Origin: Austwickia chelonae NBRC 105200
GTDB taxonomy: Bacteria; Actinomycetota; Actinomycetes; Actinomycetales; Dermatophilaceae
Length of the DNA: 64,000 nucleotides
Reading direction: 5' to 3'
NCBI RefSeq assembly: GCF_000298175.1
Contig: NZ_BAGZ01000003.1
Span: 1 to 64,000, forward strand
Part shown: positions 1 to 64,000 of the stretch, one piece after another
Position numbering within the stretch: the stretch's first letter is position 1
How the letters are laid out: each line of letters begins with the position of its first letter
The notes under the pieces: generated by a model
What the model was told of the DNA's origin: nothing
The model's input: only the letters and a program-made list of their open reading frames with translations
Databases searched by the model: none
Program-made: the position numbers and the translations under genes

Positions 1-631
1 CCACGGCAGCAAGGCTCGACAGCAGAAGGACGACGGACGGCCAGGCCCAACGGGAGGTGACCCGGTCGACGGGTCCCCCCGCGCCAGGCTCGTCCCGGTC
101 GAGGCGCGCCCGTTCGATGAGCGCGGCGATCGCGGCCGCGGAGGCCCCCAACGCGGGCGGGGTCAACCCGGCGTGGACGTCGTCGGCCTCGACGGTGAGC
201 AGGTGACCGCCACCGGCGGTGCGATGCCATGACGTGGCCGCGGCCGGTTCCCCGGGCTGTGCCGGCACGGTGCGCCGCAGGAGGGCGTCCCGTCCGGGGC
301 TGGCCGTCCCGGAGATCGCCCACGAGGAGTATCGGACGGTCCCCGACTCGACGACCAGGGACCACGACGACCGGGCACCGTCCACGCAGGACCAGGGAAG
401 GTGGATGTCACGCAGGATGTTGACGATCCGGACACCGTCCTCACCGACCCGGACGCACGGACGGACGAAGACGACCCAACCCAGAACGGTCAGGGCCACG
501 CTCCAGGTGATCCCGGTGGTCGACCGGTCGATCCACCCCCCGACCATCGCCGTGACGACCGCTAGGGCCACCGCAGCCAGGGTTCCCCCCACCATCAGCT
601 GACCCCATTGGCGAAAATTACGGCATTCCAT
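1..631 (-). CDS. PH-domain membrane protein, 3' end beyond window
   Basis: Read directly from the minus strand: an open frame from ATG at 631 (GAGG about 8 nt upstream) to the window edge, at least 210 codons. Residues 13-55 hold two hydrophobic segments, followed by a beta-rich stretch (RVGEDGVRIVNILRDIHLPW) typical of the small bacterial PH domain found in actinobacterial membrane proteins. Another hydrophobic segment starts near residue 198, just before the edge. The GVR-I-N and LPW pattern is what I recognise from the family; its biochemical role is unknown. It is divergent from the membrane protein/MoxR operon across about 210 bp. The carboxyl end is not in the window. Confidence 0.72.
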   Translation of the reverse strand, partial: MECRNFRQWGQLMVGGTLAAVALAVVTAMVGGWIDRSTTGITWSVALTVLGWVVFVRPCVRVGEDGVRIVNILRDIHLPWSCVDGARSSWSLVVESGTVRYSSWAISGTASPGRDALLRRTVPAQPGEPAAATSWHRTAGGGHLLTVEADDVHAGLTPPALGASAAAIAALIERARLDRDEPGAGGPVDRVTSRWAWPSVVLLLSSLAAV

Positions 632-839
632 GGGTTTACCTCGACTGTCACGAACCGGATGCCATCGAGGATAGTCGGGCCCGATCGTCCGTGCTCTTCA
701 GCGCGCTCCTGAGCCGCCGCCGTCCACCTGGTGGAAAGTTCCCACCTTCATCTGCGAGGACCGCGTTGTGGGGCATGATGGTCTCTGCAGTACCGACAGG
801 CGTTTTCACAGCGGATCACGATGAGTGGGAAGGCAACGC

Positions 840-1925
840 ATGAGCCAGGGGGAGTCACTGGCCGCTCCCGGCCCCCCGTCCGCAGGCCCGACAGGGCCCG
901 TCTACGGCGCCCGGTACGGTGAGCCGGCCTACGAAGCGCAATGGGGGACGTCCGGCACCTTCCCACCCCCGATGGGGTTGTCGGCCACCAGCCAGACCGC
1001 CCCGCCCGGCCCACCGTCGACACCGACCCGGCCGGGCGCTCGCCTGCTGACCTTCCGCCCCGGTGTCGTCACCCTGCGACCGCTGTCGATCAACGACATC
1101 CTCGACGGTGCGATCCGCACCATCCGCCGACGGCCCGGCCTGTTCATCGGCGTCGCCGCCCTGGGCATGGCAGTGGCCACCGTCGTCCGGGCCGTGATCG
1201 ACGTGTCCGCCGGGGTCACGCTCATGGATGCCTCGGGCGGTGCGAGCCGACTGTCGCCCAGCACCGCGGTGAAACCGGTCCTGGCGGTCGTCGTGGCCGG
1301 TCTGCTCGCCGCGCCCACCGCAGACGCCGTCCTGGGGCGGCGCCTGGGCTGGGGGCAGGTCCGAGAAGCCTTGTCAGCGCACCGGTTCTCCCTGTTGAAG
1401 CTCGTCGCGGTGATCGCCGCGATCACCGGTGGCACCACTTTTCTCGCCTGGTTCGCGATGGGCGGACGGGAAGCTCAGCTCAGCAACCTGACCTTCGTGT
1501 TGTGGACGTTGGGATTGGTCCAGTTCCTCCTGCTGATCCCGTTCTCCGCTGCTCCGGCCGTGTCGGTGATCGAGGGCGCAGGACCGGTGCGGGCGCTGCG
1601 CCGCTCCTTCTCCCTGATGCGTGGTTTCCTCGGGCGGGCCTTCCTGATGGTGCTGGTCAGCAAGCTGTTGATCGGCATCATGACGGCTGTGATCGCCGCA
1701 CCGTTGCAGTTGGGGATCTTGGTCCTCTCCCAGACCACCGGTTACCAGCTGATGGAGTCCGCGTGGTCTCCGGCGGTGAACATGTTGATGGACCTGCTCG
1801 CCGGGTCACTGACCCTGCCCTTCGAGGCCGTCGTCTTCGCCCTGTTCTACATCGACCTGCGGGTACGCGGTGAAGGCCTGGACGTTCTGCTGGTCGACGA
1901 GGCCCGACGGGAGGCCGACCGGTGA
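840..1925 (+). CDS. Multi-pass membrane protein, GPDPase membrane-domain-like
   Basis: Predicted 361-residue integral membrane protein. Start ATG 840 is preferred over in-frame GTG 825 because GGGAAGG sits 7-13 nt before 840. The first 75 residues are Pro/Gly/Ala-rich and probably cytoplasmic. They are followed by PLSINDILDGAIRTIRRRPG, the usual opening of actinobacterial proteins annotated as glycerophosphoryl diester phosphodiesterase membrane domain, then about six hydrophobic segments. No phosphodiesterase catalytic domain is present, so an enzymatic role is unlikely. It is the first gene of the operon, and its stop overlaps the next start (GTGA). Its position before DUF4129/DUF4350/MoxR/DUF58 is a recurrent actinobacterial arrangement; function unknown. 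Confidence 0.75.
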   Translation: MSQGESLAAPGPPSAGPTGPVYGARYGEPAYEAQWGTSGTFPPPMGLSATSQTAPPGPPSTPTRPGARLLTFRPGVVTLRPLSINDILDGAIRTIRRRPGLFIGVAALGMAVATVVRAVIDVSAGVTLMDASGGASRLSPSTAVKPVLAVVVAGLLAAPTADAVLGRRLGWGQVREALSAHRFSLLKLVAVIAAITGGTTFLAWFAMGGREAQLSNLTFVLWTLGLVQFLLLIPFSAAPAVSVIEGAGPVRALRRSFSLMRGFLGRAFLMVLVSKLLIGIMTAVIAAPLQLGILVLSQTTGYQLMESAWSPAVNMLMDLLAGSLTLPFEAVVFALFYIDLRVRGEGLDVLLVDEARREADR

Positions 1926-2611
1926 ACCTTCCGCTCTGGTCGGCCCTGGCCATGATCGACCCTTCCCCGGACGAGGCCCGGCGGTGGGCCCAGGAGGAAC
2001 TGGCCAAGCCCGCCTACCAGGAACCCTGGTTGATGCACTTCGCGCGGATGCTCTACACCTGGCTGATCGACCTGCTGAACGAACTCTTCTCCTTCGGGGG
2101 CGGACAGTCACCGGTGCACCCGGTCGTGACGACCCTGGCCGTGCTGCTGGTGGTGGCCACGATCATCGTGCTGTTCGCCCGGACCCGGATGCGGGACAAA
2201 CCCGAAGCCGAGCCGGAACCGGACACCGATCAAGCTGTGCTGCCCTTCGCTCCGCTGAGCGCTGCCGAATATCGCGCCCGAGCACAGTCCGCCCTCGCAG
2301 ACGACCCGAGAACTGCTGCGATGGAGGCCTACCGGGCGATCGCTGCCGGTTTGCAGGAAAGACATGTCGTCGACGTCGATCCGGGGCGTACCGCCAGGGA
2401 GTTCGCGAACGAGGCCGCGACGGCCTACCCGACCTGCGAAGCCGGCTGCGGCAGCGCGGTCACCACCTTCGAGGCAGCCTGTTACGGCGGGCTGGTACCG
2501 GAACGGACGGCGGTGGAGCAGATCTTGACCTTGGAGTCCCGGATGCGGGCGGAGAAACCCGTTCTGCACAGGTCCGACGCTGAGATGACCCCCCTGGGGG
2601 TTCCTCGATGA
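1922..2611 (+). CDS. DUF4129 domain-containing membrane protein
   Basis: 229 residues starting with GTG that overlaps the previous stop by 4 nt. There is one strong transmembrane segment (about residues 65-85, VVTTLAVLLVVATIIVLFA). The C-terminal soluble part, with AAMEAYRAIAAGLQERHVVD and a following EFANEAA, matches the DUF4129 domain, often found at the C terminus of transglutaminase-like membrane proteins. It is translationally coupled to the DUF4350 gene (ATGA overlap). Family function is unknown; co-occurrence with MoxR and DUF58 suggests a membrane assembly or maturation complex, which is inference. Confidence 0.85.
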   Translation: MNLPLWSALAMIDPSPDEARRWAQEELAKPAYQEPWLMHFARMLYTWLIDLLNELFSFGGGQSPVHPVVTTLAVLLVVATIIVLFARTRMRDKPEAEPEPDTDQAVLPFAPLSAAEYRARAQSALADDPRTAAMEAYRAIAAGLQERHVVDVDPGRTAREFANEAATAYPTCEAGCGSAVTTFEAACYGGLVPERTAVEQILTLESRMRAEKPVLHRSDAEMTPLGVPR

Positions 2612-3747
2612 AGTCGATGGGACGCCCGTTGGGTGCGATCGGCATCGTCCTCGCAGTCGTCGCCGCCGCCTTGATCGGCACCTACTGGATATCCGGGGAC
2701 CGGATCGGGCCCGAAGAGGGGAACCTGAACTCCGCGACCGCCAGCGGAGGCGCAGCATTGTCCGCCTTGTTACGCGAACGCGCTCAGGTGGATGTCCGCA
2801 TGGCCCGTACGTCCTCCGAGCTGGGCAATCCCCACGAAGGCACTTTCGTGATCGCCACGGAGAACAAGATCCCCGCCGAAGCCTTGGGGTCGGTCCGCAG
2901 CCATGCCTCCCGGGCGAAAACCCTCGTGCTGATCGCCCCCCACCAGGAGACCCTCGACCTGTTCGCTAGGGACATCAGACCGCTGACGAAGATCGACGGG
3001 GGTTCCTTCAACGCCCGCTGCACGGCCGGATGGATCCGCGCGGCGGACGAGATCGACGGACGGAGCACGCTCTACCTGTCCAACCGAGGCGACGACCAGG
3101 TCTGTTTCAAACAGGTCGGTGGCGGCACGGGCCTGCCCGGTTCCCTGGTGGGCCGGGAGGAGGGGGGACGCAGACTCCTCGTCGTCGGCAACCCGGAGAT
3201 GTTCACCAACAACCGTCTGGACAAGCTCGGGAATGCCGCAGTCGCGCTACGTCTTTTGAGCGGGCACCCTCAGCTGACCTGGTATTCGGGCGTCACGGAG
3301 AAAAGGGCCACCGACGGCGAGCCCGGAGCGGCGGCGACCTGGCATCCACCCTGGTTCCAACCGATGGTCCTGGGCCTGACCGCGACGGTGGTGGTCGGGA
3401 TGTTCTGGCGGGGACGACGCTTCGGACGTCTCGCCCGTGAGCCCCTGCCGGTGGTCGTCCAAGCCGGTGAGACCACTCTGGCCCGGGGCCGGATGTATCG
3501 CCGCGCCCATGAACCCGGCTATGCCGCGACGATCCTCCAGCAGGCAACCTGCCGGCGGCTGGCCGCCACCCTCGCGCTCGCGCCATCGGCCGACCCCGGC
3601 GCAGTGGCGCAGGCCGCTTCCCGAGTCTGTCGGCGCTCCCCCGACGACATCCTGCACACCCTCACCCGTGTTCCCCAGAACGACGCCGATCTGTCGGCTA
3701 TCGCCGGGGCGCTCGCCAGTCTCGAAGGAGAGGTCCGACGCACATGA
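2608..3747 (+). CDS. DUF4350 domain-containing membrane protein
   Basis: 379 residues with ATGA overlaps at both ends. An N-terminal membrane anchor (about residues 9-27) precedes an extracytoplasmic domain whose NLNSATASGGAALSALLRER opening is typical of DUF4350, where the fold resembles a Rossmann/ThuA-type domain. A second transmembrane helix lies near residues 250-268, followed by a cytoplasmic helical tail. The order DUF4350-MoxR-DUF58 matches M. tuberculosis Rv3691-Rv3693 as I remember it. No catalytic motif was recognised. Confidence 0.85.
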   Translation: MKSMGRPLGAIGIVLAVVAAALIGTYWISGDRIGPEEGNLNSATASGGAALSALLRERAQVDVRMARTSSELGNPHEGTFVIATENKIPAEALGSVRSHASRAKTLVLIAPHQETLDLFARDIRPLTKIDGGSFNARCTAGWIRAADEIDGRSTLYLSNRGDDQVCFKQVGGGTGLPGSLVGREEGGRRLLVVGNPEMFTNNRLDKLGNAAVALRLLSGHPQLTWYSGVTEKRATDGEPGAAATWHPPWFQPMVLGLTATVVVGMFWRGRRFGRLAREPLPVVVQAGETTLARGRMYRRAHEPGYAATILQQATCRRLAATLALAPSADPGAVAQAASRVCRRSPDDILHTLTRVPQNDADLSAIAGALASLEGEVRRT

Positions 3748-4877
3748 GCGATCAGTACCCTGGTCCGGCCCAGCCCGAGAATGCTTCCGGCCCGGTGCCC
3801 TCGACGCCGCCGCACCAGCAGCCTCATCCGCACCATCAGCAGCCCTATGTCGAGCAGCAGCATGCCGGGCAGCCTGCACCCGTCGTGGACGCGCCCGCTG
3901 GCTCCGGGGAGCCGGAGGACCCGGCGTCCGCCCGTGCCCGCACCCAGCTGCTGGCCGTGCGGACCGAGGTCGCCAAAGCTGTGGTCGGCCAGGACAGCGC
4001 CGTGATGGGGTTGATCATCGGACTGATCGCCCAGGGACATGTGCTCCTGGAAGGGGTGCCCGGTGTGGCGAAGACCCTGCTGGTGCGTTCGGTGGCGACG
4101 GCTCTGTCCATCGACACCAAGCGGGTCCAGTTCACCCCTGACCTGATGCCCGGTGATATCACCGGTTCACTGGTGTACGACCCGAACACGGCGGAGTTCA
4201 GCTTCCGCCCGGGGCCGGTCTTCACGAACCTCCTCCTGGCCGACGAGATCAACCGGACCCCGCCGAAGACCCAGGCCGCTTTGTTGGAGGCCATGGAGGA
4301 GAAGCAGGTCAGTGTGGACGGACAGTCCCGTCCACTGCCGAAGCCCTTCCTGGTGGCCGCCACCCAGAACCCGGTGGAATACGAGGGCACCTACCCGTTG
4401 CCCGAGGCCCAGCTGGACCGTTTCCTGCTCAAGGTGGAACTGGGGTTGCCGCCGCGGGAGGACGAGGTGGCGGTGCTCTGCCGTCATGCCGGCGGTTTCG
4501 ACCCGCGCGACCTGCAATCGGCAGGTCTGTCGGCGGTGGCTTCCCCGGACGACCTGATCGCTGCCGCGGCTGCGGCGCGCCGGGTGACGGTCTCGCCCGA
4601 TATCGCCGCGTACATCGTCGACATCGCCCGGGCGACCCGGCAGTCACCGTCGCTCTCCTTGGGGGTGAGCCCACGTGGTGCGACAGCTCTGCTGGCGACG
4701 GCACGGGCTTGGGCCTGGTTGAACGGCAGGTCGTTCGTGACTCCTGACGATGTGAAGGCCTTGGCGCATGCCACCTTGGCGCATCGTCTCCGGTTGCGTC
4801 CGGAGGCGGAGCTCGACGGGGTGTCGGTCGCCACGGTGCTGGCTACGGCGGTGGCCTCGGTGCCGGTGCCCCGGTGA
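3744..4877 (+). CDS. MoxR-family AAA+ ATPase
   Basis: 377 residues. A His/Pro/Gln-rich N-terminal extension of about 50 residues precedes the AAA+ core. Walker A is GVPGVAKT (about 104-111); Walker B is [20 protein letters not shown]; sensor-type motifs include [22 protein letters not shown]. The C-terminal lid domain ends at VPVPR. MoxR ATPases act as chaperone-like partners of DUF58/VWA proteins, which fits the next gene. ATGA overlap with DUF4350 shows coupling. The length (family usually about 320-350) is explained by the extension. Confidence 0.95.
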
Positions 4878-4939
4878 GTGCCGAGCGCCGTCTTCTCGGG
4901 TGATCGAAGCGACGATGTGCGGGAAGGCAGGGTGACCAC

Positions 4940-6265
4940 ATGGCGGTGACATGGCGTTTCGTGGTGCTTGTCGCGGCAGGGATGATCCCGCTGATCTGGT
5001 GGCCGGACGCAGCTGTGCTGCGGATCTACTGGGTGGGCGCATTGGCCCTGTTGTTCGTGGATGTGGCGCTGGCTCCGTCGCCGGGGGCCTTGGCCACGCG
5101 GCGTGACGCGGTGCCGCCGGCCCGGGTGGGTGAGACCACGCGTAGCCGGCTGACCTTGACCAATCCGATGCGACGTCGGGTACGTGCTCATGTCCGTGAC
5201 GCCTGGCAGCCGTCGGCCGGTTCGCTGGTGGACCGTCACCGGGTGGAGCTCCATCCGGGGCGTTCGGTCCCGGTGGAGGTGGATCTGGTGCCGTCGAGGC
5301 GGGGTGACCTGTCGACCGACCGGTTCACCGTGCGGGTCTTCGGTCCGCTGGGCCTGGGTGCCCGCCAGCGTTCGTTCGTGGTGCCGGGGGTGCTCCGTGC
5401 GCTGCCGGGTTTCCCCTCGCGCCGTCATCTGCCCGGCCTGTTGGCCCAGTGGCGTCAGTTGGACGGGCGCTCCGCGGTGCGTACGAGGGGACAGGGCACC
5501 GAGTTCGACTCTCTGCGGGATTATGTCGAGGGCGATGATGTGCGGAGCATCGACTGGCGGGCCACGGCGCGGCGCCGCCAGGTCGTGGTACGTACCTGGC
5601 AGCCGGAGCGCGACCGTCACGTGGTGATCGTGGTCGACACCTCGCGGACCAGTGCGGGCCGGATCGGTGACATGCCGCGTTTGGACTCGTCGATGGATGC
5701 GGCCTTGTTGCTCTCCGCGTTGGCCTCCCGCGCCGGAGACCGGGTCGAGGTCATGATGGGTGACCGGGATATCCACAGTCATGTCCGGGCCGATCGGCGG
5801 GGCGACCTGTTGAATCGCCTGGTGAATGCCATGGCTCCGATCGATCCGGCTCTGGTGGAAGCGGACTGGCCGAGAATTGTCGGTGCTGTCTCCGATCGGG
5901 CCCGTCGCCGGGCCCTGGTCGTCCTGGTCACCCCCTTGGAACCGGCCGCGGTCGAGGAGAGCCTGCTACCGGTGCTGCCGGTGCTGACCTCACGCCACCG
6001 GGTGGTGATCGCCTCGGTGCAGGATCCTTCCGTGGAGCGGGCACGGATTCCTCTCGCACCGGACGCCCAGGCCGAGATGACCACCGTCCAACGTTCGGAG
6101 GCTGTCTACGGGGCGGCGGCGGCCGAGCAGACGGCGACCCAGCGGGCTCGTACTGCCGCTGTCCTGCAGAAGCTGGACGTGGCCGTCCTGGACCACGGGC
6201 CGGAAGATCTGCCGCTGGCCTTGTGTCGGCATTACCTGATGTTGAAGTCCCGGGGCCTGCTCTGA
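4940..6265 (+). CDS. DUF58 domain-containing protein (MoxR partner)
   Basis: 441 residues with two N-terminal hydrophobic segments, then a beta-rich domain and the DUF58 signature GTEFDSLRDYVEGDDVRSID-W, followed by VWA-like VIVVDTSR. It lies 62 nt after moxR, probably in the same operon. MoxR-DUF58 pairs are thought to act together in assembly of membrane or exported proteins. The downstream neighbour is convergent, only 34 nt away. Confidence 0.92.
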   Translation: MAVTWRFVVLVAAGMIPLIWWPDAAVLRIYWVGALALLFVDVALAPSPGALATRRDAVPPARVGETTRSRLTLTNPMRRRVRAHVRDAWQPSAGSLVDRHRVELHPGRSVPVEVDLVPSRRGDLSTDRFTVRVFGPLGLGARQRSFVVPGVLRALPGFPSRRHLPGLLAQWRQLDGRSAVRTRGQGTEFDSLRDYVEGDDVRSIDWRATARRRQVVVRTWQPERDRHVVIVVDTSRTSAGRIGDMPRLDSSMDAALLLSALASRAGDRVEVMMGDRDIHSHVRADRRGDLLNRLVNAMAPIDPALVEADWPRIVGAVSDRARRRALVVLVTPLEPAAVEESLLPVLPVLTSRHRVVIASVQDPSVERARIPLAPDAQAEMTTVQRSEAVYGAAAAEQTATQRARTAAVLQKLDVAVLDHGPEDLPLALCRHYLMLKSRGLL

Positions 6266-6299
6266 GTCGTCCTTCCGGGACGCTTCCTCCTCGCCCTGG

Positions 6300-7295
6300 T
6301 CAGTCGCGGACGATACCGACGTAACCCGCCCGGTCGGCGGCCAGGTCCCCGGTCTCCCCCTCGAGACAGGCGCTGCGCCCGGCGGTGTAGACATAGGCCA
6401 GGAAGAGCAGTTCGGCGAGCACCCCGATACCGATCCGTACGGCGGCGGGCAGGCCGGACGGGGTGACGAGACCTTCGATCAGACCGCAGAGGAGCAGGAC
6501 GAGCGCGAGCCCCATCGCCACGGACATCGCGGAGCGGGCTTCTGCGGCGAAGGCTTGCCCCCGGCTACGGGCTCCGGGTTCGATCCAGCTCCAGAAGAGC
6601 CGCAGTCCGACGCCTCCGGCGACGAAGACGCAGGTGAGTTCCAACAATCCGTGCGGGAGGATCAGGCTGTAAAAGACGTCGGCCCGGTCGTATCGGGTCA
6701 TCAGGGCACCGATGACGGCCAGGTTGAAGATGTTCTTCCAGAGCAGACCGATGACCGGGAATCCGAGGACTCCCATGGCGATGCACGAGGCGGCCACATA
6801 GGCGTTGTTGGTCCAGACCCGGAAGGCGAAACTGCTGGCGGCGTTCTCCACGTAGTAGTTGGCGAAGTCGTGCTCCACGAGTTGGCGCACTTCACCGGCG
6901 GTCATCATGCTCTGTTCCGCCTGCGGGTTGTTCAGGAACCACCAGCCGAGGAGAACGGCGACGAGCAGGTTGACCGCCAGGGTCGTCCACCACCAGTAGC
7001 GGATCCGGTAGAGCGTGCCGGGGAAGGTGTGGGTGAAGAACCTCAGGAGGATGCCCCATTCGGATCTACCGGATTTCGCCGAGTGCGCCCGGGTGCGGGA
7101 GAGCAGCCAGGAGAGATAAGCGATCAGCTGGGGGTCGGGCGAGGCCGAACGGACTGCCGACAGGTGAGTGGCGGTGCGCTGGTAGAGGTCGAGCACCTCA
7201 TCCGCTTCTGCGCAGGTCAGATTCCGGTAGTTGATCAGCTGTTCGAGGCGTCGCCATTGCGGTAGATGCGCTGCGACGTAGGCGTCCACGTCCAC
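6300..7295 (-). CDS. Stage II sporulation protein M-like membrane protein
   Basis: 331 residues from GTG 7295 (MDVDAYVAAHLPQWRRL, the usual family opening). GTG 7289 is an alternative with a better-placed GAGG. An N-terminal helical cytoplasmic part is followed by about five to six membrane segments of the SpoIIM family. A longer open frame continues upstream to 8372, but that part is only the antisense of the RDD gene. In actinobacteria, which lack endospore engulfment, this gene typically stands opposite an RDD gene and next to MoxR/DUF58 (Rv3694c in memory). Role unknown. Confidence 0.85.
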   Translation of the reverse strand: MDVDAYVAAHLPQWRRLEQLINYRNLTCAEADEVLDLYQRTATHLSAVRSASPDPQLIAYLSWLLSRTRAHSAKSGRSEWGILLRFFTHTFPGTLYRIRYWWWTTLAVNLLVAVLLGWWFLNNPQAEQSMMTAGEVRQLVEHDFANYYVENAASSFAFRVWTNNAYVAASCIAMGVLGFPVIGLLWKNIFNLAVIGALMTRYDRADVFYSLILPHGLLELTCVFVAGGVGLRLFWSWIEPGARSRGQAFAAEARSAMSVAMGLALVLLLCGLIEGLVTPSGLPAAVRIGIGVLAELLFLAYVYTAGRSACLEGETGDLAADRAGYVGIVRD

Positions 7296-7397
7296 CTCGC
7301 CACTGTACGGTGCCCGATTGCCCGTCCGGTGATACCCCGCCTCGACTGCCGTGGCCGTCTCGGGGACCGGACGGTCTCCGCGGGCTAGGCTGGGTAG

Positions 7398-8330
7398 GTG
7401 ACGACGAGCACCGTGGGAGGACAGGGGCGTCCCGGGCAGGCCGACGACGGGGAGTATCTGCTGACCGGCGAGGCGGTCGCCTTGGATCTGCCGCCGGCGT
7501 CCTTGGGGGTTCGCGCCCTTGCCGGGGTCATCGACATGGTCATCACGTTCTTCGTCATGCCGATCGCCTTGGGAACGGTCTTCACCATCTTCGGTGAGAA
7601 GGTCGACAAGGCCGCCCTGATGGCCATGGTCGTGCCGACGGTCTTCCTGGTCGTCGTGGGGATCCCGACGTTGACGGAGACTTTGACCGGCCGCACCTTG
7701 GCCAAGATGATGCTCGGTCTGCGGACCCTGCGCGACGACGGCGGCCCGATCTCTTTCCGGCACGCCTTCACCCGGCACATGGTCGGTCTGATCGAGCTGT
7801 ACACCCTGCTGGGTTCTCCTGCGCTGGTCAGCGGCCTGTTGAACGGGCGTGCGAAGCGCCTGGGCGATTTCGCGGCAGGCACCTACGTGGTGCGCGACCG
7901 GATGACTTTTCCCTGGCCGACCCCTGCATCGGTGCCCCTGCCCCTGGCGGCTTGGGCCTCCACCGCCGATATCGCGCCTCTGCCCGATCAGTTGTCCCTG
8001 TCGATCCGTGAGCTCCTGCGCCGGGCCCCGCAGATCCGTCCGGAGCCTCGACATCAGTTGGCGCAGCATCTGGCCGCCCAGGCTCTGCGCTATGTCTCTC
8101 CGGGTCCTCCGCTGGGCACGCCGCCCGAGATCTTCCTGGAAGCGGTGTTGGTGGAGCGTGGACGGCGTGACTGGGAACGCCTGCAGCGGGACGAGGAGAT
8201 CCGCCGGAGGTTGACCGGTCGTGGCCTTCCGGTGTTGTCGGAAGAGCGGCTCGTTTCTCCGATGGTTCCTCCACCCGGGCAAGGCGTCTCCGCCGGGTTC
8301 ATTCCACCGGCGGGGATGCCTCGGGGCTGA
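7398..8330 (+). CDS. RDD family membrane protein
   Basis: 310 residues from GTG 7398. The RDD domain spans about residues 20-165: LGVRALAGVIDMVITFF carries the family Arg and Asp, followed by further membrane helices and TLRDDGGPISFRHAFTRH. The remaining roughly 140 residues are a soluble tail with repeated RR..P pattern. No ribosome-binding site is seen; instead TAGGCT lies 6 nt before the start, fitting leaderless transcription. Divergent from SpoIIM, a conserved actinobacterial pairing. Its last 32 nt overlap the convergent cupin gene. Confidence 0.88.
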   Translation: MTTSTVGGQGRPGQADDGEYLLTGEAVALDLPPASLGVRALAGVIDMVITFFVMPIALGTVFTIFGEKVDKAALMAMVVPTVFLVVVGIPTLTETLTGRTLAKMMLGLRTLRDDGGPISFRHAFTRHMVGLIELYTLLGSPALVSGLLNGRAKRLGDFAAGTYVVRDRMTFPWPTPASVPLPLAAWASTADIAPLPDQLSLSIRELLRRAPQIRPEPRHQLAQHLAAQALRYVSPGPPLGTPPEIFLEAVLVERGRRDWERLQRDEEIRRRLTGRGLPVLSEERLVSPMVPPPGQGVSAGFIPPAGMPRG

Positions 8331-8652
8331 AGGCGGGCAGGCAGACCACCATGCAGTCGACGCCGTCGTCACCGCTGACGTAACGAACCCGTTCGCCGGC
8401 GCGGGTGATCAGCGCTTGACCGGCTCTCACCCGGGCCTGTCCTCCGTCGTGGTCGACCAGCATCGTGCCGGTGAGCACCACGGTGATCGCGTCGAGTTCG
8501 GGACGGTGATAGTTCCCGACCCATCCTGCGGGGGCGCCCATCCGGGCGACGGACACGATGTCGTGTCCGGTGGATGACCGGCCGATGTATTCGTCGACGG
8601 TACGACCTTGGCCGGCGGCGATATGCACCGGTTTCTGGATGAGTTCAGGCAC
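8299..8652 (-). CDS. Small cupin-domain protein
   Basis: 117 residues from GTG 8652. One cupin barrel: GNYHRPELDAITVVLTG and later VRAGQALITRAGERVRY match the two cupin motifs, although the usual two-His metal motif is reduced (one His in GNYHRPE). The start lacks a Shine-Dalgarno site, and TACCCT is 6 nt upstream, the same leaderless geometry as the neighbouring RDD gene. Substrate unknown. The 3' end overlaps the convergent RDD gene by 32 nt. Confidence 0.75.
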   Translation of the reverse strand: MPELIQKPVHIAAGQGRTVDEYIGRSSTGHDIVSVARMGAPAGWVGNYHRPELDAITVVLTGTMLVDHDGGQARVRAGQALITRAGERVRYVSGDDGVDCMVVCLPAFSPEASPPVE

Positions 8653-8726
8653 CTACCAAGGGTAATCGGACATTTCTCGGTCGATGAGAGCTGCGGGGGT
8701 ACCAATGTGGTCCGGTCGTGCGACAG

Positions 8727-8781
8727 CTTTCCCGCCGCGTCCTTGCGCCGGGAACGGGCCCGGCAGGACGCGGCGGGAAAG
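8727..8781 (-). terminator. Strong hairpin downstream of deoA
   Basis: A 16-bp perfect stem (8727-8742 with 8766-8781; arm CTTTCCCGCCGCGTCC) enclosing a second GCCGGG/CCCGGC stem. It lies 6 nt past the deoA stop on the minus strand. No T tract, so a structure-driven terminator is inferred. Confidence 0.6.
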
Positions 8782-8786
8782 GGTGC

Positions 8787-10070
8787 TCAGGCGATGCGGT
8801 CGATGAGCAGCGCCGGACGTTCCGGTGCACATTCCCCGATGGTCCAGGAGCCCTGCAGAGCGTCCTGGGCGCGGGCGAAACGCTCGGGGGTGTCGGTGTG
8901 GAGGGTGAGCAGCTTCTGCCCTGCGGTGACCCGGTCCCCAGGTTTGGCGTGCATCTCCACGCCGGCTCCGGCCTGGACCGGCTCGCCCTGACGGGCTCGT
9001 CCTGCGCCCAGTCGCCATGCCGCCAATCCGACCGCATAGGCGTCGAGCGAGGTCAGCACTCCGTCCCGGTCCGCAGTGACGATCTCCTGTTCGGCCGCCA
9101 CCGGCAGTGTGGCGTCCGGGTCGCCGCCCTGGGCTCGGATCATCGCCTTCCAGGCGTCCATGGCGCGGCCGTCCTGCAGGGCTTCCGCCGGGTCGACCCC
9201 GGTGATCCCGGCTCCGGCGAGCATCTCCCGGGCCAGAGCCACGGTGAGTTCGACGACGTCGGCAGGTCCACCACCGGCGAGGACCTCGACCGATTCCCGG
9301 ACCTCCATCGCATTTCCGGCGGTCAGTCCCAGGGGGGTGGACATGTCGGTCAGCAGGGCCACCGTGTGCACTCCGGCGTCGGTGCCCAGGTCGACCATGG
9401 TGCGGGCCAGCTCACGCGCCGCGCCGACCTCTTTCATGAAAGCCCCGGAGCCGACCTTCACATCGAGCACCAGCGAGCCGGTGCCCTCGGCGATCTTCTT
9501 GCTCATGATGGAGCTGGCGATCAGCGGAATCGCTTCGACGGTACCGGTGACATCGCGCAGGGCGTAGAGCTTCTTGTCGGCCGGGGCGAGCCCGGATCCG
9601 GCAGCACAGATGACCGCGCCGACCTCGTCGAGCTGACGCAACATGTCCTCGTTGCTGAGTGCGGCCTGCCAGCCGGGGATGGACTCGAGTTTGTCGAGAG
9701 TTCCGCCGGTGTGGCCCAGACCGCGTCCGGACAGCTGCGGGACGGCGACTCCGTAGGCGGCCACCAGCGGCGCCAACGGCAGGGTGATCTTGTCACCGAC
9801 ACCGCCGGTGGAGTGCTTGTCGCTGGTCTTCTTCGACAGTGAGGAGAAGTCCATCCGTTCGCCGGAGGCGATCATGGCCTGGGTCCACCGGGCGATCTCG
9901 TCGCGGTCCATCCCGTTGAGGAAGATCGCCATGGCGAGGGCGGACATCTGTTCGTGGGCGACGACGCCGCGGGTGTAGGCGTCGATCACCCAGTCGATCT
10001 GTTCCGGGGAGAGGCGCTGCCGATCGCGCTTGGCGCGGATGATGTCGACGGCGTCGAAGGCTTCGGTCAT
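8787..10070 (-). CDS. deoA: Thymidine phosphorylase
   Basis: 427 residues from ATG 10070 (AGGA 10 nt upstream); family length is about 430-440. It catalyses phosphorolysis of thymidine/deoxyuridine to the base and deoxyribose-1-phosphate. The signature SGRGLGHTGGTLDKLE (114-129) and the phosphate-binding KHSTGGVGDK are intact. The three-domain pyrimidine nucleoside phosphorylase order is visible, with the C-terminal domain containing GDRVTAGQKLLTLHTDTPER. It is part of a nucleoside salvage neighbourhood with cdd and a BmpA-type importer, but separated from them by the M20 gene on the opposite strand. Confidence 0.96.
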   Translation of the reverse strand: MTEAFDAVDIIRAKRDRQRLSPEQIDWVIDAYTRGVVAHEQMSALAMAIFLNGMDRDEIARWTQAMIASGERMDFSSLSKKTSDKHSTGGVGDKITLPLAPLVAAYGVAVPQLSGRGLGHTGGTLDKLESIPGWQAALSNEDMLRQLDEVGAVICAAGSGLAPADKKLYALRDVTGTVEAIPLIASSIMSKKIAEGTGSLVLDVKVGSGAFMKEVGAARELARTMVDLGTDAGVHTVALLTDMSTPLGLTAGNAMEVRESVEVLAGGGPADVVELTVALAREMLAGAGITGVDPAEALQDGRAMDAWKAMIRAQGGDPDATLPVAAEQEIVTADRDGVLTSLDAYAVGLAAWRLGAGRARQGEPVQAGAGVEMHAKPGDRVTAGQKLLTLHTDTPERFARAQDALQGSWTIGECAPERPALLIDRIA

Positions 10071-10252
10071 GCCCCGATCCTGCCTCATCCTTGCCGCCAC
10101 CTGCGAGAGCACAGAGTCCTTCGGCCCGATCCCCTTGCCCGGCAACACTTTCGGACGGCGCCTCGATCCTGGCAGCGCGGATCGAACCGAGTGCGCCCCC
10201 GGGCCGGTAGCGTGTGCGGAGTCGGGGTCCGTCGTCCGGGGAGGCTGCCATC

Positions 10253-11422
10253 GTGTCCGTTCCACGCCATCACACCGTCGACTGGGCGATGCGTCTGATC
10301 TCGTTGGACACCACCAGTCGGGACCCGAATCTTCCCTTGATCGACGTCGTCCGGGAAGAACTCGCCGAGCACGGGGTCACCAGCCATGTCCGTCCCGGCC
10401 CCCAGGAGGGCAAGGCCAATCTGATCGCGACGATCCCGGCGGCGGACGGGTCGACCGAGGGTGGCGTGGTCCTGTCCGGGCATACCGACGTGGTGCCGGT
10501 GGACGGACAGCGATGGACCAGTGCCCCCTTCACCCCGCAGGTCCGCGAAGGCCGTCTGTACGGCCGCGGGTCGGCAGACATGAAGGGTTTCCTGGCCTGC
10601 GTGCTCTCCGCCGTCCCGGACATGCAGAAGGCCTCCTTGCGTGAGCCGATCCATCTGGCCTTCAGCTACGACGAGGAGGTCGGCTGCCTGGGCGGCGACC
10701 AGATCGTGAAGGACCTGGCCGATCTCGGATTGACCCCGCGGGTCGCGATCATCGGCGAGCCGACCATGATGCGAGCCGTCCTCGGGCACAAGTCGGTGAA
10801 CCTGGTGGAGATGGAATTCCACGGCCATGCCTGCCACAGTTCGTTGAAACCGCACGGTCTGAACGCGATCGAGCATGCGGCCGTGGTCATCCGACGGATC
10901 AGCGAGTTGGGCGGGCATTTCGCCACGGAAGGTCCCACCGACGAGGCCTACGAGATCGCGCACACCACCATCGGGGTGAACACCGTCCGAGGAGGCATCG
11001 CCTCGAACACGGTCGCCGACCGTTGCCTGATCCAGGCCGATTTCCGGACGATCGCCGCCGAGGACCCACGCGCCGTCGTGGAGACCCTGCGGGCCTTCGC
11101 CGAGGAGGAATCCGCCGTCATGCGCGCCCGCCACCCCTCCGGCCGGGTCGACTTCACGGTGGTCTCGATGGTGCCGGGGCTGGAGACCTCTCCGCAGGGC
11201 GCGGCCGCCGACCTGATCGGACGCCTCGGCAGACCGTTGGCGCAGGAGAAGGTCACCTATGGCACGGAAGCAGGACAGTTCTCCGAAGCCGGGATCGACG
11301 CGGTCGTCTGCGGCCCCGGCGATATCGCCCAGGCGCACGGCACGGACGAATACGTGGAGCTGGCTCAGCTGGCGATGTGCGAGGAGATGCTCGACGCATT
11401 GGTCGCCGAACTGTCTGGCTAG
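10253..11422 (+). CDS. M20 metallopeptidase, ArgE/acetylornithine deacetylase-like
   Basis: 389 residues from GTG 10253, preceded by GGGGAGG. A di-zinc hydrolase of the M20 family. Metal and catalytic residues are present: H77 and D79 (GHTDVVPVD), D109 (SADMKG), E141/E142 (YDEEVG), a Glu in GEPTM, and a distal His in AQAHGTDEYVE. CGPGDIAQAH near the end is typical of the ArgE branch. The context is nucleoside salvage, not arginine genes, so the true acyl-amino-acid substrate is uncertain. Divergent from deoA across 182 bp. Confidence 0.85.
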   Translation: MSVPRHHTVDWAMRLISLDTTSRDPNLPLIDVVREELAEHGVTSHVRPGPQEGKANLIATIPAADGSTEGGVVLSGHTDVVPVDGQRWTSAPFTPQVREGRLYGRGSADMKGFLACVLSAVPDMQKASLREPIHLAFSYDEEVGCLGGDQIVKDLADLGLTPRVAIIGEPTMMRAVLGHKSVNLVEMEFHGHACHSSLKPHGLNAIEHAAVVIRRISELGGHFATEGPTDEAYEIAHTTIGVNTVRGGIASNTVADRCLIQADFRTIAAEDPRAVVETLRAFAEEESAVMRARHPSGRVDFTVVSMVPGLETSPQGAAADLIGRLGRPLAQEKVTYGTEAGQFSEAGIDAVVCGPGDIAQAHGTDEYVELAQLAMCEEMLDALVAELSG

Positions 11423-11452
11423 TCCTCGACCCAGGCTGTCCTGGCCGAGGCC

Positions 11453-11490
11453 GGAGGCCGACACCCCGTGGGACGTGGGTGCCGGCCTCC
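11453..11490. terminator. Convergent hairpin between M20 gene and cdd
   Basis: A 14-bp stem with one A-C mismatch (11453-11466 with 11477-11490, arm GGAGGCCGACACCC). It sits between two convergent stops, so it could serve both strands. A smaller GACCGGG/CCCGGTC hairpin follows at 11494-11512. No T tract. Confidence 0.55.
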
Positions 11491-11510
11491 GCAGACCGGG
11501 TCCTGCCCGG

Positions 11511-11939
11511 TCAAGCCTTCGTGACCAGTTCGATGTCTGCCGGGCCGAAGGCCTGGGGAAGGATGTCCTTCAGCGTCAGCAGACCTTCCGGGGTCTGGAT
11601 CCGGCAGTCGGGTCCCCCGAATTCGTAGAGCACCTGACGGCACCGGCCGCAGGGCATGAGAGTCATCTCGCGGCCGTCGACACACCACACCGCGACGAGC
11701 CGCCCACCACCGGTCTTGGCCAGCTCGGAGGCCAGCCCGCACTCGGCGCAGAGCCCCACCCCGTACGAAGCGTTCTCCACATTGCATCCGGAGACGATCC
11801 GACCGTCGTCCACCAGTGCAGCGACTCCCACCGGAAAGTTGGAGTACGGGGCGTAGGCCTGCTTCATCACGGCTACCGCCTCGGCGTGCAGTGCTTCCCA
11901 GTCGATCGTGTCGTCGACCACACCTGCTTCATCGTTCAT
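11511..11939 (-). CDS. cdd: Cytidine deaminase
   Basis: 142 residues, the usual length of the small zinc cytidine deaminase. Zinc ligands C64 (CAE, with catalytic E66) and C97/C100 (PCGRC) are present, as is substrate-binding NVENASYG. It converts (deoxy)cytidine to (deoxy)uridine, feeding deoA-type phosphorolysis. It is the last gene of the BmpA importer operon: its ATG overlaps the permease stop by 1 nt (TGATG), so uptake and salvage are coupled. Confidence 0.96.
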   Translation of the reverse strand: MNDEAGVVDDTIDWEALHAEAVAVMKQAYAPYSNFPVGVAALVDDGRIVSGCNVENASYGVGLCAECGLASELAKTGGGRLVAVWCVDGREMTLMPCGRCRQVLYEFGGPDCRIQTPEGLLTLKDILPQAFGPADIELVTKA

Positions 11940-13381
11940 CAGTGCGTCTCACCCTTGCGATATATCAACCCGTCGGCTGCGGGCATACGGAGATTCTGGC
12001 TGGCCAGGGCCAGTACCAGAAGCGTAGCCACATAGGGGGCGGCCCCTGTCAGCTGGCTGGGCACCGACTCCGAGGAGGCATACCAGCAGGTCACCAGCAG
12101 CCCGAAAGCTGCCATGGCCAACGCTCCGGGAAAACCTGCGGGCAGGTGGAGCATCTCCCGCCGGGTGAGGAAGGCCACGATCGTGGATCCGAGGAGGAGT
12201 GCGGCACCGGAGAATCCGATGAACAGACGGACCGCGGTGGGCGCGGAGTCGCTAGCGGCGTACCATCCGAGCGCGAGCGCCGACGTGGCGAGGAGGGCCG
12301 GGAGGACTTCCGCCTGCCGCCCGCGGCGACGACGCAGCAGGGCTGCTGTCCCCAGCGCCACCAGAGCGACCCCCGCGGCGAGCAGGACACCGTGGATGGC
12401 ATTGCCCCGCAACTGGATCGCATCGAAATAGCCGAACATCAGCGCGCCGGAGGCCAACGAGCCGGGCCGCCAGTTACCGAAGATGAGCGCGGCCAGGCCG
12501 ATATATCCACGGCCACCGGTCTGTCCGTCACGGAACATATTGGCTGCCACCAGGGTCAGATAGGACCCGGCGAGGCCGGCCAGCGCACCGGAGATGAGCA
12601 CACCGGCGTACTTGTACCGGTAGACGTCGACGCCGAGCGTCTCGGCGGCTGCCGGTGATTCACCGCACGAGCGCAGACGCAGGCCGAAGGGGGTCTGCCA
12701 GAGCACCCACCAGCTGGCCACGACCAGACCGATCGCGATGACGGTCACCATCGACAGATCGGTGACCAGCCCGGCCAGTAGCCCTGCGATGTCGGAGACC
12801 AGGAAGAGGTGGGTGCCCTCAAGCGAGCGCAACCCGTCGGACAGGCCGGGGACGGTGATCTTCGGCAGTTCCGGAAGCTGCGGGGACTGTACGCCCTGCA
12901 GTTGAGGCCAGGTCCGGGCAGCCAGGTATTTCGCCGCTCCCGGTCCGATCAGGTTGAGCGCGACACCGGAGACGACGTGGTCGACACCGAAGTAGACGGT
13001 GGCCACGGCGTGCACTGCGCCGCCGACCAGACCCATCAGGATGCCGCCGATCAGCCCGGCCCAGGGCCCCCAGCTCAGGGCGAAGGCGGCCGAGCCCCAG
13101 CAGCCGAGGATCATCATGCCTTCCAGGCCGATGTTCACGACGCCGGCCCGTTCGCTCCACAGCCCTCCCAGACCGGCCAGACCGATCGGGACGGCCAGGC
13201 CGATGGCTGCGGCCACCGCGCCCGAGGATGCGATGTCGTTCTCCCCGGTGGCCACCCGCAGGACGGACAGTCCGATCAGTGCTCCCAGGACGGTCAATGC
13301 GATACGTAAGGGTGTCCAGTGGCGTCGACGCTGTGGAGTATCCGCCACGACGTGGGTGTCGAGCTGAAGTCCCATGCTCAT
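11939..13381 (-). CDS. Nucleoside ABC transporter permease (second)
   Basis: 480 residues; about ten or more hydrophobic segments. AIGLAVPIGLAGLGGLWSER and NIGLEGMMILG are the branched-chain/BmpA-type permease motifs. The C-terminal third has extra membrane helices (about residues 340-470), making it longer than the usual 300-420. The start ATGA overlaps the previous permease stop. With the other permease it forms the heteromeric channel for the BmpA-like binding protein. Nucleoside substrate is inferred from family and from the fused cdd context. Confidence 0.92.
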   Translation of the reverse strand: MSMGLQLDTHVVADTPQRRRHWTPLRIALTVLGALIGLSVLRVATGENDIASSGAVAAAIGLAVPIGLAGLGGLWSERAGVVNIGLEGMMILGCWGSAAFALSWGPWAGLIGGILMGLVGGAVHAVATVYFGVDHVVSGVALNLIGPGAAKYLAARTWPQLQGVQSPQLPELPKITVPGLSDGLRSLEGTHLFLVSDIAGLLAGLVTDLSMVTVIAIGLVVASWWVLWQTPFGLRLRSCGESPAAAETLGVDVYRYKYAGVLISGALAGLAGSYLTLVAANMFRDGQTGGRGYIGLAALIFGNWRPGSLASGALMFGYFDAIQLRGNAIHGVLLAAGVALVALGTAALLRRRRGRQAEVLPALLATSALALGWYAASDSAPTAVRLFIGFSGAALLLGSTIVAFLTRREMLHLPAGFPGALAMAAFGLLVTCWYASSESVPSQLTGAAPYVATLLVLALASQNLRMPAADGLIYRKGETH

Positions 13382-14555
13382 GAGTGGTCCCTTTCCGTGG
13401 TGGCGGACCCGGCGGTGGCATCGGCGGGGGTGCGGGCGTCGGAGGCCCGGTCGTCCGCAGAGGTGGGCCGGCTGTCGCCGGCACGTTCACCGGCGGCGAG
13501 CCGTCTGGCCACGGAGGCCTGTTCGAGTCTCGCCTCGACGCGTCGGACCACTTCGTAGGCGATGACGACGGCGAGCACGATGATGCCCTGGATGATGGAG
13601 ACGATCTCCGGGGAGACGGGGATGAGCTGCAGCGGGCCCGACTGTTGGTTGAGATAGGCCCACAGCAGCGCTCCGAAGGCGATCCCGATGGGGTGGTTGC
13701 GTCCGAGTAGGGCCACGCCGATCCCGGCGAAACCGAGTCCGGCCTGGAAGGTGCCGCCGTAGGCGTGGTCCTGGCCGAAGAGCAGCGGCATCCCGACGAG
13801 ACCGCCGACCGCGCCGGAGATCACCATCGTGATCAGCACCATCTTCTTGGCGTCGACTCCGCTGGCGACGGCGGCGCTCTCGCTGCGGCCGGCCGCTCTC
13901 AGGTCGTAGCCGAACCGGGTGTGGGCGAGCACGAACCAGTACAGGAATCCGACCAGTACGGACAGGAAGACGAGGGTGTAGACCGTGTTCCGTGCCCCGG
14001 GGACGAGCGCTAGGCCGGTCAACCAGGACGATTTGGGGATCTCGGAGGTCCGGGTGACATCGGTCTGACCGGACGGCGCGACGATGCCGAGCAGGTAGGC
14101 GACCAGTCCGGTGGCGATGGCGTTGAGCATGATCGTGGAGATCACCTCGGAGACCCCGCGCCGCACTTTCAGCCAGCCTGCGATCCCGGCCCACATCCCC
14201 CCGGCGAGCATGGCCACGACGATGCCGAGCACGACATTGGCCGGGCCTCCGACGAAGCCTTGGCCGCAGACGACGGCGGCGGCGAAGACGGCGACCCGGT
14301 ACTGCCCTTCGACACCGATGTTGAACAGGTTCATCCGGAACCCGATGGCGACGGCGATCGCCGAGATGTAGAGGATGATCGCCTCGTTGAGGATGTTCAC
14401 CGTGACCCGGGGCAGAGGCGCTTTGAGCAGCTGCTGCCAGACCGCGCCCACCGGGTCGCCGGCGGCGAAGAGCACCACGGTGGTGACCGCGAAGGCGACG
14501 AGCAGCGCGAGTAACGGTGCGGCCAGACTGAAACCGATTCTGCGCAGGTCGATCT

Positions 14556-14559
<4 letters not shown>
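13378..14559 (-). CDS. Nucleoside ABC transporter permease (first)
   Basis: 393 residues from ATG 14559; an apparent longer frame upstream is the antisense of the ATPase gene. Eight or more hydrophobic segments, with MNLFNIGVEGQYRVAVFAAA, the hallmark of BmpA-type permeases (compare NIGLEGMMILG in the partner). The C-terminal about 50 residues are charged and Ala/Thr-rich. ATGA overlaps at both ends place it strictly inside the operon between the ATPase and the second permease. Confidence 0.93.
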
Positions 14560-16181
<1,622 letters not shown>

Positions 16182-16228
16182 GGAACTTCCCGATGGTAGG
16201 TGAGGGACGGGGCGTGGGGGGCGTGCTG

Positions 16229-16262
16229 CGGCCCGGGCCGTGCGCTGGGCAGGCCCGGGCCG
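16229..16262 (-). promoter_or_regulatory. Intra-operon hairpin after the binding-protein gene
   Basis: A perfect 11-bp stem (CGGCCCGGGCC at 16229-16239 with 16252-16262), 14 nt past the BmpA-like stop. No T tract. Such hairpins between a binding-protein gene and its ABC subunits often stabilise the upstream mRNA or partly terminate, giving more binding protein; that role is inferred. Confidence 0.5.
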
Positions 16263-16276
16263 ATCGCGTCGAGCGA

Positions 16277-17317
16277 TCAGTTGGTGGAGGGGACCTTCAC
16301 CTTGCCGTCGATGATTTCTTGCTTGGCCTTGTCGATCTCGGCCTTGATGTCGTCGATCTTGCCGCCGGTGGTCGACAGGGAGACGCCCTTGCTCTTCAGG
16401 TCGAAGCTGTGTGCCCCGTTCTTGAAGGCGCCGTCCTTGACCGACTTGAGGAAGTCGTAGACGCCGACGTCAACGTTCTTCACCATCGAGGTGATGATGA
16501 TGTCCTGGACGTCCGGGGCCGCGGTCTTGGCCTGGTCGGAGTCGACTCCGATGGCCATGGCCTTCTTGGCCTTGACGGCGGTGAAGACGCCTGGTCCGGA
16601 GCCGCCGGCGGCGTGGTAGATGACGTCGGCACCGGCGGAGAGCATGCCTTCTGCCGCCGTCTTGCCCTTGGCGGGGTCGGAGAAACCGGAGTAGTCGGGG
16701 GCCTGGGTCAGGTACTTGCTCTGGATCTTGATGTCGGGCTTGACCGACTTCGCTCCGGCGGTGTAGCCGGCTTCGAACTTCTTGATGAGGTCGGTCTGCA
16801 CACCACCGACGAAGCCGATGTTGCCGGACTTGGACTTCTTGGCCGCCGCGACACCGGCCAGGTAGGAGCCTTCGTGTTCGGCGAAGACGATGTTCGCGAT
16901 ATTGGGCCCTTGGGCGTCGGAGGAGTCGACGATGGCGAACTTCGCGTTGGGGTTGTCCTTGGCGACCTTGTCGACTGCACCCTTGTAGGCGAAGCCAACG
17001 GCCACGATGGTGGTGTAGCCGGAGTCGATCAACTGCTGCAGTCGGTTCTCACGGCTGGACTCCGATTCACCGGGGGTGGCCGTGGAATCCTTGACCTCAC
17101 CACCGAATTCGGCTTTCGCCTTATCCGTTCCGCGAGCTGCCGAGTCATTGAAGGACTGGTCTCCGCGTCCGCCCACATCGAAAGCCAGGGCAACTTTCAG
17201 GCCTTTTCCGTCGGTTTTCTTCTCGCCCGAACCGGATTTGGAATCCGCTCCTCCACAGCCGGCCAGTACCAGGCTGGCCGCGGCCAGAACCGCGACGGCA
17301 GCAGTCGTATGACGCAT
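16277..17317 (-). CDS. BmpA/Med-family nucleoside-binding lipoprotein
   Basis: 346 residues. Lipoprotein signal MRHTTAAVAVLAAASLVLAG then Cys (lipobox LAGC, Cys about 21), then a Gly/Ser/Lys linker. The BMP domain has DVGGRGDQSFNDSAARG and GTDKAKAEFGGEV motifs of the PnrA/BmpA family, which binds purine or other nucleosides. RBS AAGGAGG 7 nt before ATG 17317 is the strongest in the operon. It is the first gene; ATPase, two permeases and cdd follow. Confidence 0.95.
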   Translation of the reverse strand: MRHTTAAVAVLAAASLVLAGCGGADSKSGSGEKKTDGKGLKVALAFDVGGRGDQSFNDSAARGTDKAKAEFGGEVKDSTATPGESESSRENRLQQLIDSGYTTIVAVGFAYKGAVDKVAKDNPNAKFAIVDSSDAQGPNIANIVFAEHEGSYLAGVAAAKKSKSGNIGFVGGVQTDLIKKFEAGYTAGAKSVKPDIKIQSKYLTQAPDYSGFSDPAKGKTAAEGMLSAGADVIYHAAGGSGPGVFTAVKAKKAMAIGVDSDQAKTAAPDVQDIIITSMVKNVDVGVYDFLKSVKDGAFKNGAHSFDLKSKGVSLSTTGGKIDDIKAEIDKAKQEIIDGKVKVPSTN

Positions 17318-17670
17318 TCAAGGGCCTCCTTGCAGTGTGGCGGCCGGAGAACCCGGCTCAAGGCCCGATGGTAGCCCTGTACGGCGCAGGCTGACCAGCA
17401 ACTTCGAGAAGCTCGACACGAAAGTGTGATGCATTTCCGCGTCTTCGTTCCAAAAATGTTCCCAGTAAAGGTTTTTCCTATCGGATACCCGAGGAGAAGG
17501 GGCATTTGACAGCTCCCCGCATCCCGAATGGTCGGCTCGCTAACCACTCCACATGGCCATCGGCTATTTCTTTTTCCCTCTACGACAACATGATTCAATT
17601 TGAGCTTTTGTCATGACATCAAAAAGGCCTGCCTCGCATACATATGCGAGGCAGGCCGGGACCTAGGTCC
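17318..17670 (-). other. Non-coding stretch upstream of the BmpA operon
   Basis: 353 bases without a supported gene. The left part must hold the BmpA promoter (a weak TACCAT candidate on the minus strand near 17369-17374, with no convincing -35 box). The right part, AT-richer than its surroundings, holds the manC terminator. No riboswitch fold or operator was recognised. Confidence 0.5.
17621..17657 (-). terminator. Rho-independent terminator of manC
   Basis: A perfect 14-bp stem (17626-17639 with 17644-17657, arm GGCCTGCCTCGCAT) with a 4-nt loop, followed on the minus strand by five T (AAAAA at 17621-17625 on plus). It lies 14 nt after the manC stop. The clearest intrinsic terminator in the window. 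Confidence 0.92.
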
Positions 17671-18801
17671 TCAGGTCAGATCAGCACGCCCACTGGCCTT
17701 CAATTCGTCCACGAGACGCTTGACATCCTGAGCCCGGTCGCGAGTGGTCACCAACAGGGCGTCAGGGGTGTCCACCACCACGATGTCCTCCACCCCGATG
17801 ACCGAGACCAGACGTCCACTGCCCGGACTCACGATCCCGGTGGCTTCCTGAGCCAGCACCCGGTCGGCATCCCCCAGGACGTGCAGCCCCACAGGAAGCT
17901 CACCCTCCTGCGGAGGCAACAGTTCGGCCAGGGAATCGAAATCGCCCACGTCGTCCCAGGGGAAGTCGGTCTCGACCACAGCCACCCGGCCGGCATCCGC
18001 CGCCGGCTCCGCGACGGCATGGTCGATCGAGATCTTGGTCAAGGACGGCCAGATCTCCGCCAACCGCCCGGGCTCCGCCGCGATCGCCCGCAACCCCTGC
18101 GAGAGCTCGGGCTGATAGGTCGCCAACAGGTCGAGGAGCACCCGCGCCTTGACCACGAACATCCCGGCATTCCACCGGTGGTCACCGCTCTCGATATAAC
18201 TGTGCGCCGTCGGTGCATCCGGCTTCTCGACGAAACGGTCCACCGCGTGGCCGTGCGGCGCACCTTCCACGCCCAGCGGACCGCCGACCTTGATGTATCC
18301 GAAACCGGTCGCCGGGAAGGTCGGTCGGATGCCCAGGGTGACGAGCAGCCCCGTCCTGGCCAGGACCACCGCCTCGCCCACGCATCGCCGGAAGGACTCC
18401 TCGTCCCCCACCACGTGATCCGCTGCGAAGGAACCGATCACCGCCTCGGGGTCACGACGCTCGACGACTGCGGCCGCCAGACCGATCGCCGCCATCGAGT
18501 CCCGCGGGAGCGGTTCGGCCAGCAGACCCTGGGCATCGAGCTCGGGGAGCTGTGCGCGAACCGCCTCCTCATGGCTCGTCCCGGTGACCACCACCAGACG
18601 CTCCCCGGAAAGGGGGCGCAACCGGTCCGCAGTGGCCTGCAGGAGCGATCGCCCCGAGCTGGTGAGATCGTGGAGGAACTTCGGACGGGCAGCCCGCGAG
18701 AGCGGCCACAACCGGGTACCGGCACCCCCCGCCGGGATCACCGACCAGAAGTCGTCGGTCGGAGGGATCGGTCCTGTGGAGGGAGACACATTGTCGGCCA
18801 T
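17671..18801 (-). CDS. manC: Mannose-1-phosphate guanylyltransferase
   Basis: 376 residues, single nucleotidyltransferase domain without the ManA-type isomerase fusion. The signature VIPAGGAGTRLWPLSR (about 21-36) followed by PKFL is the GTP-binding/catalytic loop; FVEKPD is the sugar-phosphate motif; a left-handed-helix-like C-terminal part follows. It makes GDP-mannose for glycolipids, glycoproteins and polysaccharides, so it may supply the exopolysaccharide locus further along, though it is not adjacent to it. Monocistronic by its terminator and divergent upstream region. Confidence 0.94.
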   Translation of the reverse strand: MADNVSPSTGPIPPTDDFWSVIPAGGAGTRLWPLSRAARPKFLHDLTSSGRSLLQATADRLRPLSGERLVVVTGTSHEEAVRAQLPELDAQGLLAEPLPRDSMAAIGLAAAVVERRDPEAVIGSFAADHVVGDEESFRRCVGEAVVLARTGLLVTLGIRPTFPATGFGYIKVGGPLGVEGAPHGHAVDRFVEKPDAPTAHSYIESGDHRWNAGMFVVKARVLLDLLATYQPELSQGLRAIAAEPGRLAEIWPSLTKISIDHAVAEPAADAGRVAVVETDFPWDDVGDFDSLAELLPPQEGELPVGLHVLGDADRVLAQEATGIVSPGSGRLVSVIGVEDIVVVDTPDALLVTTRDRAQDVKRLVDELKASGRADLT

Positions 18802-19298
18802 GTTCGCAACCTAACCGACCCGGTCCACCGAGCACAGCCCGGAGCCGAGGACGTCGACACGCCGAGTGGAAAACCCCGGCCGCAAAGGACCGCAGGGTTT
18901 CCCGACCGAACCGACAACTCGGCGCTATCGGAATTTTCGAAATAATCGATCAAATATCCGGCCCGGGAGAGGGAAGAAAGCCACCCTTCACCCCTCCGTC
19001 AAGCGATTCAGCACCGTGATTAGCCCTCGACGTCTTTGTCCGCCTAGGCTTCTTGGACGAGCGACTCCGATCCACCGCTCACGTTGTCCTCCACGTGAGC
19101 TGCGGCGACGAAGCCTACGTCCCACTCCGGGGCCAGCACGGTACGGGCGGTATCCGGAACGGAGGAGCTTCCTGGGCGAGGCTCACCGCCATGCTCCTGG
19201 CCTACTATCGACACATGTCGCGACAATGGTCGAGCGTCCAGATGGCATAACCGACAGCTTCGGGGGAAGTCCCCCTCGTCGCATGACCAGGAGATCCT
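18802..19298. other. Divergent intergenic region between manC and the carboxypeptidase gene
   Basis: 497 bases without a gene I can support. It holds an AT-rich patch (about 18930-18960), an 8-bp inverted repeat (GCTCACGT at 19077-19084 with 19093-19100), and a possible -10 TACTAT at 19203-19208 on the plus strand. No recognised operator. Open frames here are short and lack family resemblance. Confidence 0.45.
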
Positions 19299-22200
19299 GT
19301 GCCCCCTACACCAGACGCGGGCCGTCGACGCGCTGCCAGGCGGCGTGTCACGAGGCCCCCCGCCCTGGCAATCGTCACAGCTGTCGTTCTGGCCTGCACC
19401 ACCACCGCGGGGGTTGCCGTACCCGCCCCTGCCACGGCGGCCCCACAGGTGGTGCTCCCGAGCGAAGACAAGCTGAACTCCGCCGACTTGGTGACCGATC
19501 TGCCCAAAGGTGTTCCCGCGCCTCCACCCATCGCGGCCAAGAGCTACATCCTCGCCGAGATGGAAACCGGCAAAGTTCTTGTCGGCAAAAAAGCCCACCA
19601 GCCCTATCTGCCTGCCAGCACAATGAAATTGCTGACCGCCCAGGTGCTCGCACCGCAGATCCCGGATGAACTGAAAATTCGCACCACGCCCTCCGATGCG
19701 CAAGTGGACGGCACTCGTGTCGGCATGGTGCCCAACCGGGAATACACCGCACGCGAGCTCTTCCAATCACTCCTGATGGGCTCGGCTAATGACGCCGCAG
19801 AAGCCTTGGCGCGCACTGGTCCAGGTGGTTTACCGAAGACCCTCGAGAAGATGAACGAGCGGGCGGGCAAGCTCGGCACCAAGAACACCGTGGCGAAGAC
19901 CCCACATGGACTCGATGCACCGGGACAGAAGACCAGCGCATACGATCTAGTGACGATCTTGCGCGGGGCTCTTGAAAACCCCAAGATCGCGCAGATACTA
20001 ACCATGCAAAGGTTCACCTTCCCCGGCGACAGCGGCAAACCGGGATTCGAGGTGGCGAGCCAGAACAAACTGCTCTGGAACTATCCAGGCGCACTCGGTG
20101 GCAAAGACGGCTTCACCGATGCAGCCGGACACACCTATGTCGGCGCCGTGAAACGAGGAAACCGCACCTATGCCATCGCTTTCATGGCTGCTCGAACCAA
20201 TGACTGGAAACCCTCGGCCAAGTTGCTCGACTGGGCCTTCGCCCATGGGGACAAGGTCGGTTCCGTGGGATCGCTGCCGTCCGCGGCGGAAGCCAAACCC
20301 ACAGCACCGGGGAAGCCACCGACCACGCCTTCCTCACACCAGCCACGGACCGTCGCCGAGTCCCCTCCGCCTTCGACAGCAGGGTTCGCTCTGATGAACT
20401 TCAGTGACCCGACCACCCTGATCATCGCCGCCGCCAGCGTCATCATCCTGCTCATCGTGGTGCTACGCATCCGCAAGCTCCGCAAGGACTCACGCCGCCA
20501 GGACGTACGCAAACGTCGCACCTCGCGAGTACCGGACAAGCGCTACGACGACTACGACGACGAGGACGACCGGCCGGCCCGCAGCAGTCGCCGCGACGCC
20601 GACAACGCCTCCGGACGTCGTGGCCGTGCGGACAGCAGGTCATCGTCCCAAGGACGTCGACGTTCCCGTGAGGACGACGACTACGACTACGACGACGCCC
20701 CACCCTCCCGGAAGGGACGTCGTCAGGACGACGACCTCGAACCCGCCGGACGACGTGACCGCCGCGGCGGCGGCCGACGCGACGCCTACGACCGCGCCGA
20801 ATCCGGAGCCCTCGGAGAAGTCCCCCAGAGCCGTCGCGACCGCCGCGGCGGCGGCCGACGCGACGCCTACGACCGCGCCGAATCCGGAGCCCTCGGAGAA
20901 GTCCCCCAGAGCCGTCGCGACCGTCGCACCCCCGGCCGACGCGACGCCTACGACCGCGCCGAATCCGGAGCGCTGGACCAGACACGGGACCGCCCCGCGC
21001 CCGAAAGGCCCTCCTCGGAACGCCGAGCACCGGAACGCCCCGCACCCGGCCGCCCCGCACCGACCGGCCCGGCGCCCTCCTCCTCACCCGAGTTGGAGGA
21101 CACCTCCTTCATGACCCGCCCGGAGTTCGGATGGGACTCACCTCCGGGCGCGACACCCCCGGGAGCCCCCGCGGCTGCCCCACCAGCCGGGAACCCCCCT
21201 TCGAACGCTCCGGCATACGGCGCCGCGCCGTTGTACGGCGCCCCGTCCCCGTCGACGCCTGCTCCGGCACCGGCCGGCTCATCGGCCCCCGGTGGATTCG
21301 ACTGGAACTCCCCCTCCGGCCCGCCGACCGAGACGACCCCCCGCGCACCCTACGACTGGGCCGCAGAACAGGGCGCAGCGAAGAATTCGCCCGACAGCTC
21401 CGGTAGCGCCTACGGAACGGACACCTACGGTTCGTCCTCCTACGGCACGGCCCCGGCCGGCGGCTACGGCACCGACTCCCCCTACGGTGCGCCCGGCCCC
21501 CAGAGCTCCGGGAACACCTATGGAGCGACCGGTTCTCCCGCCCCCTACGGCGCCTCCGGTCACGACAGCTCGTACGCCTCCTACGGGACGACCCCGGGCG
21601 GCGGCTACGGCACCGACTCCCCCTACGGCAGCTCGACGTCGACCCCTGCGCCGCCCGGATCGTCCGCCCCCGGCGGATTCGACTGGAACTCCCCCTCCGG
21701 CCCGCCGACCGAGACGACCCCCCGCGCACCCTACGACTGGGCCGCAGAGCAGAACGCCTCGTCCGACAACCGAGGCCGGGGATACGGCGCGGCCTCTCCC
21801 GCGACGAGCAGCACCCCGATCAGTTCGGCGGATCAGGCCTCCTCGACCCGCAGTATGCGTCGCACGCCCAGCAGCGGCGACCACTTCGACTGGGCGACCC
21901 CCGGGCCGCCGCCCAAGGCTCCGCCGACCCAGCAGAACCGTTACGACCGGGCCGTCTCCGAGGCCCTCCCCCAGCCCGATGCCACGCCGGACCGCAGCCG
22001 TAACACCTACGGCTTCACCATCGGTGAAGGTTCGGCCACGGGGGCGCCCGCCACTCCCCCGGAACGCCGCGACCCCTACGGTTGGTCGCCCTCGGACTCC
22101 CCCTCCCGCTCCGGCGGCCAGTCCCCTTACGACCAGCAGGACGGCCTCACCCAGACCAGGGCCATGCGTTTCCCCGACCAGGGTGCCGACGCGATGCCGC

Positions 22201-22334
22201 CCAGCCGACGGGACCGACGCGCCCCGGGCCGGTACGACGGCGACGATCGCGCCCCGCAGACCCGGCGGGAACGCTACGGTCAGGAAGAGAGCCGCTCCAG
22301 CACGAAATCGCGGAGCAGACGCCACCGGTCATGA
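19299..22334 (+). CDS. D-alanyl-D-alanine carboxypeptidase with long repetitive cytoplasmic tail
   Basis: 1011 residues from GTG 19299 (AGGAGA 5 nt upstream). A signal peptide (about 1-48) is followed by a serine carboxypeptidase domain (about 75-310): SxxK at S107-K110 (STMK), SAN at 162-164. The third motif reads KDG (269-271) where KTG is usual. A Pro-rich linker leads to a transmembrane helix (about 373-391, LIIAAASVIILLIVVLRIRK). The last about 615 residues would be cytoplasmic, very low complexity: Arg/Asp-rich, then Pro/Gly/Ser/Tyr-rich, with exact repeats (RRDAYDRAESGAL three times, FDWNSPSGPPTETTPRAPYD twice). Family members are normally 380-450 residues. The enzyme trims peptidoglycan pentapeptides; the tail has no known role. 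Codon phase and composition support translation of the full frame. Confidence 0.9.
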   Translation: MPPTPDAGRRRAARRRVTRPPALAIVTAVVLACTTTAGVAVPAPATAAPQVVLPSEDKLNSADLVTDLPKGVPAPPPIAAKSYILAEMETGKVLVGKKAHQPYLPASTMKLLTAQVLAPQIPDELKIRTTPSDAQVDGTRVGMVPNREYTARELFQSLLMGSANDAAEALARTGPGGLPKTLEKMNERAGKLGTKNTVAKTPHGLDAPGQKTSAYDLVTILRGALENPKIAQILTMQRFTFPGDSGKPGFEVASQNKLLWNYPGALGGKDGFTDAAGHTYVGAVKRGNRTYAIAFMAARTNDWKPSAKLLDWAFAHGDKVGSVGSLPSAAEAKPTAPGKPPTTPSSHQPRTVAESPPPSTAGFALMNFSDPTTLIIAAASVIILLIVVLRIRKLRKDSRRQDVRKRRTSRVPDKRYDDYDDEDDRPARSSRRDADNASGRRGRADSRSSSQGRRRSREDDDYDYDDAPPSRKGRRQDDDLEPAGRRDRRGGGRRDAYDRAESGALGEVPQSRRDRRGGGRRDAYDRAESGALGEVPQSRRDRRTPGRRDAYDRAESGALDQTRDRPAPERPSSERRAPERPAPGRPAPTGPAPSSSPELEDTSFMTRPEFGWDSPPGATPPGAPAAAPPAGNPPSNAPAYGAAPLYGAPSPSTPAPAPAGSSAPGGFDWNSPSGPPTETTPRAPYDWAAEQGAAKNSPDSSGSAYGTDTYGSSSYGTAPAGGYGTDSPYGAPGPQSSGNTYGATGSPAPYGASGHDSSYASYGTTPGGGYGTDSPYGSSTSTPAPPGSSAPGGFDWNSPSGPPTETTPRAPYDWAAEQNASSDNRGRGYGAASPATSSTPISSADQASSTRSMRRTPSSGDHFDWATPGPPPKAPPTQQNRYDRAVSEALPQPDATPDRSRNTYGFTIGEGSATGAPATPPERRDPYGWSPSDSPSRSGGQSPYDQQDGLTQTRAMRFPDQGADAMPPSRRDRRAPGRYDGDDRAPQTRRERYGQEESRSSTKSRSRRHRS
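20751..20975 (+). repeat. 81-nt tandem repeat, 2 full and 1 partial copy
   Basis: Copies at 20751-20831, 20832-20912 and 20913-20975 inside the carboxypeptidase tail. Each encodes RRDRRGGGRRDAYDRAESGA then LGEVPQS; the third copy diverges (TPG for GGG) and stops after SGAL. Copies 1 and 2 are nearly identical at DNA level, indicating recent slippage or unequal exchange. Confidence 0.95.
21276..21371 (+). repeat. 96-nt direct repeat, copy A
   Basis: Encodes GSSAPGGFDWNSPSGPPTET then TPRAPYDWAAEQ. A near-identical copy B lies 381 nt downstream (21657-21752). Both are within the carboxypeptidase tail; the segment between is Gly/Tyr/Ser-rich with its own YGTDSPYG repeats. Confidence 0.93.
21657..21752 (+). 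repeat. 96-nt direct repeat, copy B
   Basis: Second copy of the repeat at 21276-21371, differing only at a few third positions by eye. It is followed by less regular sequence with WATPGPPPKAPP, a decayed version of the same FDW...PSGPP motif. Confidence 0.93.
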
Positions 22335-22810
22335 CGGTCGCAGGTGTAGAGACCGACGCTCTGCACCCGGAAGTCCAGCGAGTACTCGGAGAACTCCTGC
22401 TCGGCGCGGTCCAAGACGTCCTCGGGCAGGTCGTGGGCCAAGGTCACGTGCGGGTGGTAGGGATACCGCTGCGGGGCGTCGAGCGGGCCGGAACAGATCG
22501 CAGCGGAGAGCGCTCGGCACTCCTCCGCGCCGGTACGCACCCGGAGATAGGACACCTGGGTGACCGGCCGGAAGGAGTCCGTCCCCCGCAGCAGGACGTC
22601 GAACGGGTTGCTCCGGGCACAGACCACGGCCACATGCTCCTGGATCCGGGTCATCTCCCGGGTCAGGACCTCTCGCGGGCCGGCCAGGGTGATGTGGGTC
22701 CGCACCAGGTCCGCCTGGCGGTCACCGAAACGGCGTCGCGCGTCCTGGAGGACACCCGCGTGGGGTTCCGGCAGGGCGATCGCCACTCCGACCCTGGTCA
22801 CCAGGTCCAT
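22280..22810 (-). CDS. 2H phosphoesterase (2'-5' RNA ligase/LigT-like)
   Basis: 176 residues from ATG 22810. The two HxT motifs that define 2H phosphoesterases are present: H39-I-T41 (HITLAGP) and H121-V-T123 (HPHVTLAH), about 80 residues apart as usual. Family members hydrolyse 2',3'-cyclic phosphates or ligate/cleave 2'-5' RNA; the real substrate is unknown. The start overlaps the HTH gene stop by 13 nt, suggesting a three-gene operon; the 3' end overlaps the convergent carboxypeptidase gene by 55 nt. Confidence 0.85.
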   Translation of the reverse strand: MDLVTRVGVAIALPEPHAGVLQDARRRFGDRQADLVRTHITLAGPREVLTREMTRIQEHVAVVCARSNPFDVLLRGTDSFRPVTQVSYLRVRTGAEECRALSAAICSGPLDAPQRYPYHPHVTLAHDLPEDVLDRAEQEFSEYSLDFRVQSVGLYTCDRHDRWRLLRDFVLERLSS

Positions 22811-23679
22811 CGCAGTCCGTAGATGCCAGGTCCGAAATCCAGTACGAGGGTGTGCAGGGAGTGACCGGAGATCACCACCGGTTCGATCTGCTGTGATCCG
22901 TCGACGACGGTGAACCGTTCGGCCGACAACGGGAGACACGATGCGTGGAAACTGACCTCGGTATGCGCCGAGTGCACCGACCGGACGAACCCCCTGGCGA
23001 CCGAGGAATCATCCCGACCGGTGGAGGTCCAGTTCAACGAGTGCTCGATGAACATCGCCTCCCCGACCGGTACCGGCCGGTCCAGCAGGAGCTCCGCCAC
23101 TACGATGCCTTCGTCGGCCAGATAGGTGCTACGTCCGACCTGGCAGTGGCGCAAGGTCTGGACCCGCACCGGCGAGTCGGGTGAAGCCCGGTACACCAGC
23201 GGATAACGGTCGGCTCCCTCCCGCTCCCCCACCAGGACTTCTCGCACCGTGTGGCGGGTCTGCGCCGCGTCCGGGCCGATCTCGACCCGGTCGTGGACGG
23301 CGACCCGGTGGACTCCGCTGTCCCAGGACAGGCCCATCCTGGCCACTTCGTCCTCGACGGCCGGCCCGTAGCATCGGAAAGCGAATTCCGGCCTGATCGC
23401 GATACCTGGCCCGGTTTGGCGGCGGCGGGCCGGGAGCTTGCCCGAGAGAGCTCCGTGTTCCAGCTCGAGGATGCTCTCCAGCGCGGAGAGCGCTGCCAGG
23501 GATGCGGTTCGTTCAGGTCTGCTCCGGCCGGACTGCCAATAGCTGATGGTGGCCACCGACAGTTCGTGGCCGCGGTGCAGCAGGTGGTAACGCAACCGTT
23601 CGAGCGACAGCCCGCGAGCTTGGATAGCCGCCCGCAGTGCAATCGCGAAATCGTCGTTCTCGTCGTCTTTTCCGCTCAC
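22798..23679 (-). CDS. HTH-domain protein, tandem paralog 2
   Basis: 293 residues from GTG 23679. The N-terminal about 75 residues form a Cro/C1-like HTH with FAIALRAAIQARGLSLERLR then SVATISYWQSGRSRPER. The C-terminal about 200 residues are a beta-rich domain with no family I can name, ending GPGIYGLRWTW. It is clearly paralogous to the upstream gene: shared SVAT(I/L)SYW(Q/R)SGRS, a VHDRVEIGPD/YHDRLQVRPD stretch and the same C-terminal ending. 4 nt separate the two genes. Probably a transcription regulator or a DNA-bound sensor; the C-terminal domain could bind a ligand. Confidence 0.7.
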   Translation of the reverse strand: MSGKDDENDDFAIALRAAIQARGLSLERLRYHLLHRGHELSVATISYWQSGRSRPERTASLAALSALESILELEHGALSGKLPARRRQTGPGIAIRPEFAFRCYGPAVEDEVARMGLSWDSGVHRVAVHDRVEIGPDAAQTRHTVREVLVGEREGADRYPLVYRASPDSPVRVQTLRHCQVGRSTYLADEGIVVAELLLDRPVPVGEAMFIEHSLNWTSTGRDDSSVARGFVRSVHSAHTEVSFHASCLPLSAERFTVVDGSQQIEPVVISGHSLHTLVLDFGPGIYGLRWTW

Positions 23680-23683
23680 GAGT

Positions 23684-24664
23684 TCACCACGTCCATTCGA
23701 GACCGTAGATCCCCGGCGCGGGATCGATGACGAGCAGGTAGGCCGAGGATCCGACCAGGGTCGTAGGTTCCTGGACGTCTCCGTCCCCGCGCTCGGAGAT
23801 ACGACGGGTCATCACCGCCCGGGGGATCTGTTCTCCGGAGAAACGGACCTCCATCACGAGTTCCCGGATCGGGGTGGAGACGCGACGCAGCATCTGGGTC
23901 ACCGGGAGATCCTGTCCGATGGACTCCAGACGGTGTTCGACGATCGTCGACTCCCCCTCGTCGAGAGTGTGGTCGAGGAACATCTCAGCCGCCACCGCTG
24001 TGTGCGCGCGGAATTCCACGACCCGGCCGAGACGACAGTTCGACAGGCCCATCACGAAGGGGAAGGCCTTGCGGTCGTCATGGGTCGACCAGATCGGGAA
24101 GCGGTGCGCTCCCGGGCGTGTCGCCACGAAGACGGTACGTACGTCGTGGCTTCCGTCGGTCCGGTCCGGTCGGACCTGCAGGCGGTCGTGGTAGCTGACC
24201 CGGTCCAGCCCGTCGTCCCAGTCCATCCCGAGCTCGGCCAGCCCTGCCCGGACGACGGCGTCGTCGAAGGACTCGCAGTTGCGGACCGTGACCGGCGCAG
24301 TCTGCGCGGTGCGGTAATGGGTCGGGAGCGCACTGGCGACCATGCTCCCCGGTTTCCGGGGTTTCACCTTGCTGGTCAGGAAACCCGCAGGAAGGGCCAG
24401 GACCTGTTCCAGCTGGGCCAGCGCGATCATGGATCCTCCGCGATCGGGCATGCTCCGTCCCGACCGCCAGTAGCTGAGGGTGGCCACGCTGACCCGGGAG
24501 CCACGATCGGCCAGCGACTGACGCAGCGATTCGAGACTGACTCCGCGGGAGACGATGGCCGCACGCAACGCCTGGGTGAACTCCGCCTCGTTCGAGCTCA
24601 CCTCGGAGAAAGCGCCGGAGACCTCCTCGGGGCTCCGGGTCGTGGTCGAAGGCTGCTGGCTCAT
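23684..24664 (-). CDS. HTH-domain protein, tandem paralog 1
   Basis: 326 residues from ATG 24664; GTG 24682 is an in-frame alternative. No Shine-Dalgarno is seen before either, but TACGAT lies 7 nt before 24664, which would suit a leaderless message. The HTH region includes EFTQALRAAIVSRGVSLESL and SVATLSYWRSGRSMPDRG; the C-terminal domain ends APGIYGLEWTW. First gene of the HTH-HTH-2H operon. No known effector; the family is one I remember only as uncharacterised actinobacterial HTH proteins. Confidence 0.7.
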   Translation of the reverse strand: MSQQPSTTTRSPEEVSGAFSEVSSNEAEFTQALRAAIVSRGVSLESLRQSLADRGSRVSVATLSYWRSGRSMPDRGGSMIALAQLEQVLALPAGFLTSKVKPRKPGSMVASALPTHYRTAQTAPVTVRNCESFDDAVVRAGLAELGMDWDDGLDRVSYHDRLQVRPDRTDGSHDVRTVFVATRPGAHRFPIWSTHDDRKAFPFVMGLSNCRLGRVVEFRAHTAVAAEMFLDHTLDEGESTIVEHRLESIGQDLPVTQMLRRVSTPIRELVMEVRFSGEQIPRAVMTRRISERGDGDVQEPTTLVGSSAYLLVIDPAPGIYGLEWTW

Positions 24665-24706
24665 CAACTGAATCGTATCCACGCCCGAGGTGTGCCCGGG
24701 AACACG

Positions 24707-24743
24707 GACGCGGCGGGAATCCGTCGGGAGATCCCGCCGCGTC
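24707..24743. terminator. Hairpin between icd and HTH operon
   Basis: A perfect 12-bp stem, GACGCGGCGGGA at 24707-24718 with 24732-24743. The same 12-mer arms occur in the hairpin after deoA. It lies beyond the icd stop on the minus strand, upstream of the HTH start at 24664, and may end icd transcripts that pass the first hairpin. Confidence 0.5.
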
Positions 24744-24799
24744 GGTCACAACTGGCGGTGGCAGCCGCCTGTCCAGGGACGCCGCCTCATCGGTCCGTG

Positions 24800-24842
24800 G
24801 TCGGTGTCGGTCACGTTCTGGATGCGGACGGCCGACACCGAC
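24800..24842 (-). terminator. Hairpin immediately downstream of icd
   Basis: An 11-bp perfect stem (GTCGGTGTCGG at 24800-24810 with 24832-24842), 6 nt after the icd stop. Loop of 21 nt, no T tract. Confidence 0.5.
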
Positions 24843-24848
24843 GCCGGA

Positions 24849-27068
24849 TCAGAGCGTGTCGACGATCGCGTTGAAGGTCGCGCTGGGACGCATCGCCCGC
24901 GCGGTCTTCTCCACATCGGGCAGGTAGTAGCCGCCCATGTCGACCGGGCTGCCCTGCACGGCGAGGAGCTCCTCGTTGATCCGGTCCTCGTCGGACTCCA
25001 ACCGTTCCGCCACCGGGGTGAAATGTTCCTTCAGGTCGACGTCGACGTCCTGGTCGGCCAGGGCCCTCGCCCAGTACTGCGCGAGGTAGAAGTGGCTGCC
25101 ACGGTTGTCGATCTGACCGACCGCACGCGCCGGGGAGCGGTTCTCGTCGAGGAATCGACCGATGGCCACGTCGAGGGCATCGGCCAGGACCTTCGCCGCC
25201 TCGTTGCCCTGGGTAGCAGCCAGGTGCTCCAAGGACGCACCCAGTGCGGAGAACTCGCCCAGGCTGTCCCAACGCAGGTAGTTCTCCTTGACGAACTGCT
25301 GGACGTGCTTGGGCGCCGACCCCCCCGCGCCGGTCTCGAAGAGTCCACCACCGGCGAGCAGCGGAACGATGGAGAGCATCTTGGCGCTCGTGCCGAGCTC
25401 GAGGATCGGGAAGAGATCGGTCAGGTAGTCGCGCAGCACGTTACCGGTCACCGAGATGGTGTCCTCGCCGCGGCGGATCCGTTCGAGGCAGAACCGGATG
25501 GCCTCGACCGGTTCCTTGATCAGGATCTGCAGCCCGTCGGTGTCATGGTGCGGCAGGTACTCCTGCACCTTGGCGATCACCTGGCGGTCGTGGGCCCGTC
25601 GGTCGTCCAGGAAGAAACAGGCAGGTGCACCGGTGGCCCGGGCGCGGGTGACGGCCAGTTTCACCCAGTCCTGGATCGGGATGTCCCGGACGCGGCTCAT
25701 CCGCCAGATGTCACCGGCCTCGACGACGTGCTCGGACAGGACGGCGCCCCCGCTCGTGGTGACCCGCACCGTCCCGTCCTGGGGGATGACGAAGGTCGTC
25801 GGATGGGATCCGTACTCCTCGGCCTTCTGAGCCATCAGACCGACATTGGGCACATCGCCCATCGTGGCCGGGTCGAGCGCTCCGTTCTCCCGGCAGTCGT
25901 CCATCACCGCGGCATACATCGGGCCGTAGCACCGGTCGGGGACCAAGGCGAGGGTCTGCTGCTGTTTCCCCTCGGCGTTCCACATCTGCCCGGAGTCGCG
26001 GACGACCACCGGCATGGAGGCGTCGATGATGACATCGCTGGGGACGTGGAGATTGGTGATACCCCGGTCGGAGTCGACCATCGCCAGGGCCGGACGACTC
26101 CCGTACTGGCCGGCAATGGCCGCTTCGACGGCGGTCCGGACCTCCGGGTCGAGATCGGCCAGACGGTTCACCAGGTCGCCCAGGCCCAGGTTGGGGTTGA
26201 CGCCCAGCTCGGCCAGCAGGTCGGCGTGTCCGTCGAAGACGTCGGAGAAGAAGGCGCGCACGGCGTATCCGAACATCACCGGGTCGGAGACCTTCATCAT
26301 GGTCGCCTTGAGGTGGACGGACAGGAGCAGCCCTTCGTCCGCAGCGGCCGCGAACTGTTCGGTGTAGAAGGCGGTCAGGGCCTTGGCGCTCATGAAAGTG
26401 GTGCTGACGATCTCACCGTCCGTCACCGCGAGGTCGGCCTTGAGCACGGTCGGCCCGTCGGCGGTGACCAGTTCGATGGTCAGGCTGTCGGCCGACCCGA
26501 TGACGGTGGACTGTTCATTGCCGTAGAAGTCACCCTCGTGCATGGAGGCCACACGGGCTTTGTTGTCCGCTGTCCACGCGCCGAGCCGGTGGGGGTTCTT
26601 CTGGGCGAACCTCTTGACCGACAGCGGTGCCCGCCGGTCGGAGTTGCCCTCCCGCAGCACCGGGTTGACGGCCGATCCGAGGATCCGCGCATACCGGGCA
26701 GCGATCTCACGCTCGACGTCGTCCGCCGGTGACTCGGGGAAGTCCGGGATGTCGTACCCCTTCGTCCGCAGTTCGGTGATCGCCGCCTTGAGCTGAGGGA
26801 CCGACGCCGAGATATTCGGCAGTTTGATGATGTTCGCCGTCGGGTCCTGGGTGAGCCGCCCCAACTCGCCGAGGTGATCGGCGACCTTCTGTTCCTCAGT
26901 CAACTTCTCGGGGAACTGGGCCAGGATCCGACCGGCCAGGGAGATATCGGAGGTCTCGACATCGACGCCCGCAGCTTTCGTGAAGCCCCGCACGATGGGC
27001 AAGAACGAATACGTCGCCAAAGCGGGCGCCTCATCGATCTTGGTCCAGACGATTTTCGACGCTGTCAT
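24849..27068 (-). CDS. icd: Isocitrate dehydrogenase (NADP+), monomeric type
   Basis: 739 residues from ATG 27068 (GGAGA upstream), matching the about 740-residue monomeric class rather than the 400-residue dimeric one. Recognisable stretches: opening [56 protein letters not shown], and [16 protein letters not shown] near the end. It oxidatively decarboxylates isocitrate to 2-oxoglutarate in the TCA cycle, making NADPH. The open frame extends further upstream but that part lacks family similarity. Monocistronic by its hairpins. Confidence 0.97.
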
Positions 27069-27246
27069 TCTGTCTCTCCAGTTCTCTGCTTGTTCAGGCG
27101 AACAGCACTCTCTGCGCCAACCTACCGCCGGACCTGCGGTCGACACGCCGGAGCGAGGCCCGGACCTGGACGGACCCTCCCGGATCGGGACGGAGAGCGG
27201 GACAAGTCTCACTTTTCGCATCCGGCAGCCGGATGCGGGAGGATGA

Positions 27247-29184
<1,938 letters not shown>

Positions 29185-29220
29185 CCCCGATGCGGCCCCT
29201 TTCCTGAGCCGGGGCCGGCA

Positions 29221-29266
29221 CGACTGTGGGGCCGCCGACCGTTGAAGGTCGGCGGCCCCACAGTCG
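29221..29266. terminator. 20-bp perfect hairpin between mdh and GNAT gene
   Basis: CGACTGTGGGGCCGCCGACC (29221-29240) pairs perfectly with 29247-29266 around a 6-nt loop. Located between convergent stops, so it can act on both strands. No T tract. Confidence 0.75.
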
Positions 29267-29293
29267 TCGGCATTCCTCGACCGATCGGAGCGG

Positions 29294-29839
29294 TCAGGCG
29301 GTCAGGTCGAATTCGAAGTGCACCGTCTCGAAACGGGCATCCTGGTCCCACCCGTCCCGGTCGTCCCGGACGACAGCTGCACCGCTCCTGGACCAGAAGT
29401 CCAGGGCGCCGGGAGATTTCGCGTTCGTGTGCAGATAGACGACCCGGTATCGGCTGACCGTCCGGGCATGATCCAGGCAGCTGCGGACCAGGCTTCCCGC
29501 GATACCGCGTCGCCTGGCCTCCGGCACCGTCACCAGCCGGGAGATGTGTCCGACCGCGGGACGATCACGGTAACGGTCCGCCAACTCGGGGTGGTGGGGC
29601 GGGCATTTCGGCCCACCGGTGCGCAAGGCGCAGGTTCCGAGGACCTGCCCGTCCGCGACGGCGATCATCATGGCGTGCCGCTCGTTGTCGGCGTAGATCT
29701 CCTGGGCGTTGACGATGTCCCAGTGCCATTCGGGTTGGTAGCCGTATCCCTGGTCCTTCTCCATGCTCGCCAGGATCACGTCTCGGGCCTGTGCAAGGTC
29801 GTCCGGCGTGACAGCACGATAGATCTGGAAGTCCTGCAC
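29294..29839 (-). CDS. GNAT-family N-acetyltransferase
   Basis: 181 residues from GTG 29839 (AAGGAAC upstream). The acetyl-CoA-binding motif is [20 protein letters not shown]; a C-terminal [16 protein letters not shown] segment fits GNAT motif B. Substrate unknown. It lies 37 nt after the iron-ABC ATPase and is likely the last gene of that operon, so an iron- or siderophore-related substrate is possible but unproven. Confidence 0.85.
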
Positions 29840-29876
29840 TCAGGCAGTTCCTTTCTCGTTCAACAGAAGTAGTCGC

Positions 29877-30674
29877 TCAACCGACGGTGGACACCATGAG
29901 CTCCTCGTCGAGGGGAAGCGGCGAATAGCTCGCTGCCCATTCTCCCCCAGGACCCCGCCCGACATCTGCCCGGACCGCGAAGGACGCCTCGATCACCTCA
30001 CCGTTCAGGACCTTCTCCGGGGTGCCATGGGCGAGGAGCTCGCCATCGGTCAACACGGCGATGTCGTCGCAGTAGCGAGCAGCCAGGCCCAGGTCGTGCA
30101 GACAGGTGATGACGGTCTTGCCGCAGTTCTTCAACTGGAGCAGGAGGTCCAGCTGGTGCCTGATGTCGAGGTGGTTCGTAGGCTCGTCCAGGATGATGCA
30201 CCGGGCGTCCTGGGCGAGAGCGCGAGCGATATTGGCCCGTTGGCGTTCCCCTCCGGACAGATCACGCCACCGGCGGGCGGCGAGATGGGTGATCCCCAGG
30301 TCGTTCATCGCCCGGTCGACGAGAGCACGGTCCTGGACATTGGCCGACTTCCATCGTTCCTGATGAGGTGCGCGCCCCAGATTGACCAGGTCGACGACGG
30401 TGATGTCGTCCGGTGCCGTTCCGCTCTGTTCGACGAAGGCGACCTGGCGGGCACGTTGTCGGGGCGTCCACCCGAAACAGTCCTGGTCGTCGTAGAGGAT
30501 GCTGCCCGACGACGGTCGTCGCAGACCGGCCAGGCAGCGCAGCAGCGAGGACTTGCCCGAACCGTTCGGTCCGACGAGGCCGAGTACTCTGCCCGACGCT
30601 GCCTCCAGGGTGACTCCACGGACGATCAACTTCCCGGGCACTCCCCAGGTCACTTGCTGTGCTGTGAGTTTCAC
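29877..30674 (-). CDS. Siderophore/iron ABC transporter ATPase (FecE-like)
   Basis: 265 residues from GTG 30674, overlapping the permease stop by 4 nt. Walker A GLVGPNGSGKSSLLRCLAG, signature LSGGERQRANIARALAQ, Walker B CIILDEPTNHLDI and H-loop VITCLHDLGLA are intact. It powers uptake of an iron complex through the FecCD permease. Single-domain, normal length. Confidence 0.94.
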   Translation of the reverse strand: MKLTAQQVTWGVPGKLIVRGVTLEAASGRVLGLVGPNGSGKSSLLRCLAGLRRPSSGSILYDDQDCFGWTPRQRARQVAFVEQSGTAPDDITVVDLVNLGRAPHQERWKSANVQDRALVDRAMNDLGITHLAARRWRDLSGGERQRANIARALAQDARCIILDEPTNHLDIRHQLDLLLQLKNCGKTVITCLHDLGLAARYCDDIAVLTDGELLAHGTPEKVLNGEVIEASFAVRADVGRGPGGEWAASYSPLPLDEELMVSTVG

Positions 30675-31711
30675 AGGTCACCTCGTTTCTTCATGATGAC
30701 GAGGAAGATGGGGACGCCGATGAGTGCGGTGGCGACCCCGACGGGCACCTCGCGGGGCGCGAAGGCTACCCGGCAGATCGCGTCGGTGATGACGAGGAGG
30801 ACGGCTCCGCCCAGCGCGGAACAGGGCACGAGGAAACGGTGGTTGGGGCCGATCAGGAAACGGATGGCGTGAGGGACGATGAGCCCGATGAAGCCGATGG
30901 CGCCGACACCGGCGACCGCGGCTGCGGTGACCACCGAGGTGGTCACCAGCAGGACGAGCCTGGTCCTCTCCACCTGGACGCCGATGGACTCTGCCGTGTC
31001 CGTGCCCAGCCCCAAGGCGTCGAGAGCCCGGGCATACCACATGATCACCGCGAGACCCACGGCCAGGGCGACGGCGATGACGGCGACGGTCCCCCATCGT
31101 GCGGCGCCCATGGAACCCAACAGCCAGAAGGTCACCGCGCGGGTGGCTTCGGCGTCTCCGGCCGCCATCAGGATCAGGGAGCTGATCGCGGAGAAGAGCT
31201 GACCGACGACGACACCGGTGAGGACGATGCGCACCGAGTCGAGGCCGCTCTTGCGCAGCAGCAGCAACAACAAGGTGATGCTGCACAGCGACCCGATGGC
31301 GGCGCCTCCGGTGAGACCTACTGCGCCGCCACCGAAACCGAGCACCAGGGCGGCGACCGCACCGGCCGAGGAACCGGAGGAGATCCCGAGCAGGTAGGGC
31401 TCGGCCAGCGGGTTACGGGTGAGTGCCTGTAGTGCGCACCCGCAGACGGCGAGCCCGGCTCCGACCAGGATCGCGGTGATCACCCGGGGGAAACGCAGGT
31501 CCCAGAGGATCGAGTCGACCATCGGGGAGACCGGTTGACTGGGGAGTCCGACGTGGGCACTGAAGACATTGACGACATCGGAGAAGGTGATCTCCGCGGC
31601 GCCGAGCTGCAAGGAGACGACCACGGAGACGAGGAGGGCGACCGTGCTCGCGCAGAGGAAGATCAGGACCCGTCGCCACCTGGCGGCGATGGCGTTGTCG
31701 AGCGCGCTCAC
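30671..31711 (-). CDS. Siderophore/iron ABC transporter permease (FecCD-like)
   Basis: 346 residues from GTG 31711, overlapping the binding-protein stop by 4 nt; frames extending upstream are antisense noise. About ten transmembrane helices. Family motifs DLRFPRVITAILVGAGLAVC, GCALQALTRNPLAEPYLLGI and GLIVPHAIRFLIGPNHRFLV are clear. A single permease gene implies a homodimer in the membrane. Confidence 0.95.
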   Translation of the reverse strand: MSALDNAIAARWRRVLIFLCASTVALLVSVVVSLQLGAAEITFSDVVNVFSAHVGLPSQPVSPMVDSILWDLRFPRVITAILVGAGLAVCGCALQALTRNPLAEPYLLGISSGSSAGAVAALVLGFGGGAVGLTGGAAIGSLCSITLLLLLLRKSGLDSVRIVLTGVVVGQLFSAISSLILMAAGDAEATRAVTFWLLGSMGAARWGTVAVIAVALAVGLAVIMWYARALDALGLGTDTAESIGVQVERTRLVLLVTTSVVTAAAVAGVGAIGFIGLIVPHAIRFLIGPNHRFLVPCSALGGAVLLVITDAICRVAFAPREVPVGVATALIGVPIFLVIMKKRGDL

Positions 31712-32715
31712 GATGCTTTTTTGTTCACTTCGGCGGCGACGATCTTGAGGGCGTTCACGAAACGTGGAGAGGCGTCGAGCTCCACCCCGGGGACCACGAG
31801 GAAGCTGTTCGCCTGGACGGCTCTGGTCTTGGACATCGCCGGGTTCTCCTTGATCTCCTTGATCTTCTCCTCGGCGGTGTCGCCCGGCTTGCCCCGTTCC
31901 TTCAGGTCGGCGACGACGATGATGTCCGGGTCGCTCTCGGCGACCTTCTCCCAGGACACCTCGGGCCAGCTGTCCTTGATGTCGGAGAAGACATTGGTGG
32001 CCCCGACCCGTCGGCTCATGGCTTCGGGGAAACCGCCTCCCCCGGCGACATAGGGCTGGCCTTTGAAGGTCGAGTAGATCCAGACGAGTTTCTGGGGGGT
32101 TCCGCCGGCTTTGTTCTTCTCGACCGTCTCGACTTCCTTGGTCTGTTCGGCCACCAGTTTGTCGGCTTTGTCGCTCACGCCGAACAGCTTCCCGATGTTC
32201 CGGTAGTCGGTGAAGATGGCGTCGATCGGGTCCTTGACGGTGCGCTTGTCGGGGGCGCAGTCGGCTTCGCTGATGTAGCTGGCGATGCCCTTCGCGGTGA
32301 GTTCGTCGCGGGTGCCGACCCGGTCCTTGGAGAACTGGCTGCGCAGCGGTGAGACGACGATGTCCGGGCTGACCGAGAGGGTCAGTTCCGGGGTGAGGAT
32401 CTGTGGAGTGACGACCTTGACCTTTTGATAGGCCTCTTTCCACTGGGGCGCGACCTCGGTCTTGATATTCGAGGTGCCGACCATCTGGTTCTCCAGTCCG
32501 AGCGCGAGGAGCAGCTCGGTGGATCCTTGTTCGGCGGTCACGGCTTTCTTGCGCGGCCCGTCGACGCTGACCTTCACCCCGCAGTTGGTGATCTCGACAC
32601 GTTCGGCGCTGCCCGCCCCGGAGGCCGTGGTGTTCGCAGATCCGCAGCTGGCCAGTGTGGTCAGGGCCAGAGTCGTGCTAGCGGCGATCAGTGTGGTGCG
32701 AACGGCCTGCTTCAT
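31708..32715 (-). CDS. Iron-siderophore-binding lipoprotein
   Basis: 335 residues; lipoprotein signal ending LASC (Cys about 24), then a class III periplasmic-type binding fold with EQGSTELLLALGLENQMVG, SPDIVVSPLRSQF and DIIVVADLKERG. It captures the ferric complex outside the membrane for the FecCD permease. An iron box lies about 47 nt upstream of its start, so repression by an IdeR/DtxR-type regulator is expected. First gene of the operon. Confidence 0.92.
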   Translation of the reverse strand: MKQAVRTTLIAASTTLALTTLASCGSANTTASGAGSAERVEITNCGVKVSVDGPRKKAVTAEQGSTELLLALGLENQMVGTSNIKTEVAPQWKEAYQKVKVVTPQILTPELTLSVSPDIVVSPLRSQFSKDRVGTRDELTAKGIASYISEADCAPDKRTVKDPIDAIFTDYRNIGKLFGVSDKADKLVAEQTKEVETVEKNKAGGTPQKLVWIYSTFKGQPYVAGGGGFPEAMSRRVGATNVFSDIKDSWPEVSWEKVAESDPDIIVVADLKERGKPGDTAEEKIKEIKENPAMSKTRAVQANSFLVVPGVELDASPRFVNALKIVAAEVNKKAS

Positions 32716-32761
32716 GAAGCGCAGTGCTCCTTATGTCACGTACTGAGCAGAATTGGGGTGC

Positions 32762-32780
32762 TTAGGTCATCCTAACCCCA
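32762..32780. promoter_or_regulatory. Iron box (IdeR/DtxR operator)
   Basis: TTAGGTCATCCTAACCCCA matches 15 of 19 positions of the DtxR/IdeR consensus, with the TTAGG...CCTAA dyad intact. It sits between the divergent iron importer and the DUF4213/DUF364 gene, about 47 nt upstream of the importer start and about 225 nt before the other gene. Confidence 0.78.
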
Positions 32781-33005
32781 GAAAATTTCGCCCGTTCACG
32801 GCGTGGCGATGTTCACACGAAGCAGCTGAATCATGTTGTGTAAGGACATGATAGGAACGGTCGTCCAACCTCCGTCCCCGGGGGCTCCCCACCCTCGAGG
32901 CCCCCCTGTCACCCCGACCTCTCGAACCACCGGCAAACCCGACATCCCCACACCGCGTGCGTCACCCCTGTCCACTGGCGACTCCACCCACAGGGAAAGC
33001 GAACG

Positions 33006-33851
33006 ATGACCGACCTGCGCCCACACACCATCACCGGCATCGACGATCTCGTCGCCCACACCTTGCAGCCCGGAAACCGGCCGCACCCGGGCGACCTCAC
33101 CGCCCGCAGCGTCTTCTACCTACAGCACGGCACCCGGCTGGCCGGCAGCCCGGTCACCTACCGGAACCAGTACCTCCTGGTCCGAGTCGAACAATCCTTC
33201 GGAGCCTGCGCCTTCGAAACCGGCCAGTTCACCCCCGAGATCTGCGACCTCTCCGGAAGCACCGTCGAAGAACTGCTGAACCACCCCGCACCCGCGCTCC
33301 GCCTCGCCGCCCTCGACGCCTATCTGGCCTGCGTCCGTCCACACCGGGAAGACCCCAGGGCCACCGTGATCGAACTACCCACCGGCACCCCCGACCAACG
33401 GGCCATCGCCCGGGACGCCGCCATCTCCTCACTGCTGGACGACCCGGCAGCTCCTGTCCCGACCGGATCCAAGGTCGCACTGATCGGCGTGGTCAACCCT
33501 CTCGTCCAAGCCATCCGGGAACACGGATGCGAACCCCTCCCCTGCGACTACAACCTCGAACAGACCCACTGGGGAGACCCCGTCAGCAGCAGCATGGAAG
33601 ACGTCCTCACCCAGGCGGACCACGTCATCGCCACCGGGATGACCATGGGTAACGGCTCCTTCGACACCATCCGGGACATCTGCTCGGAACGCCGGATCGG
33701 CCTGACGGTCTACGCCCAGTCCGGCTCAGCCGTCGCCCGCGAATTCCTCGGAGCAGGCGTGACGAACCTCTCCGCCGAACACTTCCCCTTCTCCCAGTTC
33801 AGCGCCGACGCCAGCCCGCTCTACCTCTACCGGGCCACGCCCAGCTCCTGA
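33006..33851 (+). CDS. DUF4213/DUF364 protein, putative metal-chelate-related
   Basis: 281 residues (GGGAAAG upstream). The N-terminal part (about 1-95) fits DUF4213 (enolase-N-like) and the C-terminal part (about 140-275) DUF364, a Rossmann-like domain: KVALIGVVNPLVQAIREHG, then TQADHVIATGMTMGNGSFDT and GLTVYAQSGS. This tandem architecture has a solved structure from Desulfitobacterium and is described as putative heavy-metal chelation. Divergence from an iron-box-controlled iron importer supports an iron-complex role; no biochemical activity is established. Confidence 0.82.
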   Translation: MTDLRPHTITGIDDLVAHTLQPGNRPHPGDLTARSVFYLQHGTRLAGSPVTYRNQYLLVRVEQSFGACAFETGQFTPEICDLSGSTVEELLNHPAPALRLAALDAYLACVRPHREDPRATVIELPTGTPDQRAIARDAAISSLLDDPAAPVPTGSKVALIGVVNPLVQAIREHGCEPLPCDYNLEQTHWGDPVSSSMEDVLTQADHVIATGMTMGNGSFDTIRDICSERRIGLTVYAQSGSAVAREFLGAGVTNLSAEHFPFSQFSADASPLYLYRATPSS

Positions 33852-33881
33852 CCCCACCGTCGAGACCCGACAGGAAACCGC

Positions 33882-33930
33882 CACGACCGGTGGCGCGGGA
33901 CGCCGATCCACCCCCGCGCCACCCGTCGTG
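33882..33930. terminator. Convergent hairpin after DUF364 and DUF3017 genes
   Basis: An 18-nt arm CACGACCGGTGGCGCGGG (33882-33899) pairs with 33913-33930 with a single C-C mismatch; loop 13 nt. It lies between the two convergent stops (33851 and 33948). Confidence 0.65.
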
Positions 33931-33947
33931 ACGGGCTCGAGCAGAGA

Positions 33948-34235
33948 TCACCTCCGCGGACGCAGATCCACCGCCAGGAAGGCCCCGAAGACCACCACCG
34001 CGAAGGTCAACAACATCAGCACGTCCCAGGTACGGGAACGTACGGCCAGTCCACCGGCCCGCTCGTCGGGCAGCAACAGACGCAGCACCGCGGCCGCCAC
34101 GAAAGCCAACCCCATGATCACTCCGCCGACCAGAGCCCGGCCGACGAAGAGCACGGTGACGCCCCCGATCAGCAGACCCAGCGAGAGGACCCACCAGGCA
34201 CCGAGGCCGGGCCGGCCCCGACGTGGAAAGATCAC
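33948..34235 (-). CDS. DUF3017 membrane protein
   Basis: 95 residues from GTG 34235, which overlaps the folD stop by 4 nt. Three hydrophobic segments; [17 protein letters not shown] and [17 protein letters not shown] are the DUF3017 family pattern, ending AVDLRPRR. folD-DUF3017 is a conserved actinobacterial pair. Function unknown. Confidence 0.85.
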
Positions 34236-35083
34236 CGCAGACCAGCCTGCTTCTCCGCGGCCTCCACGACATTGGTCAGCAGCATCGCCCGAGTCATAGG
34301 CCCCACCCCGCCGGGATTCGGCGCGATCCACCCAGCCACCTCCGCGCACCCCGGCACGAGATCACCGGCCACCTTGCCGTCCACCCGGGAGACGCCCACG
34401 TCGAGCAGGGCCGCGCCCGGCTTCACCATGTCCGGGGTCACGATGCCCGGCACGCCGGCCGCCGCGACGACGATATCGGCCTGCCGGACCTGAGCTGCCA
34501 GATCACGGGTCCCCGTGTGACAGAGCGTCACCGTCGCATTCTCCGACTTACGGGTGAGGATGAGCCCCAGCGGACGGCCGACCGTCAACCCGCGCCCCAC
34601 GACCACCACGTGCGCACCGGCGATCGGTACGTCGAAGCGACGCAACAACTCCACCACGCCCACCGGCGTACACGGCAGGGGCGCCGGACGGTTCATCACC
34701 AGGCAGCCCAGGTTGTACGGGTGCAGACCGTCGACGTCCTTGTCCGGCCGGACTCGGGACAGGATCGCGAACTCGTCGAGCCCGGTGGGCTGCTGCACGA
34801 TGAACCCGGTACACGCAGGGTCCTCGTTCAACTCGTCGACGACCGCCTCGACCTCGGCCTGGGTAGCTCCGGCGGGCAGATCGCGCCGGATACTGGTAAC
34901 CCCGATCTCAGCGCAGTCCTTGTGCTTGGCTCCCACGTACCAATGACTGCCGGGGTCATCGCCCACCAGGACGGTGCCCAGGCCCGGGGTGACACCCCGT
35001 TCGGCGAGCGCGGCGACGCGGGTGCTCAGTTCGGACTTGATAGCGGCCAGTGTGGCTTTGCCGTCGAGGATCTGCGAGCTCAT
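34232..35083 (-). CDS. folD: Methylenetetrahydrofolate dehydrogenase/cyclohydrolase
   Basis: 283 residues. Substrate-site Lys lies in [22 protein letters not shown] and the C-terminal signature [14 protein letters not shown] are intact; the NADP-binding GRGLTVGRP is present. It supplies 10-formyl-THF for purN and purH, which lie directly upstream in the same operon (111 nt between purH stop and folD start). Confidence 0.97.
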
Positions 35084-35194
35084 AGGTCCGATCCTGCCAT
35101 CGTTTCTCCGCCGAGGTGCTCACTCCCCGGGAGTCCCCGTTGCGCCGGTCGGGGCGGCAACGACCGGGAGACCGCCCCTTCCCGACAGCGGCAT

Positions 35195-36817
35195 TCAGTG
35201 GGCGAAATGACGAGCTCCGGTGAAGTACAAGGTGATCCCTCGTTCATGGCAGAGCGCGATGGTCTCCTCGTCCCGGATGGACCCGCCGGGTGCGACGATC
35301 GCCCGCACCCCGGCATCGGCGAGGATCTGCGGCCCGTCGGCGAAGGGGAAGAAGGCATCGGAGGAGGCCACCGATCCGCGGGCCCGTTCCGCACCGGCCC
35401 GTTCCACCGCAAGTCGGCACGCATCGACCCGGTTGACCTGCCCCATCCCCACCCCGACCGAAGCCTCGCCCCGAGCGAGCAGAATGGCATTGGACTTCGT
35501 GGCGCGGACCGCACGCCACGCGAACACCAGATCGCGCAGGGTCTCCTCGTCCGCAGCCTCCCCGGCCACCAAGGTCCACCTGCTGGGGTCGTCGCCGTGC
35601 CCGGCTGTGGAGGCCTCGCCCTCGACCGGTTCGACGACAGCATCCAGCCGGTCCACCGACTGGACCAGCAGGCCGCCGCTGACGGGGCGCATCTCCCAGG
35701 AGTGCCCGTCCGATCGCACCGCTTTACCGTCGACCCGCAGCAGACGGATGTTCTTCTTCCCGGTCAGGACGGCCAAGGCCTCCGCCTCGAAGTCGGGGGC
35801 GACGACGACCTCGGTGAAGATGTCCTGTACCCGCCGGGCCATCTCCACCGTCACCGTACGGTTCGTGGCGATGACCCCACCGAAAGCGCTCACCGGGTCG
35901 CATTCGTGGGCCTTCCGGTGCGCTTCGGCGATGTCCTCGGCGACGGCGATACCGCACGGGTTGTTGTGCTTGACCACCGCGCAGGTCGGTCGGTCGCCCT
36001 GATCATGGGCGGCCCGCAAGGCGGCATCCGCATCGACGTAGTTGTTGTAGCTCATCGCCTTGCCGTGCAGCAGCTCGGCGGTAGCGATACCGGCGCCCTC
36101 TCCCCGGTAGAGCGCAGCCTGCTGGTGGGGGTTCTCCCCGTAACGCAGCCCCGAGGAGCGGGTCCAGGCCGCGCCGACGAACTCCGGGAAACCGGTGCCG
36201 GCAGTGGTATCCGCATATCCGTCGCTCAGCCAGGAGGCCACCGCCACGTCATAGGCGGCGGTGTGCGCGAAAGCGTCGGCCGCGAGTCGGCGACGCGACT
36301 CCAGCGTGAAACCGCCGGCGGCGAGCGCGTCCACGGCCTCGGCGTACTGGCTCGGCGAGGTGAGGACCGCCACCGAAGGGTGGTTCTTCGCCGCGGCACG
36401 GACCATGGAGGGGCCGCCGATGTCGATCTGTTCGACGCATTCGTCGGGGGTCGCCCCCGAGGCCACCGTTTCCCGGAAGGGGTACAGATTGCAGACGACC
36501 AGTTCGAAGGGCTCCACACCCAGTTCGGCCAGTTGCTCGAGATGTTCGACCTTGCGGGTGTCGGCCAGCAGGCCGGCGTGGACCCGCGGGTGCAGGGTCT
36601 TCACCCGTCCCTCCAGGCATTCGGGGAAACCGGTCAGCGCCTCCACGTGGATCACGGGGACGCCCAGTTCCTCGATCGTCCGCGCCGATCCCCCGGTCGA
36701 GACGATCTCGACCCCGGCGTCGTGCAACGCCCGGACCAACTCGGCGAGGCCGGACTTGTCGTACACACTGATCAGGGCTCGGCGCAGAGGGCGCCTGCCG
36801 TCGTCGACAGAGGACAT
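35195..36817 (-). CDS. purH: Bifunctional AICAR formyltransferase/IMP cyclohydrolase
   Basis: 540 residues, standard length. The N-terminal IMP cyclohydrolase domain begins [20 protein letters not shown] and includes [12 protein letters not shown]; the C-terminal AICAR transformylase domain has [14 protein letters not shown] and [14 protein letters not shown]. Last two steps of IMP synthesis. 131 nt downstream of purN. Confidence 0.97.
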
Positions 36818-36948
36818 CCGTTCACTCCTGGAGGTCGGCTGCGGGGGACATCGGTCACCCGCGTACGGGTGTGGGCACCCAGGCGGGCGATGCCCACGAC
36901 GTCACTCCCCGGTGGTGCCCCACCTGCGCCAGTCGTGTCCGTGCCATC

Positions 36949-37575
36949 CTAACGGCCGATGTACACCCGGCGTCCGTCCACCCGATACCCCTCGCGGGCC
37001 ATCCGGCCCAGGCAGTCGACCAGCATCTCCCGCTCGACCGTCTTGATCCGTTCGTGCAAGGAGTCCTCGTCGTCCTCCGGCCGGACCTCGACCGCGCGCT
37101 GAGCGATGATCGGCCCGGTGTCGACGCCGGCGTCGACCAGATGGCAGGTGCACCCGGTGACAGCGACTCCGTAGGCCAGGGCGTCCCGCACTCCGTGTGC
37201 TCCGGGGAAACTCGGCAGCAACGCCGGATGGGTGTTCACCGTGCGGCCGCCGAAGGCCTCCAGGAAACCCGGCCCCAGGATTTTCATGAAACCGGCCCCG
37301 ACCACCAGGTCCGGACGGTACAGCAGGGTCGCCGAGGTCAAGGCCTCGTCCCAGCGGGACCGGTCCTCGTGATCCGACGTCCGGCAGACGAAAGTCGGGA
37401 TCCCGGAGTCCTGGGCGCGGGTCAGACCGGCAATCCCGTCCCGGTCCGCGCCCACGGCGACGATCTCGACCCCGTAGGCCGGATCCGCGCAGGCGTCCAT
37501 GACGGCCTGCAGATTGGTCCCCCCACCGGAGACGAGCACGACGACGGCAGCTCTGGAAGATCCCACGGAGGTCAC
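36949..37575 (-). CDS. purN: Phosphoribosylglycinamide formyltransferase
   Basis: 208 residues from GTG 37575 that overlaps the DUF6350 stop (GTGA). Formyl-THF-binding fold with VLVSGGGTNLQAVMDAC, GFMKILGPGFLEAF, NTHPALLPSFPGAHGVRDAL (catalytic Asn/His region) and the GVDTGPIIAQ motif. Third step of de novo purine synthesis using 10-formyl-THF. Confidence 0.96.
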   Translation of the reverse strand: MTSVGSSRAAVVVLVSGGGTNLQAVMDACADPAYGVEIVAVGADRDGIAGLTRAQDSGIPTFVCRTSDHEDRSRWDEALTSATLLYRPDLVVGAGFMKILGPGFLEAFGGRTVNTHPALLPSFPGAHGVRDALAYGVAVTGCTCHLVDAGVDTGPIIAQRAVEVRPEDDEDSLHERIKTVEREMLVDCLGRMAREGYRVDGRRVYIGR

Positions 37576-38825
37576 GCTAGCTCAGCCTCGGGATGTCGCC
37601 GCCCCCGACGCAGCACGTGCACGCCCAGGGAGAGCCCCGCGCCGAAGGCCAGCTCCCCACCGAGCATCGCCGCCAGCAGGAAGGGCGGCGCGCCGACGTC
37701 GAGAAGCTGGGCTGAACCCATCGACCCCCCGGTGAGGAAGGCCGCGACGCCGGCGCACAGGGCGCAGGTCGTCACCCCGATCCCGGCGACCAGTGCCCGT
37801 TCCACCAGGTCGTCCGGGACCCGGGAGCTGATCCTGCGCTCGAGCAGGAAACCGGCGACGACCGGGACGAACAGCGCCACCCGCAGATATCCCGGCAGCG
37901 CCCCGGCCTCGGGCAGCGCCGCGAACACTGGGACGAAAGGCAACGGCCCCGGGGACGACTGGGTCAGCGTGATGCTGGAATCGAGACCGATCCCGAAACC
38001 GGGGCCCGCCATCCAGCTCAGAGCCCACACCCCGAAATTAGGCAGATAGAGCATCTGCAGCCCGGTCAGGAGGGCCCCGCCGAGCAGCCCCGGCCCCAGA
38101 TGGTCGTACAACCCCGCGATCCGGTCGAAGCGGATGAACGCCAACAGGCCGACACCGGCCATGGCGGTCCCCAACAGGAGGAGGAAGGAACGGACCCCGG
38201 TGAGCACCCCGATCCGCAGACCCGGGGGGAGTCTCCGACGCAGGTCCCATCCCGGGGCGATCTCGGGGAAAGCCGACCGGAACTGGGCGAGCAGCGCCCC
38301 CAGATAGCCGAAGGAGGAGACCAGCAGGAAACCCAACGCACTCCGCGGGATCGACACCGTGATCCCTGGCGCGTGCGCTGTCGAGGCCAGGAAGGCACCG
38401 AGCATCGTGTAGGTCGCCACGAAGAGCACGCCTTCGAAGGCCACGTCCCAGCGGAGCCCACCGAGATGCCGGATCCGTACGACCTCGGAACGGATCATCC
38501 TCGCCGTGAGCCGCTGCGCGGACCAGAAACAGATCGCGACGGCGAACACCGTGAAGAACAGCGGGACGACGGAGACGAAACCGACCTTCGCGTAGAAACC
38601 TCCGCCGTGGCCGAGGCACCACCCGGCCGTCCCGACCTGGATGGCGCGCCACCCGTCTACCGCCGCATTAGGACTGGCCAGCCAGGCCAGATAGACCGGC
38701 AGGACCACCGTTATCACCGAGAGGAAGGTGCTCTCCACGGCGGCGAAGAGTGCCCTGAACCAGCCGGGGGCACCTTCGAAGGGGCCGCCGACGGCGGGGA
38801 GAACTCTGGGCGATCGCTTGACCAT
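37572..38825 (-). CDS. DUF6350 (PerM-like) integral membrane protein
   Basis: 417 residues from ATG 38825; about ten or more hydrophobic segments. RALFAAVESTFLSVITVVLP and SNAAVDGWRAIQVGTAGWCL fit the DUF6350 family, whose mycobacterial member PerM (next to purN-purH, from memory Rv0955-Rv0957) acts in cell division under stress. Coupled to purN by a 4-nt overlap. The apparent open frame upstream of 38825 is antisense. Confidence 0.85.
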   Translation of the reverse strand: MVKRSPRVLPAVGGPFEGAPGWFRALFAAVESTFLSVITVVLPVYLAWLASPNAAVDGWRAIQVGTAGWCLGHGGGFYAKVGFVSVVPLFFTVFAVAICFWSAQRLTARMIRSEVVRIRHLGGLRWDVAFEGVLFVATYTMLGAFLASTAHAPGITVSIPRSALGFLLVSSFGYLGALLAQFRSAFPEIAPGWDLRRRLPPGLRIGVLTGVRSFLLLLGTAMAGVGLLAFIRFDRIAGLYDHLGPGLLGGALLTGLQMLYLPNFGVWALSWMAGPGFGIGLDSSITLTQSSPGPLPFVPVFAALPEAGALPGYLRVALFVPVVAGFLLERRISSRVPDDLVERALVAGIGVTTCALCAGVAAFLTGGSMGSAQLLDVGAPPFLLAAMLGGELAFGAGLSLGVHVLRRGRRHPEAELA

Positions 38826-38933
38826 GAGGCCTTTATGGTGCCTTGCCCCTTCCCACGGCCCAAATGCACACGCCGCGCGCCACGGCCGTGTCGCCCCCGC
38901 ATCGAAGGCATATGCCCTGCGCATGATGGTCCG

Positions 38934-39602
38934 ATGGACGTCATGGCTGTGGCTCTGGGAGCCTGTGCGGCCGGCTACGGCGCACTCTGCGGAGTCGGTG
39001 CCCACCGGGCCCTGTCCACCGGTCGGTACCGTCGCTACGCCGACGAACGGGAACGGCCGTTGCCGACATTCCGCTGGGTCGCCCCCGTGTGCGCCCTGCT
39101 CACCGCGGTCGTGGTCTGGCGGCTCATCGCAGCCGGGGATCTCCCCGCATCGGTCCTGGGCGCAGTGGTGCCCGGGTACGTGGTGATGTGCGCGATCGAC
39201 CTGGACGTCCACCGCCTGCCCGATGTCCTCACTCTGCCCGCCTACCCGGTTCTCGCCGCCGGGATGGCATCGGTGGCCGTCTCCTGCGACCGATGGCCCG
39301 ATGCCCGACGTGCCCTGTGGGGCGGGCTCGCGACCTGGCTCTTCTTCGTCTTCCTGGCCCTGCTCTCCCGAGGACAACTCGGCTGGGGTGATGTGAAGCT
39401 GTCCGGCAGCCTGGGCGCGCTCCTGGGCTGGTTCTCCTGGGGGCATCTCCTGGTCGGGGTCTACGCGATGTTCCTGTGCGGAGGTGCCGCAGCGCTCTGG
39501 CTGCTTGTCCGACGACGGAGCCACCTGGGCAGCAGACTCGCCTTCGGACCGTCCATGGTGATCGGTGCCTGGGGCACGGTGGTCGTCGCGGCACCGCTGT
39601 GA
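38934..39602 (+). CDS. Prepilin peptidase-like (A24 family) membrane protein
   Basis: 222 residues from ATG 38934, with no clear RBS. Seven to eight hydrophobic segments. Catalytic Asp candidates are in CAIDLDVHRLPD and GWGDVKLSGS (GxGDxK motif), the two-Asp arrangement of A24 aspartic peptidases. The N-terminal methyltransferase-type Cys domain of full prepilin peptidases is absent, as in actinobacterial Tad/TppA forms. No pilin or secretion ATPase in the window. Confidence 0.85.
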   Translation: MDVMAVALGACAAGYGALCGVGAHRALSTGRYRRYADERERPLPTFRWVAPVCALLTAVVVWRLIAAGDLPASVLGAVVPGYVVMCAIDLDVHRLPDVLTLPAYPVLAAGMASVAVSCDRWPDARRALWGGLATWLFFVFLALLSRGQLGWGDVKLSGSLGALLGWFSWGHLLVGVYAMFLCGGAAALWLLVRRRSHLGSRLAFGPSMVIGAWGTVVVAAPL

Positions 39603-39816
39603 CCACGGAGGCTGGGCCGGCGACGGGAAGAGTTCGGGCAGCGCAGGCAACCTGGGCGTCCGTTCGGACGTCATCTCTTCGACGGGCCCGACGACGACGG
39701 AGTTCATGATGCTGACGACGGGTGGCGGCGCGCTCCTCCCCCGGGCAGGGATGTCACCCCCTAAGCTGACTCGACGACGGACGACGACCGTCGAGGAGAG
39801 GGGGCTCGTAGGCAGC

Positions 39817-40311
39817 ATGGACGCCGCGGCCTTCGACGAGCTCTATCACGCCTGTTCGCGCCAGCTCGTCGCGCAGATGTACGCGGTGTGCGGCGATCTC
39901 GCCGAAGCCCAGGACGTCGTCCAGGAAGCCTTCGCACGTGCGTGGGAGCGTCGGGAACAGTTGGACCTCATGGACTCTCCCGAGGGCTGGTTGCGGACCG
40001 TGGCCTACCGGTTGGCGGTATCGCGGTGGCGTCGGGCGAGAAATGCCGCGACGGCGTGGACGAGGCGGGCGGAGAAGGAATCGGTGGCCGGGGTGTCCTT
40101 GGACCATGTCCTGCTGGTGTCGGCCCTGCGCCGGATACCGGAGAGTCAGCGTCATGCCATCGTGCTGCACCATCTGTGCGATCTGCCGGTCGAGGAGGTG
40201 GCCTCGTTGACCGGTGCCCCGGTCGGCACGGTCAAGGCCCGCCTCTCCCGGGGTCGGACGGCTCTGGCCTCGGTACTCGACGAGCAGGCCGAGGAGGTCG
40301 ACCGTGTCTGA
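39817..40311 (+). CDS. SigE-family ECF RNA polymerase sigma factor
   Basis: 164 residues from ATG 39817 (GGAGAGGGGG about 12 nt upstream; an earlier ATG 39751 would add 22 residues). Sigma-2 region: FDELYHACSRQLVAQMYAVC...DVVQEAFARAWERRE; sigma-4 region: RHAIVLHHLCDLPVEEVASL with APVGTVKARLSRGR as the recognition helix. Short, no extra domain, typical of SigE-type ECF factors. Its stop overlaps the next GTG by 8 nt. Confidence 0.88.
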   Translation: MDAAAFDELYHACSRQLVAQMYAVCGDLAEAQDVVQEAFARAWERREQLDLMDSPEGWLRTVAYRLAVSRWRRARNAATAWTRRAEKESVAGVSLDHVLLVSALRRIPESQRHAIVLHHLCDLPVEEVASLTGAPVGTVKARLSRGRTALASVLDEQAEEVDRV

Positions 40312-41392
40312 CCGCGACCTGCAGAGACACCTGTCGCCGCTGTCCTCGGCCTGCTGCGCGGAGGTCCTCATGCCTGCGCCCGAGGAGATCCGTCGCCGGG
40401 GTGACCGTCGTCGACGAGCCCGTGGGACGACGGCGGTGCTGGCTGCGGTGCTGGTGACCGTGGGCGGGCTCGGTCTGCTCGACGGGCGGGGCGGCGGAGA
40501 CGGCCTGTTGTCCGGCAATGACGACCTGTTCTCGGACGGGATGTCCGCGGCGGCCTCCCCGGTCCCCGCCACCGGGGAGGAGTCGCCCAGACCGGACGGC
40601 AGTGCACCGGTCGAAGAGGACGCCGCTGGAAGACCCCGGATCTCCCTGGACCCGATGATCGCGGTCCGGGTGGAGGCTGTCGTCGACGGATTGTTCGGGT
40701 CCCGGTTCGGCACGATCTCGGGTGGCTTCGACGACGGGGTCGGGCGGTTGCCGTATGTCGCACGGGTCGCGACGACCGCTCTGTCTGGTTCCTCCGGTGG
40801 TGGCAGGCACCGCACGGCAACCGCGGTGGGGGTGGACGTGGACGGCCGTTTCCGGTTGACGGTGGGCGGTGCGGGTAGGCCCGTCGTGGACCGGTTCCTC
40901 CCGCTCGTCGGGGGTGCCGAGGTCACGGCGATGGCGGCTTCGACGGACCGCGGCGGGGACCGGTTGTCCGTCCTGTGTTTCCTCCGGTCCGGGAAGGTGC
41001 GCCAGGTCGTCGTCGAGGAGGTGGGCGTCGGGTCTGTTCCGCGCGTGTCCCGCGACGAGGTCGTCGCCTCCGGTGCGGCAGAGGTGTTCGCGGTGGTCTC
41101 CGCGGGCGGACGCGCCGAACCGGACGGTCATGGCCGGGTGCCACCGTTGTATGCCGTCGTGGGCGACCGACTGGTGCTGCTCACCGTAGCGGCGGACGGT
41201 CGGGTGTCCTCCTCCCCGTTGCGGTCGGCGGGGCTCGGGGGCACTACGACGCTGGGCCGGTTGGACGGCCACGGTCAAGGGGTTCACGGCGTGGTCGTCT
41301 GGAAGGGGGTAGGGCCTGGCATGATCCTTCTGGGGCGGGACCCCTCCGGGCCTTTCGGGGAGGCCGGAGAAGCGGGAGCCCTGCACCGCTGA
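40304..41392 (+). CDS. Single-pass membrane protein coupled to the sigma gene
   Basis: 362 residues from GTG 40304, with strong GAGGAGG and an 8-nt overlap with the sigma stop. The cytoplasmic N-terminal about 45 residues contain SSACCAEVLMPAPEE then Arg-rich RRRGDRRRRAR, a transmembrane helix (about 47-65, TAVLAAVLVTVGGLGLL) and a large extracytoplasmic domain of beta-rich repeats (VGVDVDGRFRLTVGGAGR; LLTVAADGRVSSSP). Position and topology suggest an anti-sigma factor or a surface sensor, but no zinc-binding HxxxCxxC motif was seen. Confidence 0.72.
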   Translation: MSDRDLQRHLSPLSSACCAEVLMPAPEEIRRRGDRRRRARGTTAVLAAVLVTVGGLGLLDGRGGGDGLLSGNDDLFSDGMSAAASPVPATGEESPRPDGSAPVEEDAAGRPRISLDPMIAVRVEAVVDGLFGSRFGTISGGFDDGVGRLPYVARVATTALSGSSGGGRHRTATAVGVDVDGRFRLTVGGAGRPVVDRFLPLVGGAEVTAMAASTDRGGDRLSVLCFLRSGKVRQVVVEEVGVGSVPRVSRDEVVASGAAEVFAVVSAGGRAEPDGHGRVPPLYAVVGDRLVLLTVAADGRVSSSPLRSAGLGGTTTLGRLDGHGQGVHGVVVWKGVGPGMILLGRDPSGPFGEAGEAGALHR

Positions 41393-41782
41393 GTGCTTCC
41401 CGCTGTGGGTCGACACCCCTGTCGTCTTGCGATCCGGACACTCTCCGGCTCGGGATCGTCCGGACCGCGCGCTGGCGGGCTGCCCCCGAGGGGAAGAGCT
41501 GGACACCAGCGTCATCGGCCGGAGCGGGCCGTCGTGGTCACACCGTCAGCGCCCATGCCCCACCGGGGGACATAGCGGACAGGATGGGGAATCGGACCCC
41601 CGTCCTGGTCGCCCGTCCATTACACTCGACCCAGCCCCAGCAGGCGTGGCCCTCCGTCGTCCTCGGCCCGACCGTGACAGCCGACGGCGAGTCGTTGACC
41701 ACGCCGAAGGCCGACGGGAAAAAGCCCGGAATGCGACTGGCTTCCGACCGGGCGACGACGTTCAGAGGGGGACGAGGACGAG
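41393..41782 (+). other. Non-coding stretch before the exopolysaccharide locus
   Basis: 390 bases with no gene I can support. Must hold the promoter for the glycosyltransferase at 41783; a -10-like TACACT at 41621-41626 has no matching -35. Open frames here are short and run through GC-rich sequence in all phases. Confidence 0.5.
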
Positions 41783-42697
41783 ATGCTCGCGCTGAAGCAG
41801 GTTCGCCAGCTGAGGAAGTTCGACGGCGCCGATGTCGTGGCCGCCCATGCCCCGGAGACCCGTCGACGGTTCTCCGCCGACGGGGGTGTCCCCGTGCTCA
41901 TCGCCGCCCGCAACGAGGAGTCGGATCTGCCGGCGACCCTGCTGACCTTGTCCTGGTCGTCGGTCCCGGTGAGCCCCTACGTCATCGTCAACGGCACCAC
42001 CGACGCCACCGCCGAACGCGCCGAACGCATGGGGGCCTGCGTCCTGGAGTCCACGCAGAGTTTCAAGATGGCGGCCCTGCAGCACGGCGTGGCCACCCTC
42101 CGGAAGCACCGCGGCGGACGCGGCCCCATCCTGTTCACCGACGCCGACACCCTCGTCGGTCTGGAGTGGGCGGCGGTCATGGCCCGCACCTGCCGTGCCT
42201 GGTCCCGACCCGTCGTCACCCTGGGGAACTCGGTCTTCACCCACGGGGAGAGCAGCGCGGCCGACATGCTGCGCAGCGTACGCAAGGTGATGGTCGCCGA
42301 GGTGCGCGACCGACGCGGGCAACGGGCCCTGGCCCACGGCCACAACATGGCGATCGACTTCGCCGATTCGGCCGAGGCCTTCCGCGCCTACCTGGACATC
42401 GACCCGGCGCGTTTCATCGGTGAAGAGGAAGAGATCGTGGAACGTCTCCTGGAGGTCGGCGGAGAATGGCGTCCGGCCTTGGGCTCCAAGACCCTGGTCA
42501 TCACCCGAGGGGACCGCTTCGTCCTGTCCGATCTGTGGCAGCTGCGCAGCGACCACACCTTCGAACAGCGTCGGCAACGCTACGCCGAGTACGGAGAGAT
42601 CAAACCTTTCGTCCGCGCCGAGGACGCTTCGACCAACGGAACGGTCTCCGCCACCAGGATCGACGACACCCTCTCCTCCGGACGACGGGTCTCCTGA
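41783..42697 (+). CDS. Family 2 glycosyltransferase
   Basis: 304 residues from ATG 41783 with GGGGACGAGGACGAG upstream. GT-A fold: GVPVLIAARNEESDLPATLL, VIVNGTTDATAERAERMG, then the metal-binding ILFTDADTLVG (DAD). AHGHNMAIDFADS, then FIGEEEEIVERLLE near the acceptor side. No membrane helices obvious; peripheral enzyme. First gene of the exopolysaccharide locus on the plus strand, 111 nt before the first GH26-like gene. Confidence 0.86.
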   Translation: MLALKQVRQLRKFDGADVVAAHAPETRRRFSADGGVPVLIAARNEESDLPATLLTLSWSSVPVSPYVIVNGTTDATAERAERMGACVLESTQSFKMAALQHGVATLRKHRGGRGPILFTDADTLVGLEWAAVMARTCRAWSRPVVTLGNSVFTHGESSAADMLRSVRKVMVAEVRDRRGQRALAHGHNMAIDFADSAEAFRAYLDIDPARFIGEEEEIVERLLEVGGEWRPALGSKTLVITRGDRFVLSDLWQLRSDHTFEQRRQRYAEYGEIKPFVRAEDASTNGTVSATRIDDTLSSGRRVS

Positions 42698-42808
42698 GCC
42701 GCCCGGTGCAGGTTTCGACCGCCTCCACGGCGGGTAGGGGGCGAACAACTCGGGGATGAGATCCAGGCCGCCCCGGCCTGGGCCGTATCGTCCCAGGAGG
42801 ATCCGTCG

Positions 42809-44182
42809 ATGTTCCCGCGCCCGCCCCGATGTCGTTCCGCCGTCGTGATCACCGCCCTCGCGGCGCTCCTCCTCTCCAGCACACTCCCGTCCGCGGCCAC
42901 CGCCGCGGAACCAGCGGCTCCGCAACCGTCCGCCGCCGCGAAGACAGCAACCGAACGAACCGAGTTGGTCCTGCGCTTCCTGCTCCATTCGACCGAGGTG
43001 CGGTGGACGGAGGACCGTTCTCCCGCCGCCGGATGGCTGGTCTCCGTGACCACGGGCCACAGCACCCACACCCAGGTCGTGCCGGGCGCCCGCCGGAGCC
43101 ATTTCTTCACCGACGTGGTCGTCGGGCAGCGCTACACCTTCGTCGTGACCAACCAGGACACCGGCGCCACCCGGTCGGCCTCGGCGGTCTTCCCCCGGCC
43201 GGGAATCTTCACCCCGTCTCCGCCCACCACCGAGCCACTCCCGCCGGTGGGCAATGCGACCTCGCGCCTGCTGGGCCCCTCCCGCTCCGGCAAGCCCTGG
43301 TTCTCCGGAGCGTGGGTCGCCGGAGGAACATGGGGTCCTCAACGGGCCGAGGAATGGGGCACTTTCCGCGGCTCCCCCAATGACGCCACCGTCTCCTACT
43401 CCCACAAGGAATCCTTCGCCCGGATCGCCGAGAGCGACTGGAATGTCTCGGTCTTCAACGGCTTCCCGGGGAAACTCGTCTACGGACTGTCGCTGCTCCC
43501 CCAGGACGGCACCGGCTCGTTGAGCACCGTGGCCCGCGGCGACCACGACCACATCTGGCGCGCGCAGGCCCGTGTCCTCCTCGCCCACGGGCGAGGCGAT
43601 GCGGTCGTCCGGATCGGATGGGAGGCCAACGGGGACTGGTGGCCCTGGCAGGCCACCGTGTCGACTGCCCCGGCCTACCGGGCTGCTTTCGCCCGGGTGT
43701 CCCGGACGCTGAAATCGGTCGCTCCGAAGCTCCTGGTGGACTTCGGCATCGGGTGTGGTGCGGGGATTCCCGGGCAGCGTTCCCGATTGGACGCGTTGAC
43801 CGTCCTCTACCCGGGTGACGACGTCGTCGACCTCGTGGGCTGCGATACCTACGACTGGTGGAACACCCGGTCGACCGATGAGGCCTCCTTCGCCCGGACC
43901 ATCCGCCCCGCTCAGGCTCCGGGCATCGCCGATGTCGCCGATTTCGCTCGGGCGCACCGCAAGGGGATGAGCGTTCCGGAGTGGGGAACGGCCGATGTGA
44001 GCAGGCAGGGTGCCGGTGACAACCCCTTCTACATCCGCAAGATGTACGAGTGGTTCATGGCGAACAGCGATGTGCTCGTCCTGGAGTGTTTCTTCAACGA
44101 GCCCGGACCGGGGGTGTCGAACTCGTTGTGGTCGCCGGTGCAGATGCCGCGGGCCTCGGCGGAGTACGCCCGGCTCTTCTGA
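42809..44182 (+). CDS. Secreted GH26-like glycoside hydrolase
   Basis: 457 residues from ATG 42809 (AGGAGG 7 nt upstream). A Sec signal peptide (about 1-32, ending SAATAAEP) is followed by an FnIII/Ig-like region (about 50-128) and a (beta/alpha)8-like domain (about 160-457). Putative acid/base E272 is in VRIGWEANGDWWPW, and the nucleophile E391 is in SVPEWGTADV, the spacing and motifs of GH26 (mannanase/related) enzymes. Likely cleaves or edits the polymer made by the neighbouring genes. A second, lipoprotein-type GH26-like enzyme is encoded at 51522. Confidence 0.78.
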   Translation: MFPRPPRCRSAVVITALAALLLSSTLPSAATAAEPAAPQPSAAAKTATERTELVLRFLLHSTEVRWTEDRSPAAGWLVSVTTGHSTHTQVVPGARRSHFFTDVVVGQRYTFVVTNQDTGATRSASAVFPRPGIFTPSPPTTEPLPPVGNATSRLLGPSRSGKPWFSGAWVAGGTWGPQRAEEWGTFRGSPNDATVSYSHKESFARIAESDWNVSVFNGFPGKLVYGLSLLPQDGTGSLSTVARGDHDHIWRAQARVLLAHGRGDAVVRIGWEANGDWWPWQATVSTAPAYRAAFARVSRTLKSVAPKLLVDFGIGCGAGIPGQRSRLDALTVLYPGDDVVDLVGCDTYDWWNTRSTDEASFARTIRPAQAPGIADVADFARAHRKGMSVPEWGTADVSRQGAGDNPFYIRKMYEWFMANSDVLVLECFFNEPGPGVSNSLWSPVQMPRASAEYARLF

Positions 44183-44191
44183 TCCTGTGGG

Positions 44192-44235
44192 AACGCCCTG
44201 GGCGTCGGCGGTGGAGCGCCGGCGCCCAGGGCGTT
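44192..44235. terminator. Convergent 19-bp hairpin
   Basis: AACGCCCTGGGCG (44192-44204) pairs with 44223-44235, and the stem continues inward (CGGCG with CGCCG plus one G-U), leaving a 6-nt loop. It separates the GH26-like gene from the convergent acyltransferase operon end. Confidence 0.75.
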
Positions 44236-44253
44236 GTCCTGCTGTTGTCCGGG

Positions 44254-44877
44254 TCAGCCGAGTTTGCGGGCGGGGATACCCACGTAGGTGGCGCCGGGTT
44301 CCAGGCAGTCCTTGGTGACGACCGCGCCGGCCCCGATGAGCACCTTGGGTCCGATGGTGACTCCGGGGCAGATCAGTGCGCGTGCTCCGATGTAGCAGTC
44401 CTTGCTCAGGGTGACGGGTCGTCCTTCCATGCCGCGGGAGATCCGGCCGTCTTCGAGCCGCGGGTGGTGGGAGGTGATGATGACGACCTGGTGGCCGATC
44501 ATCACGTCCTCCTCGATGGTGACCTTCCCGGTGGCTTCGATCATGACGTCGTGGTTGATGGTGGTGTTCCGGCCGATGCTCAGGTACGAGCCGTCCCGGA
44601 TGTAGAGCTTCAGCCCGGGGTAGATGTCGACGGCTTTGACGTCCAAGCCCATCAGCCGGTAGCCGAGCAGGCGCACCGGGCGAGGGACGAGGGTGGAGCC
44701 GAGTACCGAGTTCAGCAGGGCGTTGTACGACATGAACTTCCACTCGGTCCGCACCAGGCGGAGCACCCTGGTCCGCAGGGCCTCGGATTTCTTTTCGTCC
44801 GCTGCGGTCGTCCCCTCTCGGCCGTCGTCGGTCGATGGCGTGCGTGTCGCTCTGTCGGTGGTCGTCACACTGGTCAC
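44254..44877 (-). CDS. Hexapeptide-repeat acyltransferase (LbH type)
   Basis: 207 residues from GTG 44877 (4-nt GTGA overlap with the upstream stop); GTG 44868 has a better-spaced AAGGG. The left-handed beta-helix repeat is visible (LSIGRNTTINHDVMIEATGK, VTIEEDVMIGHQVVIITSHH, VTIGPKVLIGAGAVVTKD), ending with YVGIPARKLG, as in WbbJ/maltose-O-acetyltransferase-type enzymes. The His in SHHP would be catalytic. Likely O- or N-acetylates the exopolysaccharide repeat unit. Last gene of the five-gene operon. Confidence 0.88.
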   Translation of the reverse strand: MTSVTTTDRATRTPSTDDGREGTTAADEKKSEALRTRVLRLVRTEWKFMSYNALLNSVLGSTLVPRPVRLLGYRLMGLDVKAVDIYPGLKLYIRDGSYLSIGRNTTINHDVMIEATGKVTIEEDVMIGHQVVIITSHHPRLEDGRISRGMEGRPVTLSKDCYIGARALICPGVTIGPKVLIGAGAVVTKDCLEPGATYVGIPARKLG

Positions 44878-46058
44878 CCTTCTTCGTTCTTGTCCGCCAC
44901 GAGCTCGGTCAGTGGCTCGAGTGCCGCCGCCCAGCTGTACCACCGCAGACCGTGTTCGATCGCATCGGCGGAGAGCACCGCGGGGCCTTCGTCGAGGGCG
45001 GTGCGTACTGCGGCGCAGAAGACCTCGGCGTCCTCGGGGACCTGTGTGACAGCTCCCTGCGGCAGATGGTCCAGACCGGAGGCACCTACATAGGTGGACA
45101 CCGAGGGTAACCCGTGAGCGATGTACTCCAGGAGTTTGATCCGCGATCCGCCCCCTTCGAGGAGGGGGGCGACGCCGAGCCTGGCCCGTTCCAGGAGCGG
45201 TTTCATGTCCGGGACGTCCGCTTCGACACGCACCGAGGGCGCGGCTGCCATGTCGGCGAGGAACTCCGGGGAGGGGCGACGTCCTGCGACGGTCAGGACG
45301 AGCCCGGGTCGTTCGGCGCAGAGCCTCTTCCAGGCGTCGCTGGCGACCAGCCAGCGAAGGCCTGAGGTGTTGGGCCCCCAGTCCAGGGCTCCGGTGAACA
45401 GCAGCTCCTGGGAGGTCTCGGCCTCCGGGCCACGGGCCGAGTCGGTCACCGGGTCGACGCCGTTGCGGGCGACCACGGAGGCTTTGGCTCCGCCGCGGGA
45501 GAGGAGCTCGTCGACATCGGCCTGCGTGCAGACGACGGTCGGCAGGTCGGCCGCGGATCGTTCCTGGGCGAGCAGCCAGCGGTGTTCGACCGCGGCCACG
45601 ATCTTGCGGATGCCCTGTTCGGCTCCGATGCGCTGTTTCATCAGGTCGGACTCGACGTTGTGCATGCTCGCCACCACGGGAAGGTCCGCGGGGAGCAGGC
45701 TGCGCACCCGGAGCAGGCAGGTGTGGTCCAGCACGGCCGCGTCGTAGCAGACGTCCTGGCGGAGGGCGTCACGAACGGCGTCCAGCAGCCCTTGTCCGCA
45801 GGTGCGGGCCCCGCCGACGGTCCGGTAGGTCGCGAAGGTCTTCAGGTTGTCCCGGATGCCGTGGGTGCGTCCCGGTGCGATGGTGACGAAGTCGTCCCTG
45901 GACCCTTCCGGGAGCTGCCACAGACCTCCGGGGTGGGCGATGGTCACCTCCCCGACCGTGGCCAGGGCACGGGCTATGGCCAAGGTGCGCAGCATGCCCC
46001 CGGAGCGGGCGGGCAGGCCGAACTCTTTGGTGATGAGCAGGATCTGTCGTGGGGTCAC
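44874..46058 (-). CDS. Family 4-type glycosyltransferase
   Basis: 394 residues from GTG 46058 that overlaps the Wzx stop by 4 nt. GT-B fold: N-terminal PRQILLITKEFGLPARSGGM, then the donor-binding half with LLFTGALDWGPNTSGLRWLV and APLLEGGGSRIKLLEYIAHG (E-x7-E region). Probably adds a sugar to the lipid-linked repeat in the cytoplasm. Coupled to the acyltransferase downstream by GTGA. Confidence 0.9.
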   Translation of the reverse strand: MTPRQILLITKEFGLPARSGGMLRTLAIARALATVGEVTIAHPGGLWQLPEGSRDDFVTIAPGRTHGIRDNLKTFATYRTVGGARTCGQGLLDAVRDALRQDVCYDAAVLDHTCLLRVRSLLPADLPVVASMHNVESDLMKQRIGAEQGIRKIVAAVEHRWLLAQERSAADLPTVVCTQADVDELLSRGGAKASVVARNGVDPVTDSARGPEAETSQELLFTGALDWGPNTSGLRWLVASDAWKRLCAERPGLVLTVAGRRPSPEFLADMAAAPSVRVEADVPDMKPLLERARLGVAPLLEGGGSRIKLLEYIAHGLPSVSTYVGASGLDHLPQGAVTQVPEDAEVFCAAVRTALDEGPAVLSADAIEHGLRWYSWAAALEPLTELVADKNEEG

Positions 46059-47596
46059 AAGACCGCCTCTCGTTCGACGTCGACGAACACCTTCCATGTC
46101 AGAGCAGCACCGATACTCTGAGCGATGGCAAATCCGGTAGCGGCTCCGACGGCTCCGCCGATCCAGGCCCCGGAGAGTCCCAACAGTGCCATCAGTGGCG
46201 CCTGGACCAAGGTGATCCGGAGCAGTCGGGCGGATTCCTCCCGGGCTTTCAAGGCCAGGTTGGGGCCGACGGCTACGCCCACCATGATCACCGCCCACCC
46301 TGTGGCCGGGATGGTGGCTTCCGCGCCGGCCCAGTTACGGTCCAACAGGGCGACCCCCCAGCTGCGGGGAATCATCATCAGGCAGAACACCCAGGCCGCG
46401 GCTACGGCGGAGAGTCCTCCGCTCACCACACAGGCCAGTCCGATCAGGGTCCGATGGCTGCGCGCCGACATGGCCGGGAGCACCATCGCCGTCGACCCAC
46501 CGAACAGCATGGACAACGGTCCGAGCAGGCTGCGTGAGGCGTTCAGCGCCCCGACCGTCGCCAATGAGCTGATCGGGCCCAGGGCGACATTGGTGCCGTT
46601 GAACGACCCTTGACTGATCGTGAAGTCCGCGCCGAACTGGGCGGAGAGTTTCCAGTGCCCGCCCAACCAGTGCAGGCAACCTCGTAGAACTGCGGGTTTC
46701 CTGGCCTGCACTGCGCCCAGTGCCGAGGCGATATAGGCCGAGGCTCCCCACACCAGGATCATCGTCGCGCTGTTGATCACCGAGTTCCGGTGGAGCCAGA
46801 TCACCAGGGCGAACATCAGGACAGTCCGGATGGTGTCATTGATCGCGACCGGCCGGGGTCGTCCGGTCATGAAGAAGACGAAACGCCAGGCGTCCTGTTG
46901 GAGGAGCCCGGGCAGCACCAGGGCCAGGCTGATCAGGGAAGCACCGATCACGCTGGAGGTCCCCAGGAAGAGCCCGGTCAGGAAGGTGGGCAGTGCACCG
47001 GCGATCCCGAGCAGGGTGGCCAGTCCGATCGCCTTGGGTACGGCGGCGGCCTGGGCTTCGGCGTCCTCCTTGGCGTAGATCACGACCATCGGGTCGGTGA
47101 CCGTGGACCGGGAGAGCCCCACCAGGAAGGTGAACACCAGGAAGGCGATGGAGAAGGCGCCGAAGGCCTCTTCTCCGACGGAACGTCCGACGAGTATCGC
47201 CAGCGCGAAGGTGGACAGGCTGCAGACGGCCTGGTCGGCGAAGACCCAGAAGGCCGGACCGCCGAACTTTTTCAGGAATCCGCCTTCGGCCTGGGCCGGG
47301 GGGTGCAGTTCCTCCACCTCGGCGGGTGGTTTCAGCTCGATGTCCGTCGAGGGCCGTCGTCGTTCCTGGCGGATCGGCGGATCGGGTTCTTCGCCTTCCC
47401 AGGGGTCGTGGAGCTGTGCGACCACGGCGTCGTGGTATTCGATCTTCCCTGCCCAGGGTGGCGGGGTCGGCGGGTCGTCCCAGGCGGGTGTTCCCCTGCC
47501 GTTTCTCCGAGGAGCGCGTGGGGGGAGCTCCTCCCAGGGGTCGTCGCCATGTCTTCCCGGGCCGGCGGGATCGTCATCGCGACGGGCACGCCTCAC
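46055..47596 (-). CDS. Wzx-type polysaccharide flippase (MOP superfamily)
   Basis: 513 residues from GTG 47596, which overlaps the polymerase stop by 4 nt. An unusual N-terminal about 100 residues are soluble, Pro/Arg/Glu-rich (DDPWEELPPRAPRRNGRG; LKPPAEVEELHPPAQAEGG), then about twelve to fourteen transmembrane helices beginning AFWVFADQAVCSLSTFALAI. It would flip the lipid-linked repeat to the outer face. The N-terminal extension is not usual for Wzx. Confidence 0.86.
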   Translation of the reverse strand: MRRARRDDDPAGPGRHGDDPWEELPPRAPRRNGRGTPAWDDPPTPPPWAGKIEYHDAVVAQLHDPWEGEEPDPPIRQERRRPSTDIELKPPAEVEELHPPAQAEGGFLKKFGGPAFWVFADQAVCSLSTFALAILVGRSVGEEAFGAFSIAFLVFTFLVGLSRSTVTDPMVVIYAKEDAEAQAAAVPKAIGLATLLGIAGALPTFLTGLFLGTSSVIGASLISLALVLPGLLQQDAWRFVFFMTGRPRPVAINDTIRTVLMFALVIWLHRNSVINSATMILVWGASAYIASALGAVQARKPAVLRGCLHWLGGHWKLSAQFGADFTISQGSFNGTNVALGPISSLATVGALNASRSLLGPLSMLFGGSTAMVLPAMSARSHRTLIGLACVVSGGLSAVAAAWVFCLMMIPRSWGVALLDRNWAGAEATIPATGWAVIMVGVAVGPNLALKAREESARLLRITLVQAPLMALLGLSGAWIGGAVGAATGFAIAQSIGAALTWKVFVDVEREAVL

Positions 47597-48975
47597 GCGC
47601 CTGCCCCTGCGGGCATCCGCTTCGCAGGCCAGTCCCCGATCCGGGTGTGGGGGATGCCGTCCACGACGGCCGGGGCGTCCTCGGCTCCGGGTTCGGGCAG
47701 CGGTCGACGCCAGATCACCAGCATGAGCCATGCCATCAGACAGGTGTTCGGTTGCAGCAGTGCTCCGGACAGGAACATCAGCATGAACACCATGCTCGGC
47801 CCGAGAAGGGGGATCGACAGGGGTCTGAGCATCGAGTACAGGATGAAGGCCAGGAAGAGCCCGCCGGCGAAGGCCCCGTACTCGAAGAGCAGCTTGGCCG
47901 GGATCGTGTAGACCACGGCCTGGCCGAGGCCTCGAGCGCTGGTGAGCAACCGTTCACTGGTTCCCGGGCCTGCTCCTCGCACCACTCTCAGCGGGTCTTT
48001 CTCCAGCCCTTGGATCACCTGGTCGTAGGGGTCGATGAAACGTAGCGACCCGGAGCTCCCGCTCTGTCCGATCTCGTCGGAGCGTTCGAGCAGGGGGGCG
48101 GCAGCCGGTGAGAGGAGCATACCGATCAGCCCGACCACGGCCAGGGCGATGAAGGCCGGGCGCAGCAGTCGGGGGCGCAGCAGGACGATCAGGGTGACCC
48201 CGACGCCGAGGAGCATCATCCCGGTGCCGGAGGTCGCACCGATCAGCCCCAGAGCCGGTCCGACGAGTGCGGCGAGCCGCAGCCGCAGGGCCAGTCCGAC
48301 GATCAGGGCCAGTCCGCACGACTGGGAGAGCATCGACGGCTCGAGGAAGACGAAGGCATGGGCCCGGTAGATGCCCGACCCGTAGGTGAGCATGGCCGCC
48401 GAGTTGAACCCGGGGATGAGGAAGGCTTCGGGAACTTGACCGAGATAGTCGGTGTACGACCAGATCCGGAGGAACTGCACGGTCAGTTGGACGAAACCGA
48501 CGACCCCGAAGACGCTCATCAACATCACGTAGAACCGGCCGAGTTCGGTCATGCATTCGCGCAGGTCGTCGCGTACTCGGAGGATCCAGGGCGTGTAGAG
48601 CATCATCAGGAACAGGAAGGAGGTCATGGAGGCCTCCGCCTGGGTCTGTCCGGCCAGCCAGGACAGGAAGGCCATCGAGCTCGTGGCGATCAGGAAGAGC
48701 ACCGTCGCCCGGCGGGAGATCACCGCGGTGCCCCAGGCCACCATCAGTGCGGCGCCGAGCAGGAGGAGGAGCAGGGTGACCGGGATCCCGCCGGGGACCT
48801 GGAAGCGTTGGAGGACGATGGATCCTACGAGGAGCCACTTCAGCAGTGCCATGGTTCGTCGAACCTGCCGACGCGGGTGTTCCGCGTCGGGGTCGTGTAC
48901 GGGGCGGGCGAAGAGATCTGCGGTCTCCGCAGGCCGTTCACGATCGACTGCTTCGGAAGCGGCGCCTTTCCTCAT
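47593..48975 (-). CDS. Wzy-type polymerase / O-antigen ligase-like
   Basis: 460 residues from ATG 48975 (ATGA overlap with the upstream glycosyltransferase stop). About ten to twelve transmembrane helices after a 45-residue cytoplasmic leader. FLEPSMLSQSCGLALIVGLA and a periplasmic-type loop LRFIDPYDQVIQGLEKDPLR fit the O-antigen polymerase/ligase family. Would polymerise repeats on the outer leaflet. Sequence conservation in this family is low, so the exact class rests on topology and context. Confidence 0.8.
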   Translation of the reverse strand: MRKGAASEAVDRERPAETADLFARPVHDPDAEHPRRQVRRTMALLKWLLVGSIVLQRFQVPGGIPVTLLLLLLGAALMVAWGTAVISRRATVLFLIATSSMAFLSWLAGQTQAEASMTSFLFLMMLYTPWILRVRDDLRECMTELGRFYVMLMSVFGVVGFVQLTVQFLRIWSYTDYLGQVPEAFLIPGFNSAAMLTYGSGIYRAHAFVFLEPSMLSQSCGLALIVGLALRLRLAALVGPALGLIGATSGTGMMLLGVGVTLIVLLRPRLLRPAFIALAVVGLIGMLLSPAAAPLLERSDEIGQSGSSGSLRFIDPYDQVIQGLEKDPLRVVRGAGPGTSERLLTSARGLGQAVVYTIPAKLLFEYGAFAGGLFLAFILYSMLRPLSIPLLGPSMVFMLMFLSGALLQPNTCLMAWLMLVIWRRPLPEPGAEDAPAVVDGIPHTRIGDWPAKRMPAGAGA

Positions 48976-49925
48976 CGGTCGCCACGCCGCCCAGGGGGCT
49001 GTTCGGTCTCCTGCATCCGGGCGCGTGCGACCTCCTGCCCTCCGACGTGGGCGCTGCGGGTGACGACCCCGGCGACATAGGAGCAGAACCCGCGGGCTTC
49101 GTCCTTGTCCCCTTGGAACTGTCGTTGCACGGCGCGCATGCCGTTGCCGGCGGCCAGGGCGACTCGGATCGCAGGTGCTTCCAACGGGTGGTAGCGCTTG
49201 ACGTAGTTCGCGATGGAGGCTCCTCGCATCCGGAGCATCTCCTCGGAGGGCGCTCCGGAATTCCCTGCGCCGTGCTTGACCTTCACGTCGGCGCGCAGGA
49301 CCTGGCGCAGGCCGACGTTGCGTGCCCGTCGTCCCAGGGAGAGATCCTCGCAGTAGACGTAGAAGCTCTCGTCGAAACCTCCGACCCGGAGGAAGTCCTG
49401 GCGGCGGACAGCCATGCAGGCTCCGGTCGTCCAGTCGACCTCGATGTGCTGGCTGTGGGACGGCTTGGCGTAGAGACCGGAGGAGGGCAGGGCCTTGTGC
49501 AGACCGAAACCGAACACGAGGGCCCGACGGACGGAAGGTTCCCATCCGCCGACGCCGATCTCGATCTCACCGTCATGGCTCGTCATGGTGGCGGCGTGGG
49601 AGAGCGCCGTGTGGTCCTGGCTGAGACCTTCGACCAGATTCGAGAGATCGTCGACCGTGGGCGTGCAATCCGGATTGACGAATATGACATATGGCGTTTT
49701 TGACCGTAAAGCACCTTTATTGGCGGCCCGGGCAAATCCCTGCCCTTGGCCGTCGACATAAGTTACCCAGGGACAACTTTCCGGAAGAGAGGACAAACCA
49801 TCGACATCTCTTGCATTGTCCACCACGATCACGGAGATGGCCTCTCCCCAGGCATGAACGAGACGTTCAACCAGGGGGGCACTGCGGTAGGAGACAAGCA
49901 CGATCTCGAACTGTGGTACAGCCAC
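48972..49925 (-). CDS. Family 2 glycosyltransferase (rhamnosyl-type)
   Basis: 317 residues from GTG 49925 (GGGGGAG 10 nt upstream). FEIVLVSYRSAPLVERLVHA, VIFVNPDCTP (DxD-like Asp), AVRRQDFLRVGGFDESFYVY then EDLSLGRRARNVG are the pattern of GT2 enzymes such as rhamnosyltransferases. First gene of the five-gene minus-strand operon (GT2-Wzy-Wzx-GT4-acyltransferase), all junctions overlapping by 4 nt. Its 5' about 250 nt are markedly AT-richer than the rest. Confidence 0.9.
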   Translation of the reverse strand: MAVPQFEIVLVSYRSAPLVERLVHAWGEAISVIVVDNARDVDGLSSLPESCPWVTYVDGQGQGFARAANKGALRSKTPYVIFVNPDCTPTVDDLSNLVEGLSQDHTALSHAATMTSHDGEIEIGVGGWEPSVRRALVFGFGLHKALPSSGLYAKPSHSQHIEVDWTTGACMAVRRQDFLRVGGFDESFYVYCEDLSLGRRARNVGLRQVLRADVKVKHGAGNSGAPSEEMLRMRGASIANYVKRYHPLEAPAIRVALAAGNGMRAVQRQFQGDKDEARGFCSYVAGVVTRSAHVGGQEVARARMQETEQPPGRRGDR

Positions 49926-50234
49926 TAACAGGACTCCCCCTTGTCGGTCCCAGAAAGGATCGTGGGTCCGGTGAAAGCTCTTGTCTCCCAGCCCCTATAC
50001 CAGCTCATGGGATAGATCTTGACGATAGCTTCTTGCCCACTTGGCGGGGCACAGTGCATATTATCGTAGCCCATGATTTCATCACAGTCGCCTCCTGTGG
50101 AATACTGCCATACGGCAGACCATCAGTCTGTCTAGGCCGGCATCCGCCGCCGGTCAGGGGGAACCGACGACTAGCGGCCAGCAGGAGGCTCGGAGCAAAG
50201 GAGCTCAGCTCACTGCAGCATCTAAGGGGAAGTG
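49926..50234. other. Divergent promoter region of the exopolysaccharide operons
   Basis: 309 bases, AT-richer than most of the window, between two divergent operons. A possible plus-strand promoter is TTGCCC (50033-50038) with CATATT (50057-50062), 18-nt spacer. No gene recognised. Confidence 0.5.
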
Positions 50235-51476
50235 ATGGATAACCGGGTTCGGGGCCTAGGATTAGCCCTTGCGAAATATGGCTATCTCCCGGCCGCGGCA
50301 TTAGTCATCCTCTTTATAGCTGGATATCTGTTCGCCTCGACAAGGGCGACAACCTATGAGGCATCAGCCCGGTTGGTATTCTCCGCGAGCAAAGAATTCG
50401 ACCCGTTCAACCTGAGCCCCAGCTATGACATTCAACGCTTCATGGTCAATCAGTCGGAGCTGATCAAATCCCGACCGGTGATCAACGCCGCCCACTCCAA
50501 GTTGAAGGGCGGGCCCAGCGCCGAGGAGCTGAGGGAACGCGTTCGCGCCGTCGCCCAGAAGGAGGGCGGAGTCGTGGTCGTGAGCGCCAAAGCACCCACT
50601 GCGGAACAGGCCGCAGAGATCGTTAACGCTGTCACGTCGGCATATTCAGAACATGTACAGTCGTCCAACAAGGGACAGGCCAAGAATTTGCCGAAGGGAA
50701 GCGACACCCCGGCGGCTCTGAACGATCTGAACACCAAGGCGTCCGTCTACGGAGACGGCCTGGCTTTACGCGAAAACGCCCAGCCTCCTAGCAAACCCAC
50801 TGCACCCCAGCCACTTCGGGATGCTGTTTTCGCAGGCCTTTTCGGCGCGCTGGGAACACTCGCTTTCCTGACCGTCCGCCACCTGCTCTCGCCCCGCATC
50901 AGAGGAGCCCGCCGCATCGCGGACCGCCTCGGCGTCCCGGTGATCGCCGACAGCTGCGGAGAAGGTGGGGAACAACGTCTGCAGCGAGGCCTGGCCGGGG
51001 TCTACGCCGCAGCCGGCAGCTCCCCCTTGGTCCTGATGGTGATCACCCCGGGGCTGCCCGAACACGCCACCTTGGCCGCCCGCCAATTGGCCCGGGCCCT
51101 GCGCGACATCGAACCGGCCGTGTCCATCCGCAGCCTCGAGGACCTCACCGACATCGACTCGGCCGTGGCTCTGCGCCGCCAGGCCGCCATCACCCTGATC
51201 AGCGCAGAGGAGATCGCCGAGGACTATCGAGTGGTGGCCTACGGGAAGGCGGTCGACGGTGTCATCGCCATGTGCTCACCGATCACTCTCGCCCTCCCCC
51301 TGGACACGACCCGGACCGTGACCAGACAAGCCGGGATCCCGGTGATCGGCGTGGTGGTCACCGACTTCGACGAGGAGACCGGAGCCGCACTGAACGGGCC
51401 GCCCACCACGCAGCCCATCAACGTCCGCACCACCCCCTCGTCGTCCCGACGGGTCCATATCAAGAACAATTCCTGA
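50235..51476 (+). CDS. Wzz-type chain-length protein fused to a degenerate BY-kinase-like domain
   Basis: 413 residues from ATG 50235 (AAGGGGAAG; GTG 50232 is one codon earlier). TM1 about 17-35; an extracellular Wzz/PCP domain to about 185 (TYEASARLVFSASKEFDPFN); Pro-rich PPSKPTAPQPL before TM2 (about 196-217), as in polysaccharide co-polymerases. The cytoplasmic domain (about 225-385) looks like a ParA/BY-kinase fold (IADRLGVPVIAD; VDGVIAMCSPITLALPLDTT; QAGIPVIGVVVTDF) but where Walker A should be there is VITPGLPEHATLAAR with no GKT/S, and there is no Tyr cluster at the end. Likely a non-catalytic regulator of chain length. First gene of the plus-strand operon. The 5' half is low in GC (about 53% in a sampled line), the 3' half high (about 73%). 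Confidence 0.82.
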   Translation: MDNRVRGLGLALAKYGYLPAAALVILFIAGYLFASTRATTYEASARLVFSASKEFDPFNLSPSYDIQRFMVNQSELIKSRPVINAAHSKLKGGPSAEELRERVRAVAQKEGGVVVVSAKAPTAEQAAEIVNAVTSAYSEHVQSSNKGQAKNLPKGSDTPAALNDLNTKASVYGDGLALRENAQPPSKPTAPQPLRDAVFAGLFGALGTLAFLTVRHLLSPRIRGARRIADRLGVPVIADSCGEGGEQRLQRGLAGVYAAAGSSPLVLMVITPGLPEHATLAARQLARALRDIEPAVSIRSLEDLTDIDSAVALRRQAAITLISAEEIAEDYRVVAYGKAVDGVIAMCSPITLALPLDTTRTVTRQAGIPVIGVVVTDFDEETGAALNGPPTTQPINVRTTPSSSRRVHIKNNS

Positions 51477-51521
51477 CCCGCTCCACCCTCCACAGCTACA
51501 GACCAGGGGAAATACAGACAG

Positions 51522-52607
51522 ATGGTCGCTCATTCAGCGCGCAGGAACGATCTCACCCGATTCATGACCGCGCTGGTGACAGCATCACTCCTCCTGACGA
51601 CCGCCTGCGGCACCGGAAAGGAACCAGCTCCTCCCGTCACGTCCGCAGCTGCCCCCACCGGCCCGGCCAATCCCGTCCTGCCCGGGCCGGGGCAACCACC
51701 TCTGACCGGGGTTTTCCGGGGGACCCAGCGCGGCCAGGTCGAGGAGTTCGTCTCCTGGCTGGGCAAGCCGGTCGACGCCGTGATCGACTTCCAGGCCGCG
51801 GCGACCTGGCAGCAGCTCTCCAACCCGTCCTATCTCTTCGACCACTGGGCGGGCTCGCCCTACCGGTTGGTGCTCTCCGTACCGATGCGTCCGTTGAAGG
51901 AGAACGCCGACAACGCCTCCGGCGCCAAGGGCGCCTATGACGCCCACTTCGCCACCCTCGGCAAGGAACTCGTCAAACGCGGATATGCAGATGCCATGAT
52001 CCGGGTCGGCTGGGAATACAACATGGAGGGTTCGTATTCCTATGCCACGGATCCCGCATCGTTCAATGCTTACTTCCGCAGAATTGCCTCCGTCCTCCGG
52101 TCCACCCCCGGGCAACGCTTCACCTTGATCTGGAACCCGGGAAACGGGAGCCAAGGTGTCACTCAGGACGCCAGCCGCTTTTACCCCGGGGATGACGTGG
52201 TGGATGTCATCGGGATAGATATCTATGACACCGGATTCCACCCGAAAGGGTATCCATATCCAGCGGACTGCGACCAAGAATGCCGCGCGCAACGTTCCAC
52301 TTTCATGTGGGACAACGTCATCTACGGTGGCGAACGTGGTCTGAAATTTTGGACGGACTTTGCACGGGCTCGCAACAAACCCATGGCTTTCCCGGAATGG
52401 GGCCTCTGGTCCGGAACCAAATATCCGGGCGGAGACGACAACAGCGATTTTGTCGATCGCATGAACGGATTCATCAAAGATCCGGCAAATCGAGTCGTCA
52501 TGCATTCATATTTCGAATGGGACAATGAGGGTGACACCCACTCTCTCGTCAAAAATTTCCCGAAGGCCGGGGCCCACTTCAAAGCAGAATGGGGAAAGAG
52601 TTCATGA
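51522..52607 (+). CDS. Lipoprotein GH26-like glycoside hydrolase
   Basis: 361 residues. Signal with LLTTAC (Cys about 29) suggests a lipoprotein, then a Pro-rich linker and a (beta/alpha)8-like domain (about 58-360). Putative acid/base E165 is in IRVGWEYNMEG and nucleophile E292 in MAFPEWGLW, with NPGNGSQ and YPGDDVVDVIGIDIYD between, as in GH26. 45 nt after the Wzz-type gene and overlapping the next glycosyltransferase by 4 nt, so clearly part of the polymer operon. The first GH26-like gene (42809) shares WE(A/Y)N and PEWG motifs. The 3' third is low-GC. Confidence 0.8.
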   Translation: MVAHSARRNDLTRFMTALVTASLLLTTACGTGKEPAPPVTSAAAPTGPANPVLPGPGQPPLTGVFRGTQRGQVEEFVSWLGKPVDAVIDFQAAATWQQLSNPSYLFDHWAGSPYRLVLSVPMRPLKENADNASGAKGAYDAHFATLGKELVKRGYADAMIRVGWEYNMEGSYSYATDPASFNAYFRRIASVLRSTPGQRFTLIWNPGNGSQGVTQDASRFYPGDDVVDVIGIDIYDTGFHPKGYPYPADCDQECRAQRSTFMWDNVIYGGERGLKFWTDFARARNKPMAFPEWGLWSGTKYPGGDDNSDFVDRMNGFIKDPANRVVMHSYFEWDNEGDTHSLVKNFPKAGAHFKAEWGKSS

Positions 52608-53509
52608 AAAGGTCATCCCCGGCAAAACTCAGCGTCGTCATCGCCTGCTTCAACGCTTCGGAGACTCTTGCCGAACAACTGGAGTCCCTGGCCACCCAGA
52701 ACTGCGATCTGCCATGGGAGGTGATCCTGGCCGACAACGGGTCCACCGATCACTCGGTCGCGATCGCGGAGACCTATGCCCACAGGATCCCGCTGCGGGT
52801 GATCGACGCCGGAGAACGCCGCGGACCGGCACACGCCCGTAACCGCGGCGTCGAGGCCGCCGAGGGAGAGTGGGTCGCCTTCTGCGATGCCGATGACATC
52901 GTCGGAACCGGCTGGGTGGCAGCAGCCTGCGCCGCCATGGACAGCCACCCGTTCGTCGCCGGCCAGATCGACGTCACCCGGCTCAACTCCGAGCGCCTGG
53001 CCCGCACCCGCCGTATGGAACAGCAGGAAGGTCTCCAGCCGGGGAGCAGCAACAGCCTGGGACTCCCCCACGCCGGATCGGGAAATATGGCCATCCACCG
53101 GCAGATCTTCCTGGACGTCGGCGGCTTCGACGAGGAAATGCCCTGCCTGGAGGACACCGACCTGTGCTGGCGGGTCCAGCTGCGCGGAACTCCACTGGAG
53201 TACGCCCCGGACATGATGGTGCACACCCGACTCCGTTCGACGCTGGGCGGCACGCTCCGGCAGGGACTCGACTACGGTCGGGGCTACACCCGACTGGAGG
53301 AGCGCTACGGCAGTCTCGCCCCCCAGGTGACGCCGGTGGAACGCTCCCAAGGTCAGCATCTCCCGGAGTCCTCGGTCGGCGCGGCCCTGCGCACCCTCTT
53401 CCTGGTCCCCACCGTACGTGGGGTGACCTGGCAGCTGGCGTGGCATCTCGGACGCCGCACCGCCACGCCCTCGCCGGAGGCCTCCCCACCGCCGCTCCCC
53501 CGAAGCTGA
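52604..53509 (+). CDS. Family 2 glycosyltransferase
   Basis: 301 residues from ATG 52604, inside an ATGA overlap with the glycosidase stop and with GGGGAAAG upstream. GT-A motifs: LSVVIACFNASETLAEQLES, ILADNGSTDHS, WVAFCDADDIVGTGW (DxD), GGFDEEMPCLEDTDLCWR (ED). Adds a sugar to the growing repeat. GC returns to normal after the first about 30 nt. Confidence 0.92.
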   Translation: MKRSSPAKLSVVIACFNASETLAEQLESLATQNCDLPWEVILADNGSTDHSVAIAETYAHRIPLRVIDAGERRGPAHARNRGVEAAEGEWVAFCDADDIVGTGWVAAACAAMDSHPFVAGQIDVTRLNSERLARTRRMEQQEGLQPGSSNSLGLPHAGSGNMAIHRQIFLDVGGFDEEMPCLEDTDLCWRVQLRGTPLEYAPDMMVHTRLRSTLGGTLRQGLDYGRGYTRLEERYGSLAPQVTPVERSQGQHLPESSVGAALRTLFLVPTVRGVTWQLAWHLGRRTATPSPEASPPPLPRS

Positions 53510-53567
53510 CATCCCGCGCACTGCCTCTCCCGGCAGGCGTCCCACCTCTCCAGAGACGGACCGTACC

Positions 53568-54383
53568 GTGAGCATCGTCCTCGTCCGACGTCGTTATGTC
53601 TGTGCCTATGAGAGCGGGCCCCGCCCCCTCGAACGTCTCGGCCCCCAGATCGGGCCACTCGCGCTGCTGAGCAGTCCGTTCACGGTGCTCAGCTCCGCGG
53701 TCACCGACCGCAGGATCATTGCCCTGACCTACGACGACGGGCCGGATCCCGATCACACCCCGCAGGTGCTGGACGCGCTCCGGGACATCGGAGTCCCGGC
53801 GACCTTCTTCGTCCTGGCCGAGAACGCCATCCGTCACCCCGAGCTCGTCCGACGGATGGTCGAGGAAGGCCACGAGGTCGGCCTGCACGGCCTCGACCAC
53901 GACAGGGTCTCGGCCCTCGACTTCCGGGTGTCGGTCCAGAGCATCCTGAGCGCACGGGCGACCCTGTCCCGGCTGACCGGACGGCCTGTCCGGTGGTACC
54001 GGCCCGCCTACGGAGCGATCCGCATGTCTCAGCTGGTCGCGCTCCGCGCCGCCGGACTGGACATCCCGGTCTGGACGGCCTGGGCCAGGGACTGGGAAGA
54101 CGTCCCCACACAGGTGTTGGTCGACCGGGCCGTCGCCGCGCTGCATCCCGGGGGGATCCTGCTGTTGCACGATGCCTCCTCCGGGATGTTGCCCGATGCC
54201 GAGGGGACGACCTCCGTCCCGAGCTTCGACCGGGGCGAGCTCACCCGGCGTCTGGCTCGGGCGGTACTCGACGAGGGGTATGTCGCGTTGAGATTGAGCG
54301 ACCTGGCTACGGCAGCACCCCAGGCACGGGTGCCCTGGTTCGAGCGGAAAGCCGCCGCGCGAGCGGCGGTCCCAGCCGGATAG
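53568..54383 (+). CDS. Polysaccharide deacetylase (NodB-like, CE4)
   Basis: 271 residues from GTG 53568. NodB motifs: TYDDGPD (motif 1, catalytic Asp-Asp), EVGLHGLDHDRVS (motif 2, His-His metal ligands), RPAYGA (motif 3), and LLLHDA (motif 5). No signal peptide is evident, which is odd for an enzyme acting on exported polymer; it may act on cytoplasmic or lipid-linked sugar, or the true start may be elsewhere. Last gene of the operon, 58 nt after the glycosyltransferase. Confidence 0.88.
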   Translation: MSIVLVRRRYVCAYESGPRPLERLGPQIGPLALLSSPFTVLSSAVTDRRIIALTYDDGPDPDHTPQVLDALRDIGVPATFFVLAENAIRHPELVRRMVEEGHEVGLHGLDHDRVSALDFRVSVQSILSARATLSRLTGRPVRWYRPAYGAIRMSQLVALRAAGLDIPVWTAWARDWEDVPTQVLVDRAVAALHPGGILLLHDASSGMLPDAEGTTSVPSFDRGELTRRLARAVLDEGYVALRLSDLATAAPQARVPWFERKAAARAAVPAG

Positions 54384-54389
54384 ACACCC

Positions 54390-54415
54390 CGAAATTCATC
54401 GAATTTCGTTTATCT
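54390..54415 (+). terminator. AT-rich hairpin after the deacetylase
   Basis: CGAAATTC (54390-54397) pairs with GAATTTCG (54401-54408) around a 3-nt loop and is followed by TTTATCT, giving a short T-rich tail. Six nt after the deacetylase stop on the plus strand. Confidence 0.65.
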
Positions 54416-54509
54416 ACACCAACTTTCGTCCACCATTTCCCGTCGAAGGGTGGAAGCCGGCAGGCAGCTCCTGACGGCAGCCCCCACCACGTGGATACGC
54501 TCGCCTCCG

Positions 54510-54550
54510 TCGGGTGGGACTTGGCGGCCTCATGGCCAGGTCCCACCCGA
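54510..54550 (-). terminator. 16-bp hairpin downstream of dctA
   Basis: TCGGGTGGGACTTGGC (54510-54525) pairs with 54535-54550 with one T-G wobble, loop 9 nt. It lies 7 nt past the dctA stop. Confidence 0.65.
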
Positions 54551-54557
54551 TCCACCG

Positions 54558-56024
54558 TCAGGGCTTCGGCGCCGGTACGTCGGCCACCGTTTCCCCCGAA
54601 GCCCCCACCGTCACCGGATAAGGCGTGGGGTGCATCCGATCCGCCGGGTTCACCGGCGCCGGGGGATGCACGCCGACATGCACCTCGGAGTCATGTGCGT
54701 CGACCATCGTGGTGTAGTCGAACGGATCCTGTCCGGAAAGAACCCGACGCGTCTGCTCCAGATCCACGGTGCCCGTCCACCGGCCGACCAGGAGAGTGGC
54801 CACCGCATTCCCCGAGAAGTTCGTCAACGCACGGGCCTCGGACATGAACCGGTCGATGCCGACGATGATGCCCACCCCGTCGATCAGCTCCGGACGGTGA
54901 CTCTGCAGACCACCCGCCAACGTAGCCAGACCGGCACCGGTGACCCCGGCCGCCCCCTTGGACGCGATGATCATGAAGACGAGCAGACCGACCTGCTCTC
55001 CCAGACTCAACGGCTTGTTCATCGCATCGGCGATGAAGATCGAAGCCATCGTCAGGTAGATGGCCGTGCCGTCCAGATTGAACGAATACCCCGTAGGAAC
55101 CACGATGCCCACGGTTCCCCGAGACACACCGGCATGCTCCATCTTCGCCATCAGATTGGGCAGCGCCGACTCCGAGGACGAGGTCGCGAAGATGAGCAGA
55201 TACTCCCGCCCGAGATATTTCATCAACTTGAAGATGTTCTGCCGGGTCACCACGGCCAGGATGGTCCCGAGGACGACCACGATGAAGAGCAGACAGGTGA
55301 TGTAGAAGCCGATCATCAACTTGATCATCTCGGTGACCGCGGCCGTCCCGGATTCCCCGACAACAGCAGCGATCGCGCCGAAAGCGCCGATGGGCGCGAG
55401 CCAGAGCACCATGGTGAGGATGCGGAAGACGAGCTTCTGCAGATGTCCGATCCCGGTGAGCAGGGGCTGCCCCTGACTCCCCATCCGCTGGATGGCGAAC
55501 CCGACCAACAGCGCGACGAACAGCGTCTGCAGGACGCTCCCTGCGGTCAAAGCGCTGAACAGCGTCTCGGGGACGATCGACTTCAGGAAGGCGACGGTGC
55601 CCCCGCTGCCCTCGGCAGCCTTGGCGTACTTGTCACCGCCGCCCTTGACCACGGTCAGGCCATGACCGGGCTGGATCAGGTTCCCGACCGCCAGACCGAT
55701 CGCCAGGGCGAAGGTGCTCATCGTGACGAAGTAGAGCAGTGCGATCCCGCCCGCCTTGCCCACATTCTTCGCCGCGGCGACCGAGCCGATACCCAGCACG
55801 ATCGTGCAGAAGATGACCGGGCTGATCATCATCTTGATCAGCTTGACGAAGACGTCACCGAGCCACTTGATCTCCTTCGCCGCTTCCGGAGCCAACGCAC
55901 CGAAGGCAATGCCGCCGACCACAGCGACGATCACGGCGATATAGAGCCAGTGGGTGCGATCCCGGTGAGGCTGGGGTGGATCCGCGACGGTCGGGGCTCC
56001 CGCCGTATAGGCCTTGTTCGCCAT
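54558..56024 (-). CDS. dctA: C4-dicarboxylate/cation symporter DctA
   Basis: 488 residues; eight or more transmembrane helices plus re-entrant loops. Family motifs: FVKLIKMMISPVIFCTIVLG, the Ser-rich loop SSSESALPNLMAKM, and VPTGYSFNLDGTAIYLTMAS then GAAGVTGAGLATLAG and GIDRFMSEARALTNFSGN. Imports succinate, fumarate and malate with protons or sodium, feeding the TCA enzymes nearby (sucCD, mdh). The N-terminal about 25 and C-terminal about 40 residues are soluble. Confidence 0.95.
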   Translation of the reverse strand: MANKAYTAGAPTVADPPQPHRDRTHWLYIAVIVAVVGGIAFGALAPEAAKEIKWLGDVFVKLIKMMISPVIFCTIVLGIGSVAAAKNVGKAGGIALLYFVTMSTFALAIGLAVGNLIQPGHGLTVVKGGGDKYAKAAEGSGGTVAFLKSIVPETLFSALTAGSVLQTLFVALLVGFAIQRMGSQGQPLLTGIGHLQKLVFRILTMVLWLAPIGAFGAIAAVVGESGTAAVTEMIKLMIGFYITCLLFIVVVLGTILAVVTRQNIFKLMKYLGREYLLIFATSSSESALPNLMAKMEHAGVSRGTVGIVVPTGYSFNLDGTAIYLTMASIFIADAMNKPLSLGEQVGLLVFMIIASKGAAGVTGAGLATLAGGLQSHRPELIDGVGIIVGIDRFMSEARALTNFSGNAVATLLVGRWTGTVDLEQTRRVLSGQDPFDYTTMVDAHDSEVHVGVHPPAPVNPADRMHPTPYPVTVGASGETVADVPAPKP

Positions 56025-56210
56025 GTCATCTCCTTCGATGCCTGCTCAGAGGGAGAGCAAACTCTAAGGAGTGGAGACGCCTGTCGGAGGCCCGCCCGAC
56101 CTTCAAGCGCTTGACGGTCGATGACTGCGCCAGGCGGACGAGCGTCCAGAAAGGGAAGAGCCCGTCTCCGAACGGGCGACCCCCTCCTCGGCCATCGGCG
56201 ACAGACAGGT

Positions 56211-56245
56211 GAGACGCCGCAGCCTTCCCCGGCCTACGGCGTCTC
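56211..56245 (-). terminator. Hairpin downstream of sucD
   Basis: GAGACGCCG (56211-56219) pairs with CGGCGTCTC (56237-56245), loop 17 nt; about 20 nt past the sucD stop on the minus strand. No T tract. Confidence 0.5.
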
Positions 56246-56264
56246 CACCCCGTGTGGGGCAAGC

Positions 56265-57152
56265 TCACATGTTCTTGATGATCTCCCGCATGAGGTTCGC
56301 GGTCTCGGTGGGCGTCTTGCCGACCTTGACGCCGGCGGCCTCGAGGGCCACCTTCTTGGCGTCGGCCGTGCCCGACCCGCCGGAGACGATGGCGCCCGCG
56401 TGACCCATCGTCTTGCCCTCGGGGGCCATGAAGCCGGCCACGTAACCGACCACGGGCTTGGTGACGTGCTCCTTGATGTAGGCCGCCGCCCGCTCCTCGG
56501 CGTCGCCGCCGATCTCGCCGATCATGACGATGCCGACGGTGTCGGGGTCCTTCTCGAAGGCCTCGAGCGCGTCGATGTGCGTGGTGCCGATGATCGGGTC
56601 GCCGCCGATGCCGAGGCCGGTGGTGAAGCCGATGTCGCGCAGCTCGTACATCATCTGGTAGGTCAGCGTGCCCGACTTGGAGACCAGGCCGAGCTTGCCG
56701 GGGCCGGAGACGTCGGCGGGGGTGATGCCGGCGTTGGACTGTCCGGGGCTGATGATGCCGGGGCAGTTCGGGCCGATGATGCGGGTGCCGCCCTTCTCCT
56801 TGGCGTAGTTGAAGAACTCGGCCGTGTCCTTGACCGCGATGCCCTCGGTGATGACGACGAGCAGCGGCATCCGGGCGTCGACGGCCTCGATGACCGCGGA
56901 CTTCGCGAAGGCCGGCGGCACGAAGACGACGGACACGTCGGCGCCGGTGGCGTCCATGGCCTCCTTCACCGTGCCGAAGACGGGGATCTTCACGCCACCG
57001 TCGAACTCGACCTCGGTGCCGGCCTTCTTCGGGTTGACGCCGCCGACGATCTTCGAGCCGCAGGCGAGCATGCGCTGGGTGTGCTTCATGCCCTCCGAGC
57101 CGGTCATGCCCTGGACGATGATCTTGCTGTCGCTGTTGAGGAAGATTGCCAT
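56265..57152 (-). CDS. sucD: Succinyl-CoA synthetase alpha subunit
   Basis: 295 residues. CoA-binding [51 protein letters not shown], and the phosphorylated His region [18 protein letters not shown]. Forms the alpha2beta2 or alpha-beta enzyme with SucC, making GTP/ATP from succinyl-CoA. 15 nt after sucC. GC and codon choice look more extreme than in dctA (about 70% versus about 62% in sampled lines). Confidence 0.97.
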
Positions 57153-57167
57153 GAGTTATTCAGTCCT

Positions 57168-58355
57168 TCACTTCGCCGCGGCGGCCAGCTCGGCGGCCTT
57201 GCGCGCCCCGCCGTCCATGGTCTCTTCGATGGTCACGAGCGGGTGGTCGAAGTCGGCCAGGATGCGGCGGCCCTCGACCACGTTGTTGCCGTCCAGCCGG
57301 ACGACGAGCGGCTTGGTGGCCTTGTCGCCGAGGGTCTTCAGGGCGCCGACGATGCCGTTGGCGACCGCGTCACACGCGGTGATGCCGCCGAAGACGTTGA
57401 CGAAGACGGACTTGACCTGCTCGTCGCCGAGGATGACGTCGAGGCCGTTGGCCATGACCTCGGCGCTCGCGCCGCCGCCGATGTCGAGGAAGTTGGCGGG
57501 CTTGGCGACGCCGCCGGTGTGGTCCTGACCGGCGTAGGCGACGACGTCGAGGGTGCTCATGACGAGGCCCGCGCCGTTGCCGATGATGCCGACGTTGCCG
57601 TCGAGCTTGACGTAGTTGAGGTGCATCGCCTTGGCCTTGGCCTCCAGCGGGTCCTCGGCGGCCTCGTCGACCAGGCCGGCGTGCTCGGGCTGACGGAACG
57701 TGGCGTTGTCGTCCAGGGTGACCTTGCCGTCCAGGGCGACGATGTCACCGGAGGCGACCTTGACCAGCGGGTTGACCTCGACGAGGGTGGCGTCCTCGTT
57801 CTGGTAGACGTCCCACAGCTTCTGCAGCACGGGGGCGACCTTGGCGCCGGTCTCGGCGTCGAAGCGCGCGGCCTCGACGATCTCCTGGGCCTTGGCCTCG
57901 TCGATGCCCACGTTGGGGTCGACGGCGATGCGGGCGAGGGCCTCGGGGCGCTCGACGGCGAGCTGCTCGATCTCCATGCCGCCCTCCTTGCTGCACATCG
58001 CAAGGTAGTTGCGGTTGGCGCGGTCGAGCAGGATCGAGAAGTAGTACTCCTCCTCGATCTGCGCACCCTGAGCGATCATGACGACGCGGACCTTGTGGCC
58101 CTTGATGTCCATGCCGAGGATCTGGCTGGCGAGCTGCTCGGCCTCGTCGACGGACTTGGCGACCTTCACGCCGCCGGCCTTGCCGCGGCCGCCGGTCTTC
58201 ACCTGGGCCTTGACGACGGTGACGCCGCCGCTCTGCGGGCCGATCTCCTCGGCGGCGGCCCTGGCCTGTTCCGGCGTCTCGGCGATCTTCCCGGCGAGCA
58301 CGGGCACACCGTGCTTCTCGAAGACATCTCGCGCCTGGTACTCGAAAAGGTCCAC
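57168..58355 (-). CDS. sucC: Succinyl-CoA synthetase beta subunit
   Basis: 395 residues from GTG 58355 (GAGGGAG upstream; frames beyond are not coding). ATP-grasp opening [78 protein letters not shown] and a [12 protein letters not shown] end. First gene of the sucCD operon. Confidence 0.97.
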
Positions 58356-58451
58356 GGCAGCTCCCTCGTCGTTGATGGTCTGACCCGGGGCCGATCCTAC
58401 CGAACGGTCAGGCCGAGGAGCTGCGGAGAAGCCGCCGATCTGCAGAAAGAT

Positions 58452-58488
58452 CACGACCCGGCCGCCCGGTGCGGACGGTCGGGTCGTG
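58452..58488 (-). terminator. Hairpin downstream of the COG0523-like gene
   Basis: CACGACCCG (58452-58460) pairs with CGGGTCGTG (58480-58488), with further GC pairing inside the loop. Begins 5 nt past the stop. Confidence 0.55.
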
Positions 58489-58493
58489 CCTGT

Positions 58494-59594
58494 TCAAGCT
58501 GCGCCGGATTCGATATCCCCCAGCCATTCCCCGAAGCCGTCGTCGCGGCCTGCCCAGCGGGCTTGGGCGCTGATCATCTCGGCATCGGTCATGATGGCGG
58601 CGTCGAAGGCCGAGCTGACGACCTGAGCCGTCTCCTCGTCGGTGGTGACCACCAAGTGGGTGGCGCGTTCGGCGTCCTCCCACAGGCCCACGGCGCCGAT
58701 GGAGAGTGCTGCACCGGCGGCCTCCCAGGCGATGGCCAGGCCGGGACGGCCGGGCAACCAGAAGGCTCCGCGCCCGCGGAGGTCACCTGAGCCCAGATCC
58801 TCGATGCGCTCCAGGAGTCGTTCGGGGTGGAAGGGTTTCCAACTGGTCAGTTCGATGGTGACGATGCCTCCGGAGGGTGCTGCACCGGAGGGTCGCCGGT
58901 ACCGGGGATCGACGAAGGTGCGGGAAGCCTGGACGTCGTGGTGGCGTTCGGCTGCGGTGGGGCACCCGCCGAAGGTCTCCATCCCGTGGTGCAGTCGGCT
59001 GTCGGGGCGACGTAGGTGGTCGAGGAGGGCCGCGTCGGACTCGTCGGGGCGTCCGTGGACGAGCACGATGTCATCGGCCAACTCGATCTGGGAGACGAGC
59101 ACTTCTCCGTAGGCGCGCTGGTCGTCCTCCACCATGTTGAGGCCGAGTTCGTTCAGGAGCGGGTCGTCGAAGACACCTGAGCAGAGATCCGTGCAGCTGA
59201 TCACGGCCACCACCGAGGCGACCTCGAGGGTGTCGGCGACGGGGCGTCCTCGGACTTCTCCCTCGGCGACGGCGAGGGTCATGGGCAGCGGGTCGGCGGC
59301 CACGGGGAGCACCACGATCAGGGATGACCATCGTCCGGACGAAGCGAGCCGGACCAGCATCGGCAGCAGGGCTTCCCGGATCGAACAGGTCAGGCAGGGG
59401 TGGGCCACATCCTCGTGGTCCTGTTCGGCGATGCCGGTGAGATCGGAGACCACCCAACGCACTTCGCCCTGGGTGGCGTCGACCGTCACCGAGACGACGG
59501 CGGAGCCGGTCAGGTCCACGTGCAACCCCATGGCGGCGAGGGCCTGATCGGGGGCATCGAGGCCGACCACGATGTGTACCGGGACAGGCGGCAC
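58494..59594 (-). CDS. COG0523/CobW-like protein with degenerate P-loop
   Basis: 366 residues from GTG 59594 with an excellent RBS (GGAGG). Overall layout matches actinobacterial COG0523 relatives in Zur regulons (I recall Rv0106): N-terminal [18 protein letters not shown] in place of a true Walker A, then [19 protein letters not shown] (CxxC, C67/C70) where metallochaperone GTPases have CxCC. The C-terminal domain has [20 protein letters not shown] and [20 protein letters not shown]. It probably helps distribute or conserve zinc, but GTP hydrolysis is doubtful given the lost P-loop. A Zur-type box is 29 nt upstream. Confidence 0.82.
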
Positions 59595-59622
59595 TGATTT
59601 ACCTCCGGGCAGATTTTATTAA

Positions 59623-59637
59623 TGAGAATCGTTCTCC
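59623..59637. promoter_or_regulatory. Zur box 1
   Basis: TGAGAATCGTTCTCC, close to the actinobacterial Zur consensus TGANAATNATTNTCA, with a GAGAA/TTCTC dyad. It lies between the divergent COG0523-like gene and rpmB, and exactly fills the spacer of a plausible rpmB promoter (-35-like TTTATT at 59615-59620, -10-like TAGGCT at 59638-59643). Confidence 0.8.
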
Positions 59638-59702
59638 TAGGCTAACAGGATCAGACACCTCGCCCCGCAGAGCGGGAGAGAACGCATCACAAGGAGCACG
59701 TC

Positions 59703-59939
59703 ATGTCCCGCCATTGCCAGCTCTCCGGCGCCGAACCTCGTTTCGGAAAGACCATCAGCCATTCGCACCGACGCACTTCCCGTCGATTCGACCCCAATAT
59801 CCAGAAGAAGACCTACTACGTGCCCAGCCTGGGCCGCCGGGTCACCCTGCGCCTGTCGGCCTCGTCGATCAAGACGATCGACTCCATCGGCATCGAGGCC
59901 GCCGTCAAGCGGATCCAGGCGCGCGGCGAGAAGATCTGA
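59703..59939 (+). CDS. rpmB: Ribosomal protein bL28, zinc-independent paralog
   Basis: 78 residues: [37 protein letters not shown] single Cys, so no zinc ribbon (C-minus form). Replaces a zinc-binding bL28 when zinc is scarce. Downstream of Zur box 1. Confidence 0.93.
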
Positions 59940-59967
59940 CCCCGCATCCCCGCCTCGCCGGGAATGC

Positions 59968-60005
59968 GACGAGCGGGCGGACCCGACAGGGCCCACCCGC
60001 TCGTC
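59968..60005. terminator. Convergent hairpin between rpmB and rpmF
   Basis: GACGAGCGGG (59968-59977) pairs with CCCGCTCGTC (59996-60005). Between the convergent stops of rpmB (59939) and rpmF (60024). Confidence 0.65.
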
Positions 60006-60023
60006 ACCACTCGATCCGTCAGC

Positions 60024-60203
60024 TCACATGCCCACGGTCGCAGGGTCGACATAGCCGCGCTCGACACCCCGCACCAGGCGACGGGGGACCCGGTAGGTCT
60101 CCCCGCCAACGGCGACGGGCACCAGGTCGGCCGAGGTGGCCTTCCAGTTGGCCCGGCGGGAACGGGTGTTGCTGCGCGACATCTTGCGCTTGGGGACAGC
60201 CAT
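60024..60203 (-). CDS. rpmF: Ribosomal protein bL32, Cys-free paralog
   Basis: 59 residues, translated from the sequence: [20 protein letters not shown], ending DPATVGM. The Lys/Arg-rich start is diagnostic of bL32; the four Cys of the zinc form are all absent. RBS GAGGAG. Reads opposite to rpmB and rpmG and starts 26 nt from Zur box 2, so probably repressed by zinc together with rpmG. Confidence 0.92.
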
Positions 60204-60228
60204 CAGGGCTCCTCGTGGTCGATGTATT

Positions 60229-60243
60229 TGAGTATGATTCTCA
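60229..60243. promoter_or_regulatory. Zur box 2
   Basis: TGAGTATGATTCTCA matches the Zur consensus TGANAATNATTNTCA at all but one fixed position. Midway between divergent rpmF (60203) and rpmG (60269), so one operator can control both. Followed by a -10-like GATAGT at 60245-60250. Confidence 0.85.
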
Positions 60244-60268
60244 TGATAGTTCAGTGAAAGGCAGGCCC

Positions 60269-60436
60269 ATGGCCAAGTACTCCGATGTACGGCCGGTGAT
60301 CAAGCTCCGCTCCACTGCGGGCACCGGCTATACATACGTCACTCGCAAGAACCGACGCAATGACCCCGATCGGATGATCCTGCGCAAATTCGACCCCGTC
60401 GTGCGCCGCCACGTCGAATTCAAAGAGGAACGCTGA
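60269..60436 (+). CDS. rpmG: Ribosomal protein bL33, Cys-free paralog
   Basis: 55 residues, translated from the sequence: [39 protein letters not shown] end. bL33 without the CxxC pairs. Its stop overlaps the rpsN start by 1 nt (TGATG). Confidence 0.94.
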
Positions 60437-60741
60437 TGGCGAAGAAGAGCAAGATCGCCAAGGACCAGCAGCGCCGCGAGATCGTGGCCCGCTACGCCGA
60501 AGAGCGCGCGACCCTCAAGAAGACTATCGCCTCACCGCACACCAGCGACGACGACAAAGCCGCAGCCATGGCCCGCCTGCAGAAGATGCCCCGCGACGCC
60601 AGCGCCACCCGCCTGCGCAACCGCTGCGCCGTCGACGGACGCCCCCGCGCCTACTTCCGCACCTTCGGCATCTCCCGGGTCCGGCTCCGCCAGATGGCCC
60701 ACGACGGAGAACTCCCCGGAGTCACCAAGTCCAGCTGGTGA
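60436..60741 (+). CDS. rpsN: Ribosomal protein uS14, zinc-independent paralog
   Basis: 101 residues: [60 protein letters not shown]. The long Cys-poor form that replaces the 61-residue zinc uS14. Co-transcribed with rpmG. Confidence 0.95.
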
Positions 60742-60810
60742 AACAGGTCCAGGAACCCTGGACCACACCAGCTCCCCGGACGCCGCACAGCCTTCCAGAC
60801 AGGAGCCCTC

Positions 60811-61071
60811 ATGAAACCGGGAATCCACCCCGAATACCGACCGGTGGTCTTCCGCGACGCCGCCGCCGGATACGCCTTCCTCACCCGGTCGACCGCGACC
60901 CCCCGCGAGACCATCGAATGGGAGGACGGCAACACCTACCCCTGCGTCAACGTCGACGTCTCCTCCGCCAGCCACCCCTTCTACACCGGTAAGCAGAAGA
61001 TCGTCGACACCGCAGGACGCGTCGAACGGTTCAACCGTCGCTACGGAGCCAAGCGCAACGACGCTCGCTGA
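60811..61071 (+). CDS. rpmE: Ribosomal protein bL31 type B
   Basis: 86 residues: [48 protein letters not shown]. The type B form lacking zinc Cys. 69 nt after rpsN, probably the same transcript. bS18 (rpsR2), often present in such clusters, is not in this window. Confidence 0.95.
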
Positions 61072-61091
61072 CCCGTCAGCATCCACTCCGA

Positions 61092-61125
61092 CGGGTGGGG
61101 CCGCCACGACGCAGGGCCCCACCCG
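61092..61125 (+). terminator. Terminator after rpmE
   Basis: CGGGTGGGGCC (61092-61102) pairs with GGCCCCACCCG (61115-61125), loop 12 nt; 20 nt after the rpmE stop. No T tract. Confidence 0.6.
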
Positions 61126-61268
61126 CGGCAGCCAAGCTCAAGTTCACTCGAGGCCTTCCCCCGATTTCGAAGAAGGCTGGGAGAGAATGTTGTCCGGTTC
61201 TTCTCAATTCGCCCACAGGCCTGACGATCGGATACCTGAGCACAGACCGCTGCTAGGAGCTCCCCCTC

Positions 61269-62774
61269 ATGCCTCCACTCGCATGGCTGCGAAACCGCCG
61301 AATCATCGGCGTCACGGCACTGCTGCTGCCCTTGAGCGCCTTCGCCGGGCAGGCCGCCGCCGCGCCGAGTGCCTCCGTCACGCCCCGTCCCACCCACTCC
61401 TGCCTACCCCGTGTCGAGCCACAGGTTGTCCCGGCCCCCGACTACTGGGAACCACGACAGATCAAGCTCAACGGCACCTTCCCCGCCGGATGCCCCACCA
61501 CCCCCGGCTCCCAGGTCGTCTTCCGGCCACGGCTCCCCGCCGGGACACAGGTGCTCAGCGGGACGTACGCCCTCCCCGGAGTCACCATGTCCGTGGACGC
61601 CAACGGGACCGTCACCTTCCGGTTCAACCGGTCGGCATCCCGGACACCCGTGACATCCTTCGCCGGCTCGGTCTTCCTGGACCTGCCCAGGGAACGGTAC
61701 GCACCCGGCAGCACCACCATCGTCGACTGGACCGTCCTCACCGGTAAAGAAGCGATGCGGATGTCCACGCCGATCACGATGCCGCCGTGCCCCACCTGCG
61801 CCGGGAAACCTTTCCGCAGCACCACCACCGCCCAGATCGGCGCCGTCGTGGAAAAAGGCAATGTCGTCCACGGCCAGGTCCGCAGCGCGACCCTCTCCCA
61901 ACTCGCCCTCTACCGTGCTCCGCGACTCTCGCTCGACGCACGTCTGGGCGAAGGTCTGAACTGCCTCGATGCCAGCCTGTGGGACGTATGGGGACCCGGC
62001 GCCGACGAACGGGCCAAGATCAGTGACCTCACCTGCCACGAGGGCGGGCCAGGGCCGGGCGGTGCCGTCGTCCCGCCGGACCGCCTGCGCAGCGGGCACC
62101 ACTACCTCCTCGAGATCACCGCTCGGACCAACGGATTCCGGGCCGAGGGCTACCGGATCGCCGGGAAGAGCACCCTCAACGGGAGTTCCGTGGATTCGCC
62201 CACCGTGGCGGCCTGGTCCCCGGGACAGCGATACGGCGGCACGGACGGCCCCGAAGTGCCGGTCCCCCTCGCCGCCCGACTGGCGGAAGAACCCCCCGCG
62301 CCCGTGGCACCCCCGCCCGACCCCGACCGTCCGGTCGGAGGGATCCCTCTCGTACCGGTGACAGAACCACCCGCGCCGACAGCCCCGCTGCGCAACCAAC
62401 CGGGCCTCGTCCTCTACCCCGGTGCTGCGAACTCCGCGGCCCAGGCCCCGATGGCGCCACAGCCACCGCCGGTTCCGGCCCAGGCACCGGGTCAGGCGCC
62501 GGCCCCACCGGCCGCAGCCGGTTCGGACCCTCTCCCGGGATTGAATGCGCCCTCGATCCTGACCGGTCCGCCCGATCGGATCACCAGCTCGGCGCCGCAG
62601 CGCGTCCCGGTACGTTCGGCCGCAGCCGTCGCCGAGGCGGCCGCACCCCTGGCGGGGCGGCTGCCCACCTCCGGTACGGAGATCATCGCCACCGGTCTCT
62701 ACGCGGTGCTCCTGCTCGCCGGGGGCCTCGGATTGACCGCGATGCGGCAGCAGGCGGGTCGGCAGGGCGGCTGA
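61269..62774 (+). CDS. Secreted surface protein with LPxTG-like anchor
   Basis: 501 residues. Sec signal (about 1-32, GQAAAA). An Ig-like beta-sandwich region (about 55-170) is followed by a second beta-rich region to about 335 with Cys pairs (CPTC; LNCLDAS...LTCHEGG), then a Pro/Ala-rich stalk (about 335-460). The end is LPTSG (465-469), a hydrophobic helix (EIIATGLYAVLLLAGGLGLT) and a basic tail RQQAGRQGG. That is the sortase architecture, but the motif is LPxSG rather than LPxTG. No sortase gene in the window. Function unknown; a wall-linked or membrane-linked adhesin is likely. Confidence 0.82.
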   Translation: MPPLAWLRNRRIIGVTALLLPLSAFAGQAAAAPSASVTPRPTHSCLPRVEPQVVPAPDYWEPRQIKLNGTFPAGCPTTPGSQVVFRPRLPAGTQVLSGTYALPGVTMSVDANGTVTFRFNRSASRTPVTSFAGSVFLDLPRERYAPGSTTIVDWTVLTGKEAMRMSTPITMPPCPTCAGKPFRSTTTAQIGAVVEKGNVVHGQVRSATLSQLALYRAPRLSLDARLGEGLNCLDASLWDVWGPGADERAKISDLTCHEGGPGPGGAVVPPDRLRSGHHYLLEITARTNGFRAEGYRIAGKSTLNGSSVDSPTVAAWSPGQRYGGTDGPEVPVPLAARLAEEPPAPVAPPPDPDRPVGGIPLVPVTEPPAPTAPLRNQPGLVLYPGAANSAAQAPMAPQPPPVPAQAPGQAPAPPAAAGSDPLPGLNAPSILTGPPDRITSSAPQRVPVRSAAAVAEAAAPLAGRLPTSGTEIIATGLYAVLLLAGGLGLTAMRQQAGRQGG

Positions 62775-62801
62775 GCCCGGCGGGCGGTACCGCCCGAGGT
62801 C

Positions 62802-63194
62802 TCAGAGGTGGGTCCGCACCCAGTCGACGACCTCGGTGGTCGTGGCCCCGGGTGTGAAGACCTTGGCGACGCCGAGCTCCTCCAGAAGCGGGATGTCCCC
62901 CTCGGGGATGATCCCGCCTCCGAAGATCACGATGTCCTGCGCGCCACGTTCCTTGAGCAGTTCCGTCGTCTTCGCGAAGAGCGTCATGTGTGCTCCGGAC
63001 AGGACGGACAACCCGATGGCGTCGGCATCCTCCTGGATGGCGGCCTCCACGATCTGAGCAGGGGTCTGGTGCAGGCCGGTGTAGACGACCTCCACCCCGG
63101 CGTCGCGCAGGGCCCGTGCGATGACCTTGGCGCCCCGATCGTGCCCGTCCAGCCCCGGTTTGGCCACGACGATCCGCAGTGGAGAGTCAGTCAT
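62802..63194 (-). CDS. Stand-alone cobalamin-binding domain (mutase C-terminal-like)
   Basis: 130 residues; B12-binding motif DxHxxG at 16-21 (DGHDRG), then GLSVLSGAH and FGGGIIPEGD, as in the C-terminal domain of methylmalonyl-CoA mutase. Stand-alone forms of this size occur in actinobacteria, pairing with a separate catalytic subunit (for example isobutyryl- or ethylmalonyl-type mutases). No catalytic subunit lies in the window, so its partner is unknown. Confidence 0.92.
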   Translation of the reverse strand: MTDSPLRIVVAKPGLDGHDRGAKVIARALRDAGVEVVYTGLHQTPAQIVEAAIQEDADAIGLSVLSGAHMTLFAKTTELLKERGAQDIVIFGGGIIPEGDIPLLEELGVAKVFTPGATTTEVVDWVRTHL

Positions 63195-63723
63195 GAGGCC
63201 AGGTTAACGGCGGTCGCCGCGCCTGCGGGGGATCCGGCGTCGCGGACATCGCAGGTGCCGTCATCGGGTGATGACGGGTGTCGACCGGTGGCGGGTGACA
63301 TCTCTGTGAAATTTCTCATGTCGAGTTTCCACTCGGTTTCCACTGCGTCGGAGCCCCCCGGGCGGAGCGCCCCCGGCACGGCTTGTGGGAAGACTGAACA
63401 GTCAACAGAACTGGACGTCACGAGGCTGGGCGTCGCTCTTCTCCGACCGGCACGGGCCCCGCCACCGCCCCAGAAAAATCCTTTCTTGAGTTTTTCCTGA
63501 GCGCTTGCTGGATCGGAGTTGACCGAGCAAGATAACGGAGGCTTCTCACCCGAAATGTTGAACTCGCAGGTCAACGCCCTTTCGGAAATGAGTTCGCCTT
63601 CCGCATACATGTCACTCGCGGCAGAGCATCACCATGAGATAACGTTTAGGTCGCAACTTCATAAAGACGCTCATGTCCACGATGTTCAGCCCTTCGGACG
63701 TCTCAACACCCAGGATTCACCAC
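63195..63723. other. Non-coding stretch before the 3'-terminal gene
   Basis: 529 bases without a gene I can support. Contains an 8-bp hairpin with a 4-nt loop (63258-63277), an AT-richer part (63470-63680) and a possible -10 TAACGT near 63641. It is the length at which cell-wall hydrolase genes in actinobacteria often carry a c-di-AMP riboswitch, but I could not recognise that fold here. Confidence 0.4.
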
Positions 63724-64000
63724 GTGTCTTCTCCCTACAACGGCCGACACAGGCCCGCCTACGGCACCTCGACCGCCAGACCCTCCGCGAACACCGGCCC
63801 GTCAGGCCGTCACCGCTCCGGAAAGCGAAAGCTCGGACCCTCGCTCGTCAAACCGGTCTCCGTCTCCGCAGTCAGCCTCGGCGCCACCTTCGCGCTCGTC
63901 CAGACCGCGACCAACACCCCCCTCGGCGAGATCACCCAGGCGAATGCGATCGTGCGACCCGCCGCCCTCATGATGTCCCCGCAGACCGAGGAGCCCAAGG
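63724..64000 (+). CDS. Exported protein, 3' end beyond window
   Basis: At least 92 codons, open to the window edge. Start GTG 63724 has AGGA 8 nt upstream; in-frame ATGs at 63673 and 63682 are alternatives. N terminus is Arg/Ser/Gly-rich (VSSPYNGRHRPAYGTSTARP) with a hydrophobic segment at about 46-58 (VSAVSLGATFALV) that would act as a signal anchor. Layout resembles actinobacterial cell-wall hydrolases (NlpC/P60 or M23), but no catalytic domain is within the window. Confidence 0.6.
   Translation, partial: MSSPYNGRHRPAYGTSTARPSANTGPSGRHRSGKRKLGPSLVKPVSVSAVSLGATFALVQTATNTPLGEITQANAIVRPAALMMSPQTEEPK

Follow-up and report, generated by a model that had tools for sequence, protein, structure and literature searches.

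Enzymes of the GH26 family are best known for the degradation of mannan. Hydrolases encoded in exopolysaccharide (EPS) loci, according to the accessible text of two reports, shape the length of the polymer and the mechanics of the matrix, and some of them disrupt biofilms (PMC9894940, PMC5933820); the hydrolase activity of PelA, for example, gives rise to a secreted low-mass form of Pel (PMC9894940). The closest precedent for the locus described here is the wps-1 cluster of Actinoplanes missouriensis with its GH26 protein WpsE, for which the accessible part of the report describes partly abnormal sporangia upon deletion of wpsE (PMC13390465). The authors of that report wrote in 2026 that they knew of no earlier characterization of a Wzx/Wzy cluster with a GH26 enzyme (PMC13390465), and no other direct match was found among the matches listed from open-licence papers.

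Gene content and conservation of the locus

We analyzed a stretch of 64,000 nucleotides from Austwickia chelonae NBRC 105200 (the window), in which positions 41783-54383 hold an 11-gene Wzx/Wzy-type EPS locus. An initial annotation had listed four glycosyltransferases, Wzx, Wzy, a Wzz-type protein, an acyltransferase, a NodB deacetylase and two GH26-like enzymes. All 11 genes were found at the coordinates given there, with Wzy as the weakest name, and the observation on this locus holds. Names were assigned from family searches against Pfam (10 of the 11 proteins scanned, four of them without any match) and NCBIfam, and from comparison with the congener G002.

41783..42697, + strand: GT2a, GT2 glycosyltransferase (weak NCBIfam EpsU match, 2.5e-5; no Pfam match; 94% identity in G002)
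42809..44182, + strand: GH26A, secreted GH26-like enzyme (Pfam GH26 match at 1.1e-3, narrowly missing the cut-off)
44254..44943, - strand: hexapeptide (LbH) sugar acyltransferase, start uncertain (Pfam Hexapep 1.2e-12)
44874..~46100 (ORF to 46298), - strand: GT4 glycosyltransferase, start uncertain (Pfam Glyco_trans_1_4 2.9e-16)
46055..~47431 (ORF to 47731), - strand: Wzx-type flippase, start uncertain (94% identity in G002; homology to L068)
47593..48852, - strand: putative Wzy-type polymerase, polytopic (93% identity in G002)
48972..49925, - strand: GT2b, GT2 glycosyltransferase (Pfam Glycos_transf_2 7e-10)
50232..51476, + strand: Wzz-type chain-length protein (TIGR01006 3.1e-12, below its cut-off; no Pfam match)
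51522..52607, + strand: GH26B, GH26-like lipoprotein (Pfam GH26 match at 1.7e-4, narrowly passing the cut-off)
52589..53509, + strand: GT2c, GT2 glycosyltransferase (NCBIfam EPS_EpsD 3.8e-31, below its cut-off)
53568..54383, + strand: NodB-type polysaccharide deacetylase (Pfam Polysacc_deac_1 8.2e-31)

The pathway parts recognized by homology are Wzx, the Wzz-type protein and the four glycosyltransferases, together with a weakly assigned Wzy. The flippase, without a Pfam match of its own, shows 27% identity (E 3e-29) to a Polysacc_synt_3 protein (L068:12625-14115). The name of the polymerase rests on its position, its hydrophobicity and 29% identity to an L068 protein (seven predicted membrane stretches); it has no Pfam match, and a profile comparison against Wzy_C proteins gave nothing. 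The acyltransferase also matches NCBIfam galactoside and maltose acetyltransferase models, all below their own cut-offs. In the NodB-type protein we read the motifs TYDDGP, HGLDH, RPAYG and LLHDA, which we take to be the metal and catalytic motifs of NodB/CE4 deacetylases and which accompany the polysaccharide deacetylase domain of that class; no signal peptide was seen in its sequence. GT2c has a possible start at ATG 52604, which overlaps the GH26B stop as ATGA. Neither a tyrosine phosphatase nor an outer exporter appeared among the family matches of the locus proteins, the latter not being expected in a monoderm, and scans for promoters (0 against 1.0 expected) and terminators (7 against 5.6 expected) yielded nothing above chance.

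All 11 genes are kept in the same order in G002 at 86-95% identity (78% for GH26A) with dN/dS of 0.04-0.21, which argues that the gene set is more than a chance assembly. G002 is the only relative found with the same locus and it carries both GH26-like genes, whose loss from such relatives would have spoken against the initial annotation. Within 186 genomes of the family, GH26-like genes occur in 16 and GT2b in 14; these 14 all fall within the 16, so that GH26-like genes accompany this pathway gene throughout, and all 14 carry a Wzx homologue as well. The 13 other genomes with GT2b homologues of at least 53% identity each have GH26-like genes, and the congener G001 has no GH26-like, GT2b or Wzx homologue at the thresholds used. 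Since the co-distribution lies largely within one group of related genera, it represents few independent events.

The reported lack of a priming transferase in the locus was borne out: the two PF02397 genes of the genome both lie on contig C26, one being an orphan (G000:C26:285102-286655) and the second located at C26:427865. A Wzx/Wzy pathway does not require priming within the locus if the transferase is encoded elsewhere, where the initial annotation had proposed to look and where these two genes are candidates. Priming enzymes in the GT2b/GH26 stretches of seven relatives share 57-63% identity with the orphan, a result carried by the other seeds as the GT4 seed from the window was in the wrong frame. 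Six of these relatives have a closer copy of the orphan elsewhere (66-71%), the seventh (G016) giving a single match, and G001 keeps the orphan (81%) without GT2b or GH26. We therefore rejected it as the sure priming partner and retain it as a candidate.

Sequence, fold and ancestry of GH26A and GH26B

The two GH26-like enzymes are distinct and differ in localization, as had been proposed. GH26A is soluble, with a signal peptide by sequence reading, an FnIII-like beta unit at ~50-127 and a catalytic domain at ~150-457; GH26B is a lipoprotein with the lipobox LLLTTAC, likewise read from the sequence. The FnIII-like domain claimed for GH26A appears as seven strands in the model with modest confidence and has no Pfam match of its own; a G003 relative of GH26A carries true fn3 domains.

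Single sequences score marginally against Pfam GH26 (21.5 bits for GH26B against a cut-off of 20.2, and 18.8, below it, for GH26A), and the family assignment comes from profile similarity, the catalytic pair and the barrel fold of predicted models. A profile of 36 sequences (A3) compared with the PDB matched a GH26 lichenase over its full length at E 2e-21 and mannanases from 8e-19. The acid/base and the nucleophile are E272 and E391 in GH26A and E165 and E292 in GH26B; the glutamates are invariant in the respective alignments (A4 and A3), align with the lichenase residues, and are present at each position in 129 of 133 GH26-like domains. Both models have a pLDDT of 82 and a GH26 lichenase as the best structural match, with Z 26.5 (2.6 Å, 260 residues) for GH26A and Z 25.6 (2.6 Å, 261 residues) for GH26B. 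The lichenase CtLic26A (PDB 2cip, 2bv9) shares the fold and the Glu pair with both enzymes at 17-20% identity, whereas the His directly before its acid/base is replaced here by Trp (W in 120 and H in 1 of the 133 domains). This His is a general feature of GH26 and not a formal family criterion; because the GH26A/GH26B group has Trp in its place, we use the label GH26-like. Lichenase, AlXyn26A (titled MLXase) and beta-1,3-xylanase ranked at Z 23.5-26.5 versus ~21-22 for mannanases, and mannanase activity was not chosen, although similarity in fold does not establish what an enzyme does. Among the matches listed from open-licence literature, none reported a measured activity for a member of the group.

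Purifying selection acts on both catalytic domains, with dN/dS against G002 of 0.037 for GH26B and 0.077 for the catalytic domain of GH26A, whose N-terminal part reaches 0.70. GH26B has the lowest G+C content in the locus (60.0%). In trees whose groups were named after inspection of a first tree, GH26A falls in an actinobacterial group and GH26B lies nearer the GH26s found in EPS loci of pseudomonads and Streptomyces. GH26B joins the pseudomonad set with a support of 99 in an 87-row tree (109 rows less 8 with long branches or odd composition and 14 near relatives), while the AU test does not reject the alternative tree with GH26B among Actinomycetota (p 0.0765); a 110-row tree had the same rows and one more dropped and 24 added. 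The placement in separate groups rules out a recent tandem duplication of the two genes.

GH26-like genes in EPS loci and the proposed pathway

The initial annotation implied an unprecedented combination, which the comparison with other genomes does not support. In a survey of mutually related loci and stretches of varying length, with seeds taken partly from counted loci (L093, L123, L160, L068 and L083) and the best 80 of 157 relatives kept from the scan, GH26 loci were EPS-like in 28 of 40 cases in Pseudomonadota (12 were not) versus 2 of 20 controls (P 9e-6), in 6 of 35 named Actinomycetota loci versus 0 of 20 controls (P 0.056, a weaker link) and in 11 of 27 stretches from the own genome and relatives. 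In a separate count, 13 of 17 Streptomyces loci were of EPS type and four were not, the misframed GT4 seed again leaving the result to the other seeds. GT4 homologues of 47-57% identity lie a few kb from GH26 in L074, L077 and L079. More than one hydrolase per locus, which the initial annotation described as unusual, recurs as two GH26s together with Wzx in L083, L093 and L094, and the set of NodB, acyltransferase, GH26 and Wzx/Wzy recurs in Streptomyces, where at least one genome of the genus (G330) in a 396-genome sample has no match. The other 16 of the 27 stretches are not EPS-like, and a third GH26 copy of the genome (C12:73819-74811) adjoins a GHL10 hydrolase and not EPS genes, which suggests that part of the GH26-like family may degrade other glycans.

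We consider it likely that this Wzx/Wzy locus makes a polymer that its two GH26-like endo-glycosidases process outside the cell, with priming from elsewhere. The four glycosyltransferases would build a lipid-linked repeat unit on a chain primed most likely by the product of the orphan gene, and the acyltransferase and a cytosolic NodB enzyme would alter its acetylation. Wzx would then flip the unit, and Wzy and Wzz would polymerize it. Both secreted enzymes probably cut this same polymer. The most likely division of labor is that GH26B, the gene of which overlaps GT2c, acts as a lipoprotein at the face of the membrane, where it trims nascent chains or sets them free, and that the soluble GH26A, which has an FnIII-like domain, remodels polymer already released or associated with the wall.

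Own-polymer processing has to be weighed against GH26A being a scavenging or defensive glycanase directed at foreign beta-glycans that sits in the locus by chance, leaving GH26B as the only pathway member. Close relatives of GH26A in Mobilicoccus and Piscicoccus (L084, L085, L087, L089 and L090) lie in stretches not scored as EPS-like, with three GH26A-type genes in a row in L084, and both the third copy outside the locus and the fast-evolving N-terminal part of GH26A fit such a role. However, GH26A runs in the same direction as GT2a, 111 bases away, and this arrangement is conserved in G002; EPS loci of G003 and of a Kineosporiaceae MAG also contain GH26A-type enzymes, which in Microlunatus adjoin Wzx, and G001, without any GH26 copy, likewise lacks GT2b and Wzx. 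We regard this alternative as unlikely.

GH26 enzymes act by a retaining mechanism, and with the GH26-type catalytic pair, an extracellular placement and an active site that differs from lichenase by the Trp, the two proteins could instead work as transglycosylases, joining the polymer to the wall or crosslinking it with other chains without hydrolysis. The family matches of GH26B include no wall-binding domain, however, and known EPS-locus hydrolases, as far as the accessible text describes, process their own polymer (PMC9894940), making this quite improbable. The same Trp might point to inactive or carbohydrate-binding pseudo-enzymes, a reading that the invariant glutamates and the purifying selection on the catalytic domains render very unlikely.

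A tentative extension of the hydrolytic reading, which we hold as possible rather than expected, is that a 'GWE' branch of the GH26-like enzymes serves generally as a processing enzyme of Wzx/Wzy EPS pathways in Actinomycetota and Pseudomonadota. Here, two anciently separated members would cut different linkages in one polymer, GH26B would have come in from outside the family, and the deacetylation state set by NodB might govern cleavage. GH26-like enzymes of a branch that goes together with EPS loci in two phyla may include new specificities, and a locus with two such enzymes lends itself to testing how labor is divided.

Comparison with known systems

The pathways of PelA and PgaB are synthase-dependent. 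Like the present locus, they combine a deacetylase and a hydrolase within the EPS machinery with the own polymer as the target, but the available text assigns them other hydrolase families (GH153 for PgaB) and places both activities in one protein (PMC9894940, PMC5933820), whereas NodB here is a separate protein without a visible signal peptide. The Streptomyces locus, in the order GT-PGT-Wzy-Wzx-NodB-GT-Wzz-GNAT-GH26, shares glycosyltransferases, Wzx, Wzy, a Wzz-type protein, NodB, an acyltransferase and a GH26B-type enzyme; it differs in having one GH26, a MurJ-like flippase, another gene order, its own priming transferase in 12 of 13 stretches and often chaplin genes nearby. No paper on it was found among the matches listed from open-licence literature.

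The initial annotation could name no described system with this set, and the closest found here is the A. missouriensis wps-1 cluster, with one GH26 gene and genetics from 2026: it too is an actinomycete Wzx/Wzy/Wzz locus that includes a GH26 gene alongside genes for modification (PMC13390465). Two sulfotransferases, a methyltransferase and a kinase-like protein are found in wps-1 only, and the accessible part of the report describes in it neither a NodB deacetylase nor a hexapeptide acyltransferase, both present here (PMC13390465); in A. chelonae, no sulfotransferase appeared among the Pfam matches of ten locus proteins, and the eleventh (52589-53509) matches glycosyltransferase-type models. 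Similar GH26-like genes also lie in the EPS loci of other bacteria.

The locus and its two GH26-like enzymes

The exopolysaccharide (EPS) locus (41783-54383) belongs to contig C31 of the 3.54 Mb genome and comprises eleven genes in three blocks:

Block 1, forward strand: GT2a-GH26A (GH26A, 42809-44182)
Block 2, reverse strand: acyltransferase, GT4, Wzx, Wzy, GT2b
Block 3, forward strand: Wzz-type protein (50232-51476), GH26B (51522-52607), GT2c, NodB deacetylase

The GH26B and GT2c genes overlap. Wzx and Wzy are putative assignments and the least secure names in the locus: the name Wzx comes from a homologous Polysacc_synt_3 protein in the relative G003, and Wzy was assigned from its place in the locus and its similarity to a polytopic protein of that genome. 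A profile comparison of Wzy with Wzy_C proteins gave no match. On reading the sequences, we saw no signal peptide in NodB. The C-terminal region of the Wzz-type protein resembles a degenerate tyrosine-kinase domain in which no nucleotide-binding motif was seen.

Pfam searches with the single sequences gave marginal GH26 matches for GH26A and GH26B. A profile built from 36 sequences aligned with the full length of a GH26 lichenase (E 2e-21); its mannanase matches began at 8e-19. The AlphaFold models (mean pLDDT 82 each) both have a GH26 lichenase as the best structural match, with Z scores of 25.6 (GH26B) and 26.5 (GH26A). Both catalytic glutamates are invariant in the alignments for GH26B (A3) and GH26A (A4), and each of the two positions is kept in 129 of 133 GH26-like domains. 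The acid/base glutamate is preceded by Trp in 120 of these domains and by His in one, which sets the branch apart; the GH26 lichenase has His there in the profile alignment. GH26A carries a signal peptide and GH26B a lipobox, as read from the sequences. Relative to the orthologues in the congener G002, dN/dS is 0.037 for GH26B and 0.077 for the catalytic domain of GH26A, the N-terminal part of which is fast-changing (0.70). The pair is real and functional-looking, and to this extent the initial annotation of a two-GH26 EPS locus stands, although the locus is less unusual than was believed.

Distribution and origin of the pair

Two GH26 genes in one EPS locus had been taken as unusual, but loci of this kind were also found elsewhere.

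Other loci with two GH26 genes
L093, Kineosporiaceae MAG: EPS locus with Wzx and NodB
L094/L068, G003: EPS locus
L122 and L156, Burkholderiaceae: EPS loci
L130, Frankia: EPS locus
L083, Microlunatus: Wzx and a priming enzyme, no transferase found

In G003, L093, and L083, both members of the pair are of the GH26A type; among the pairs typed, A + B is known from this genus alone. G002 has all eleven genes in identical order. The other congener, G001, gave no GH26-like match at E 1e-3, no GT2b at E 1e-70, and no Wzx homologue at E 1e-20. Within the family, GH26-like genes occur in 16 of 186 genomes (E 1e-10), GT2b in 14, and Wzx homologues in 18. All 14 genomes with GT2b also hold the other two; G064 and G109 carry GH26-like genes but lack GT2b. 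Because the genera concerned are related, this co-distribution represents few independent events. Close GH26B orthologues in the family are confined to the present genome and G002 (91%), the next match being 36% identical.

In the trees, GH26A falls among actinobacterial enzymes (support 99), whereas the neighbours of GH26B are pseudomonad enzymes, mostly from EPS loci, with a support of 99 in one tree and 91 in another; a third tree gave 97 for a 39-row set holding GH26B, pseudomonad enzymes, and also Streptomyces. For the first of these three trees, the alternative that places GH26B with Actinomycetota was not rejected (AU p 0.0765). The G+C content of GH26B is the lowest in the locus (60.0%; third positions 71.5%), and its dS to G002 is 1.43 versus 0.5-0.9 in the other EPS genes. 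These values are compatible with a foreign origin, replacement, or recombination, without proving it.

A third GH26-like gene of the genome, of the GH26A type (G000:C12:73819-74811, L064), adjoins a GHL10 hydrolase gene; a staphylopine-dehydrogenase-like gene is some 5 kb away. In a relative, locus L070 (G008:C50) has three consecutive GH26A-type genes, one read with an inner stop, and no EPS genes were found near them. A neighbourhood of priming transferase, GT2b, and GH26-like genes, in some cases with GT4, recurs in relatives (L074, L077, L079, L103, L221, L223, L224); in L077 the GH26 protein carries a pair of malectin domains.

GH26-like genes in other EPS loci

We called a fetched stretch EPS-like if it contained at least one glycosyltransferase together with Wzx, Wzy, Wzz, or a priming transferase. 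In a scan of named genomes, covering the best 79 loci of 157 relatives, this applied to 28/40 stretches of Pseudomonadota versus 2/20 control stretches from pseudomonad genomes (Fisher 9e-6), 6/35 of Actinomycetota versus 0/20 actinobacterial controls (Fisher 0.056), 0/3 unassigned, and 0/1 of Armatimonadota. Pfam was used to check one locus each from Sphingomonas and Bradyrhizobium. In the own genome and relatives, 11 of 27 fetched GH26 stretches were EPS-like. Separately, a Dermatophilaceae strain near Mobilicoccus has been described as producing a flocculating EPS (PMC8400323, PMC8779670).

GH26B was matched (E 1e-15) in 17 of 396 genomes sampled in the phylum, 13 of them from one genus, identified as Streptomyces because each of five genomes tested had 11 chaplin matches. 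All 17 matches found in Streptomyces were fetched. In 13 cases the match terminates a conserved EPS locus that comprises Wzx, Wzy, NodB, GT, Wzz-type, and GNAT genes (Pfam check on L215 and parts of L210), and in four it does not. Chaplin genes share the fetched stretch with GH26 in 10 of the 13 EPS-type loci (L210, L212, L214, L215, L225-L230) and in none of the four without EPS genes, so the Streptomyces GH26/NodB EPS locus may be linked to the aerial-hypha surface.

Priming and a proposed mechanism

A search for the priming transferase elsewhere in the genome had been proposed, and two PF02397 genes were found. One belongs to a second, EPS-type cluster (G000:C26, L066). Besides this priming transferase of its own, the cluster has genes for Wzx, Wzy, and glycosyltransferases, and its products include a Wzy_C protein and a DegT aminotransferase. 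The other PF02397 gene, C26:285102-286655, has a ribosomal L25 gene on one side and an mfd-like gene on the other, with a GT4 alongside, and is retained in G001, which is without the GH26-like, GT2b, and Wzx homologues. It is, with reservations, the better candidate of the two.

Most likely, the locus as a whole builds, flips, and polymerises a polymer that is cut outside the cell. A lipid carrier would bear the repeat unit during assembly, and its acetylation state would be fixed inside the cell, in keeping with a NodB in which no signal peptide was seen; HfsH, the holdfast deacetylase, is a parallel for an acetylation state set intracellularly. The unit would then be flipped and polymerised. 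We infer that the polymer is the substrate of both enzymes, which would cut it outside the cell: GH26B would act at the membrane, and GH26A within the matrix.

There are precedents for such processing. Secreted Pel is made by the PelA hydrolase (PMC9894940), and PNAG produced in situ was cleaved by a PgaB hydrolase only with an active deacetylase (PMC5933820). In Actinoplanes, GimA and GimB cut the matrix polymer of the sporangium, each at a different position, and deletion of the GH26 gene wpsE makes the sporangia partly abnormal and slightly lowers the number of spores released (PMC13390465). GimA and GimB are a parallel for two enzymes acting on one polymer, as proposed here for GH26A and GH26B.
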